A stretch of DNA of 44,060 bases from Marinilabiliales bacterium (GTDB lineage: Bacteria > Bacteroidota > Bacteroidia > Bacteroidales > BM520). Below the pieces are notes generated by a model. The model made no database searches and was not told where the DNA came from. It saw only the letters and a program-made list of their open reading frames with translations. A program made the translations under genes and the position numbers. Positions within the stretch are counted from its first letter, which is position 1. Each line of letters begins with the position of its first letter. The stretch covers positions 1-44,060 of the forward strand of contig PKSY01000311.1 in assembly GCA_002869405.1 (NCBI GenBank). The letters are read 5' to 3'. Shown piece by piece: positions 1 to 44,060 of the stretch.

Positions 1-677
1 CTTCATTTATTCCCGATGCCGGTGATTACAGTTACCTGCGAAAAGGGCTGTTCATTATCGTGGCTGCTCCTGCGGGACCCTCAATAATCGCTTTTACGGC
101 ATTATTAAAAGGAAACCTTGATTACAGTGTAAATGGAGTCTTTGGAATTACTGTTGCATCACTGTTCCTAACGCCGTTGTTGCTGTTTCTGCTTCTTGAT
201 GGCTCTGAAATCTCTCCATTGTTGCTGATGCCGATGCTCCTTAAACTGATTGTGCTACCTCTTGTTATCAGCAGACTCTTGCGACATAAAAAAATTCTGC
301 CGGTTGTAAAGAAGGCTCAGCCAACAATTGTAAAGTGGGGTTTCTTTCTGGTTATTGTCCCAACCGTAGGCTTAAGCAGGGATGTGATTTTCGCTGAACC
401 TCAATTAGTTTTAATTACAGCAGGCGTATTTCTTGCTTCAATATACGGTTTAGGGTTCCTCTATTATCTCATTGCACGAAAAAAAGAGAATCCCCGGAAT
501 ATTATCTCAGGGATTCTCATCACTGTTGTAAAATCTTCGGCTTTTTCAGCTGTGGTGGCTTTTTCCTTTTTTGAGGAATCGGTAGTTGCACTCCCCAGTG
601 CAGTACTATCGATCTTTGTTACCTCTTTTTACATCACCTTCAGCCTTTTTGCCGGAAAATTTCTCAAATCTGAATAG
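1..677 (+). CDS. Bile acid:sodium symporter (BASS) family transporter, C-terminal part
   Basis: The reading frame is open from base 3, so the gene begins before the window; the GTG at base 60 is only an internal valine. About 225 residues are visible and nearly all are hydrophobic, giving roughly six membrane helices. The stretch around APAGPSIIAFTALLKGN followed by the LTPLLLFLLLDG helix resembles the crossover region of BASS transporters, where a small-residue/Pro segment precedes a 'kGd..lsv' motif. Such proteins move bile acids, organic acids or similar solutes with sodium across the inner membrane; the substrate here cannot be told. The stop at 675-677 lies about 28 bases from the end of the convergent cyd operon. 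An arsenite-transporter relative of the same superfamily is the main alternative. Confidence 0.6.
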   Translation, partial: SFIPDAGDYSYLRKGLFIIVAAPAGPSIIAFTALLKGNLDYSVNGVFGITVASLFLTPLLLFLLLDGSEISPLLLMPMLLKLIVLPLVISRLLRHKKILPVVKKAQPTIVKWGFFLVIVPTVGLSRDVIFAEPQLVLITAGVFLASIYGLGFLYYLIARKKENPRNIISGILITVVKSSAFSAVVAFSFFEESVVALPSAVLSIFVTSFYITFSLFAGKFLKSE

Positions 678-704
678 TTGGTTAATAAGTCTGCCGTGAA
701 GATA

Positions 705-830
705 CTAATTCTTTTCTTCAGTGTGACAGTCAAATCTCTTTTCCCAGTATTTTATTACTTGCCATGATATAATCCATGCGGCGATAATCAGGGCCGGCCA
801 ACTGAGAAGGTATATTACTTGTGCTAACAT
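705..830 (-). CDS. Small one-helix protein, possible CydX-like subunit of cytochrome bd
   Basis: This is a 41-codon ORF directly downstream of cydB. The ATG at 830 is 8 bases after the cydB stop, and a perfect Shine-Dalgarno AAGGAG (835-840, complement) overlaps that stop codon, so translational coupling is likely. The product begins MLAQVIYLLSWPALIIAAW, has one Trp-rich membrane helix (about residues 5-27), then a basic aromatic patch KYWEKRF and a short polar tail. Proteobacterial bd oxidases carry a one-helix subunit (CydX, about 37 residues) encoded right after cydB; position, size and topology match, although I see no clear sequence identity. The role is inferred from context. It could also be an assembly factor rather than a structural subunit. 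Confidence 0.6.
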   Translation of the reverse strand: MLAQVIYLLSWPALIIAAWIISWQVIKYWEKRFDCHTEEKN

Positions 831-838
831 AATGCTCC

Positions 839-1972
839 TTAATAAATGTGAATATCTTCATTTAATTCATCCTTATCAATACGTTTCTTTCCCATGCTTC
901 GCCATACATAATAAATATATGCTACAACAAACGGCACCAGAAGTGAAACATAGCTCATAACTGTAAGTGTATATTTACTTGATGAACTGTTTTCAATGGT
1001 AAGGCTGCTCTGCAGATCGAAGTTTGACGGGTAGAAAGAGGTGTTGTTTAATCCTGCAACCAAAAATAGTGCAAGAACTGTAAACACCGTACCTCCTGCC
1101 GTTGCCCAGAATGAGTATCTGTTATTATCCATCATACCCCAAACGATACCTCCTAGTACAGCCACAACTCCAATGAGAAATAAGGCAGCCACAATCGGCA
1201 TTGCAAGGAAATTATGCAGATACTTAAACGATTCCATTGATACTACACCTGTTTCAGAATCATAAGCATAACCCGGCTGGATAAGCAGAGTGATAGCGAA
1301 ATAGAGGAAGAAAATCAGAAAGGGTAATGCATTTGCAAAGATCGATTTTCTGCTTCTGTCTACAATCATGCAATCATCGATAGAGTTGATAAAGAACTGC
1401 AGGCCAAGTATTCTGGCAAGGAAAAATACAGCAAGCCCCAAAGCAACATTCCGGAAATTCAGCACTGCTTCAAGACCAAAAGCAGGATGTTCCCATTGTG
1501 AGAAATTCGTTACCGTGTCAACGCTGAAGTTAGAGCCTGTAAAGAAAGTTCCTACGGCGGTTCCAATAAGTATTGTGCCCAGCAAACCATTGGCAAAAAG
1601 AAATGCTTCATAGGTCTTCGCACCAAAGAAGTTCTTTGGCTTACTGCGGAACTCATATGCTACTGCCTGAATGATAAAGCTGAAAAGAATGGCCATCCAG
1701 ACCCAGTAGGCGCCACCGAAGCTGGTACTGTAGAATAGCGGGAAGGATGCAAAAAATGCGCCTCCAAAAGTTACCAGTGTGGTAAATGTTAACTCCCATT
1801 TTCTACCGAGTGTATTCACCATCAATGATTTTTCCTCATCACTTTTTGCGAAATTGAAAAGGAAGGTCTGACCACCCTGGACAAACATCAGAAATACCAG
1901 CAGAGCTGCTAACAGCGAGACTATAAACCACCAGTATTGTTGTAGTGCGAGTAAGCTTAAATTTTCAAACAT
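839..1972 (-). CDS. cydB: Cytochrome bd ubiquinol oxidase subunit II
   Basis: This 377-residue polytopic membrane protein is the usual length for CydB (E. coli 379). The N-terminus (LQQYWWFIVSLLAALLVFLMFVQGGQ) is the standard first helix of subunit II, with the family's Gly-Gln-rich end. With CydA it forms the heme b558/b595/d quinol oxidase that reduces oxygen to water at the inner membrane without pumping protons. One base separates it from the end of cydA, and a putative small subunit follows 8 bases after its stop, so the genes are co-transcribed and probably co-translated. No frameshift or truncation is seen. Confidence 0.95.
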   Translation of the reverse strand: MFENLSLLALQQYWWFIVSLLAALLVFLMFVQGGQTFLFNFAKSDEEKSLMVNTLGRKWELTFTTLVTFGGAFFASFPLFYSTSFGGAYWVWMAILFSFIIQAVAYEFRSKPKNFFGAKTYEAFLFANGLLGTILIGTAVGTFFTGSNFSVDTVTNFSQWEHPAFGLEAVLNFRNVALGLAVFFLARILGLQFFINSIDDCMIVDRSRKSIFANALPFLIFFLYFAITLLIQPGYAYDSETGVVSMESFKYLHNFLAMPIVAALFLIGVVAVLGGIVWGMMDNNRYSFWATAGGTVFTVLALFLVAGLNNTSFYPSNFDLQSSLTIENSSSSKYTLTVMSYVSLLVPFVVAYIYYVWRSMGKKRIDKDELNEDIHIY

Positions 1973-1973
1973 A

Positions 1974-3518
1974 TTATTCTCCTCCCTCTTTTGGTCCTAA
2001 TTTTATTTGCTTTAGCATGATGCCGATTTCCGCAACCAGTAATCCGGTAAATATGAGTGCGAAGAGTACAAAAGTGAGTTTAACTGCACCGGCATTAATT
2101 CTTGAAACAGCAACCATTGTAGGCATTACATCCTGAATTACCCACGGCTGTCGACCCATTTCAGCAACAGTCCATCCCATTTGTCCTGCAAGAAATGCCA
2201 GGGGTATCATAACAATTCCTGCAATAAGCAGCCATCGTTTGCGTGCAATTCTGTTGGTGAGGGTCATAATCAGTGATGCAACAAAAAATGCAACCAGAAT
2301 AAAGCCGATGCCAACCATAATATGGAAGCTATAAAATGTTACCGGTACATTGGGGATAAGTGCATTTACGTCATCATCGAAATATCCGTATCCAAAATAT
2401 TCGAAGTTAGCATCAAATACCTGACGTGCTTCTTCGGCCGCAGCAACATCACCGGCATCTTTATGTGCCTTGTAATCCGAGAGTGCTGCAATAGCCAGCT
2501 TTCCTTTCTCAATCTTTTCGGATACCGGAGGAATTCCCTGCCCGGGATTCCCATCAATAAGGTCTTTTACTCCCGGCACAAAAGCATCAAAATCGCGGTA
2601 AGCCAGATAGGAGAGAAGCCCCGGGAACTGTATCTTCATTACATGCTCCTTATCTCCTCTGTTTTCCGGGTTGTCCGCCTTTTTCAGAAAGCTGAAAACT
2701 ACCAGATCTGCTCTTTCACTTCCTTCATAGAGGCCTTCCATAGCTGCAAGTTTCATTGGCTGGTGCTGTGCTACCTGATAGGCAGATCCATCGCCGGTAC
2801 CTACTGTGGCCAGTGCGCCCAGCAATCCAAAGACTGAAGCAATAAGAATACTCTTTTTAGCCATCAGTACATGCCGTTTTTTTATTAAGAACCAGCTGCT
2901 GACACCAATAACAAATGCTGCAGCATACACATACGATGAAAATATGGTATGCAGGAATTTATTAATGGCCACAGGATTGAGGAATACTTCCCAGAAGTTC
3001 AACATCTCGTTTCGGGCAGTATCCAGGTTAAAAGCCATCCCTGCAGGGTTCTGCATCCATCCGTTTGCAACAAGAATCCAGAGCGCCGACAGGTTGGAGC
3101 CGATGGCTACCAGCCAGGTTGAGGTAAGGTGAAATTTCTTACTTACCCTGTTCCAGCCAAAGAACATCACTGCAATAAATACAGTCTCCATAAAAAAGGC
3201 CATAATACCCTCTATGGCAAGGGGAGCTCCGAATATGTCTCCCACAAACCAGGAATAGTTCGACCAGTTAGTGCCAAATTCAAACTCCAGAATAATGCCT
3301 GTAGAAACGCCGATGGCAAAGTTTACGCCAAAGAGCGTCATCCAGAATTTTGTTGCTTTCTTCCATTCAGGGTTCCCGGTTTTCACATAGATAGTTTCCA
3401 TGATTGCCATAATCCAGGTGATACCCAGCGTTAATGGAACAAAGAGCCAGTGGTAATAAGCCGTAAGCGCAAACTGCGCCCGTGACCAATCCACCAGTGA
3501 AAAGTCAATGTTTTCCAT
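1974..3518 (-). CDS. cydA: Cytochrome bd ubiquinol oxidase subunit I
   Basis: This 514-residue membrane protein carries the CydA hallmarks: a heme ligand candidate His23 in YYHWLFVPLT, His190 in NKFLHTIFSSYV, acidic residues Glu103 and Glu111 in the IEGIMAFFMETVF helix, and the GRQPW motif in the C-terminal half (GWTVAEMGRQPWVIQ). A long hydrophilic quinol-binding loop lies around residues 255-385. Subunit I binds the three hemes and oxidises quinol. It starts 5 bases after the DUF4492 gene and is followed by cydB after a single base. The enzyme points to microaerobic respiration or oxygen scavenging. Function is established for the family, and the sequence looks intact. Confidence 0.96.
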   Translation of the reverse strand: MENIDFSLVDWSRAQFALTAYYHWLFVPLTLGITWIMAIMETIYVKTGNPEWKKATKFWMTLFGVNFAIGVSTGIILEFEFGTNWSNYSWFVGDIFGAPLAIEGIMAFFMETVFIAVMFFGWNRVSKKFHLTSTWLVAIGSNLSALWILVANGWMQNPAGMAFNLDTARNEMLNFWEVFLNPVAINKFLHTIFSSYVYAAAFVIGVSSWFLIKKRHVLMAKKSILIASVFGLLGALATVGTGDGSAYQVAQHQPMKLAAMEGLYEGSERADLVVFSFLKKADNPENRGDKEHVMKIQFPGLLSYLAYRDFDAFVPGVKDLIDGNPGQGIPPVSEKIEKGKLAIAALSDYKAHKDAGDVAAAEEARQVFDANFEYFGYGYFDDDVNALIPNVPVTFYSFHIMVGIGFILVAFFVASLIMTLTNRIARKRWLLIAGIVMIPLAFLAGQMGWTVAEMGRQPWVIQDVMPTMVAVSRINAGAVKLTFVLFALIFTGLLVAEIGIMLKQIKLGPKEGGE

Positions 3519-3523
3519 ATTTC

Positions 3524-3760
3524 CTATTCTTGTGTTGTTAGTTGTTCAAGCACGTAGTCACTTCGCTCCTCATCAGTTGAAAAATTGCTGTTCAAAAAAT
3601 TTGGAAAGAAGATAAGCTTTAAAATTAGGAAAAATATCGCCAGCTTTATAATTATAATGGCCCATAATTTTTTTCCTACAGTCATATTTTTGAATCCGTC
3701 GTAATAGAAACTGAATATCCGTTGAAAGATATTTCCTCTTTTCTCGCGGGTAGATTCCAT
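3524..3760 (-). CDS. DUF4492 family one-helix protein of the cyd operon
   Basis: This is a 78-residue protein with a basic, aromatic amphipathic N-terminus (FQRIFSFYYDGFKNMTVGKKLW), one membrane helix at about residues 33-53, and an acidic tail. It matches my memory of DUF4492, a small family that in Bacteroidota sits directly before cydA; here the gap to cydA is 5 bases. The role is not established. An assembly or accessory subunit of the bd oxidase is a reasonable inference from the conserved neighbourhood. It is the first gene of the operon. I could not find a convincing TAnnTTTG promoter between it and recQ. Confidence 0.8.
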   Translation of the reverse strand: MESTREKRGNIFQRIFSFYYDGFKNMTVGKKLWAIIIIKLAIFFLILKLIFFPNFLNSNFSTDEERSDYVLEQLTTQE

Positions 3761-3934
3761 GTCAGGTTTTCTTCAGTGATTTTTCCGTTGTTTGTGTATC
3801 AACAACAGTTTTTAATTATTTGTTTTTGCGAAAAGCAATTTAGAATAAATCTCATTTAGCTTGAAAATAGATGTTTTCCCTATGAGTATTCCCAAAGGTA
3901 AATAACTGAAGCTGTATATCACATTGGAATTCAT

Positions 3935-3942
3935 TATCTTTG
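3935..3942 (+). promoter_or_regulatory. Bacteroidota -7 promoter element for recQ
   Basis: TATCTTTG matches the -7 consensus TAnnTTTG of the main sigma factor in this phylum. Transcription would begin near 3949. That puts the in-frame codon at 3924 upstream of the transcript and supports the ATG at 3960 as the recQ start. No clear -33 TTTG is seen. Confidence 0.6.
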
Positions 3943-3959
3943 TATGGAAATCACTTTTT

Positions 3960-5882
3960 ATGGTGGATAATATTCATAGCATTCTTCAGCATTACTGGGG
4001 CTATCCTTCTTTTCGTCCCATGCAGGAGGATATTATTTTGTCGGTACTTGAAGGCCGCGATACTCTGGCGCTTTTACCTACAGGCGGGGGGAAATCTCTC
4101 TGTTTTCAGGTTCCCGGGCTGGCAATGAAAGGCATGACGTTGGTGATTTCTCCTCTGATAGCATTAATGAAAGACCAGGTAGAAAATCTGAAACGTCGCA
4201 ATATCTCCGCTGCAGCACTTTATTCCGGCATGAAATACCGGGAGATTGAAAGCGTAATCGATAATGCTGTCAACAATCAGATTAAGTTTCTCTATATCTC
4301 TCCTGAACGTCTTATGAGCGATAGAATAAGGCTGAACCTTGAAGCTATGAATATCTCACTGCTGGCTATAGATGAAGCTCATTGTATCTCTCAGTGGGGG
4401 TATGATTTTCGTCCTCCATACCTTGAAATCGCCAGGGCCCGTGATTTTCTTCCCGGAGTTCCCGTTATTGCGCTTACTGCAACTGCCACTCCTGATGTGG
4501 TGGATGATATTCAGGAGAAACTATCTTTCGCCCGGCAAAATGTTTTTAAAAAGAGTTTTGAAAGACCTAATCTTACCTATCTGGTATATCGCGAGGAAGA
4601 TAAATACAACAGGATGCTGAAAGTGTTTCGTGGCGTAAACGGAACAGGAATAGTCTATGTGCGTAACAGAAAAAAAACGCTTGAAATTGCAGAGTTTTTA
4701 TCGATGAATGGAATTTCTGCCACATTTTATCACGCAGGACTCTCTCCTCAGCAACGTGATAAGCGTCAGGCTGACTGGATTAAAAATGAAACCAGAGTGA
4801 TAGTCTCAACCAATGCTTTTGGTATGGGTATCGATAAACCTGATGTGAGAGCTGTGGTTCACCTTGATATTCCTGATAACCTGGAGGCCTATTTCCAGGA
4901 AGCAGGAAGGGCAGGCCGGGATCTAAAACGATCTTACGCAGTGCTACTGTTTGATGATCAGGATCTGGAAAATCTGAACCGTAATTTCCACTCCTCTTTT
5001 CCTGAAATTAAGATGATAAAGAATGTTTACAGGGAGTTGATGAACTACTACCAAATCCCTCCGGGAAAAGGAGAAAATACGGCGTTTGATTTTGATCTGA
5101 ATGCTTTCTCCACAGAGAAAAACATGAACCCTGCGATTGTTTTTAATGCCCTGAAACTTCTTGAAAAAGAGAGTTATCTGCATCTTAATGAAGCAATGGT
5201 ATCGCCTTCACGCATAAAGTTTATTGTCTCTAAAGAAGATTTGTATTCTTTTCAGGTTGAAAATATGAAATATGATGGGTTTGTAAAATTACTTTTACGC
5301 TCTTATTCAGGCGTTTTTTCATCTTATGTGGTGATAAACGACAGCGCTCTTGCGCGAAAAGCCTCTCTGAAGGAGTCGCATGTGGTTTTCGGGCTAAAAA
5401 AGCTTCACGAATTCGGAATAATTGAATATAACCCTGCTCCAGAAAAGCCACAGATTGTATTTATTCAGCCTCACATCCCATCAAAGGATCTCCATTTTAG
5501 CAAAAAGAATTATAAATTCCGCAAGGAGTCAGCATCACAAAGGCTTGAAGCTATTAAAGAGTATGTTAGCAGTGTGGAGAAATGTCGTAGCCAGATGTTG
5601 CTGAATTATTTCGGTGAAAAAGACGGGTTAGAATGTGGTATTTGTGATTACTGCCGCAAGGAGAAGGGAAAGCTCAGCAATGTTCTTTATGAGGCAATCG
5701 CCCGCAGGATTAAAAAATTATTATTGCAACATCCTTATTCTATTGAAGAACTCGCGCGCGAGGCAAACGGTATTAATCCCGACCAGCTAATTGTTGTGGT
5801 GCAGTATCTTCTTGATAAGCGTTGGATTGAGATGGATCACAGAATGAGGTACCGCTGGATAAAACAAAAGGCTGTGTACTAA
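3960..5882 (+). CDS. recQ: ATP-dependent DNA helicase RecQ
   Basis: This is a 640-residue superfamily 2 helicase when started at the ATG at 3960 (MVDNIHSILQHYWGY). That start is chosen because a -7 promoter element at 3935-3942 lies downstream of the longer in-frame start. Seen in order: the RecQ motif 0 (YPSFRPMQEDII), Walker A LPTGGGKS (Lys45), DEAH box (LLAIDEAHCISQWGYDFRP), motif V/VI (STNAFGMGIDKPDVR, QEAGRAGRD), and the zinc-binding cysteines of the RQC region (CRSQMLLNYF...CGICDYC). A winged-helix segment ends the protein and no HRDC domain is apparent, as in the shorter Bacteroidota RecQ type. It unwinds 3'-5' during recombination and fork repair. A hairpin overlaps its last codons. 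Confidence 0.93.
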   Translation: MVDNIHSILQHYWGYPSFRPMQEDIILSVLEGRDTLALLPTGGGKSLCFQVPGLAMKGMTLVISPLIALMKDQVENLKRRNISAAALYSGMKYREIESVIDNAVNNQIKFLYISPERLMSDRIRLNLEAMNISLLAIDEAHCISQWGYDFRPPYLEIARARDFLPGVPVIALTATATPDVVDDIQEKLSFARQNVFKKSFERPNLTYLVYREEDKYNRMLKVFRGVNGTGIVYVRNRKKTLEIAEFLSMNGISATFYHAGLSPQQRDKRQADWIKNETRVIVSTNAFGMGIDKPDVRAVVHLDIPDNLEAYFQEAGRAGRDLKRSYAVLLFDDQDLENLNRNFHSSFPEIKMIKNVYRELMNYYQIPPGKGENTAFDFDLNAFSTEKNMNPAIVFNALKLLEKESYLHLNEAMVSPSRIKFIVSKEDLYSFQVENMKYDGFVKLLLRSYSGVFSSYVVINDSALARKASLKESHVVFGLKKLHEFGIIEYNPAPEKPQIVFIQPHIPSKDLHFSKKNYKFRKESASQRLEAIKEYVSSVEKCRSQMLLNYFGEKDGLECGICDYCRKEKGKLSNVLYEAIARRIKKLLLQHPYSIEELAREANGINPDQLIVVVQYLLDKRWIEMDHRMRYRWIKQKAVY

Positions 5883-5897
5883 AATATTACACAGCCT
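5861..5897 (-). terminator. Rho-independent terminator of the HU gene, overlapping the recQ 3' end
   Basis: A perfect 10-bp inverted repeat (5869-5878 and 5888-5897, AGGCTGTGTA/TACACAGCCT) has a 9-base loop. On the minus strand the stem is followed by TTTGTTTT, so it serves the HU gene. The recQ stop codon (TAA at 5880-5882) lies in the loop. On the plus strand there is no T-run, so recQ is probably not terminated here. Confidence 0.75.
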
Positions 5898-5920
5898 GAA
5901 TGATAAAATATCTGAATAAT

Positions 5921-6193
5921 CTATTGTACCGAGTCTGCAAGATCTTTTCCGGGCTTAAACTTTGCAATTTTTCTTGCGCTTATGGCTATTTCCTGGCCTG
6001 TGCGAGGGTTTCTTCCTTTACGTGCTGCTCTTGCATCCACATAAAAAGTACCGAAACCGGTGAGTTGAATACGGTCTCCGCTTACTAAAGTTTCCTTGAC
6101 ACCCTTCATAAATGCTTCAAGGGATTTTTGTGCATCAACTTTCGTCATGCCGGTTTCACCTGCCATAAATTCAATGAGTTGAGCTTTGTTCAT
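5921..6193 (-). CDS. HU/IHF-family DNA-binding protein (paralogue 1)
   Basis: This 90-residue protein has the full HU fold: MNKAQLIEFMAGETGMTK at the N-terminus, the GDRIQLTGFGTF beta turn, the DNA-arm motif RKGRNPRTGQEI, and a C-terminal KIAKFKPGKDL helix. HU dimers bind and bend DNA non-specifically and help organise the nucleoid. A second HU gene lies about 2 kb away at 8288-8548. This copy has its own promoter candidate at 6230-6260 and a strong terminator at 5861-5897, so it is likely monocistronic and highly expressed. Whether it forms homodimers or mixes with the other paralogue cannot be told. Confidence 0.95.
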   Translation of the reverse strand: MNKAQLIEFMAGETGMTKVDAQKSLEAFMKGVKETLVSGDRIQLTGFGTFYVDARAARKGRNPRTGQEIAISARKIAKFKPGKDLADSVQ

Positions 6194-6229
6194 GATCCTT
6201 TTTTTTAGTGGTTAGATGTTTTTACCCTG

Positions 6230-6260
6230 CAAGTATATCATTTTTTAATGCCAAATGCAA
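6230..6260 (-). promoter_or_regulatory. Candidate promoter of HU paralogue 1
   Basis: On the minus strand there is TTG (6258-6260), 20 bases, then TATACTTG (6230-6237), close to the TTTG-N19-TAnnTTTG consensus. It lies about 37 bases before the HU start codon. Confidence 0.4.
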
Positions 6261-6276
6261 CCTGCAAAATAATCTG

Positions 6277-7230
6277 CTACTGCATTTTCCAATCCGGGTC
6301 AATGGAAAAACCTCTTAAAAAATCACTAATATTCATCCTTTTTTTACCTGCCAGCTGAAGCGATTCAAGAGAAACAAATTTATCTCCGGTGGCAATATGA
6401 AGAAAACTTTTTCCGTCACTATCAATCACGCCGGGAGTTGGTGCCGATTTCTCTGTTCGCGTGATTTTGTAGACCTTTAATATATGAGATTCCTGATCAG
6501 GAGATATTAAGTGCGTGAATGCAGTGGGGTAGGGGCTTAATCCCCTGACAAAATTAATAACCTCTGTGGCTTTTTTCCTCCAGTCTATTTTAATGTCCTC
6601 CTTAGTGAATTTTGGTGCTGGATGCAGTGTTTGAGGATTCTCCATTGTGTTTTGATCAACCGGGTTGACATCTCCTGATTCGAGCGCACTAACAGTTTTC
6701 AGAACCAGCTCCGCTCCTTTGATCATAAGTATATCATGCAGATCTCCCACATTCATATCATCAGAAATTGCAACTTTCTCTCTGAACAGGATTTTGCCGG
6801 TGTCAATTTCATGATCAAGCAGGAAAGTTGTGACTCCTGTCTCTTTTTCACCATTGATGATTGCGTGATTCATTGGTGCTGCACCACGGTAATCGGGAAG
6901 CAGTGAGCTGTGCAGGTTAAAGGTCCCTTTTTTTGGTAGCTGCCACACCACTTCCGGAAGCATCCGAAAAGCGACAACCACAATAATATCAGGATTTAAT
7001 TTACGCAGTGCATCTATAAATTCCGGATCGCGGAGCTTTTCAGGTTGCAGTACCGGCAATTCATTTTCAACGGCAAACTCTTTAACAGGGCACGCTTTCA
7101 GTTTCCGTCCTCTGCCTGCCGGGCGGTCGGGAGGTGTTACTACTGCAAGTATTTCGTAACAGGCCTCCAGTAGGATTTTCAGTGATGGTACTGAAAACTC
7201 CGGGGTGCCCATGAAAACTATTCGTTGCAT
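6277..7230 (-). CDS. fmt: Methionyl-tRNA formyltransferase
   Basis: This is a 317-residue protein when started at the ATG at 7230 (MQRIVFMGTPEFSVPSL). The longer frame to 7263 only adds residues translated from the preceding terminator region. The N-terminal Rossmann formyltransferase domain has the PPDRPAGRGRK motif, the catalytic NLHSSLLPDYRGAAP segment (Asn, His, with the SLLPxYRG loop that binds formyl-tetrahydrofolate) and the DHEIDTG motif carrying the catalytic Asp. The C-terminal tRNA-binding domain covers roughly residues 205-317. It formylates Met-tRNA for translation initiation. It lies downstream of the TPR gene, with a terminator between them, so it probably has its own promoter. 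Confidence 0.94.
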   Translation of the reverse strand: MQRIVFMGTPEFSVPSLKILLEACYEILAVVTPPDRPAGRGRKLKACPVKEFAVENELPVLQPEKLRDPEFIDALRKLNPDIIVVVAFRMLPEVVWQLPKKGTFNLHSSLLPDYRGAAPMNHAIINGEKETGVTTFLLDHEIDTGKILFREKVAISDDMNVGDLHDILMIKGAELVLKTVSALESGDVNPVDQNTMENPQTLHPAPKFTKEDIKIDWRKKATEVINFVRGLSPYPTAFTHLISPDQESHILKVYKITRTEKSAPTPGVIDSDGKSFLHIATGDKFVSLESLQLAGKKRMNISDFLRGFSIDPDWKMQ

Positions 7231-7261
7231 AAAAAAAACTTTTGGTGAAAGTACAAAAAAC

Positions 7262-7291
7262 AAAAAAACCGCTCTTAGAAAGAACGGTTTT
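7262..7291 (-). terminator. Rho-independent terminator of the TPR-protein gene
   Basis: An 11-bp stem (7281-7291 with 7265-7275, one U-G pair) with a 5-base loop is followed on the minus strand by a run of T (complement of 7262-7268). It lies 22 bases after the TPR-gene stop. Confidence 0.75.
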
Positions 7292-7313
7292 AAAATTCAA
7301 GACGTAATATTTT

Positions 7314-8000
7314 TTAGAGATTTCCTTTAGCTCTGGCGATGTATTTATCTGCTTCGCGGGCTAGCGAGCTCTTGGGAAAATCAATTTTTATCGATTCATA
7401 TAACTCTACAGCTCCGGCATAGTCGCCTGTTTCTTCACTTGCCATACCTGCTTTGAGCAGATGGAATGGCGTTGAGAAGTCATTCTGGTGCATGCTGGCT
7501 GCATTTTTATAGTGGTTTAATGCTTTCTTGGCGTCTCCGCTTTCCATGTATGCATCACCGATAGCAGCTTCTGCCATCGCAGAAACCATCATATCCTTAC
7601 TGTTGAACTTCTTCAGATAGTCGATGGCATTGTCATATTCACCACGGTGCAGAAAACAGATTCCTGCATAGTAATGAGCAAGGTTTGCTGACTTTGTGAT
7701 TCCATATTCATCGATAATATCGAGGAACCCGAGATAGTTTCCGCCATCGCCGTAAAGTGCGAGGTTGAATGAGTCCTGCTCAAAATATTTTTCTGCCATA
7801 AACATTTGTTCCTGAGCTTCATTGCTTTTTGGAAGCAGGAAGTAACGCTGATATCCGAGATATGCAAGAATTAAAACGACAACAGCACCAATAACAATGG
7901 TGATAAGGCGTTGATTCTTTTCAATAAACTGTTCCGACTTACTTAGCGCATCTTCAACGGCCATCAGGTTGTCATCTCTGTGATCATGCTTTTTTGCCAT
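7314..8000 (-). CDS. Membrane-anchored tetratricopeptide repeat protein
   Basis: This 228-residue protein has a charged cytoplasmic N-terminus (MAKKHDHRDD), a single membrane helix at about residues 33-51 (LITIVIGAVVVLILAYLGY), and a periplasmic part made of TPR-like helix pairs: LAHYYAGICFLHRGEYDNAIDYL, AEAAIGDAYMESGDAKKAL and LKAGMASEETGDYAGAVELY. The layout matches the YfgM-like TPR proteins, which act as ancillary partners at the membrane in other bacteria; that role is a family analogy only. It is divergent from the second HU gene and has a well-formed promoter (8020-8049) and terminator, so it is transcribed alone. Confidence 0.85.
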   Translation of the reverse strand: MAKKHDHRDDNLMAVEDALSKSEQFIEKNQRLITIVIGAVVVLILAYLGYQRYFLLPKSNEAQEQMFMAEKYFEQDSFNLALYGDGGNYLGFLDIIDEYGITKSANLAHYYAGICFLHRGEYDNAIDYLKKFNSKDMMVSAMAEAAIGDAYMESGDAKKALNHYKNAASMHQNDFSTPFHLLKAGMASEETGDYAGAVELYESIKIDFPKSSLAREADKYIARAKGNL

Positions 8001-8019
8001 AATTCTCTTAAAATTTTTG

Positions 8020-8049
8020 CAAAATTAATTGTTTTTTCGAGATAGCAAA
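8020..8049 (-). promoter_or_regulatory. Promoter of the TPR-protein gene
   Basis: Minus strand: TTTG (8046-8049), 18 bases, TAATTTTG (8020-8027). Both Bacteroidota promoter boxes match well, about 20 bases before the start codon. Confidence 0.65.
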
Positions 8050-8219
8050 CAATACCAATAGGTTTTTTCATCCTGTTGAAAAGTTTTATTTCTGACAGGA
8101 AATTGGTCTTGTGTTCCTTTATCCATGCATATCTATGCATATTTCGCCCTGTTTTTGGTGTGATTATTAACAAAGGCACGATTTTATTAACAATTTTTCG
8201 TCAAAATCTCTGAAACCCC

Positions 8220-8249
8220 TTGATTTTAGAGATTTTTAGACTATATTTA
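8220..8249 (+). promoter_or_regulatory. Candidate promoter of HU paralogue 2
   Basis: TTG (8220-8222), 19 bases, TATATTTA (8242-8249). The last base deviates from TAnnTTTG. It lies about 38 bases before the start codon at 8288. Confidence 0.5.
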
Positions 8250-8287
8250 CAAAAATTTAACTGTTTATCAACCAAAATCTTGTTATT

Positions 8288-8548
8288 ATGAACAAAGCTG
8301 AACTCATTGATGCCATTGCCCAGGATGCTAACCTGACGAAAGCCGATGCCGGTAAAGCCCTCGACGCTTTTATTAACAATGTAAAAGGTGCAATTAAGAA
8401 AGAAGAAAGAGTTGCCCTCGTTGGATTCGGTTCATGGACTGTTTCCGAACGTGCTGAGAGAACCGGCAGAAACCCTCAAACAGGTAAAACAATCACTATC
8501 CCTGCTAAAAAGGTAGTGAAATTCCGTCCTGGCGCTGAACTTAAGTAG
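8288..8548 (+). CDS. HU-family DNA-binding protein (paralogue 2)
   Basis: This 86-residue HU protein starts [22 protein letters not shown]. It has [28 protein letters not shown], the conserved DNA-arm motif, and ends [13 protein letters not shown]. It is closer to the canonical Bacteroidota HU than the 90-residue copy at 5921-6193. It bends and compacts DNA as a dimer. The gene has its own candidate promoter and a strong terminator right after the stop, so it is monocistronic; codon choice looks like that of a highly expressed gene (for example GGTAAAACAATC). Confidence 0.96.
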
Positions 8549-8566
8549 TTCCGGCCTTAAAGATTT

Positions 8567-8594
8567 AAAGCCCCGTATTTTCGGGGCTTTTTTT
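8567..8594 (+). terminator. Rho-independent terminator of HU paralogue 2
   Basis: A perfect 9-bp stem AAAGCCCCG/CGGGGCTTT (8567-8575, 8582-8590) with a 6-base loop is followed by a T-run to 8594. It lies 18 bases after the HU stop and 13 before the trmH start. Confidence 0.9.
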
Positions 8595-8607
8595 ATCTTC
8601 TCCAGTT

Positions 8608-9291
8608 ATGAATACAGAGGAAAAACTGCTTGAATTTCTGATGGGATATGTGTCGGTAAACAGACAAAAACGGTTTAATGAAGTAATTCAAAACCGAACC
8701 CGTCATATTACAATGGTGATTGAAAATGTTTTTCAACCTCATAATGCAAGCGCTGTATTGCGCTCCTGCGACTGTTTCGGGATCCAGGATGTACATGTTA
8801 TCGAAAACTATAACTCCTATCAGGTGAACCCTAATATCGCGCTGGGAGCCTCCAAATGGCTTAACATGTATAAGTACAATGAAAATGAGTATAATACTGT
8901 TGAATGCCTTACTTCTCTGAAAGAAAAAGGATATACACTGGTTGCCACTTCACCTCATAAATACGATTATACTATTTCTGAACTGCCTCTGGATAATAAA
9001 GTTGCGGTAATGCTTGGCACAGAACTTCAGGGTCTGACAGATCAGGCGTTTGAAATGGCCGACTGTATAGTAAACATTCCAATGTTCGGTTTTACCGAAA
9101 GTTTTAATATCAGTGTTTCTGCTGCTCTGATTATGTATGAACTTACAAAACGACTACATGAATCTGATATTAACTGGCAACTTACTAAAGAAGAAAAACT
9201 GCAGGTAATGCTCGACTGGGCAAGAAATGCAGTGAAAAAATCAGATGCCATTGAAAAGGCATTCCGACGTCGGAATACAGAAGATTCTTAA
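8608..9291 (+). CDS. trmH: tRNA (guanosine-2'-O)-methyltransferase, SpoU/TrmH family
   Basis: This 227-residue SPOUT methyltransferase has all three family motifs: motif 1 VIENVFQPHNASAVLRSCDCFG (catalytic Arg after the Asn), motif 2 VAVMLGTELQGLTDQAFE, and motif 3 IPMFGFTESFNISVSAAL. The length and the C-terminal helix match TrmH, which methylates G18 in the D-loop of tRNAs with S-adenosylmethionine, more closely than the longer 23S rRNA enzyme RlmB. It follows the HU terminator and has no obvious promoter, so read-through or a weak promoter inside the hairpin region is possible. Confidence 0.85.
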   Translation: MNTEEKLLEFLMGYVSVNRQKRFNEVIQNRTRHITMVIENVFQPHNASAVLRSCDCFGIQDVHVIENYNSYQVNPNIALGASKWLNMYKYNENEYNTVECLTSLKEKGYTLVATSPHKYDYTISELPLDNKVAVMLGTELQGLTDQAFEMADCIVNIPMFGFTESFNISVSAALIMYELTKRLHESDINWQLTKEEKLQVMLDWARNAVKKSDAIEKAFRRRNTEDS

Positions 9292-9296
9292 AGAAG

Positions 9297-9326
9297 TTGC
9301 TTTTTACATAAAAAGCCATATTTTTG
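9297..9326 (+). promoter_or_regulatory. Promoter of the THX gene
   Basis: TTG (9297-9299), 19 bases, TATTTTTG (9319-9326) is an almost ideal Bacteroidota promoter, about 18 bases before the ATG at 9345. Confidence 0.7.
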
Positions 9327-9344
9327 CAAAAAAATTTAATTGTC

Positions 9345-9473
9345 ATGGGAAAAGGAGATAAAAGAACTAAAAGAGGTAAGATTGTAAACGGTACTTTTGG
9401 AAAGTTTCGTCCTCGCAAACAGCGTAATGTTGAATCGCTTAAGGAACAATCTACCATTAAGGAAGAAAAATAA
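9345..9473 (+). CDS. 30S ribosomal protein THX
   Basis: This 42-residue, very basic protein begins [19 protein letters not shown] and continues KFRPRKQRN, the signature of bTHX, a small peptide that packs into the head of the 30S subunit in Thermus and is common in Bacteroidota. It is too short for usual ORF cut-offs. It has a strong promoter of its own and is followed by a hairpin terminator, so it is a single-gene transcript. The acidic tail ([13 protein letters not shown]) is longer than in the minimal Thermus protein. Confidence 0.88.
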
Positions 9474-9497
9474 GCTTCTCTATAAGAAATTGTGAAT

Positions 9498-9533
9498 AGT
9501 CACTATCCTGTTTTATACAGGTAGTGGCTTTTT
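9498..9533 (+). terminator. Hairpin terminator after THX, shared end with murD2
   Basis: Arms 9498-9510 and 9518-9529 (AGTCACTA-CCTG with one bulged base) are followed by TTTTT. It lies 24 bases after the THX stop and immediately beyond the murD2 stop on the other strand, so it may slow both transcripts; only the plus side has a T-run. Confidence 0.7.
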
Positions 9534-10898
9534 CTATTTTGTAAAACCGTTAATGGTTGAAACCAATTCCTTAAAGTGTTCGCCACGTTCTTCAAAGTTT
9601 TTATATCGGTCGTAGCTGGATGCTGCAGGGGAGAGCAGGCAAACTCCCTGCACAGAATCTGATTCAGTAATAAAGGAAATACACTCATTCATACTATTGC
9701 ACGTGATAATCCGTGTTTCGGTAATTCCTGCGGATAATGCCAATTCGCTTATTTTTTTTCCCGCTGCACCGGTAGCCAAAGCTGTGATTTGCTGCCGCTC
9801 TTTCAGATATTCCACAAGTTGACTATAATCTATTCCACGGTCGTAGCCTCCCAAAATAATATATTGAACGTTTTCAAGTGCCTCCATTGCAGCTATTGCA
9901 GCTTCGGGTACTGTAGAAATTGAATCATTATAGAAAATCAGGTCATTAACTTTGCCCACATATTCCAATCGATGCTGTAAAGGGGTGAAGGTCACAAGTG
10001 CCCCGGAAGCCTGCCCTGGTGTGACTCCGCCAATAACAGCAGCAGTTACTGCCGCTGCAATGTTTATGAGGTTATGCGATCCTTTCAGTGTGCAGGAAGG
10101 ATTTTGCAGATGAAAGCCCGGGCCAATAATCTCTTCTTTGGAAAAATAGATCTCTGCACTGCGACTAGTTGATGAAATCCCAACAGCCGTTACTCCGGAT
10201 ACAGATTTTTCACACCTTTTTAATATTGGATCATCTGCATAATAAATATAGGTATCTCCTGCAGCTTGCCGATAGCAAAAATTCAGCTTTGCGTTTTTGT
10301 ATTTGGAGAAATCACCAAAATGATCCAGATGCTCCTGGAATATATTTAATAATATCATTGTTGACGGGGCACGACTGAGGATTTCCCCCTGATGTGCCGA
10401 TAGCTCCATAATAATTTCAGTGTCAGAAGTTATTTGACTTATAAGGTCAAACACCGGAATACCAATATTTCCGGCCAACAGAACTTTTCTTCCTGATTCT
10501 TTATAAAGATGATATAGAAGTGATGCTGTTGTACTTTTCCCTTTTGTTCCTGAAACTCCTGTGGTCTGATGGAAATACTGCTGCAGGAAAAGATCAGTTT
10601 GTGAAGTAAGTACCGTTTTTGATACTTTATTCAATTTACGCAACGGAATTCCCGGAGTCTTTATAATTAAATCAAATACCTCAAGATTCATAAAGCAGTC
10701 ATCTCCGGTATGAAAAACGATATTATTGTCCCTGATGAATTCATTATAACCTGTGATTTCGGGATTCTCATCCGCGATATGAATCAATTTTTCCGGAAAC
10801 AGGTGGCGAAAATAGCTATATGTGCTTTTTCCCTCGCGTCCACAGCCAAGGATAAGTATTTGACTATGTGATGATAGAATATCTGCTATTATGGTCAT
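9534..10898 (-). CDS. murD2: Mur ligase, probable UDP-MurNAc-L-Ala--L-Glu ligase (MurD2 type)
   Basis: This 454-residue Mur ligase has an N-terminal Rossmann-like domain (ILILGCGREGKSTYSYF), the ATP loop VSGTKGKSTT (residues 115-124), the central motif MELSAHQGEIL/LLNIFQEHLDHFGDFSKYKNAK, and a C-terminal domain with TPLQHRLEYVG and YDRGIDY. It resembles MurD, which adds D-Glu to UDP-MurNAc-L-Ala. The GTKGKST loop, ELSAHQ in place of the ELSSFQ I expect in MurD, and its coupling to the epimerase gene upstream suggest the MurD2 variant that adds L-Glu instead. The two genes overlap by four bases. If the MurL call is wrong, this would simply be a divergent MurD. Cytoplasmic. Confidence 0.75.
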   Translation of the reverse strand: MTIIADILSSHSQILILGCGREGKSTYSYFRHLFPEKLIHIADENPEITGYNEFIRDNNIVFHTGDDCFMNLEVFDLIIKTPGIPLRKLNKVSKTVLTSQTDLFLQQYFHQTTGVSGTKGKSTTASLLYHLYKESGRKVLLAGNIGIPVFDLISQITSDTEIIMELSAHQGEILSRAPSTMILLNIFQEHLDHFGDFSKYKNAKLNFCYRQAAGDTYIYYADDPILKRCEKSVSGVTAVGISSTSRSAEIYFSKEEIIGPGFHLQNPSCTLKGSHNLINIAAAVTAAVIGGVTPGQASGALVTFTPLQHRLEYVGKVNDLIFYNDSISTVPEAAIAAMEALENVQYIILGGYDRGIDYSQLVEYLKERQQITALATGAAGKKISELALSAGITETRIITCNSMNECISFITESDSVQGVCLLSPAASSYDRYKNFEERGEHFKELVSTINGFTK

Positions 10899-12244
10899 CT
10901 GACTGCCTTTTTAAGTATATCGAATTCCTCCAATGACAAGTTGTGATTTTTATCAAAAGTATCCAAAACATCGCTTAACGCAGAGGTGACAGAGATTATT
11001 TTTTTATCAATCAAGTCGAGCACTACTGGAAGATCAGTCTCTTTGTAATTATTAATTATGTATCGCAAGGCAAAGGTTACCTCTTCAGCAGTCCCCACAC
11101 ACTCAAATGGTTTTGCCGGCCACAGACCTGCAAGTTCTTCAGTGGTTTTTACAAGTCCGGAGTCCTTAAAAAGATTCTTATTGAAGATTTTGGTTACATC
11201 TTCTTCAGGTAAAAACAGCGACAGCATTATTGCTGTAAACATACACTTCGGGCATTTACCGCACCAGGAATTTGTTTTGCTGCCCACATTGCAACTCCTG
11301 AATTCTGCATGATGATGCTTTAGCTGTGAAAAGATCTTTGCAATCTGGACTTCTGACAAAGGTCTCAACATGCTGAAATACCGAAGGTCTTCAGTGATAT
11401 AACTCTTTACATAGCCTCTGAAGTCGTTTTCAAATTCCAGACTTTTGCTGTACTGGTGGTTAACATGACTTCCGTGCACTGTGCTTTCATTTGCGCTTGA
11501 CTCATTGGAAAGAGCAATGTTCTTTCTGCCTGCAAAAAGTGCTGCCGGCAATGATGTGAACGCGAGTAAAGCAGAGAACGGAGTGTGTCCGTTTAAAAAT
11601 CCTTCATCATTGAGTTTAAGCATCAATGGATCCAGCCGGCGTGTGACAAGAGCACTGTTGTGTTTATCAAAACCTGCTGCTGCAATGGTGCCGGTTTGCG
11701 CTTCCCGGGGATTTATAATAAAAGGTGTGGCATTTTTATGTTTCAATAATTCCAGGGTTACAACAGAATCTTTTCCTCCGCCTACAGGAATGAGATATCC
11801 TGAACCATCTGAAATTTTACCCTTTTGATATCGTTCTCCGGAACTTTGGAAGATAACGAAATCATCTGCATCAGCAGCTATACCGTTAATATAAAAGAAC
11901 TCTCCCAGACCATTGAACATGAGTTTCTTCCACCATTCTTTCTGATTAACTGATATTTCACCACAACGAATATTTATTATCGGTGCACATGTGATTTTCC
12001 AGTAACTAATCATCTCCACTAAACCAATATGGAATATCATGTTTTTAAGCAGATCCGCAGGAATTGAATCCGTGATATCTTTAGGTGTATGGAATGTCAG
12101 GGAAGGAGAAAAGAAAAAATGCTCAGCAATGTTAAATTGGTAAATTACAGTTAAATCTTCGGGCGTTTTTTGTATGTCGAAGCCACTAAATGTGAATACG
12201 GGGTACTGATTTCTCAGATCTGTATAATGTTGATTATTATTCAT
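10895..12244 (-). CDS. murL: Probable UDP-MurNAc-L-Ala-L-Glu epimerase (MurL)
   Basis: This 449-residue protein matches the MurL features I remember from Xanthomonas, where it epimerises the terminal L-Glu of UDP-MurNAc-L-Ala-L-Glu to D-Glu using ATP. Visible motifs are FNGLGEFFYINGI (110-122), a PP-loop-like ATP site PVGGGKDS (153-160), LNGHTPFSALLAF (217-229), ALSNESSANES (244-254), VNHQYSKSLEFE (261-272), a cysteine cluster C318/C328/C331/C334 (SCN...WCGKCPKC), and KPFECVGTAEE. Its stop overlaps the murD2 start (ATGA), which strongly ties the two functions. It replaces glutamate racemase plus standard MurD in D-Glu supply. A -7 box lies about 35 bases before its start. A generic ATP-pyrophosphatase is the alternative. 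Confidence 0.8.
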   Translation of the reverse strand: MNNNQHYTDLRNQYPVFTFSGFDIQKTPEDLTVIYQFNIAEHFFFSPSLTFHTPKDITDSIPADLLKNMIFHIGLVEMISYWKITCAPIINIRCGEISVNQKEWWKKLMFNGLGEFFYINGIAADADDFVIFQSSGERYQKGKISDGSGYLIPVGGGKDSVVTLELLKHKNATPFIINPREAQTGTIAAAGFDKHNSALVTRRLDPLMLKLNDEGFLNGHTPFSALLAFTSLPAALFAGRKNIALSNESSANESTVHGSHVNHQYSKSLEFENDFRGYVKSYITEDLRYFSMLRPLSEVQIAKIFSQLKHHHAEFRSCNVGSKTNSWCGKCPKCMFTAIMLSLFLPEEDVTKIFNKNLFKDSGLVKTTEELAGLWPAKPFECVGTAEEVTFALRYIINNYKETDLPVVLDLIDKKIISVTSALSDVLDTFDKNHNLSLEEFDILKKAVR

Positions 12245-12278
12245 AAACGGGGAATATTTTATCGGTTATTCCGTTGGC

Positions 12279-12286
12279 CAAATATA
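12279..12286 (-). promoter_or_regulatory. -7 promoter element of murL-murD2
   Basis: TATATTTG on the minus strand matches TAnnTTTG, about 35 bases upstream of the murL ATG. No good -33 box was found at the expected distance. Confidence 0.45.
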
Positions 12287-12357
12287 CGATTTTAGAATAA
12301 ACGTTAGTATATTGCAACCCAAACGTCATTTGTGAGTCAAAGCAGAAATTTTGTGTT

Positions 12358-12924
12358 ATGGTCGATAAGGAATTAATCATACCTGCAGCAGGAAGGATTT
12401 TAATCTCAAAGCCTTCACTTGATGATTTTTATTTCGGCAGGTCTGTGGTATTACTTGCTGAACATAATGAGGAAGGATCCTTCGGAATTATCGTCAATAA
12501 ACCAATGAAAATAGGACTCCGGGATGCTATTGAAGGTTTTCGGGATTTTAATCCACCCCTGTTTTTTGGAGGGCCTGTGGAGACTGACACCATGTTTTTT
12601 ATTCACAGTCTTGGATTTGCTGTTCCCGGGGCGCAAAAGATTCGTGAAGGCTTATTCTGGGGTGGTGACCCGGATAAAATTCGTGAAATGGTTATCCTTA
12701 ACCAAATACGGCCGGAGGAGATTCGTTTTTTTCTGGGCTATTCCGGTTGGTCTGCCAAACAATTGGATCAGGAGATAAACCAGGATTCATGGATTGTGTC
12801 AGAAGCCCGTAGTGAACAGATATTCAAAATGAAGCCGGAAGATATGTGGAGCTCATCAATGAAAAGCCTGGGAAAGGATTACGCCATCTGGGCTAACCTT
12901 CCGTCTGATCCGGAGCTGAACTAA
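12358..12924 (+). CDS. YqgE/AlgH family protein (UPF0301)
   Basis: This 188-residue protein has the family signature: an N-terminal GRILISKPSLDDFYFGRSVVLL, then HNEEGSFGIIVNKPM, FFGGPVETDTMFFIHS, and the C-terminal FFLGYSGWSAKQLDQEI (GYxGWxxGQLexEi in the family). Structures of relatives exist, but no biochemical function is firmly established; AlgH was first named as an alginate regulator in Pseudomonas. It is cytosolic with no signal peptide. It precedes ispH with a separate promoter between them. Confidence 0.9.
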   Translation: MVDKELIIPAAGRILISKPSLDDFYFGRSVVLLAEHNEEGSFGIIVNKPMKIGLRDAIEGFRDFNPPLFFGGPVETDTMFFIHSLGFAVPGAQKIREGLFWGGDPDKIREMVILNQIRPEEIRFFLGYSGWSAKQLDQEINQDSWIVSEARSEQIFKMKPEDMWSSSMKSLGKDYAIWANLPSDPELN

Positions 12925-12959
12925 CCTACTGCTTATTTATTGAATTGCGTCTTATTTGG

Positions 12960-12967
12960 TATCTTTG
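12960..12967 (+). promoter_or_regulatory. -7 promoter element of ispH-recF
   Basis: TATCTTTG matches TAnnTTTG, with a TTG at 12940-12942 as a possible -33 (17-base spacing). It lies inside the longer open frame, which shows that the true ispH start is the ATG at 12985. Confidence 0.6.
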
Positions 12968-12984
12968 CGCATAAATGTTTAATC

Positions 12985-13851
12985 ATGTATGTAGAAATTG
13001 AAAAGAGTTCCGGATTCTGTTTTGGCGTGGTTCATGCCATTGAGGTTGCTGAACGGGAACTGCAGGATAATGACGAGCTGTACTGCATTGGTGACATTGT
13101 CCATAACCATAAAGAAGTCAACAGGCTTAATGAATTGGGTTTAAGGGTTATTGATCATGATAAATTGGATTCACTCAAGGGAAAAAAGGTTTTAATTCGT
13201 GCTCACGGTGAGCATCCTGATACCTACATCAAAGCATTTAGCAAAGGGATTAACCTGATTGATGCAACCTGCCCGGTAGTATTAAGATTGCAGAATAAGA
13301 TACGTAAGGCTTCAGAAAAAATGCAGGAAGTTAACGGACAGGTGGTAATTTTTGGAAAGCCTAATCATCCTGAAGTAAATGGTTTATTAGGCCAGACACT
13401 TGGGAACGGAATTGTGATTTCGGAGATGAACGATCTCGAAAAAATTGATTTCTCCCGTCCTGTGAGCCTTTTTGTGCAAACCACAAAGGGGATAGATCAG
13501 TTTCATGAGGTTCGGGATGAAATTATTCGAAGAATGAAGGAGATTAATCCGGATAATTCACCGGAAATCACTGATTCAATATGCCGGCAGATGTCCAACA
13601 GAGTGCCTGAACTTCAGTCGTTTGTGAAGGATTTTGATGTAATCATATTTGTGAGCGGCAAAAAGAGTTCCAATGGTAATTTTCTCTATAAAAAATGTAA
13701 GGAAGTAAATGATAATACCTGGTTTGTATCTGAAAAAGACGAGATTAGTGAGGAATGGTTTTCAAATGCAGAGCGTGTAGGGATCTGTGGTGCCACTTCA
13801 ACACCAATGTGGCTTATGGAAGAAATAGCATCAATAATTAAAGCGATATAA
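12985..13851 (+). CDS. ispH: 4-hydroxy-3-methylbut-2-enyl diphosphate reductase
   Basis: This is a 288-residue protein starting MYVEIEKSSGFCFGV; the upstream extension to 12940 is excluded by the promoter at 12960-12967. The three [4Fe-4S] cysteines are Cys12 (GFCFGV), Cys96 (DATCPVV) and Cys200 (DSICRQMSNR). Substrate-binding His40, His74 and His128 (GKPNHPEVNGLLGQ, with Glu130 as proton donor) are all present. The enzyme makes IPP and DMAPP in the last step of the non-mevalonate isoprenoid pathway. The TSTP motif near the end (GATSTPMWLMEE) is also typical. recF starts 5 bases after its stop, so the two are an operon. Confidence 0.95.
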   Translation: MYVEIEKSSGFCFGVVHAIEVAERELQDNDELYCIGDIVHNHKEVNRLNELGLRVIDHDKLDSLKGKKVLIRAHGEHPDTYIKAFSKGINLIDATCPVVLRLQNKIRKASEKMQEVNGQVVIFGKPNHPEVNGLLGQTLGNGIVISEMNDLEKIDFSRPVSLFVQTTKGIDQFHEVRDEIIRRMKEINPDNSPEITDSICRQMSNRVPELQSFVKDFDVIIFVSGKKSSNGNFLYKKCKEVNDNTWFVSEKDEISEEWFSNAERVGICGATSTPMWLMEEIASIIKAI

Positions 13852-13856
13852 CCTGT

Positions 13857-14987
13857 ATGTACCTGAAACAACTCATTATTTCGAATTTTAAGAATTATGG
13901 AGAAACTTCTCTGGAATGTTCATCAAAACTGAATTGTTTTACAGGTCCCAATGGTGCAGGAAAAACCAATATCCTTGATGCTGTTTATTATCTGTCGTAT
14001 TGTAAATCTGGTTTTAACGCTACTGATCAGCAAAATATCAGGCATGAAAATGATTTTTTTGCCATTCATGGAATTTTTAATAGCGGAGAAAATCCTGATG
14101 ATAAGGTGAGCTGTGTGCTGAAGCGTGGAAGTAAAAAACAGTTTAGCATTAACAAGAAGGAGTATCAGCGTCTTGCAGATCATATTGGAAAATTTCCACT
14201 GGTGATGATAAGTCCGTATGACCAGGACCTGATTAATAATGGCAGCGAAGTTCGAAGGAAATATTTTGATAGTGTAATAGCTCAGTTTGATGCCGTATAT
14301 TTAGATAATCTGATACAGTATAACAGGGCACTTGCTCAGCGCAATACGTTGTTAAAAAGGTTTGCGGATACTGGTAATTTTCAGGAAGAAGCACTGGAAA
14401 TATGGAATGAGCAACTGGTGCAGTATGGCGTTACACTGAATGAAAAACGACGCGTTTTTGCCGGTGAGTTCATCCCTGTTCTGCAGAAATTCTATACCCA
14501 TGTTTCAGGTGGTAATGAAGAGGTTAGTGTTGAGTATATTTCTCAGCTGAATGACAGCTCCCCGGAGTTGCTTCTTCAGGAATCGGTGATGAAAGACAGG
14601 GTTTTGAAATATACGACAACAGGAATTCATAAGGATGATTATGCTTTCAGGATGAATGGACATGCTGTAAAAAAGTATGGTTCACAGGGACAACAGAAAT
14701 CCTTTTATATTGCAGCCAAGCTGGCTCAGTTTGAATATACTCAGGCGAAAAAAGGTTTTAAGCCGATTCTTTTGCTGGATGATATTTTTGATAAACTGGA
14801 TGATACCCGTGTAAGTGCCATTGTAAAGCTGGTTGCTGATAACATGTTCGGCCAGGTTTTTATCACCGACACACAAAGCGAACGTATTGAAAGACTTGTT
14901 TCAGAGAGTAATGCGGAATATTTACATTATGTGGTTGACAACGCTTCTGTAAAGAAAAACGGTTTTACCGAAACACCACATTCCTGA
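13857..14987 (+). CDS. recF: DNA replication and repair protein RecF
   Basis: This 376-residue SMC-like ATPase has MYLKQLIISNFKNYGE (the LxLxNFRNY start), Walker A GPNGAGKTN (30-38), the signature YGSQGQQKSF and Walker B PILLLDDIFDKLD. RecF loads RecA at gaps through RecOR. It lies 5 bases after ispH, on the same transcript. Its last 23 bases overlap the end of the convergent DUF721 gene, a pairing also known from other genomes where DUF721/DciA sits next to recF. Length is normal for the family and no defect is seen. Confidence 0.95.
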   Translation: MYLKQLIISNFKNYGETSLECSSKLNCFTGPNGAGKTNILDAVYYLSYCKSGFNATDQQNIRHENDFFAIHGIFNSGENPDDKVSCVLKRGSKKQFSINKKEYQRLADHIGKFPLVMISPYDQDLINNGSEVRRKYFDSVIAQFDAVYLDNLIQYNRALAQRNTLLKRFADTGNFQEEALEIWNEQLVQYGVTLNEKRRVFAGEFIPVLQKFYTHVSGGNEEVSVEYISQLNDSSPELLLQESVMKDRVLKYTTTGIHKDDYAFRMNGHAVKKYGSQGQQKSFYIAAKLAQFEYTQAKKGFKPILLLDDIFDKLDDTRVSAIVKLVADNMFGQVFITDTQSERIERLVSESNAEYLHYVVDNASVKKNGFTETPHS

Positions 14988-15258
14988 CAATCTCTTTCCC
15001 TACTTTTTCATTTATCAGGAACAACAGTTGCTCACGGGAATAGACCAGTTCATTGCGGAGTGCTGCGTTGTCAACCGCTACAAAAAGTGTGTCGTTTTTC
15101 ATTTTTACCGAAAGGGTATGTTTGACAATCAACTCACCGGCAACATCATAATAGGCAGAAATAACCTTCGACCTTTCCACTTCTCCTTCAATGCGGTAGG
15201 TTTTTAAAAGGAGACTTATGGCCTCTTTCATGCTGTATGTATTGTCTTTTCTGACCAT
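14965..15258 (-). CDS. DUF721 (DciA-like) protein
   Basis: This 97-residue small basic protein has the DUF721 core: SMKEAISLLLKTYRIEGEVERSKVI at the N-terminus, then the KNDTLFVAVDNAALRNELVYSREQLL segment, where 'L.v.v.s.aw..eL....~Ll' is the family pattern. DUF721 proteins include DciA, which loads the replicative helicase in bacteria lacking DnaC/DnaI; assignment to that role here is inference. The gene ends inside recF on the opposite strand (23-base overlap). It starts 4 bases after the stop of the FAH-family gene (15262), so it is the last gene of the exonuclease-FAH-DUF721 run. Confidence 0.85.
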   Translation of the reverse strand: MVRKDNTYSMKEAISLLLKTYRIEGEVERSKVISAYYDVAGELIVKHTLSVKMKNDTLFVAVDNAALRNELVYSREQLLFLINEKVGKEIVRNVVFR

Positions 15259-15261
15259 AGT

Positions 15262-15873
15262 CTATTTTATGAGCGTAGAGAGCATTTTTTTGTCTTCAAT
15301 GAATCCTTCAAGCCTGTCGCCAATTTTAACTGGCCCAACCCCTGAAGGTGTTCCGGTAAAAATAATATCTCCCATTTTAAGGGTAATATATTTTGAAACA
15401 TGGGCAATTATCCTGTCCACAGAAAATATCATATCCTTAGAGAATCCGTGTTGTACAACTTCGCCGTTCTTTTTCAGCGAAAACTCGATGTTTTCAACAT
15501 TCTTCAGGTCGGTAAGAGGGATGAACCTGCTTATTGGTGCCGAAGAATCAAAGCCTTTGGCAATCTCCCACGGCGCTCCGTTTTGTTTGCATTTTTGCTG
15601 TAAGTCTCTGGCTGTCATGTCAAGACCAAACCCTATTTCAGAATAGTAATCATTAGCAAAAGCTTCGCGTATGTGCTTCCCGTTTCTGTCTATGCGTATA
15701 ACAAGCTCAGCCTCATAATGAATATTGTTTGAATAATCCGGGTAGTAGAAGGGCCTGTTTCTCAATAAAAGAGCGGTATCCGGTTTCAGAAAAAAAACAG
15801 GATCTTCATTTTCAGGGCTGTTCATCTCTTTAACATGATCAGCGTAGTTTCTTCCTATGCAGATGATTTTCAT
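15262..15873 (-). CDS. Fumarylacetoacetate hydrolase (FAH) family protein
   Basis: This is a 203-residue protein when started at the ATG at 15873 (MKIICIGRNYADHVKEM). The open frame to 15966 overlaps the upstream gene and lacks family features. Motifs are the N-terminal IGRNYxxH, PVFFLKPDTALL, the metal-binding EAELVIRID region, GFGLDMTARDLQ and the C-terminal MGDIIFTGTPSGVGP. The family includes acylpyruvases, oxaloacetate tautomerases/decarboxylases and 2-hydroxy-hepta-diene-dioate isomerases; short stand-alone versions like this often act on acylpyruvates or oxaloacetate. The exact substrate cannot be decided. It starts 7 bases after the exonuclease gene. Confidence 0.88.
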   Translation of the reverse strand: MKIICIGRNYADHVKEMNSPENEDPVFFLKPDTALLLRNRPFYYPDYSNNIHYEAELVIRIDRNGKHIREAFANDYYSEIGFGLDMTARDLQQKCKQNGAPWEIAKGFDSSAPISRFIPLTDLKNVENIEFSLKKNGEVVQHGFSKDMIFSVDRIIAHVSKYITLKMGDIIFTGTPSGVGPVKIGDRLEGFIEDKKMLSTLIK

Positions 15874-15880
15874 AGTTGTG

Positions 15881-16708
15881 TTATTTGAAGATAAGCCCCT
15901 GAGGATTAGGTCTTGATTTAAAGTAAAGCTCCTGAATAACTTTTTTCGTATAGAGAGGAAAATCACTCTTCATCATCCAATCGTAATATTGTGGTTCTTT
16001 ATTGAAGACATCCACAACACGTTGCCCCTTGAATTTTCCAAAATTGAAAACCTCTTCATCTTTTTCATTGAAAATGATTTGTCCTGTGAGATCGGCATTT
16101 TTTGTTCTTGCGGTAAATTCACTCAATGCTTTCATGTCGTTTACAACAGGAGTAAAAACATTACCTTTTTTATCTTTTAAAGGTGTTTCTTTATATCTGT
16201 CGAGCTGAGCTTTTAAGACCTCATAGGTTGCAATTGTATCAGCCTCAGCTGTATGAGCATCTTCGAGGTTTTTATCACAATAGAACTTGTATGCAGCGGA
16301 GAGCGTGCGTTGTTCCATTCTGTGGAAAATATTTTGCACATCCACAACTCTTCTGTTTCGCATTTCAAAATCTACGCCCGCTCTGAGAAACTCTTCCACA
16401 AGTAAAGGAATATCAAAACGCAATGCATTGTAACCGGCCAGGTCGCAATTTTGAAGAAATTGATTCAAATCTGCGGCAACCTGTTTAAAAGTAGGCTGAT
16501 CAATAACATCCTTATCATAGATTCCATGGATTTCCGAAACCTCTTTGGGAATTGGTATTGTCGGGTTGATTTTGGATGTTTTAATGATTTCCTCTCCTTC
16601 GGGAGTGACCTTTAACACTGAGAATTCTACAATTCGGTCTTTAGCTATGTTGAGTCCTGTAGTTTCCAGATCAAAAAATGCAATAGGTTTTGTGAGATTC
16701 AGTTCCAT
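15881..16708 (-). CDS. DnaQ-like 3'-5' exonuclease with C-terminal extension
   Basis: This 275-residue protein has an N-terminal DEDDh exonuclease domain (about residues 8-175): FFDLETTGLN with Asp13 and Glu15, AGYNALRFDIPLL with the second Asp, and the DAHTAEADTIATYEVL block with the catalytic His and last Asp. The C-terminal part (about 210-265) contains FNFGKFKGQRVVDV and YYDWMMKSDFP, resembling the small 'quorum-sensing-regulator/DUF3820' fold often attached to such nucleases. It is probably a proofreading-like or RNA/DNA-trimming nuclease, not the polymerase III epsilon subunit itself. It heads a run with the FAH-family and DUF721 genes. Confidence 0.85.
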   Translation of the reverse strand: MELNLTKPIAFFDLETTGLNIAKDRIVEFSVLKVTPEGEEIIKTSKINPTIPIPKEVSEIHGIYDKDVIDQPTFKQVAADLNQFLQNCDLAGYNALRFDIPLLVEEFLRAGVDFEMRNRRVVDVQNIFHRMEQRTLSAAYKFYCDKNLEDAHTAEADTIATYEVLKAQLDRYKETPLKDKKGNVFTPVVNDMKALSEFTARTKNADLTGQIIFNEKDEEVFNFGKFKGQRVVDVFNKEPQYYDWMMKSDFPLYTKKVIQELYFKSRPNPQGLIFK

Positions 16709-16728
16709 GAGTCTTTTTTAAATAAATA

Positions 16729-16756
16729 CGCTGCGCAGAAATACTCCTGCGCAGCG
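16729..16756. terminator. Perfect 10-bp hairpin between E2 and exonuclease genes
   Basis: CGCTGCGCAG (16729-16738) and CTGCGCAGCG (16747-16756) form a perfect stem with an 8-base loop. On the minus strand it is followed by TATTTATTT, so it can end the E2 transcript. A -7 box at 16776-16783 places it also inside the leader of the exonuclease gene. Confidence 0.6.
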
Positions 16757-16775
16757 AAATTTTCATTTCGTAACA

Positions 16776-16783
16776 CAAAGTTA
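16776..16783 (-). promoter_or_regulatory. -7 promoter element upstream of the exonuclease gene
   Basis: TAACTTTG on the minus strand matches TAnnTTTG and lies just after the E2 stop codon (16797). The predicted start point near 16769 would give a leader of about 60 bases that contains the 10-bp hairpin. Confidence 0.45.
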
Positions 16784-16796
16784 CAAAAAAGGGATG

Positions 16797-18086
16797 TTAT
16801 GCTGTTCTTTGTGTATCGAAGTTTTCAAGATATTGTGCTACTCTTTGCAGGAACATTCCTCCGAGAGCTCCATCAACCACGCGGTGGTCGTAAGAGAGCG
16901 ATAGGACACATCTGTGACGAATGGCGATGGTATCACCAAATTCTGTTTCCACAACAACAGGCTTCTTATTTATTACACCAATGCCAAGGATTGCTACCTG
17001 CGGCTGGTTAATAATTGGTGTTCCGGTTGTGGACCCGAATGTGCCGAGGTTGGTAATTGTAAATGTACCACCACTGATTTCATCAGGTTGCAGCTTATTT
17101 TCTCTTGAACGATGGGCAAGATCATTTACTGATGCTGCGAGTCCTGCCAGGTTCATTCTGTCAGCTTGTTTAATTACGGGAACAATAAGGTTACCATTGG
17201 GCAGTGCTGCAGCCATCCCTATATTAACGTCTTTACGAAGGATAATTTTGTCTCCGTTGACAGATGCATTGACACCCGGGAAGTCGCGTAAGGCGCGAGC
17301 TGTAGCTTCAATAAAGATTGGCGTAAACGTAAGTTTTTGCTTTTCACGAGCCATAAATGCCTCTTTATTCTTTTTTCTCCACTGAACAATGGGTTCCATA
17401 TCTACTTCAATGAATGAAGTAACATGTGGGCTTGTCTGAACTGACGCCACCATATGGTCGGCAATCAGTTTTCTCATTCTGTCCATCTGAATTATCTCAT
17501 CACCGTCTTTGAATTCCGGTGCAGGAGTGGCAGGAGGTGTTGTCGTAACTTTGGTTTCCGTAGCAGCAGGTGCTTGAGGCTTTTGCTGACCTCTGGTTTC
17601 CAGATATATAAGAATATCATTCTTGGTAACCCTGTCATCTTTTCCTGTGCCCTGAATTGAAGCGAGTTCAGCACTGTTAATATTTTCCTCTTTTGCAATC
17701 TTTCTTACCAGTGGGCTGTAAAAACGACCGTCATCTGCAGAATTATCTTCAACGGGCGTCTGCGTTTCGGGCGTTTCAGCAACCGATGGTTCAGGAATCT
17801 CCACTTTTGGAATTTCTTTCTGAGGCTCTTCCCCGGCATCATCACCTTCCAGGGCCACAATTGCAATTACTTCACCTACAGGCACTACATCGCCTTCCTT
17901 AAAAAGGATTTTCTCAATAGTTCCATCAATTGGTGACGGAATTTCTGAATCAACTTTGTCAGTTGCCAGTTCAACAATAGGATCTTCTTCAGCGATAACG
18001 TCGCCTTCCTTAACAAGCCATTTTGTAATAGTTGCTTCTATAATGCTTTCCCCCATTTTAGGGATGATAATCTCGTGTTTTGCCAT
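16797..18086 (-). CDS. 2-oxoacid dehydrogenase E2 (dihydrolipoyl acyltransferase)
   Basis: This 429-residue protein has the classic E2 layout: a lipoyl domain (1-80) with the lipoylated Lys44 in ATDKVDSEIP, a Pro/Ala/Glu-rich linker, a peripheral-subunit-binding domain (about 122-165, FYSPLVRKIAKEENI...GTGKDDRVTKNDIL), a second Pro/Ala/Thr-rich linker, and the catalytic domain from about 200 with TFTITNLGTFGS and the active-site SYDHRVVDG near the C-terminus. It transfers acyl groups to CoA. The IIPKMGESIIEATITKW start and single lipoyl domain fit branched-chain or 2-oxoglutarate-type complexes better than pyruvate dehydrogenase. The E1 and E3 genes are not in the window. Confidence 0.92.
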   Translation of the reverse strand: MAKHEIIIPKMGESIIEATITKWLVKEGDVIAEEDPIVELATDKVDSEIPSPIDGTIEKILFKEGDVVPVGEVIAIVALEGDDAGEEPQKEIPKVEIPEPSVAETPETQTPVEDNSADDGRFYSPLVRKIAKEENINSAELASIQGTGKDDRVTKNDILIYLETRGQQKPQAPAATETKVTTTPPATPAPEFKDGDEIIQMDRMRKLIADHMVASVQTSPHVTSFIEVDMEPIVQWRKKNKEAFMAREKQKLTFTPIFIEATARALRDFPGVNASVNGDKIILRKDVNIGMAAALPNGNLIVPVIKQADRMNLAGLAASVNDLAHRSRENKLQPDEISGGTFTITNLGTFGSTTGTPIINQPQVAILGIGVINKKPVVVETEFGDTIAIRHRCVLSLSYDHRVVDGALGGMFLQRVAQYLENFDTQRTA

Positions 18087-18158
18087 TTTGTTTGATCTGA
18101 ATAGCGTTATATCTATTTTGTTTCCAGATAAACAGTAAGAAGTGCATTTTGTTTGGTG

Positions 18159-20120
18159 CTATCGTACTAAATGGCGGATAGCCCTGAGAATGATATTGAT
18201 ATCTTTTCTGAAATGATAATCTTTGGCATAAAGGTAGTTAAGCTGAGTGCGGTCTTCAGCACTAATTTTTGGCAGTGCAAAGAGGTCGGTGGGATTTAAA
18301 ATCCCGGTTTTAATTGTTGGAAGGTGGATGTCCTCGTTACTATCTGATGGACAATAACCTACCCAGCTTTTCAGGCCGAAGACTACAGCAAAAATATTCT
18401 TTAAAAAGCCTGCAGGTCGTCGCATTATAAATACCAAAAAGGGTGAAAACGCCAGAAATATCAGTGAGGAAATAATATCAAGTAATCGCTTGTTTCTCCT
18501 GTTCGCCTGTTTGGAAATTGCATTCACGTCAATTGTATAGAGGTCGCCGCTGGTGTTTATGCTGTTGCTGCCAATAATAGCGGCAGATTCACGTGGAGCA
18601 ATTTTGTAATTAACCTGCAGGTGACCCAGGTCCGACATCAGATCAATGATTTTTACAGAGGAAACATCTTTGGCGCAGAAGATAATCTCTTTGATATCAT
18701 AGATTTGAATAATATCTTTAAGTTGGTCAAGGTTTCCGATAAAGCCATCTTTTCTGCTTCCTTCTGAAGGTGAAACAAAACCCACAAAACCAGGCTTGAG
18801 AGCAGTCTTACTTAATAATGATGCCACTCTTTCAGCTTCTGATTTTGATCCGATAATCACAAATCGTTTGTTCTCATCGTAACCCAGATGATATCTGTCG
18901 GGGCCAAAATAGTGAAGTAAGCCTCTGATGGATGACAATGCTATAATACCCCAAAGTGTACCCATTAGAATCATGGCTCTTGAAAACCTGAAATGTTCCG
19001 GGAGCAATGCATAGGCCACAAGAATAATCACTGTTCCTATCAGAGTACCCTGTACAACCTTGCTGAGTTTTATGGGGCTATCGTAAGCTCCGCTAAGGTA
19101 GAGTGAGATAGTCCAGGTTAACACATATGCCGGAACAGCAAACAGGAGATATTCGGGAGGGTAGGAGCCGCCGTCAGGGAAAATATACAATCGTTCCCAA
19201 TAGAGTTTTATTATGAATATTCCTCCATACATTAATAAAGCATCACAAAACGGGAGGAATAGGTTTTTCGCCAGTCGGCTGGCCAATGCAATGGATGCAC
19301 GCAGCCATATGGCGAAGTTTATAATAAAACTGAACAGCTTTGCTCTTTTAGTGCTAAAATGCTTTTCAGCAAAGATTACCATGGCATTATAGAAAGTGTA
19401 GACATAATTCACGCTACTCTTCTTTGTGCTTTCACCTTTATAATGAATAATCCTTGTATCAGGGAAATAATAGTTATTGTAGCCTGCAAGTTTGATGCGG
19501 TATGAAAGGTCAATATCCTCTCCATACATGAAGAATGTTTCATCCAGGAGTCCTGCTTTATCCAGGGTCTCTTTCCTCATCATCATAAATGCTCCGGAAA
19601 GGACATCAATTTTGTGTGTCTCTTCACGTGAAAGATAGGTGAGGTGATACTGTCCGAACCGTTTTGATTTTGGGAAAAGCCGGGAAAGCCCGGAAAGTTT
19701 ATAAAAAGCAACTTCAGGTGTTGGCAGCCCGCGTTTTGACTCAGGCAAAAATTCGCCTTTGCCGTCAACCATCTTAACACCTAATCCACCGGCATCAGGA
19801 TGCTGATCCATAAAGTCAATACACTTGGAAAAGGTATCCTCCTCCACAACTGTGTCAGGGTTGAGTAAAAGTACATATTCACCCTTTGAAACTCTGATAG
19901 CCTGATTGTTGGCCTTGGAAAATCCGGGGTTGTCATTATTGGCAATAAGATTTACCCACGGAAATTTCTCCTTTACCATACTTACAGAACCATCTACAGA
20001 ATTGTTATCTACAACAAAAACTTCCACTTCAAGGCCTGAAATTGCCTTTTGTACCGATAGCAGGCACTGTTCCAGAAAATGGATTACATTATAATTAACA
20101 ATAATGACTGAAAGTTTCAT
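18159..20120 (-). CDS. Glycosyltransferase family 2 fused to a degenerate sugar-phosphotransferase
   Basis: This 653-residue protein starts with a GT-A glycosyltransferase 2 domain (about 1-250): LSVIIVNYNV, VFVVDNNSVDGS, LLLNPDTVVEE and the GGLGVKMVD...FMMMRKETLDKAGLLDETFFMYGEDIDLSYR block, as in rhamnosyltransferases. Four membrane helices (about 265-410) follow. Next comes a CoA_binding_3-like Rossmann segment (RFVIIGSKSEAERVAS, about 425-540). The end has RNKRLLDIISSLIFLAFSPF, LKSWVGY and LFALPKISAEDRTQLNYLY, the outline of a polyprenyl-phosphate sugar-phosphotransferase, but lacking the catalytic middle (the QxRxGxxGxxF...KFRSM segment). It probably glycosylates a lipid-linked or exported glycan; the C-terminal half may be scaffolding. 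It is last in a four-gene operon. Confidence 0.8.
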   Translation of the reverse strand: MKLSVIIVNYNVIHFLEQCLLSVQKAISGLEVEVFVVDNNSVDGSVSMVKEKFPWVNLIANNDNPGFSKANNQAIRVSKGEYVLLLNPDTVVEEDTFSKCIDFMDQHPDAGGLGVKMVDGKGEFLPESKRGLPTPEVAFYKLSGLSRLFPKSKRFGQYHLTYLSREETHKIDVLSGAFMMMRKETLDKAGLLDETFFMYGEDIDLSYRIKLAGYNNYYFPDTRIIHYKGESTKKSSVNYVYTFYNAMVIFAEKHFSTKRAKLFSFIINFAIWLRASIALASRLAKNLFLPFCDALLMYGGIFIIKLYWERLYIFPDGGSYPPEYLLFAVPAYVLTWTISLYLSGAYDSPIKLSKVVQGTLIGTVIILVAYALLPEHFRFSRAMILMGTLWGIIALSSIRGLLHYFGPDRYHLGYDENKRFVIIGSKSEAERVASLLSKTALKPGFVGFVSPSEGSRKDGFIGNLDQLKDIIQIYDIKEIIFCAKDVSSVKIIDLMSDLGHLQVNYKIAPRESAAIIGSNSINTSGDLYTIDVNAISKQANRRNKRLLDIISSLIFLAFSPFLVFIMRRPAGFLKNIFAVVFGLKSWVGYCPSDSNEDIHLPTIKTGILNPTDLFALPKISAEDRTQLNYLYAKDYHFRKDINIILRAIRHLVR

Positions 20121-20128
20121 TCCGGCAA

Positions 20129-20767
20129 TTAGTTGTTGTATTTCTGATTAAAGTCAAAACTTATATAAATGGATAAACGGCTGTCATTGCCTTCTATTGC
20201 ATCCGGGCGCCCGCTTTTGCCCGAGCGGTTATCTTCCTGATTATAATAAATGCGATAATTTCCTGCTCTGCTAAGTTTTCCCTGATTATCGAATCCATAG
20301 AAATAGTCAAGAAGAATGCCATCGATGGATTTTATTTTACCCTGCTTTGGCGGACCCTGCATAACATCATGATATGTGATTTCTATATCATTGATATAAT
20401 GAAGCCTTGTTGACTGCGCTTCTCCCGGCATTCTGTCGTAATATTCAAGTTCTGTATCTCCAAAAGATTGTAAAAAACCATCATGATCAAGATTGTTGTA
20501 ATATGAAAACCGGATTCCGTTTATCTCTTCCGGTTTTCCTTCTGTTGCATCCTTATATTCCGACCACCTGAAAGAGTTGCTTCCGTTCATTTCTATGCCG
20601 GGGTTGCCATACTGGTCGATATAAAGAGTCGGTTGATCATCTTCTACAGGAAGCGGATAGATTTTAAGATTCTGACCATTGGGAGAAATTTCAATAGTGA
20701 TTTGTTCCTGCGCATTCAGGAAAAATGCAAAGAAGAAAAAGGAAAACAATAAACAATAATTCTTCAT
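20129..20767 (-). CDS. Secreted protein with internal repeats, function unknown
   Basis: This 212-residue protein has a clear signal peptide (MKNYCLLFSFFFFAFFLNAQ, cleavage near A-Q). The mature part is aromatic and acidic. It carries about three loose repeats in which a 'G-K/R-P/I-x-x-I-x-G' turn is followed by Tyr-rich strands and 'D-x-x-G-x-L...G': EINGIRFSYY...DHDGFLQSFGD, SIDGILLDYFYGFDNQGKL and GRPDAIEGNDSRL. The pattern recalls MORN or YD-like beta repeats, and so does the YwqK-like lipoprotein two genes upstream. I do not recognise the family. It lies 4 bases after the transglutaminase gene and 8 before the glycosyltransferase, clearly within the operon. Probably periplasmic or surface. 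Confidence 0.65.
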   Translation of the reverse strand: MKNYCLLFSFFFFAFFLNAQEQITIEISPNGQNLKIYPLPVEDDQPTLYIDQYGNPGIEMNGSNSFRWSEYKDATEGKPEEINGIRFSYYNNLDHDGFLQSFGDTELEYYDRMPGEAQSTRLHYINDIEITYHDVMQGPPKQGKIKSIDGILLDYFYGFDNQGKLSRAGNYRIYYNQEDNRSGKSGRPDAIEGNDSRLSIYISFDFNQKYNN

Positions 20768-20771
20768 ACTG

Positions 20772-22397
20772 TTATTTTATTACATCCCAATTGCCAATAT
20801 GCTCTGATACGACGAATGTTTTTGGTTCTGTTTTAATAAATTCGTTGGCATTATAAGTCCATTCAAGGGTTTCCGAGCCGCCACCAGATTGTGTAGTGAC
20901 TATATACTTTCCTTTTACAGCGCCGAAATATGCGGCCTGGTGCGCAGGGGAGTCTGAGTCACCACCTGAGGGGTCAACAGGGATCCAACCATAATTGGGA
21001 AGGTATATTTCAACCCAACGGTGAAACACGTCGTCGAGTTGAGCAGTTTCCAGCCTTACTGAAACAGCTCCCACGTACCTTGCCGGAATTCCGGCCGCCC
21101 GGCACATGGCGATATATACAAATGAGTATTCAGAGCATGAGCCGTTACCTCTTTCCAGAACCTCCGGGGCTGTATTCCAGCCTCCGGCCATCTCATAATA
21201 CATATGTGTTTGCACATAGCGATAGATCTTTCGTGCCTGATAATAGAGATTCTTCTCATTGCCAATGGCCTCTTTAACAGCACTCTTTATTGTCTTTCCT
21301 GTGAGCTGAAATTTCTCATTATCTGCCAGATACAGATTTTTTACCGTTTCCGGGATATCTTGAAAACCGCCGACCTTCTCAGGATATATAAAATAGTTCA
21401 GATCCCAGGTTTCAGCCCGGACTGTCATAGCTGCATCAAACTGCTCTGAAGCCGCAATATTCTCCCTATTCCAGTGTACAGTATTCTGCCCCCAGTTGTC
21501 AGATACAACATTATAACCTTCAGGTGAAAAAACCGGCGGAGCGACTATTTTTTGATTAATTCTGCTTTCAGGAATTGCGATGTGTACATCAAGGGATGTG
21601 ACATTTCCCGGGCCGAAGTTTGTCGTGCAATGGTTAAAAGTGAGATTTAATTCTCTTTTGTTCGTCAACCGGTATTGTTGGTCGTCTTGAATTTTTAACA
21701 CATAGATGCTGTCGGTCTGTGAGTCTATTGCAAGTAAGTTCTTTCCGTCGAAGGCGATATCTCTGACATATGGAGACGGGGCATCCGTTGTAATGATCAC
21801 CGTGCCGTCTGTTGGGTTAACCATAAATAATTTGTTCGACCCGGAATCAGTAACCCAAAGGTACTTACCGTCAAATGCAATTGCAGAAGATGATCTTGTG
21901 GGTGAAGGGAAGGAGCGAATAGTTGTTCCGTCCGCTGCATTTATCATTACGATTTTTTGCTGGCCGGGAATGATGCTCCATAAATACTCGCCATCGGAAG
22001 CCAGTCCTGTTGCCATGGCGTCAGGGCCGTCAGCGAAATGCAGAATATTTCCTTTGATTGGATCGACCCGATATATTTTCGCATGATAATGCTCTGCCAG
22101 AGGTAAACCTCCTTTAATATCAATATTGTAAATTGAATTCCCATCCCAGGCCAATGCTGAAGGCCAGTAGGCCGGAGAGGATAATGAACGGGAAATGTTC
22201 CCGGTCTCCGGGTTAAGGCAGTATATCAAATCTGTTTTACGGTCACATACCCAGATGTTTGTTCCGTCAAAAGTTATTCCGGTGCAATTCTGCGCCGGTG
22301 CAATAAAGGTTCGAACGACTTCTCCGGGATGTGCAAATATTGTGTTGCTAAATAAAAAGAAAAGAATCGTTACATAAACCGAAATTCTATTTCTCAT
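20772..22397 (-). CDS. Secreted beta-propeller/transglutaminase-like cysteine protease
   Basis: This 541-residue protein has a signal peptide (ILFFLFSNTIFAHPGE). Residues about 25-245 hold five or six NHL/WD-like blades with the pattern 'aFDGk.LWv.D....kiy.vnp..G.ii' (FDGTNIWVCD, WDGNSIYNID, SDGEYLWSI, FDGKYLWVTDS, FDGKNLLAIDS). After a linker comes a transglutaminase-like core (about 385-480) with the triad Cys in GNGSCSEYSFVYIAMCRAAGIPARYVG, His in DVFHRWVEIYLP and Asp in WIPVDPSGGDSD. Such proteins cleave or crosslink peptides; the substrate is unknown. It sits 7 bases after a YwqK-type lipoprotein gene in the same operon, suggesting an envelope role. Confidence 0.85.
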   Translation of the reverse strand: MRNRISVYVTILFFLFSNTIFAHPGEVVRTFIAPAQNCTGITFDGTNIWVCDRKTDLIYCLNPETGNISRSLSSPAYWPSALAWDGNSIYNIDIKGGLPLAEHYHAKIYRVDPIKGNILHFADGPDAMATGLASDGEYLWSIIPGQQKIVMINAADGTTIRSFPSPTRSSSAIAFDGKYLWVTDSGSNKLFMVNPTDGTVIITTDAPSPYVRDIAFDGKNLLAIDSQTDSIYVLKIQDDQQYRLTNKRELNLTFNHCTTNFGPGNVTSLDVHIAIPESRINQKIVAPPVFSPEGYNVVSDNWGQNTVHWNRENIAASEQFDAAMTVRAETWDLNYFIYPEKVGGFQDIPETVKNLYLADNEKFQLTGKTIKSAVKEAIGNEKNLYYQARKIYRYVQTHMYYEMAGGWNTAPEVLERGNGSCSEYSFVYIAMCRAAGIPARYVGAVSVRLETAQLDDVFHRWVEIYLPNYGWIPVDPSGGDSDSPAHQAAYFGAVKGKYIVTTQSGGGSETLEWTYNANEFIKTEPKTFVVSEHIGNWDVIK

Positions 22398-22404
22398 AGC
22401 CGGA

Positions 22405-23064
22405 CTATTTTTGAGAATATGTAGTAGTCCCGGTTAATATTCCTTCCTTATTATAAGTATGCCAGATGCTGTCTGGTTTTGAGAGCTTAAAAAATCCCTG
22501 TTCATGCAACTCACCACCAATATAGTATTTGTTGTAAATTCCATTGGGTACACCGTTCTTATACTCCTTTTCTTCTACCAGAACACCATCTTCAGAATAG
22601 TTTTTCTGCAGGCCTTCACGTTTTCCATCATGATAAACAACTTCAGACTGAACCTTTCCATTCTTAAAGTAGCTGTAGTATTGCCCTTCACGTCTTCCGT
22701 TTTCATAGCTAATAAGGGTTTTTAACTCACCTGTATTATAAAAGGCTTCGTATTCGCCATGCAGGCTGTCATTTTTGAACTCTGCTGTATTTCTGATTTT
22801 TCTGTTTTCATGATACTTGACCCATTTACCGGTGCGAAGTCCTTTTTTATATTGACCTTCTGAAACGACATTTCCTTTATCATCATAAAATTCATAAAAA
22901 CCGTCTTTTACTTCATTTCCGTCTTCATCGGTAAAGAATTCATACTTTTCTGAAATAACATCTGTACCGGGGTGAAAGACCTCTTTTACTTCCCTTTTTG
23001 GTCCGCAGGAAATCAGTAACACAGTAATAATAGTAATGATACTTAGAAGTTGGATTTTTTTCAT
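22405..23064 (-). CDS. YwqK/MORN-repeat lipoprotein
   Basis: This 219-residue protein has a lipoprotein signal with lipobox LISC (Cys20). The body is at least six MORN-variant repeats of about 22 residues with the core 'G-x-Y-x-x-Y-(Y/D)-x-x-G-K/E-x-x-x-E': DGFYEFYDDKGNVVSEGQ, TGKWVKYHENRKIRNTAEF, HGEYEAFYNTGELKTLIS, EGQYYSYFKNGKVQSEVVY, EGLQKNYSEDGVLVEEKEY and NGIYNKYYIGGELHEQGFF. In databases this repeat is labelled 'YwqK family antitoxin', but as a lipoprotein outside any toxin locus it is more likely a surface scaffold. It is the first gene of the operon that includes the transglutaminase and glycosyltransferase, with a -7 element 26 bases before the ATG. Confidence 0.85.
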   Translation of the reverse strand: MKKIQLLSIITIITVLLISCGPKREVKEVFHPGTDVISEKYEFFTDEDGNEVKDGFYEFYDDKGNVVSEGQYKKGLRTGKWVKYHENRKIRNTAEFKNDSLHGEYEAFYNTGELKTLISYENGRREGQYYSYFKNGKVQSEVVYHDGKREGLQKNYSEDGVLVEEKEYKNGVPNGIYNKYYIGGELHEQGFFKLSKPDSIWHTYNKEGILTGTTTYSQK

Positions 23065-23089
23065 GATCTGATTTTTTTCTTATACCATG

Positions 23090-23097
23090 CAAAGGTA
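23090..23097 (-). promoter_or_regulatory. -7 promoter element of the YwqK-transglutaminase operon
   Basis: TACCTTTG on the minus strand matches TAnnTTTG. It gives a leader of about 20 bases before the ATG at 23064. No clear -33 box is seen. Confidence 0.5.
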
Positions 23098-23160
23098 AAA
23101 GAAAAATACCGATTCTGATAATAATCTTTCTGCTCCCGGGTGGGAGTTCTGTGTTGTTTG

Positions 23161-23769
23161 TTAGTTGTTGAAAATGAGCTCTGTAAACCTTATAAAAAGA
23201 GCTGGTTTTAGTAATATTGTGAAAATAAACCCAAAAACAGCACCCCAGAAATGCGCATCATGACCGATGTTGTCACCGCCACGTTTTGCCATGTATGCAC
23301 TAAAAACAAGATACAAAATCCCAAAAATAAACGCAGGAATTCCAATAGGTATAAACATGAAATAAATCTTATTCCAGGGGTCAAAAAGAATGCTTGCAAA
23401 GACGATTGCTGAAATGGCTCCGGAAGCTCCAACAGCACTGTAATATGGGTTTTCCTTATTCTTGAAAAAGGATGGACCGGAAGAAATAACTATTCCGCCA
23501 ACATAAAGAACAACATAGTAATATAATCCGGTTGCGCCCCATATAGCTTTAAAATACTGTTCCACGGCGGTACCGAAAGATATCAATACAAGCATATTAA
23601 ATAAAAGGTGTGCTATTCCTCCATGTATTAAGGCATGTGAAAGAAAACGATAATACTGCCTGTCTTTAGCAATAAGGTAGGGCGTAAACTTTAGTTTTTC
23701 AGTGAGGTCGGCACGTTGAAAAGCCAGAATAGACACCAGAATGGTGATTGCAGCAATAATATATGTCAT
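23161..23769 (-). CDS. Rhomboid family intramembrane serine protease
   Basis: This 202-residue protein has six predicted membrane helices. It carries the rhomboid catalytic dyad: Ser116 in AVGASGAISA (GxSG) and His173 in GHDAHFWGAVFG. The conserved HxxxN pattern is His54 and Asn58 (IAHLLFNMLVL). It cleaves membrane proteins within or near the bilayer; substrates are unknown. It lies 8 bases after the membrane protein gene upstream and is co-transcribed with it. A weak 5-bp hairpin (23133-23146) follows its stop with no good T-run. Confidence 0.93.
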   Translation of the reverse strand: MTYIIAAITILVSILAFQRADLTEKLKFTPYLIAKDRQYYRFLSHALIHGGIAHLLFNMLVLISFGTAVEQYFKAIWGATGLYYYVVLYVGGIVISSGPSFFKNKENPYYSAVGASGAISAIVFASILFDPWNKIYFMFIPIGIPAFIFGILYLVFSAYMAKRGGDNIGHDAHFWGAVFGFIFTILLKPALFIRFTELIFNN

Positions 23770-23777
23770 GTCAGAAT

Positions 23778-24596
23778 CTATTTCCCGGTTTGTACTTCTC
23801 CTGATGCATAATCGAATTCTGAACCAAACATGCTATGTGGAATAAGGTATATTGCCAGCAATACAATGCTTGCCAGAATTGGCCAGAATCGGTTCTGAGG
23901 GTCTTTCCTCAGTCGCAGCCATGCAACAACCCAGAAAATAAACGAAATAAGGGTTTTTGTATCTGTAAGGTCTTTGCCAAACGGCCATCCGGTCCAGAAA
24001 TCCCCGAAAGCATAATACTGAACTATGGGGCCAAGGATAAGTCCACCAACTAATAATAATATGGTGGTAATTCCTGCAAGCCGAAGGGTTCTTCTGCGAA
24101 GAAACAAAGCTTCAAAACCGGTTCTTAAACTGAAAACCATTGCCAAAAACATAAAAAGCACATGCGGGATGAGAATGGCTTCCGGCACAGGACCCTTAAA
24201 ACGAATCACGACAGGCTCTTCATTAATTGGTTTTTCCAATCCATTGTTGTCAATGAGAATCAGCCTGTATTCCAGTTTTCCTGCCGCAGGTTGAGCAGGG
24301 AGTTCGGCAACCAGTGCATCTTCCTTATGATGCATTCTATATTTAGTCCATGCATCATCACTTTTAAAACGACGGAATTCATAATACCCTTTAAGGATTT
24401 TGTTCGTATCAGGTACTGATATAACAGCATCCTTATCATTATCAGCACTTGTCAGAAGTTTTACGGATAAAGGCATACCATCGATGGTTATCTCAGCTTT
24501 TACAGGATATGTTGGGCCTGTTGTGCGCTGATATACGGCGATAATACCCATTAAAAGAACTGAAATTACCCAGAGTAAAAATGATTTCCACTTCAT
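23778..24596 (-). CDS. Membrane protein with N-terminal periplasmic domain, unknown function
   Basis: This 272-residue protein has one N-terminal helix (SFLLWVISVLLMGIIAVY). A beta-rich periplasmic domain of about 110 residues follows, resembling an immunoglobulin/FixH-like fold (YPVKAEITIDGMPLSVKLL...YRLILIDNNG). Four C-terminal helices (about 135-260) contain the polar loop YAFGDFWTGWPFGKDLTDTKT and conserved-looking His (ILIPHVLFMFLA, YLIPHSMFGSEFDY). Histidines in helices could bind heme, as in cytochrome b561-like proteins, but this is only a guess. I do not recognise a named family. It is the first gene of a two-gene operon with the rhomboid protease and has a candidate promoter at 24623-24653. 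Confidence 0.75.
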   Translation of the reverse strand: MKWKSFLLWVISVLLMGIIAVYQRTTGPTYPVKAEITIDGMPLSVKLLTSADNDKDAVISVPDTNKILKGYYEFRRFKSDDAWTKYRMHHKEDALVAELPAQPAAGKLEYRLILIDNNGLEKPINEEPVVIRFKGPVPEAILIPHVLFMFLAMVFSLRTGFEALFLRRRTLRLAGITTILLLVGGLILGPIVQYYAFGDFWTGWPFGKDLTDTKTLISFIFWVVAWLRLRKDPQNRFWPILASIVLLAIYLIPHSMFGSEFDYASGEVQTGK

Positions 24597-24622
24597 AATT
24601 TTGTCGTTTGTTGAATTAACCG

Positions 24623-24653
24623 TAAAAATATGGAAAGGTTCGAATCAAATCAA
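24623..24653 (-). promoter_or_regulatory. Candidate promoter of the membrane protein-rhomboid operon
   Basis: Minus strand: TTG (24651-24653), 20 bases, TATTTTTA (24623-24630). The last base differs from the TAnnTTTG consensus. Confidence 0.4.
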
Positions 24654-24738
24654 TGTTTAAAAGGAATTATTGCAATTTTATGGTATTTTTACAGTTTATA
24701 TCATTGAACACATTAGGTTAACGCTAACAAGAATATTC

Positions 24739-26247
24739 GTGGATTATCAGCGCACACATCATCACGCCTCTCTGTTTATCTTAATTATAATGTTTTTGCC
24801 TGCAGCACTTTTAGGGCAGGAGAGGTTCGGGCTTACCACCGGAAATTATTCAGGGATTACAGGAGCCAGACTAAATCCTTCCTCGATAGTTAATTATCAG
24901 CAATATCTTGATATTCAGGTAGCTGCCGGAGGGGTGTTTTTGGAGAATAACTACCTGTATATCGGTGCACAGGAATACAGGGCAAGGGATATATTTTCAC
25001 TAAGTCCTCAATTCCCAACATACACTGAAGAGCATCCGAATCTGGGGTATTCTGTAGAGCTGGGAGCTTTTAATCACTACCAGAATGGTGGCGATAAGGA
25101 TTTAAACCTTGATATTTGGGCTGGTGGTCCGGGTTTTCTTCTGGTTTCTGGTGATTATGCCTATGGAATAAGCATAAATGCCCGAACCGCTGTTTCCCTG
25201 CATAAGGTTCCTGAGAGTGTTGCCAATTTTGCGTATATAGGACTCGGTTATGTTCCGCAACACAATATAGATTATTATGAGGATGGCTTTTCTGCTGCCG
25301 GTATGGCATGGATGGAAACAGCTTTTTCGGTAGCAAAGATTTTTGAAGACAGATATTATACCCGTATCTCAGGTGGAATAACATTAAAGTATCTTTCAGG
25401 AGCATCAGGCTTTTATTTGTATGGTAATGCGTTGGATTATAATATGCTGAATCGCTCCGACCTGGATATTCTTAATCTTAATGCCACTACGGGTATGAGT
25501 CTTCCTCTTGGTTATAGCGATAACTCTTTCCCCGATGGAGGAAGTTTTTTCAAGGGCAGGGGAGTGGCTTTTGATGTCGGTTTTACGCTGCTGCAGAAAG
25601 ATAAAAACTATTATCGTCGTGATTATGACCGGCTTTGCCAACAGCATTATACAACCTATGTTTATCGTTTGGGAATCAGCTTGCTTGATGTCGGTTTTGT
25701 CTCCTTTTCCGATAACGCCATGGCTCATATTTATGAGGATGGCAGTCATTATTGGCCAAATATTAATGCATATCAGTATGAGGATATGAATTTCCTGATG
25801 AGTGACCTTAGTGATCGATTTTTTCGCGATCCCGGGGCAACCTACAATGGCGATAGGGTGACTGTCTTAACACCTGCAGCAATAAGCCTCCAGGGAGATT
25901 ATTCATTTGAAAATTATCTGTTTTTAAATGGAACCTGGATTCATCCGGTGGTTATTCGTCAAAGCGCCATCCGAAGACCTGCTCAGGTAGCGTTAGTGCC
26001 CCGCTACGAGCGGAAGCACTTTGAAGTGGCAATGCCGTTGAGTTTGTATCAGTACAAATATCCCCGGCTAGGGTTGAGTATCCGTGCTTATGCGTTAACC
26101 ATTGGTACGGAAAAGCTGGGTGCTTTTACCGGCCTTACCGACTTTTCCGGCATGGATATCTACTTTTCACTGAAATTCTCCTTTGATAAGGGCGACTGTC
26201 CCGGTGGCGGAAGAAAATACGGTTGTGATAATGTGCAATTCCAATAG
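24739..26247 (+). CDS. Predicted outer-membrane beta-barrel protein, DUF5723 type
   Basis: This protein has about 502 residues from the GTG at 24739; the frame stays open to a TTG at 24670 but there is no in-frame ATG before the signal peptide. From the GTG the N-terminus is a regular signal sequence (SLFILIIMFLPAALLGQ). The mature start ERFGLTTGNYSGITGARLNPSS matches my memory of DUF5723, a Bacteroidota family with strong beta-barrel character. The rest is full of alternating aromatic strands (for example YYTRISGGITLKYLSG). The C-terminus has a short Cys pair after the last strand. It directly precedes a giant type IX cargo protein, so a role as its surface partner or anchor is possible, by analogy with PorP/SprF-adhesin pairs. 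Confidence 0.75.
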   Translation: MDYQRTHHHASLFILIIMFLPAALLGQERFGLTTGNYSGITGARLNPSSIVNYQQYLDIQVAAGGVFLENNYLYIGAQEYRARDIFSLSPQFPTYTEEHPNLGYSVELGAFNHYQNGGDKDLNLDIWAGGPGFLLVSGDYAYGISINARTAVSLHKVPESVANFAYIGLGYVPQHNIDYYEDGFSAAGMAWMETAFSVAKIFEDRYYTRISGGITLKYLSGASGFYLYGNALDYNMLNRSDLDILNLNATTGMSLPLGYSDNSFPDGGSFFKGRGVAFDVGFTLLQKDKNYYRRDYDRLCQQHYTTYVYRLGISLLDVGFVSFSDNAMAHIYEDGSHYWPNINAYQYEDMNFLMSDLSDRFFRDPGATYNGDRVTVLTPAAISLQGDYSFENYLFLNGTWIHPVVIRQSAIRRPAQVALVPRYERKHFEVAMPLSLYQYKYPRLGLSIRAYALTIGTEKLGAFTGLTDFSGMDIYFSLKFSFDKGDCPGGGRKYGCDNVQFQ

Positions 26248-26332
26248 TGAATAATTTCGTGATAATTTTATGCGTTATATTTTCAAGAAGTCGTGTTTTT
26301 AGCTATATTTACGGCGCTTTGACGAAAGAATT

Positions 26333-29300
26333 ATGAGAATTAGAACCACTGCAGGGCTTTTAATTATACTGTGCCTTTCTTTATTTTCTTTATCAGTGTA
26401 TGCACAATACATTGATATCGACTATCCTACGGGTGATATTTGTCCGGGAGATGAAGTCTTATTTGTTAACAATTCCGCTAATCCGGGTGCTCATACCTGG
26501 CTTTGGACCTTTTGTAAAGCTGACCCCAATGAGGCTCCCGTTGGCGATCCCGAAATTAACTGGGACGAACTTTTACAATCACCTGTTTATCTCTCTTTGA
26601 ATGAAGATAATGGAGTTTTCTACTCTTTTATAAATAATTATTCAGAACTTGAATACAATAATAATTACCCTGGTAAGATAACACGATATACATATCCTGA
26701 ACTCGACGGACTTCCACAGGACCCTATAGATTTGATTATTGCGGGTATGCCTAAAAATCTGGAAGGGCTACAAATTGTGTATGATGAGTATGTTACTAAC
26801 AAATGGTACGGTTTTATTGTTGGTGGAAACCCGCTTTATAACTCCTCATACCTTGCAAGAATTGATTTTGGTGCCTCTCTTGATAATCCTTCTCCTGTGC
26901 TCACAATGCTTGTGGACGACCCCGGTTTTACAAACCTGAATTTCCCGCATGACCTCTATATCTTCTATGATGATGATAATGCTACCTGGCATGGATTTAC
27001 TGTAAATAAGGGTAGTGGTGAAGTAACACGTTTTGATTTTAACAATGGTATTAATCAGGTTCCGGATGTGGAAAACCTGGGTGACTTTGGAGGAATGCTA
27101 CAGGAACCTGTGGGTATCTTTCCAATTAGTGAGCTTGACGGTTCGGTGAATAACTGGCATGTGTTTGTTACTGACTATGTTGGAGGTCTGTTTCGTCTTG
27201 ACTTTGGATCAGATCTATTGAATAGCAGTCCTGTATGTTCTTCTGTTACAACTACCAGTACACAGGATATCCTGCATATGCGTGATTTATCCCTTTTTCG
27301 CAGTTGTAATGAAATTTACGGCTATATAGTCTCCGGGGCAAACAGCAGCGAATATAATCTGGTATCACTAAGGTTTGATGATATTACACAGGATCCTATC
27401 TGTACGTCATACGGAACTCTGGGTAATTCCATAGAATATGGCCATAGTATAAGTGATGTGTTTCGCGTCGGAAGCGATTATTATGCAATGATATGTAATA
27501 TTGCTACAAAAAATATTACACGCTTGATATTGCCTTCTTGTGAGGCTGTAAACAACCACGTTTTCACAGGACCTCACCCTCCTGCAATTATTTACGACGA
27601 ATCCGGTCCCAAGCAGGTGGAGGTTATTACCGATTTTGGAACTCCTTTGCAGGAAAATAAATGTATCGATCTTTTTATCGATTTTCTGCCGTTTGAAGCT
27701 GATACTATTCATGGACCGGTGGTGGTATGTCCCGGTGATACGGTAATCTATTTTGTGGATCCTCTGGATTATGCTGACTCCTACAACTGGAGTTTTCAGC
27801 CGGGAATGAGCGGTACCACCGCTACTGATGAAGCAACTATTGAAGTGGCCATTAGCTCCTCTATCGCTCCGGGCAGTCATTCTATTGAAGTTTACGGAAT
27901 TAATCATTGCGGTAATGGCCCTGCATATATCATGGATATCCATGTGGACACTTCCACTTTGATCAATAATCACCCTATTGATATCCTTGCCGTGGATGAA
28001 GGCGATGCCGCTCAGTTTTCTGTGATCGCTGAAGGTACAAACCTGATGTATCAATGGGAGGAGAGCCGTGACGGTGGAGCTACCTGGAATGCACTTACCG
28101 AAACCTATCCTTATTCAGGCGTTTATACCAATACGCTGGTTATTCAGGATGTAGAATCCACCATGACCGGATATGAGTACCGATGCAAGGTTTATGGAAG
28201 TTGCGCTCCGATTGAAATCGTATCCGGAGAATGTATCCTTGTTGTGGGATCCCTGCTCACCACTGTTGGTGTTGCCGGCGCTGAGGCATGCCCGGAAAGT
28301 GATGTTGATATACCTGTAGATATTGTAGGCTTTAGCCAGGTGAATGAACTTGAACTTAGAATTACTCATCCCACAGAGCTTGAATATCTTGGTTTTAGCA
28401 ATGTTCATGCACAGCTAAGCGGACTTACCGTAAATTCCCCAACACCGGGAGTAATTGAAATAGCATGGGACGGCACCAGCGGACAAACCATACTTTCCGG
28501 AAAGATGGTTAATCTTATGTTCCATACACATGTTGGAGCAGGGTGTGATTTTTCTTTTGATGAAGCTTATTGTGCCTATTATACTGAAGGGACAAAGCTT
28601 GAAGATGAGTATCAGCAGCATACTTTTACGATATTGCCACTTCCTCAGACGCCATCAATACCATCCGGTATTGTCGACCGCTGTGAAGGTTCTGAGGTGA
28701 TTTCCTATGATGTGCCGTCTCCAATGTATACCGATTCTTATAACTGGGTGTTGTATCCTCCTGAGGCCGGTTCAATAACCGGTACTTCCAATCCTGTTGC
28801 GATTACCTGGGACGAATATTTCCATGGAAATGCATGGATAAAAGTTAAAGGCAATAATGGTTGTGGTGAGGGTGCTTTCAGCGACAGCCTTCAGATTATT
28901 ACCAATCCTTTACCTTTAAAAGCTGCGGTTCCGTTGGGTGATACTAACCTTTGTGAGGCCGGACCGGCAACGCAGTATACCACATTGGGTGGTAACTATG
29001 CCGATACATACCTTTGGTCGATTGAGCCACCTGCTGCGGGAACTGTGACCGGAACAGGAGCTACCTGCGAGGTTTTCTGGGATCCTGAATGGGTTGGAAT
29101 GACAACATTAACTGCCTTGTCGCAAAACGGATGTGGCGATGCCCGTGAAAAGAGTGATGCTATTTTCATTGATGTTAACCCACTTCCTGAGATTGACATC
29201 TGGGCCTCCGATACAGTCACTTACCTGGATGCACCGGTCTCTTTTGACGCTGATGTATGGCGCGGAGCAGAACCCTATTCCTATCACTGGGATTTTATGA

Positions 29301-29734
29301 ATGAAGGATGGTTCTCATCTACTCCTGACACTACTATTATTCCTGATGATCCTTATCATGAATACATTCTTACCGTTGTCGACAGTAATAATTGTGTTAT
29401 GACATCCAAAATAGCAGTTAAGATTCTGCTGCCGATGTTTATGCCGAATGCTTTTACTCCGGATAACAACGGGCTAAATGATACTTTTAAAGGTTTTGTT
29501 ACCGGAAATGTTGAAGGTGTGAAATACAGGATGTTTGTGTATTCCCGTGAAGGAACTCAGGTTTATTATGAGGAAGGCAACGAGTTTTCCATGATGACAG
29601 GCTGGGACGGGACTTTTAAAGGGCAGAATTGCTCTTCCGGGGTATACATCTATATGTTGTATTATGAAATCATGGGATATGATGGAATTGAAGGAGAGCA
29701 GCTCCTGAAAGGATCATTCACTCTCCTCCGTTAA
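26333..29734 (+). CDS. Multidomain surface protein with type IX secretion (gliding-motility) C-terminal domain
   Basis: This 1133-residue protein has a signal peptide ending SLSVYAQ. Domains in order: a PKD-like opening (DICPGDEVLFVNNSANPG), a propeller-like region to about residue 440 built on 'LD....v....f.D' strands, a PKD-like unit (VVCPGDTVIYFVDPLDYADSYNWSF), an Ig-like unit with QWEESRDGGATW, a cohesin-like unit around 650-770 (DVDIPVDIVGFSQVNELELRI...GVIEIAWDG), two near-identical PKD-like units with TDSYNWVLYPPEAG and ADTYLWSIEPPAAG, another PKD unit with SYHWDF, and the CHU_C-type C-terminal domain (MPNAFTPDNNGLNDTFKGF to the end). The terminal domain directs export by the type IX system, type B. 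Binding target unknown. Starts 85 bases after the barrel gene. Confidence 0.9.
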   Translation: MRIRTTAGLLIILCLSLFSLSVYAQYIDIDYPTGDICPGDEVLFVNNSANPGAHTWLWTFCKADPNEAPVGDPEINWDELLQSPVYLSLNEDNGVFYSFINNYSELEYNNNYPGKITRYTYPELDGLPQDPIDLIIAGMPKNLEGLQIVYDEYVTNKWYGFIVGGNPLYNSSYLARIDFGASLDNPSPVLTMLVDDPGFTNLNFPHDLYIFYDDDNATWHGFTVNKGSGEVTRFDFNNGINQVPDVENLGDFGGMLQEPVGIFPISELDGSVNNWHVFVTDYVGGLFRLDFGSDLLNSSPVCSSVTTTSTQDILHMRDLSLFRSCNEIYGYIVSGANSSEYNLVSLRFDDITQDPICTSYGTLGNSIEYGHSISDVFRVGSDYYAMICNIATKNITRLILPSCEAVNNHVFTGPHPPAIIYDESGPKQVEVITDFGTPLQENKCIDLFIDFLPFEADTIHGPVVVCPGDTVIYFVDPLDYADSYNWSFQPGMSGTTATDEATIEVAISSSIAPGSHSIEVYGINHCGNGPAYIMDIHVDTSTLINNHPIDILAVDEGDAAQFSVIAEGTNLMYQWEESRDGGATWNALTETYPYSGVYTNTLVIQDVESTMTGYEYRCKVYGSCAPIEIVSGECILVVGSLLTTVGVAGAEACPESDVDIPVDIVGFSQVNELELRITHPTELEYLGFSNVHAQLSGLTVNSPTPGVIEIAWDGTSGQTILSGKMVNLMFHTHVGAGCDFSFDEAYCAYYTEGTKLEDEYQQHTFTILPLPQTPSIPSGIVDRCEGSEVISYDVPSPMYTDSYNWVLYPPEAGSITGTSNPVAITWDEYFHGNAWIKVKGNNGCGEGAFSDSLQIITNPLPLKAAVPLGDTNLCEAGPATQYTTLGGNYADTYLWSIEPPAAGTVTGTGATCEVFWDPEWVGMTTLTALSQNGCGDAREKSDAIFIDVNPLPEIDIWASDTVTYLDAPVSFDADVWRGAEPYSYHWDFMNEGWFSSTPDTTIIPDDPYHEYILTVVDSNNCVMTSKIAVKILLPMFMPNAFTPDNNGLNDTFKGFVTGNVEGVKYRMFVYSREGTQVYYEEGNEFSMMTGWDGTFKGQNCSSGVYIYMLYYEIMGYDGIEGEQLLKGSFTLLR

Positions 29735-29742
29735 GAAGTTTG

Positions 29743-30516
29743 CTAGAATCGTCTGTCACCGCCAAGAATACCACCGAGGATATCACCTCCGATTCCTGCT
29801 GCACCCTGTTTTTCTCCTCTGTTGTGACGGGCACTTGCTGCCATGATTCTGTCTGCCAGTCTGCTGAAAGGTAAGCTTTGAAGATATACTTTGCCGGGTC
29901 CGGTGAGTGTTGCAATAAAAATACCTTCACCACCAAACAGCGCATTTGTAAAACCTCCGACGAACTTAATGTCATAATCTACAGTAGGAGCAAAGGCTGC
30001 AATACATCCTGTATCGATACGGAGCGTTTCGCCGGCCTGGAGATTTTTGCTGATTACGGTTCCACCTGCATGCACGAAGGCCAGACCATCACCTGTGAGT
30101 TTTTGAAGTATAAATCCTTCACCACCAAACAGCCCTGCACCAAGTCTTTTTGAGAACGCAATATCAATATCAACACCTGCGGCTGCGCATAAGAAGGCAT
30201 CTTTCTGGCAAATGAAAGTTCCGCCAAGTTCAGTGAGGTCGAGCGGGATTACTTTTCCGGGGAATGGAGCGCCAAAGCCCACATATCCTTTTCCATTGCC
30301 GTTTTGTGTGAATGTGGTGATAAAAAATCCATCCCCGGTGAGCATTCTTTTAAAACCTTTAAAGATACCTCCGCCGGTGTTGGTTTGCATCTCAATACCA
30401 TTTGTCATATACATCATCGTACCTACTTCAGCCCGAACACCTTCGCCGGGGTCGAGGCCTACCTGTACAATTTGCATATCATCGCCATAAATTTTGTAAT
30501 CGATAATATCTGCCAT
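29743..30516 (-). CDS. AIM24/TIGR00266 family protein
   Basis: This 257-residue protein with no signal peptide matches the AIM24-like family: IDYKIYGDDMQIVQVGLDPGEGVRAEVGTMMYM at the N-terminus, three beta-barrel repeats rich in GG and GEG turns (LGGTFICQKDAFLCAAAGVDI, GLFGGEGFILQKLTGDG, ALFGGEGIFIATLTGPG), and a Gly-rich tail ending GGDILGGILGGDRRF. The beta-helix fold is known from structures, but the bacterial function is not established; the mitochondrial relative is needed for inner-membrane organisation. It is convergent with the surface protein gene (8 bases between stops) and divergent from the tRNA-His gene. Confidence 0.92.
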   Translation of the reverse strand: MADIIDYKIYGDDMQIVQVGLDPGEGVRAEVGTMMYMTNGIEMQTNTGGGIFKGFKRMLTGDGFFITTFTQNGNGKGYVGFGAPFPGKVIPLDLTELGGTFICQKDAFLCAAAGVDIDIAFSKRLGAGLFGGEGFILQKLTGDGLAFVHAGGTVISKNLQAGETLRIDTGCIAAFAPTVDYDIKFVGGFTNALFGGEGIFIATLTGPGKVYLQSLPFSRLADRIMAASARHNRGEKQGAAGIGGDILGGILGGDRRF

Positions 30517-30552
30517 AGATTAAAATTTTGACTTTAGAAGTTTTTTGAGTGA

Positions 30553-30584
30553 TAAAGTTACACGAAAAAATATTTTCATGGAAA
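30553..30584 (-). promoter_or_regulatory. Candidate promoter of the AIM24-like gene
   Basis: Minus strand: TTTC (30581-30584), 20 bases, TAACTTTA (30553-30560), each one base off the consensus. It lies about 36 bases before the start codon. Confidence 0.35.
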
Positions 30585-30596
30585 GTGATATTTTTA

Positions 30597-30627
30597 TTTC
30601 AGGAAATGAAAAAATGTATTATTTTTG
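30597..30627 (+). promoter_or_regulatory. Promoter of tRNA-His
   Basis: TTTC (30597-30600), 19 bases, TATTTTTG (30620-30627) is a close match to TTTG-N19-TAnnTTTG, ending 13 bases before the tRNA. Confidence 0.6.
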
Positions 30628-30640
30628 CAAATCGAAAATG

Positions 30641-30714
30641 GTGATTGTAGCTCAGTTGGTTAGAGCGCTGGATTGTGGTTCCAGAGGCCGCCGGTTCGAA
30701 CCCGGTCTTTCACC
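30641..30714 (+). tRNA. tRNA-His (anticodon GTG)
   Basis: The full cloverleaf can be drawn: D-stem GCTC/GAGC, anticodon stem CTGGA/TCCAG with loop TTGTGGT (anticodon GTG), a 5-base variable loop, and T-stem GCCGG/CCGGT with loop TTCGAAC. A G at 30640 can be the G-1 that marks tRNA-His, pairing with C73 at 30714. CCA is not fully encoded. The acceptor stem is odd: 5' GTGATTG faces 3' CTTTCAC, leaving two adjacent T-T mismatches (30645/30709 and 30646/30708). It has a promoter and a terminator, so it looks expressed. Confidence 0.9.
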
Positions 30715-30722
30715 CACGCACG

Positions 30723-30754
30723 AGGCTTTCAGAAATGAAAGCCTTTTTGTTTTC
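30723..30754 (+). terminator. Rho-independent terminator of tRNA-His
   Basis: A perfect 9-bp stem AGGCTTTCA/TGAAAGCCT (30723-30731, 30736-30744) with a GAAA tetraloop is followed by TTTTTGTTTT. Confidence 0.9.
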
Positions 30755-31153
30755 AATAACGAAAAAACAAGCATTACTCGGATCAAGGGAATAAGTTGGG
30801 TCAAGTAATGTAGAATTACACAGAGTTTATTTTTATTTTCCTTGATTAAATCGCATTTAAACCTTCAATAAATCTGTTCTAATCACCCATTGGTTTTGGG
30901 GTTTTCACAGTGTACCACGGAGTCCCAAAAACTTTCGGGATTCCTGCTTCGCAGAAAAGAGGTCCCTGTTGCTTAGCATCTTGCAAAAAGCAGACACCTC
31001 TAAACCTTTAATCAGATCCATAAAAAGTAATCAGTGAAGCTCGCATGGATGCTTAGCAACTATAACAACACCAGGTAGTTGGATTTTGCGCATATCTTTG
31101 CGTCATAGCGCCTTACCGGTAAAAAAGGATCAGGTGCAAAAGTTGGTTTGCCG
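30755..31153. other. Gene-free stretch with clustered inverted repeats
   Basis: No credible ORF is seen in about 400 bases. Three inverted repeats follow one another: 30919-30944 (GGAGTCCCAAA with its imperfect complement), 30944-30954 (CTGC/GCAG) and 30958-31001 (arms beginning AGAGGT and ending ACCTCT, imperfect inside). An isolated -7-like box TATCTTTG lies at 31093-31100 on the plus strand and points into the end of the kinase gene. The stretch may be a structured RNA, a REP-like element or the remnant of a lost mobile element; the sequence alone does not decide. Confidence 0.5.
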
Positions 31154-34090
31154 CTATTTTTTCGGGATTAGACTTCTGATTAGTTTGAAGAGTGCATCTT
31201 TCTTTATTGGCTTGGATATATAACCATTGCATCCTGCAGACATGGCTTTCGACTCATCTTCCTCAAATCCGAAAGCTGTTTGCGCTATAATGATAACATT
31301 TTTTCCTTCTTCTCTGATTTTTCGTGTTGCATCATATCCATTGATATCAGGCATTTTTATATCCATCAGAATGATATCTGTATCTGGGTTATTATGAAAC
31401 GCTTCAATAGTTTGACGACCAGTCTTGGTGAAAATCAGTTCCTTAAATGTGCTTTCAAGTATGGAGCGGAAATATTCTATGCTATATTCATCATCTTCTG
31501 CGATAATTATTTTCAGGTCTTCCAGAGGTTCTGACGAATCTTCGTGTGAGAGATGAGTTTGTTCATTTGCAATGTCGTTGGCTGTAACATAGGGTATTGT
31601 AAAAGAAAAAACAGACCCTTTATTTACGCTGCTTTTTACCGAAATTTCTCCGTTTAGCATCTCAATATATGCCTTTGATATTGCAAGGCCTAAGCCCGAG
31701 CCTTCAAATACTTGCGTGTCTTCAATGTCTGCTTGTTCAAACCGGTTAAAGATAGCATCTATTCGGTTTTCCGGAATTCCTATCCCTGTATCCTTAACAA
31801 AAAACTCTAAAGTTTCTTTTTCTTTGAGCTTTGTGCAACCAAATGTAATGCTTCCTTTAGAAGTAAATTTTATTGCATTTTTAATAAGGTTTGTCAATAC
31901 ATTTTCTAGCTTTCGTTTATCAGTCATTATTTGAGAAACATCCTGCGAAAGTGAAGAGTCATAACTAAATTGCAATCCTTTTTTACCTGCCTCCGTTTCA
32001 AAGAATTCGAATTGCTCTTGTAAAACTTTATTAATATCCGTGATCTCATAAGATATTTCATCCTGCCCGGATTCGATTCTGGAGATACTAATAATATCAT
32101 TTATGGTTCCCAGCATACGCTGGCCGCTTTTTTCTATAATATCAATATAGTTCTCTTTTTCTTCACCTGATAGTGCCGGTTCTTTAAGAAGTTGTGTGAA
32201 ACCCATAATCCCATTCATTGGTGTTCGGATTTCATGGCTCATATTTGAAAGGAATGCACTTTTAAGGCGATCGCTTTCCTTGGCTTTTTCTAAAGCAATC
32301 TTCAGTTTTTTCTCTTTTTCTTTTAAAGAAGTTATATCCCTTAGAATATATACCATTCCCTGTGGCCATCCCAGAGAATCTCTTACTACATCTCCATTCA
32401 CCGAAATTTCATAAGTTATATCTCCCCCGGCTTGCATTTTATACTCCTGAACTCCCAAAGGTGTTTCGAACATTAATTTAGTATTCTCTTCAATCCGCTG
32501 TTTGTCTTCTTCTGCAATGAAGCTTCGCATGTTCATACCAAGTACATGATCTTTTTTAAGGAAAGGAAAAGTTTTTGACAAAGCGTCATTTACAAAAATA
32601 ATATCTCCCTCAAGGTTTGTTCTGACAATGATATCAGGCACTGTAGCGATAAGTTTGTTTGTTAGTTCCTGGTTTTCCTTTGCTGTTTTTACTGCTTTTT
32701 TTAATTTCTTATTGCTGTTTTCAAGCGCTGCTTCATAGGCTTTCTTCTCCTCGAGAAATTTTATTTTCATTAATGCGATTGTTACCTGTCTTGCCACCGA
32801 ATTCATGAATTTAAGCTCTATAACAGACCATTCACGTTTCTGTAAAATCTGGTTTAGTGTAAAGACATAAAACTCGTTATCATCAAATGCAAAGGGATAC
32901 CATAAAAGACTTTTGATTTTGAATTTCTGATGTAATAATATGTGCGAATTATCCTGTTTGTATACAGGATCTATATCATCAAAATGACTCGAAAGGTGTT
33001 TTTTTGTATTAAGAATTCTGGTAAAAGGAACTTTATATAAATCAAGTGAGTAATTATCTTTTGTGGGCTCGATATCTTCATAACCTTTTCTAATCCATTC
33101 TGCCAGTGCGAATATCTGATTTTCCTTAAAGGAAATCCTGTATATAAGCGTTCTGTCTACGTCGAGTGTTTCAGCAATTATCCTGTTTGTATTGTCGAGG
33201 AGCTCGCCGGTATTATTGTTTTGAATAATAACTTCAGCGATTTCATTAAGTGCTTCAGAGAATTTTAGCTGGGTTTTAATCTCTTCCTGCCTGTTTATCT
33301 GGTCTGTGATATCTCGGCATATTACAATTGATTGCTGGTGTTCTCCATGCTCATCAAATTGAAATCTGGCATTATCTTCCCGCCAAATATAATGCCCTTT
33401 TTTATGCTTTACTCTGAATGTATACTTAAAAGATTCCTTTTTCTCTTCAATTGCCTTGTAAATGCTTTTGAAAAGATTATCTCGGTCTTCCGGGTGTATG
33501 ATATTATAAATTTCATCAGGTCCTCGGCCAACATCCTCATTTTTAGTATATCCGAGCTGATTTACATACGATTTAGAAACATATATAATCTTACCTTCTT
33601 TATTTGTAACGAAAATTCCGTCAGATGTGTTTTCAGCAATTAGTCTGTATTTTGACTCATTATCCTCGGCAATTTTGTGCGCCACAAGTAACTCCTTTTC
33701 ACTTTTCTCTAATTTGGTAATATCATTAATATAAGTAAGAAAATAGAGTGGATTCTCCTCTTGATCTAATAGAAGAGTTGATGATACATCAGCATGTATG
33801 ATTTTACCGCTTTTATGAATGTAACGTTTTAATAATTTTATTTTTCGTTGATCAGAGTTACGGGCTTTTTCAATTTGATTATAGCTGATTTCGATATCTT
33901 CAGGATGTGTGACATCTTTTATCTCCTTAGATAAAAAATCGGTTTTTGTATACCCAAAGAGATTAATCATCTCCGGATTCACATCAAGAAATTTACCATT
34001 TAATCCAACAATACAAATTGCAACATTGGCGTGCTTAAACGCTATTTCAAAATCAACATTCAAATGGAGGTCAGGGTTGTTTTCAGTCAT
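31154..34090 (-). CDS. Hybrid sensor histidine kinase (PAS-PAS-GAF-PAS-HisKA-HATPase-REC)
   Basis: This 978-residue protein has no membrane helix, so it is cytoplasmic. Domains: PAS 1 (about 10-130, ICIVGLNGKFLDVNPEMINLFGY), PAS 2 with PAC (about 148-268, GIFVTNKEGKIIYVSKSYVNQLGY), GAF-like (about 275-450), PAS 3 (about 480-600, IIVRTNLEGDIIFVNDALS), HisKA with the phospho-acceptor His in NMSHEIRTPMNGIMGF, HATPase (N box NLIKNAIKFT, DTGIGIP, GSGLGLAIS), and a C-terminal receiver (IIIAEDDEYS, phospho-Asp in LMDIKMPDINGYDA, Lys in ISKPIKK). It senses cytosolic cues and has no DNA-binding output, so the signal must pass to a separate protein. It lies 41 bases after the CheB-CheR kinase gene, in the same direction. 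Confidence 0.93.
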   Translation of the reverse strand: MTENNPDLHLNVDFEIAFKHANVAICIVGLNGKFLDVNPEMINLFGYTKTDFLSKEIKDVTHPEDIEISYNQIEKARNSDQRKIKLLKRYIHKSGKIIHADVSSTLLLDQEENPLYFLTYINDITKLEKSEKELLVAHKIAEDNESKYRLIAENTSDGIFVTNKEGKIIYVSKSYVNQLGYTKNEDVGRGPDEIYNIIHPEDRDNLFKSIYKAIEEKKESFKYTFRVKHKKGHYIWREDNARFQFDEHGEHQQSIVICRDITDQINRQEEIKTQLKFSEALNEIAEVIIQNNNTGELLDNTNRIIAETLDVDRTLIYRISFKENQIFALAEWIRKGYEDIEPTKDNYSLDLYKVPFTRILNTKKHLSSHFDDIDPVYKQDNSHILLHQKFKIKSLLWYPFAFDDNEFYVFTLNQILQKREWSVIELKFMNSVARQVTIALMKIKFLEEKKAYEAALENSNKKLKKAVKTAKENQELTNKLIATVPDIIVRTNLEGDIIFVNDALSKTFPFLKKDHVLGMNMRSFIAEEDKQRIEENTKLMFETPLGVQEYKMQAGGDITYEISVNGDVVRDSLGWPQGMVYILRDITSLKEKEKKLKIALEKAKESDRLKSAFLSNMSHEIRTPMNGIMGFTQLLKEPALSGEEKENYIDIIEKSGQRMLGTINDIISISRIESGQDEISYEITDINKVLQEQFEFFETEAGKKGLQFSYDSSLSQDVSQIMTDKRKLENVLTNLIKNAIKFTSKGSITFGCTKLKEKETLEFFVKDTGIGIPENRIDAIFNRFEQADIEDTQVFEGSGLGLAISKAYIEMLNGEISVKSSVNKGSVFSFTIPYVTANDIANEQTHLSHEDSSEPLEDLKIIIAEDDEYSIEYFRSILESTFKELIFTKTGRQTIEAFHNNPDTDIILMDIKMPDINGYDATRKIREEGKNVIIIAQTAFGFEEDESKAMSAGCNGYISKPIKKDALFKLIRSLIPKK

Positions 34091-34131
34091 TCCTTTAAGG
34101 ATAAAAAACGTCTTTAAAAAAGCTTTATATA

Positions 34132-37100
34132 TTATGCGTCAATAATAAGGTTGGTGATTAGCCCCATAAATTGATCCTTTTGAATCGGTTTTGCTATATA
34201 TTCCGCAAATCCGTTATTCAGGCATTTATCCCTGTCGCTTGACATTGCATGCGCAGTCTGTGCAATAATTTTTGCCTTTGGATTAATTTTGAGGATTTCC
34301 TGTGCTGCCTTATAACCATCGAGAATCGGCATTCTGATATCCATTAACACCAATTCAATATCAGGATGATCTTTGTATATGTTAATTGCTTCAATACCAT
34401 TTCTCGCCCAATATGTTTTTAAAGGAATATTTTTAAACAACTCTTCCAAAAAGAGGTTATTGACATAATCATCTTCTGCAATGAGAAGTTCTTTTCCTTT
34501 CAGTAATTCCCAATCAGGTTTCGTAGATGAAATTTTATTGTGTTGGTCTATCTTTGCCGGAATAAATGGTATTTCAATTGTAAAGAGGCTTCCTTTGCCG
34601 TGTTGAGATTCAACATTAATAGTGCCATTGAAATTATCTATAATACCTTTGGTGATTGCAAGTCCAAGACCGGTACCATCATATTTTTCTTCATTTGTTT
34701 GGTCTGTTCGCTGAAATCGTTTAAAAATATTGGAAATATCTTTCCCGTCAATTCCAATCCCGGTATCAGAAACCTGAATTATTATTTTATCATTATTGAT
34801 ATTATATCCAAATTCAATCTTCCCTTTGTGTGTAAATTTCAGCGCATTACTTAAAAGGTTTGTCAGAATCTGTTTTATTCTCTCGGGATCGGAAAGAATA
34901 GTGACTTTTTGATGCTTTTTGGGGATATTGAGTATGATATCAATCTGATCTTTGCCTTTTTTCTCTTTGAGTTTATTAAATGTTTCATATAACTCTGTAA
35001 AAATAAGATCCAGACGGCAGGGTTTTTCTCTTAATTGTAATTCTCCTGCTTCAATCTTTGAAACATCAATAATGTCGTTTATGAGATTGAGCAATTGCCG
35101 GGAACTGCTTTCAATGATATCAATATATTTATTTCGCTCTTTTGCATTAAGCTTACTATCTCTTAGTAAAGCTGCAAAACCAACAAGGCCGTTCATGGGA
35201 GTACGGATTTCATGGCTCATATTGGCGAGAAACTGATTTTTATAGATGTTGGCTGCTTCTGCTTTTTTCTTGGCTTTCAGGAGCAACGAATCAGTATGTT
35301 TCTTTTCTGTGATTTCTGTAACAATCCCTGTAACAGTAATCCGATCATTATTTTTAGCAATAATCTGTCCGATATCCTGGAACCAAAGGTAATTACCATT
35401 TGCATGCTGCATTCGGTATTCACATTTGTATAGTGGTTCTTCACCGTCGATATGCTGCCTCATGGCATTCATGGCTGCCTCATGATCATCAGGATGCACA
35501 ATTTTCATGAAGTCTTTATAAGATGTGAAATCTTCTTTTCTGCGACCAAGAAGATCTGTTTTGTTTTTACTGTATGAAACGAAGCCATCCGGAAGGCGGA
35601 GTTCCCACCAGGCCATATTTCCTGCACTTAGTGCTTCGGAGAGTCTGATTTCTGATTCCCCGAGATCTTTCTCTGCTTTTTTTAAACTTGTGATATTCAC
35701 AAAGGTAATTACTACTCCTTCGATTCTTTTTTCTGCAGTTATAAAGGGTAAAATTCGCTTTAAATACCAGTTGCCTTCTCCATCTCTGATCTCCTTTTCA
35801 GAAGTCTGAAGATTCTCAAGTGCTGTTTTAGAATCATTAATCAACGATTTCCTGGTATCATCGTCAAATTCTGAAGCAAAACTGGATATACTTCTTCCAA
35901 TATCTGATTCTTCAAGATTAAAAAGATGTTTTATTGCCGGCGTAAATTTTCTGATATTCAGATCAGTATCAAGAAATAGTGTTCCAATATCTGTACTGTT
36001 TAGAAGGTTTAAAATGTCATTGTTGAGGTCTTCAAGCTCTTTGTTTTTTTCCTGAAACTCAGTATTAACGGTATAGAGCTCCTCATTAACCGACTGAAGT
36101 TCCTCATTGGAGATTTGTAATTCCTCATTGGATGACATAAGTTCTTCATTGGAACTTTGTAACTCTTCATTACTTGTCTCGAGCTCCTCCACGACGTTTT
36201 GTAATTCGGAACGATTCTCTTTTAGTTCATATTCAAGATCTTCTATTCTTTCCTTAGAAAAATTGGAAATATCATCATTCGATAAAACAATCTCTTCACT
36301 GGAATTTTCCTGTTTGCTGAATCCAAACTGAATCATATATACCTGGTCGTGAGTATCTTTATGCTCAACCTTTTCAAAGTAAAGATCCGTTGCAGTTGTT
36401 TCTTCATTAACTGTATATGTGAGATTCTTTATTGTGATTGGTTTGTCACTCTGTTCTAACCTTCTAACACCATTGCGTATAATGGTAGAAAGCTCCAGAC
36501 CAACCATGTCCAGCAGATTATTGGTAAACGTTCCGTCAACCTGTCTGAACCAGTTCTTGAATTCACCTAACATGAAATTGACCGTAAAAGATTTATCAAT
36601 AAACACTGTTACAGGAGCATGTTTTTGACTAAGATATTTGTAATAAAATAATTCACTCTGTTTACGTCCTGCCTGACTATTCTTTGCATAGGTGGTTAAT
36701 GGCTGCTCCGGAATATGTTTGTTTTTATACAAATACGTTTCTTTATCATCATTCCTGACCAGGCGGGTGTTTTCAAAGAGGTTTTGGAATATTTTGTATT
36801 TTGAATCAACGTCCCTGAAAGATTTTGAAACGCTTCCAAGTGATTCGCTACTTCCAAGAAATAGAAAACCATCTTTATTCAGGGCAAACTGAAATCCCGA
36901 TAGAATTGCTTTTTGGGTGGAATTATTAAGATATATAAGCAGGTTCCTGCATGAAATAAGATCTACTTTTATGAAAGGCGGATCGTTTGTTAGGTCATGG
37001 TATGAAAAGACAATTTTCTCCCGGATTCGCTTAATGATTTGAATCCTGTCGCCGGTTTTTAAGAAATATTCCTGTAGGTAAGGTTTTTCTATCTCCAAAA

Positions 37101-38184
37101 AGGTATTTACCGGATAACTACCCATGCTTGCCTGCTGAAGCGCTTTTTTATCAATATCTGTGGCAAAAATCTTAAAATCAATCCCCGATTTGTTATTTCG
37201 GATGTAATTATCAAACAGAAGTGCAATAGAATAAACTTCTTCACCGCTTGAGCATCCCGGAATCCATATTCTGACATCACTTTTATTTCTCTTTTTCTCA
37301 CATATTTCAGGTATGACCTTCGTTTTTAGTATTTTAAATGCTTCTGTATCTCTGAAAAAACTAGTTACACCAATTAGAAATTCCTGCTTAATTGCACTTT
37401 TTTCTTTTTCACTGGTTTTTAACAGTTTTAAATACTCCTGCAGAGATTCAATATTGTGAAGACTTAATCTCTTTTCCAGTCTCCGAAGCAAAGTGTTGGT
37501 TTTGTATTTTTTGAAGTTTACACCTGTATGGCGATGAATCTCTTCAAGTATTGCGTTAAAAACCTTTTCATTGCTCGAGATCAGATCTCCGGAACTTTCA
37601 AGTTGCAGGTTTTTTCCTGTAAACTGAACGATTTTTTCAGCCAGCATCCCCGGCGAAAGGATAAAATCTGCGAGGTTAGTCGATATTGCCGAGTTTGGCA
37701 TACCGTCAAACTGAGCTGTCTTAGGATCCTGAACCAAAATTGTTCCTCCTGCCTCTTTGATGGTTTTGATACCCCGGGAGCCATCGGAACCAGTACCTGA
37801 CAAAATCACTCCGATTGATTTATCTTTGTATGATTCACCCAGCATATGAAAAAGTATGTCAATGGGAAGGTTTAGATGGTCTTTAGGCGCTTTATCAAAA
37901 AGGATAAACTTATAATCCTTTATGCCAATATTGGTGTTTCTGTTATTTAAATAAACGCAATTAGGCTTAATCTTTTGATTATTCTTTGCCGTGTAGATAT
38001 GCATGCCTGTGTGCTTGGCAAGTAATTCAGGCATAAGACTTTTAAAGTCGGGTGATAGATGTTGAATAATGACATATGCAACTCCTGTATTATCTGGGAT
38101 ATGGTCAAAAAAACGTTGAACTGCTTCGAGGCCTCCGGCTGATGCGCCAATACCTACGACATAAAAATCATTGTGGTTACTCAT
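34132..38184 (-). CDS. CheB-CheR-PAS-histidine kinase-receiver fusion protein
   Basis: This protein has 1350 residues from the ATG at 38184 (MSNHNDFYVVGIGASAGG); ATG 38190 is also possible, and the TTG at 38214 falls in a -7-like box. In order: a CheB methylesterase (about 8-195; Ser in GIGASAGGLE, His in IIQHLSPDF, Asp in GTGSDGSRGIK) without its usual receiver; a CheR methyltransferase (about 205-480; WIPGCSSGEEVYSIALLF, FATDIDKKAL, DLISCRNLLIYL); a coiled coil with five near-heptad 'SNEELQ' units (about 640-720); two PAS domains; HisKA (NMSHEIRTPMNGLVGF); HATPase (LTNLLSNALKFT, DTGIGID, GTGLGLAIT); and a receiver (LMDIRMPILDGYKA). No chemoreceptors are nearby, so the CheB/CheR parts probably act inside a non-chemotaxis signalling protein. 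Confidence 0.93.
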   Translation of the reverse strand: MSNHNDFYVVGIGASAGGLEAVQRFFDHIPDNTGVAYVIIQHLSPDFKSLMPELLAKHTGMHIYTAKNNQKIKPNCVYLNNRNTNIGIKDYKFILFDKAPKDHLNLPIDILFHMLGESYKDKSIGVILSGTGSDGSRGIKTIKEAGGTILVQDPKTAQFDGMPNSAISTNLADFILSPGMLAEKIVQFTGKNLQLESSGDLISSNEKVFNAILEEIHRHTGVNFKKYKTNTLLRRLEKRLSLHNIESLQEYLKLLKTSEKEKSAIKQEFLIGVTSFFRDTEAFKILKTKVIPEICEKKRNKSDVRIWIPGCSSGEEVYSIALLFDNYIRNNKSGIDFKIFATDIDKKALQQASMGSYPVNTFLEIEKPYLQEYFLKTGDRIQIIKRIREKIVFSYHDLTNDPPFIKVDLISCRNLLIYLNNSTQKAILSGFQFALNKDGFLFLGSSESLGSVSKSFRDVDSKYKIFQNLFENTRLVRNDDKETYLYKNKHIPEQPLTTYAKNSQAGRKQSELFYYKYLSQKHAPVTVFIDKSFTVNFMLGEFKNWFRQVDGTFTNNLLDMVGLELSTIIRNGVRRLEQSDKPITIKNLTYTVNEETTATDLYFEKVEHKDTHDQVYMIQFGFSKQENSSEEIVLSNDDISNFSKERIEDLEYELKENRSELQNVVEELETSNEELQSSNEELMSSNEELQISNEELQSVNEELYTVNTEFQEKNKELEDLNNDILNLLNSTDIGTLFLDTDLNIRKFTPAIKHLFNLEESDIGRSISSFASEFDDDTRKSLINDSKTALENLQTSEKEIRDGEGNWYLKRILPFITAEKRIEGVVITFVNITSLKKAEKDLGESEIRLSEALSAGNMAWWELRLPDGFVSYSKNKTDLLGRRKEDFTSYKDFMKIVHPDDHEAAMNAMRQHIDGEEPLYKCEYRMQHANGNYLWFQDIGQIIAKNNDRITVTGIVTEITEKKHTDSLLLKAKKKAEAANIYKNQFLANMSHEIRTPMNGLVGFAALLRDSKLNAKERNKYIDIIESSSRQLLNLINDIIDVSKIEAGELQLREKPCRLDLIFTELYETFNKLKEKKGKDQIDIILNIPKKHQKVTILSDPERIKQILTNLLSNALKFTHKGKIEFGYNINNDKIIIQVSDTGIGIDGKDISNIFKRFQRTDQTNEEKYDGTGLGLAITKGIIDNFNGTINVESQHGKGSLFTIEIPFIPAKIDQHNKISSTKPDWELLKGKELLIAEDDYVNNLFLEELFKNIPLKTYWARNGIEAINIYKDHPDIELVLMDIRMPILDGYKAAQEILKINPKAKIIAQTAHAMSSDRDKCLNNGFAEYIAKPIQKDQFMGLITNLIIDA

Positions 38185-38215
38185 AATCATTCTGCCTAGA
38201 TGTGGTTTTACCAAA

Positions 38216-38247
38216 TAAAGATACAGAATTTTTTATATGTAAGTCAA
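38216..38247 (-). promoter_or_regulatory. Candidate promoter of the two-kinase operon
   Basis: Minus strand: TTG (38245-38247), 21 bases, TATCTTTA (38216-38223). It implies a start point near 38209 and argues against the TTG start codon at 38214. Confidence 0.4.
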
Positions 38248-38283
38248 TGCATATATTTTTTACGAAGAAAAACTGTAAAGGGG

Positions 38284-39150
38284 TTAGGATTCGGATACTT
38301 CTTTGTGTAAGACCCGAACAGCCTCTGAAGATGGCCGGACAGGCTTATAAATAGCATCGCCTATAACTTTTACAAAACAAGCACCCAAAAAGATAATTTG
38401 CGATAGATAAAAAACCCACAGCATAATTAAAGCAAGTACACTCGCTTGTCCGAAGGTGGTCTCTATATGGCTTTGTGCAATGATTTGTGCAATAATAACT
38501 TTACCAATTAAAAAGAGTATTGCAGTCACTATACCTCCAATCATTGCAGGCTTCCAGTGAATTACTGCATCACCCAGTGTTTTATACATCAGGCTGAATA
38601 TTAATGCAGTAATTGCAAAAGAAAACAGGTGTTCCAGGATTTGTAAAAGTTGATTGCTTCCGGTGATTTCAGGCGTGAACCGTTGCAGAAAGGTACTGAT
38701 TGTGGTGCTTAGGACCAAAATTGTGAAAAGGATAACTAATATAATCAGTGCGAATGCCTTTCGTTTTAAAAACAAAATCAATCCGTTTTTTGGTTTTATT
38801 TTAATGCTGTAGATATCGTTAAATGCGTTGTGTAGTTGGATAACTATTTTTGAGGCCGAGACTATCAGCATTATAATACCGGTTATTGTGGTCAGGATAC
38901 TTTTATGTGATGTGTGATGATTGTTTATTATAGTCTGTATCTGATGCGCGGCCTCACTTCCCAATAACTCTTTAAACTGAGAAAAGAACTCTGATGATAC
39001 CGTTCCTGATCCAAAGAAAATACCCAGAACCGAGATTATAATAATAGCAATCGGGATAAGGGCGAAAACGGCGAAATACCCCAATGCTGCCCCTTTCTGG
39101 AATGTATTACTCTGGATATATAAATGGAAGATTTTTTTTAATGATTGCAT
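38284..39150 (-). CDS. YihY/virulence factor BrkB family membrane protein
   Basis: This 288-residue inner-membrane protein has six helices. It shows the YihY family pattern: FQKGAALGYFAVFALIPIAIIIISVLG (the 'aaalaYyallslfPlll' helix), GIIMLIVSASKIVIQLHNAFNDIYSI (the family's 'aL..alN.iw' segment), a conserved Trp-Lys-Pro (HWKPAMIGGIVTAIL), and a last GQASVLALIMLWVFYLSQIIFLGACF helix. Despite the RNase BN and BrkB names, relatives are neither the RNase nor a proven serum-resistance factor; the function is unsettled. A -7 box lies 19 bases before its start. The neighbouring kinase gene starts about 100 bases after its end. Confidence 0.92.
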   Translation of the reverse strand: MQSLKKIFHLYIQSNTFQKGAALGYFAVFALIPIAIIIISVLGIFFGSGTVSSEFFSQFKELLGSEAAHQIQTIINNHHTSHKSILTTITGIIMLIVSASKIVIQLHNAFNDIYSIKIKPKNGLILFLKRKAFALIILVILFTILVLSTTISTFLQRFTPEITGSNQLLQILEHLFSFAITALIFSLMYKTLGDAVIHWKPAMIGGIVTAILFLIGKVIIAQIIAQSHIETTFGQASVLALIMLWVFYLSQIIFLGACFVKVIGDAIYKPVRPSSEAVRVLHKEVSES

Positions 39151-39168
39151 CCGTGACTTAATCTTCTA

Positions 39169-39176
39169 CAAATATA
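39169..39176 (-). promoter_or_regulatory. -7 promoter element of the YihY/BrkB gene
   Basis: TATATTTG on the minus strand matches TAnnTTTG about 19 bases before the ATG. No -33 box stands out. Confidence 0.45.
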
Positions 39177-39227
39177 CGCTATCTTAAATAATATATCTCC
39201 GTCCTTTGATATGATAATGTTATTATA

Positions 39228-39947
39228 CTACCACTCCATTGGAACTTCAATCAACAGGATTTCAGAATTCTCAGCCGTGGATTTAATTTCGATTATATCT
39301 GCTTCACTGATGGCAATAGCATCTCTGGATCCAAGAGCCTTTCCATCTATAATAAAACTGCCGTCAATTACGAAAGCATATACTCCATTTCCTTCTTTTC
39401 TAATCTGATAATCGACTTTTGTGTCTTTTTCAAATCTTCCCAGATGCATCCAGGCCTGCTGATGAATCCAGACACCTTCATCATCACTATTTGGAGAAAG
39501 GATTTGCTGCAGCTTGTTTTTTCTGTCCTCAGGGTTGAGTGACAATTGGTCGTATCGGGGCGTGACATTCTTCTTGTCGGGGAAGATCCATATTTGGAGA
39601 AATTGACCTTGCTTATCAGGATAATGGTTGAACTCACTATGATAAACACCGGTTCCGGCACTCATAACCTGAATTTCGCCTGCTCTGATCACGGAACTGT
39701 TGCCCATACTGTCTTTATGTTCCAGTGCTCCTGATAGGGGGATTGATATAATCTCCATGTTATCATGGGGGTGGGTGTCAAAGCCCTGACCTCCGGCTAT
39801 GGTATCATCATTTAATACACGCAAAGCACCAAAGTGAATGCGCTCAGGATTGTAGTATCCGGCAAAACTGAATGAGTGGTATGAATCAAGCCAGCCATGG
39901 TTTGCATGACCGCGTGATGCTGAAGTATGAAGAATGTATTTTTCCAT
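39228..39947 (-). CDS. Pirin family protein (YhhW-like)
   Basis: This 239-residue bicupin has the family N-terminus GHANHGWLDSYHSFSFAGYYNPERIHFGALRVLNDD. The metal-site motif follows as THPHDNMEIISIPLSGALEHKDSMG with the usual His-x-His...Glu ligand set, then QVMSAGTGVYHSEFNH and LQIWIFPDKK. The second, degenerate cupin ends NSEILLIEVPMEW. Characterised relatives act as quercetin dioxygenases or redox-sensing regulators; a physiological substrate is rarely known. It appears to be transcribed alone. The catalytic metal ligands are all present, so it is likely an active enzyme or metal sensor. Confidence 0.92.
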   Translation of the reverse strand: MEKYILHTSASRGHANHGWLDSYHSFSFAGYYNPERIHFGALRVLNDDTIAGGQGFDTHPHDNMEIISIPLSGALEHKDSMGNSSVIRAGEIQVMSAGTGVYHSEFNHYPDKQGQFLQIWIFPDKKNVTPRYDQLSLNPEDRKNKLQQILSPNSDDEGVWIHQQAWMHLGRFEKDTKVDYQIRKEGNGVYAFVIDGSFIIDGKALGSRDAIAISEADIIEIKSTAENSEILLIEVPMEW

Positions 39948-40007
39948 TTGTCTGCTTTTTTATCTTTAACAAACAAATCAAAGGAATGTCTGAACAATCC
40001 TCAGGCC

Positions 40008-40373
40008 TTAAGATTTTTTATGATTTACTGACAGCATTATCAATATTGCAGATGAGAACAATGCCAACGCTGTGAATGCCGGAACAGCCGGTATTATTCC
40101 TTTTTCAGCATAATAACCTGCAGCATTTATTACAGAATAAACCACCATGGCATTTGCCATGATGAGCATATATTTATATTTGATTCTTAAGTATAGTATA
40201 CCTCCTGCAATGCATAAAATTGCCATCAGGAACTCCGAAAACAGATGGAATGAAATTTCTGATTTCCCTTCATTTATATCGCCGGATAAGAGCAGGAAAA
40301 CCCACATTCCAAGAATGGCTATTCCCAGAATAATAGAATAGATAGGGATAATTTTATTTATCATATTGTTCAT
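40008..40373 (-). CDS. Small four-helix membrane protein, unknown function
   Basis: This 121-residue protein starts at the ATG at 40373 (MNNMINKIIPIYSIILGIA); ATG 40364 is an alternative. A longer open frame to 40820 exists, but its first 149 codons overlap the repeat-lipoprotein gene out of frame and have no protein-like character. Four hydrophobic helices are predicted (about 9-29, 45-63, 67-87 and 96-115), with a short polar loop SGDINEGKSEISFH. The start overlaps the end of the lipoprotein gene by about 20 bases, so translational coupling is likely. No family recognised. Confidence 0.65.
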   Translation of the reverse strand: MNNMINKIIPIYSIILGIAILGMWVFLLLSGDINEGKSEISFHLFSEFLMAILCIAGGILYLRIKYKYMLIMANAMVVYSVINAAGYYAEKGIIPAVPAFTALALFSSAILIMLSVNHKKS

Positions 40374-42252
40374 AGCTGTGTCTTGTATCGTTTCCGTTTG
40401 TATCATTGAAAATGCCAACTCCTTTAAAATTATTAGGGACATAAATGCGATATCCAATCTGCATCTGATGATTGGCTGCTGTTGTAGCACCCATAGACGG
40501 AGACTGACTGTTTTGTTGGTTTTTATACCAATGATAGCTATCACTTCCCTCATTATCAGAAAAGCTTCCGATACCTGATAAATCTCCAATCCCCACACTT
40601 CTGTTTCCAAAGTGGTATTCATCATCTCCGGATTTTTCAAGAAAGATTCCTGCTGAGAAATCTCTGCCGCAGCCAAAACTCTGAGTAATCCTCTCTTTGA
40701 TTGCTTCTTTGTTATAGATGTCATCACCGCTACTCTCGTAAAATCCTGCCAGCGAAAAATGTGCGGCATATCCAAAACTGTGAGAGCTGGCATTATAAAT
40801 ATCATCTCCAGCTTCATCATAAAAAATACCTAACCCGAAATAGTACGATCCCCCAATGGAAAAAGATCCTGCTGAATACTTGTCATTGCCTGAATAGTCA
40901 ATAAAGATTCCGGTACCACCTGCAAGACTATGTCCGTCTGTAGCTTCTGCCCAACGACCTCTGGCTGCCCCAAGTACAAATCCCGGTGGGTTTTGCAAAT
41001 GGGAATCCACTGAATTATAATTGTCATTTCCTGCTTTGTCGTAGAGAATGCCTACTCCATGAGTGCCTCCAAAACCCATTGAATACCCGCCACTGCTGTA
41101 CTGATCATCCCCCGAAAGATCTGCCAGTATTGCCACACCAACATATGCCGATGCATGCCCGTTATCATTTCCGCTAAAGTATAGGTCATCTCCACCTTTG
41201 TCATAAACCATGGATGATCCATACAGCGCATAACCCGGTCCGCAAGTTTTTGAATAGTACCGGTCATTACCCTGAAGATCAAATAGTGCTGAGATTCCGA
41301 GAACGGCAGATCCAGGACTTTCTGCATTATAGATATCATCCCCGGAAAGGTCAATGACAAAACTAAAAGGTTGCGAAAAATATGATGCAGAGGCTATATT
41401 GCCATGATAATAATCGTTTCCGCCTAAGTCTATAATTAATAACTCACTACGCGCTGTTGTGTCAGCCTGTTTGCCATTAATACTGATTTTACCAAGGGAA
41501 GTATTCAGCCTGCATCCCTGAAATTTTTCCGGGACTGAAACAGAAGTCAGTGAAAAACAATTATTGAGTTTCTGTGCAATAACTCTGGTAGCATATGAGA
41601 GTTTTTTGAGATCTGCTTTGTTTATTATGTCAATCGAAGAAAAGGATGTCATCTCCTTTATGCGCCATGGTTCTTGTAAAAAATCAAACAGCGATTGCGA
41701 AATTGTAGTATCTGTGATATCTGTTAGAGCCATCAAGGGCAGGCAATATTCATCAAATATCATTTTTGCCTCAATCGAGGCTGATAAGAATTCGATGGTA
41801 TATTTTTGTATTTCAAAAGGTAGTTTATCCCATTCTGCCCGCGGCTCGATAATTATTTCGGTCTTTGATATAAAGCCCGCTATTTCCTCATGATTTTTAA
41901 AAGAGTGCTTTTGCTTAATTCCGGATAAAGGAGGACCATAACCTCCGGCACCAGAGCCAAGTATCTGGAAAGCATAATGAAATAACTCTGAAGGCGATAA
42001 CGCTGAGTTATTAACAGATTTTGCGGCAGATTTTGAGAAGGAGCTTAGCTCTCCGGGATGACTGAAAAGGTATTTATGCAAAGTTGTGAGGGTATTGATT
42101 CCCTGAATGGCAGTCATATATTCTAAGTCCAGTGCCGGGAGCTCAGGGGTTTTCTCATTCTCTTTATTATCAGATGAGTCTATCTCCTTGTTACCGCAAC
42201 TCACATTAACAGCAATCACTGTGATAAAAAGCAATGCCAATAAGATTCGCAT
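40354..42252 (-). CDS. Lipoprotein with about twelve GDDxY repeats
   Basis: This 632-residue protein has a lipoprotein-type signal (MRILLALLFITVIAVNVSC, Cys19). Residues about 30-265 are helical and unrecognised. From about 275 to the end there are twelve units that begin G-N/D-D-x-Y and continue with Gly/Ser-rich strands to 'G-I-x-x-F/Y-x-D-x-x/S', for example GDDIYNAESPGSAVLGI, GDDQYSSGGYSMGFGG and GNDKYSAGSFSIGGSYY, mostly 23-33 residues apart with two longer spacers. The pattern suggests a right-handed beta-solenoid, with Asp pairs at turns that could bind calcium; that is inference. It follows a beta-lactamase-fold gene by 29 bases and precedes a small membrane protein. Confidence 0.75.
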   Translation of the reverse strand: MRILLALLFITVIAVNVSCGNKEIDSSDNKENEKTPELPALDLEYMTAIQGINTLTTLHKYLFSHPGELSSFSKSAAKSVNNSALSPSELFHYAFQILGSGAGGYGPPLSGIKQKHSFKNHEEIAGFISKTEIIIEPRAEWDKLPFEIQKYTIEFLSASIEAKMIFDEYCLPLMALTDITDTTISQSLFDFLQEPWRIKEMTSFSSIDIINKADLKKLSYATRVIAQKLNNCFSLTSVSVPEKFQGCRLNTSLGKISINGKQADTTARSELLIIDLGGNDYYHGNIASASYFSQPFSFVIDLSGDDIYNAESPGSAVLGISALFDLQGNDRYYSKTCGPGYALYGSSMVYDKGGDDLYFSGNDNGHASAYVGVAILADLSGDDQYSSGGYSMGFGGTHGVGILYDKAGNDNYNSVDSHLQNPPGFVLGAARGRWAEATDGHSLAGGTGIFIDYSGNDKYSAGSFSIGGSYYFGLGIFYDEAGDDIYNASSHSFGYAAHFSLAGFYESSGDDIYNKEAIKERITQSFGCGRDFSAGIFLEKSGDDEYHFGNRSVGIGDLSGIGSFSDNEGSDSYHWYKNQQNSQSPSMGATTAANHQMQIGYRIYVPNNFKGVGIFNDTNGNDTRHSYEQYDK

Positions 42253-42281
42253 ATTCAGTTGAATTAAAAATGATTCCGGGT

Positions 42282-43691
42282 TTACATTTTATTTGAATCT
42301 AATAAGTACAGATATTTTTTTATTCCCTCTGTAATTGCCCAGGAGTCGAATTCGTAATTATGGCCTGTGGTAACAATTACGACATTTACTTCAGGGATGA
42401 TATAGATAAACTGGCTTCCCCAGCCGTTTGCCCAGATTACTTTGTATCTCTTCTCACCTGACTCCAGTTCAAGTCTCCACCACTGATACCCGTATTTGTC
42501 TCCCGGAATATGAGTATCAGTATGTATTGCTGTTGATTCATTAATCCACTTTTCTGATATAACCTGTTTGTTATAAAATTTTCCCTTATTCAATATAAGA
42601 AGACCAATTTTAATCATGTCACGGGGAAGTAAATGGAGAGAACCAGCCATACTTGGATACCCTTCTTGTTTGGCGATTTCCCAATCGAAATTTTTTATAT
42701 TCAATGGGTCGAAGAGATATTTCTTTGCGTAATCATCAGCAAACGCACCGGATGTTGCTTTGATTACTGCACCAAGAATTTCAGTATTCCCTCCATCATA
42801 CCGGAATGAGCTTCCGGGTTTGTCAAGGATTCCCCGTTCCAACGCAAATTTTATGCGGTTGTCAGATCGGAATAGTTCATCATTTTGTGGATTATAGCCC
42901 GAGTTCATACAAAGTAAGTGCTTTAGCGTTATCTCGTTATATAAACCTTTCTTTAAATGATTGTATTCCGGAAATATTTGATAAATCGGTATTTCAGTGG
43001 AGTTGATTAATCCATTATCCTTGGCAATACCAACCAGTAATGATGTGATGCTTTTTGTGCACGATTCAATGGGATGAGGGTCTTTAGCTGTATAACCAAA
43101 AAAGTATTCATCACAAATGAGTTTATTGTCTTTAGCTACAAGGAAAGAGTTTATTCTGCCATATGTGCCGGAGCGAATTTCAGTAAGCATCTTTACAAGA
43201 AACTCTGTTTCCTTAGTTGAAATTTCTTCAGATACCTGAAGACCGTCATCCGGATTTTTTACCGGATGAATTAACGATGTATTTTTTTTATCCGGAAAGG
43301 ATAAATAATTCCGGATATGATGATTTCTTACCAAAGGTACTGTATCGAAGGGCTCTCCGATACAAGCAAAACCGCCTTTAATGGTGTTTTTAGAAAATAA
43401 TCCGGTATAGGTGCAGCCCCATCCGGGAATTCTGAAGGTGATGGTGTCTTTTGAAAACTTAAAACTATCCACAACAAATGAGGCTTCATAAAAACCGTTT
43501 TTTGTCCAATATCCTGAGCAATATATGGAATCGTTTTCTTCAGCAACTTCAATATAAAAGTTCATGCTGCAGTCAATAGGATGCGGCCCTTCCCAAAAAC
43601 CGGAAAAGGGTAGGGGATTATTTCTTGAACAACTGCAGGAAAGAAATATTACACCAGCGATTATACAGAATATCTGATTGCTTCTTTTCAT
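42282..43691 (-). CDS. Beta-lactamase/penicillin-binding-fold serine hydrolase, probable lipoprotein
   Basis: This 469-residue protein has a signal sequence ending in a Cys-rich site (FLSCSCS; Cys19 or Cys21 may be lipidated). Residues about 25-125 form a beta-rich N-terminal domain (FSGFWEGPHPIDCSMNFYIEV, later FRIPGWGCTYTGLF). The class C beta-lactamase-like domain follows: the S-x-x-K pair is Ser210/Lys213 (IESCTKSITSLLVG), then LKHLLCMNSGY, FRYDGGNTEILGAVI (the Y-x-N element is altered to YDGGN), and a final ANGWGSQFIYIIPE strand replacing the KTG motif. Such proteins are usually esterases, peptidases or amidases rather than resistance enzymes. The gene starts 6 bases after the alpha/beta hydrolase. 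Confidence 0.88.
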   Translation of the reverse strand: MKRSNQIFCIIAGVIFLSCSCSRNNPLPFSGFWEGPHPIDCSMNFYIEVAEENDSIYCSGYWTKNGFYEASFVVDSFKFSKDTITFRIPGWGCTYTGLFSKNTIKGGFACIGEPFDTVPLVRNHHIRNYLSFPDKKNTSLIHPVKNPDDGLQVSEEISTKETEFLVKMLTEIRSGTYGRINSFLVAKDNKLICDEYFFGYTAKDPHPIESCTKSITSLLVGIAKDNGLINSTEIPIYQIFPEYNHLKKGLYNEITLKHLLCMNSGYNPQNDELFRSDNRIKFALERGILDKPGSSFRYDGGNTEILGAVIKATSGAFADDYAKKYLFDPLNIKNFDWEIAKQEGYPSMAGSLHLLPRDMIKIGLLILNKGKFYNKQVISEKWINESTAIHTDTHIPGDKYGYQWWRLELESGEKRYKVIWANGWGSQFIYIIPEVNVVIVTTGHNYEFDSWAITEGIKKYLYLLDSNKM

Positions 43692-43697
43692 GTTATC

Positions 43698-44060
43698 TTA
43701 GTTAAGCTTTTCAAAAAAGAACGGCATTGAAATACTGACAATTGAGTCTTCATTATCAGGGTATTGGTGACCCATCTTATTAATGACTTCATGGCGGAAT
43801 TTCCTTCCGGATTTTGTAAATATTTCGGCCATCTCTAATTGTTTTGGCAGATAATAGTCCTCCTCACCTCCAATCATATATACTTTTACCGCCGGATTTG
43901 AATTTTTATTTGATTCAATAGCTGGCAAATCCTTTGGAATTCCCGGACACAAAGCTATGACACCATGAGCCGGAATAACATTGCGTATTGCAACATCAAT
44001 GGCGTAGGTTGCGCCAGCTGAAATCCCTGCAAGGATAATTTTCTCATAATCAACAGGATA
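43698..44060 (-). CDS. Alpha/beta hydrolase (esterase/dienelactone-hydrolase-like), C-terminal part
   Basis: The frame is open through the right edge of the window, so the gene's 5' part is missing; about 120 residues are visible. They begin YPVDYEKIILAGISAGATY, with a G-x-S-x-G nucleophile elbow (GISAG). The charge-relay acid lies in VYMIGGEEDYYLPKQ and the last catalytic His in VINKMGHQYPDNED. The order and spacing fit a serine hydrolase of the phospholipase/carboxylesterase type. It is upstream of the beta-lactamase-fold gene (6-base gap) in the same direction, so the two hydrolases and the repeat lipoprotein likely form one transcript. Confidence 0.8.
   Translation of the reverse strand, partial: YPVDYEKIILAGISAGATYAIDVAIRNVIPAHGVIALCPGIPKDLPAIESNKNSNPAVKVYMIGGEEDYYLPKQLEMAEIFTKSGRKFRHEVINKMGHQYPDNEDSIVSISMPFFFEKLN

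Follow-up and report, generated by a model that had tools for sequence, protein, structure and literature searches.

The window analysed here, a stretch of 44,060 nucleotides from a Marinilabiliales bacterium, carries a gene pair that very probably forms a working MurD2-MurL module, one that replaced glutamate racemase about once and did not at first replace MurD. By analogy with the Xanthomonas, Micromonospora and Salinispora enzymes, L-glutamate would be attached first and then flipped to D-glutamate within the cell-wall precursor. The module would have taken the place of the racemase early in a large Bacteroidales clade; canonical murD would at first have stayed in the dcw cluster, remaining complete in some lineages (that of the window included) and being repeatedly trimmed, in others, to nothing but the C-terminal domain. 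No complete MurD-type ligase other than MurD2 was found in the latter, which therefore probably rely on the new route alone.

The MurL and MurD2 homologues of the window

The features of the pair, along with related ORFs discussed below, are collected in Table 1. The motifs by which an earlier note on this DNA had recognised a MurL-MurD2 pair all occur in the ORF translations: GGGKDS (residues 155-160), NGLGEF (111-116) and WCGKCPKC (327-334) in MurL, GTKGKST (117-123) and ELSAHQ (165-170) in MurD2; the ORFs, both on the minus strand, lie at the coordinates given there and share the four-base overlap. Sequence matches, the specificity residues, the order of the genes and the MurD2 tree all support the identification. 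The pair is flanked at 8608-9291 by a gene for a SpoU-type methylase and at 12358-12924 by a yqgE-like gene, both named here by sequence recognition.

Table 1. Coordinates of the gene pair, its motifs and specificity residues (window positions), and of fused or shortened relatives (locus:positions)
Feature	Position	Strand	Remarks
murL homologue	10895..12244	-	449 aa, upstream gene of pair; NF041275 match
murD2 homologue	9534..10898	-	454 aa, downstream gene of pair; TIGR01087 match
murL stop / murD2 start overlap	10895..10898	-	4 bases; ORF coordinates
MurL GGGKDS motif	11765..11782	-	strand-loop-helix junction, PP-loop-like; motif, model secondary structure, invariant in A1
MurL WCGKCPKC cysteine motif	11243..11266	-	three cysteines shared with homologues in X. 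sacchari and Pseudonocardia
MurD2 Glu189	10332..10334	-	E. coli Asp182, X. oryzae MurD2 Glu197; alignment, mutagenesis in PMC8788868
MurD2 Ile327	9918..9920	-	E. coli Lys319; alignment, K319T in PMC8788868
MurD2 Arg354	9837..9839	-	E. coli Lys348, X. oryzae MurD2 Arg358; alignment, PMC8788868
Fused MurL-MurD2 ORF	L031:205-2835	-	
Fused MurL-MurD2 ORF	L035:82-2895	-	
Fused MurL-MurD2 ORF	L089:3986-6652	+	
Fused MurL-MurD2 ORF	L108:3947-6709	+	
Stand-alone MurD C-domain ORF	L160:2919-3467	-	example of 21
Stand-alone MurD C-domain ORF	L167:325-873	+	example of 21
Stand-alone MurD C-domain ORF	L169:2087-2635	-	example of 21
Stand-alone MurD C-domain ORF	L172:2929-3477	-	example of 21
Stand-alone MurD C-domain ORF	L177:2927-3475	-	example of 21

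Regarding gene order, 132 related loci were compared. MurD2 lies immediately 3' of MurL in 115, and the ORFs of these adjacent pairs overlap in 95 cases, by exactly 4 bases in 24; in four further loci the two proteins form one ORF of 876-937 aa. The 13 loci scored as non-adjacent include one (G110) where MurD2 becomes adjacent if its start is set further upstream.

As for MurL, the window protein matches the NCBIfam MurL model NF041275 over residues 13-397 with 222 bits (E 8.8e-66); this is far below the cut-off of 700 bits, which was built for Xanthomonadales orthologues and is reached by no Bacteroidales member of the survey. By sequence, the protein is a homologue of NF041275 that falls outside that narrow NCBI model. 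It is 33% identical over 325 aa to the MurL of X. sacchari (itself annotated by homology), and 57 of the 74 columns invariant across Bacteroidales MurL are identical in the latter protein. Sequence searches gave neither a Pfam domain above cut-off nor a relative in the PDB. The AlphaFold2 model (pLDDT 91.8) places GGGKDS where a strand is followed by a helix, the arrangement of PP-loop ATP pyrophosphatases; Foldseek returned no significant solved relative for this model (best E 0.014), and TtuA, NMN synthetase and TrmU were among its top matches, all non-significant. The motif and its setting suggest that GGGKDS is the ATP pyrophosphatase (adenylating) site of MurL; adenylation of the alpha-carboxylate, as proposed for MurL in PMC8788868, is plausible for the window protein too, being compatible with both motif and model.

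MurD2 of the window scored 302 bits against the murD model TIGR01087 (cut-off 212), and its likely substrate can be read from three positions. In X. oryzae MurD2, E197 and R358 (D182 and K348 in E. coli MurD) determine the choice of L-Glu, and the K319T mutant of the E. coli enzyme accepts L-Glu (PMC8788868). In an alignment with E. coli MurD, positions 182/319/348 are occupied by E/I/R in the window protein, the E and R being those of X. oryzae MurD2. The same triple occurs in 119 of 121 MurD2-like proteins (D/I/R in the other two), whereas D/K/K is found in all 65 canonical MurDs examined from the Bacteroidales order (64, with the window genome's own) and E. coli; catalytic residues are retained in both kinds of protein. 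Two of ten canonical MurDs from other organisms deviate (A/K/R in Bacillus, N/I/K in Pusillibacter), and it is the triple that is diagnostic in these sequences for MurD2 versus MurD, not the individual positions. Finally, in a tree of 34 rows with X. sacchari as the sole non-Bacteroidales MurD2, the Bacteroidales and X. sacchari MurD2 proteins split from the canonical MurDs of several phyla with a support of 99/96. A chance or motif-only likeness of the pair is ruled out by the family matches, the MurD2 tree and the shared invariant residues of MurL.

Glutamate racemase and canonical MurD in Bacteroidales

The earlier note had expected the pair to act instead of glutamate racemase plus MurD, and it named a standard murD and murI elsewhere in the genome as evidence against that reading; murD was found, murI was not. 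A TIGR00067 profile search of the window genome (G000) gave no MurI match above cut-off, the lone weak match (35 bits) being a 228-aa protein of the asp/glu-racemase family, and the nearest protein to a D-amino-acid transaminase, the class IV aminotransferase L013, scored 95 bits versus a cut-off of 277. The same genome has a second, full-length MurD (L010:7982-9316; 406 bits against TIGR01087) with D/K/K, located in a dcw cluster of the order pbp-murE-mraY-murD-ftsW-murG-murC. The racemase part of the expectation is upheld; the MurD part is incorrect for the window genome, which by sequence holds a D-Glu-type and an L-Glu-type MurD without MurI; absence of canonical MurD was an assumption of the earlier note and is not established as a defining trait of the published pathway. 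In all three stretches compared, full-length MurD is conserved in MurL genomes about as well as in MurI genomes, which suggests that it is probably still used in the former; the intact MurD of the window genome may draw on salvaged D-Glu or on the product of a promiscuous racemase.

Of 149 Bacteroidales genomes, 54 have MurL, 89 have a MurI that passes the cut-off, six have neither and none has both (Fisher 3e-34, kinship ignored). That murI is only missing from the draft assembly, the module being redundant, is a notion which the state of the window genome (348 contigs, 96.55% complete) leaves room for; it is scarcely credible, given that none of the 54 MurL genomes, many with a completeness of 95% or more, has MurI above cut-off and that 89 of the remaining 95 do. 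In the tree of dcw MurD the MurL genomes form one group (100/96), in which two genomes without intact MurL, G075 and G015, are nested. Since the MurL carriers are essentially one clade, the mutual exclusion should be counted as about one event in evolution and not 54, and these data point to a racemase replaced about once in the order, by a module stably kept thereafter.

No clear MurL was found outside the order among about 293 Bacteroidota genomes; two very weak matches there (about 20 bits, 60-75 residues) were read as unrelated. A scan of GTDB contigs yielded at least 572 confirmed relatives, the best 80 of which are titled Bacteroidota MAGs, mostly Bacteroidales, except for one Clostridia and one "uncultured bacterium". 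As for the horizontal spread suggested in the earlier note, MurD2 shares a deep branch with Xanthomonas MurD2 and MurL is found in essentially one Bacteroidales clade; a recent spread fits this less well than one ancient acquisition that was then inherited vertically.

Canonical MurD could instead be the main ligase, fed with D-Glu by an enzyme other than MurI (of the asp/glu-racemase family, a class IV aminotransferase or a DapF-like protein), with MurD2-MurL as a backup or recycling route. The intact D/K/K MurD under selection, the presence of an asp/glu-racemase family protein and of L013 in the window genome, the production of D-Glu without MurI through DapF in Chlamydia (PMC5885031), and the survival of G075 without intact MurL or recognised MurI all speak for it. 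We nevertheless consider it unlikely, because 21 MurL genomes have no complete canonical MurD and the flux there must run through the module; furthermore, homologues of L013 also occur in MurI genomes and are missing from most MurL genomes, and only roughly one MurL genome in five has a weak asp/glu-racemase match, such matches being present in MurI genomes too. A D-amino-acid transaminase as the replacement source of D-Glu was rejected, as the L013 homologues show no link to MurL genomes, and so was the asp/glu-racemase family as a universal source, its members being patchy in both groups of genomes and not tracking with full MurD.

In G075, a MurL remnant (L251:1351-1548, minus strand) lies at the same SpoU-methylase/yqgE site as the window pair. 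MurD2 is gone from this site, the full canonical MurD is kept and no MurI was found, which implies that the module is dispensable in G075 and that both routes can be lost within the clade.

The C-terminal domain of MurD between mraY and ftsW

The mraY-ftsW interval could be scored in 51 MurL genomes: it holds a short ORF in 21, and a full-length murD in the remaining ones (26 complete, 4 split at contig ends). The short ORFs encode 176-187 aa (182 aa in 12 genomes, one of them 184) and match the full protein from residue 263 to residue 444, with the same starting methionine. None of the 20 MurI genomes checked has a truncated murD, all of them having full MurD (p = 0.0003, kinship ignored). 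A contig break is ruled out as the cause, with mraY and ftsW flanking the ORF on one contig, and most short ORFs start less than 100 bases past the mraY stop, so that the N-terminal and central domains are truly lost.

Whether these ORFs are meaningless, decaying pseudogenes was weighed. Divergent copies in G071, G015 and G120 do lack the active-site motifs, K348 and S415 being absent from divergent copies, while many short MurDs retain NDSKATN and SPACASFD. Decay is nonetheless improbable: in two close pairs dN is low (0.18-0.28, similar to or somewhat above that of ftsW and murG) against a saturated dS and the ORFs are intact, which indicates purifying selection and makes a plain pseudogene unlikely; length and start are equal in many families; residues 45-182 are modelled confidently as MurD domain 3, the first 44 having low confidence; and a short ORF is kept at the mraY-ftsW site in every scorable MurL genome without full MurD. 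A ligase would be unworkable without the UDP- and ATP-binding domains, so we infer a non-ligase role for the short protein. A full-text literature search, with most subscription papers outside its scope, returned no report of a stand-alone MurD C-terminal domain.

As for the history of the truncation, a single truncated clade is compatible with the short C-terminal alignment (p 0.25), and is rejected (p = 0.00065) with the FtsW+MurG+MraY alignment, used as a proxy for the species tree. The latter tree needs 11 changes between full and short murD, at least five of them forced, and it places two genomes of one genus, G034 with short and G148 with full murD, as sisters at 100 SH-aLRT. Truncation apparently arose more than once, although regain or recombination of full murD would yield the same tree pattern. 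The residue at which the short ORFs start is also methionine in most full MurDs, namely in 24 of 26 from MurL genomes and in 21 of 25 from the comparison set (MurI genomes and five genomes with neither gene), a conservation that allows for an internal start. We tentatively propose that the dcw MurD of this Bacteroidales clade has a second, non-ligase role in its C-terminal domain; after MurD2-MurL took over, the first ~262 residues could have been repeatedly deleted down to the same internal methionine, the 182-aa remainder being kept between mraY and ftsW, and full murD genes, those of MurI genomes too, may already make the short form.

Finally, the 98% complete genome G015 carries a divergent MurD C-domain ORF (L201:247-819, plus strand); MurL, MurI, MurD2 and full MurD are not detectable in it, although it does contain mraY and further members of the Mur-ligase family.

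Relation to known systems

The MurD2-MurL pathway itself is known, from X. oryzae (XOO_1320/XOO_1319) and from homologues in other Gammaproteobacteria, in Alphaproteobacteria and in actinobacteria (PMC8788868). The window pair shares with the Xanthomonas pathway the two genes and their order, the conserved residues of MurL, the E and R specificity positions and the absence of murI; it differs in its Bacteroidota host, in a MurL only 33% identical and in the fusion of some related pairs into one ORF. Moreover, the Bacteroidales MurL genomes keep dcw MurD, whole or as its C-terminal domain (canonical murD was examined on the Bacteroidales side only). With respect to canonical MurD (TIGR01087), the window MurD2 has the same three-domain Mur ligase architecture, catalytic residues and fold family, but it carries E/I/R instead of D/K/K, stands on the opposite side of the 99/96 branch and coexists with a separate canonical MurD. 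Chlamydia likewise has no recognised murI and still requires D-Glu in its stem peptide; its D-Glu comes from DapF, a racemase of free amino acids, and MurL or MurD2 are not described there (PMC5885031).

Bacteroidota are not among the hosts given in the reviews consulted, and the full-text search, whose scope took in neither the primary report of 2017 nor the bulk of subscription papers, found no account of the route in this phylum; the literature searched likewise yielded neither the Bacteroidales spread nor the dual-MurD state nor the MurD C-domain protein. The route, so far listed for a few genera, would thereby reach a broad clade of Bacteroidales (572 loci or more), mostly of uncultured gut and sediment bacteria, with rumen members too, and such gut and rumen carriers bear on inhibitors claimed to be pathogen-specific through MurL/MurD2. 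The clade may also display the stages of a pathway swap, with the racemase lost, the old ligase retained for a time and then trimmed, and the trimmed MurD offers a natural test for a non-catalytic role of a Mur ligase in the division cluster.

MurL-like genes are also present on three Pseudonocardia plasmid records (L048:3884-5284 among them); pPaSha1, the only one of these plasmids examined, has no annotated MurD2 beside its MurL-like gene, and the plasmid genes possibly put the fold to another use. MT836755.1, a record titled "UNVERIFIED: Bacteriophage sp." that is probably a bacterial contig, carries a MurL (L047:3884-5275) with 41% identity to that of the window.
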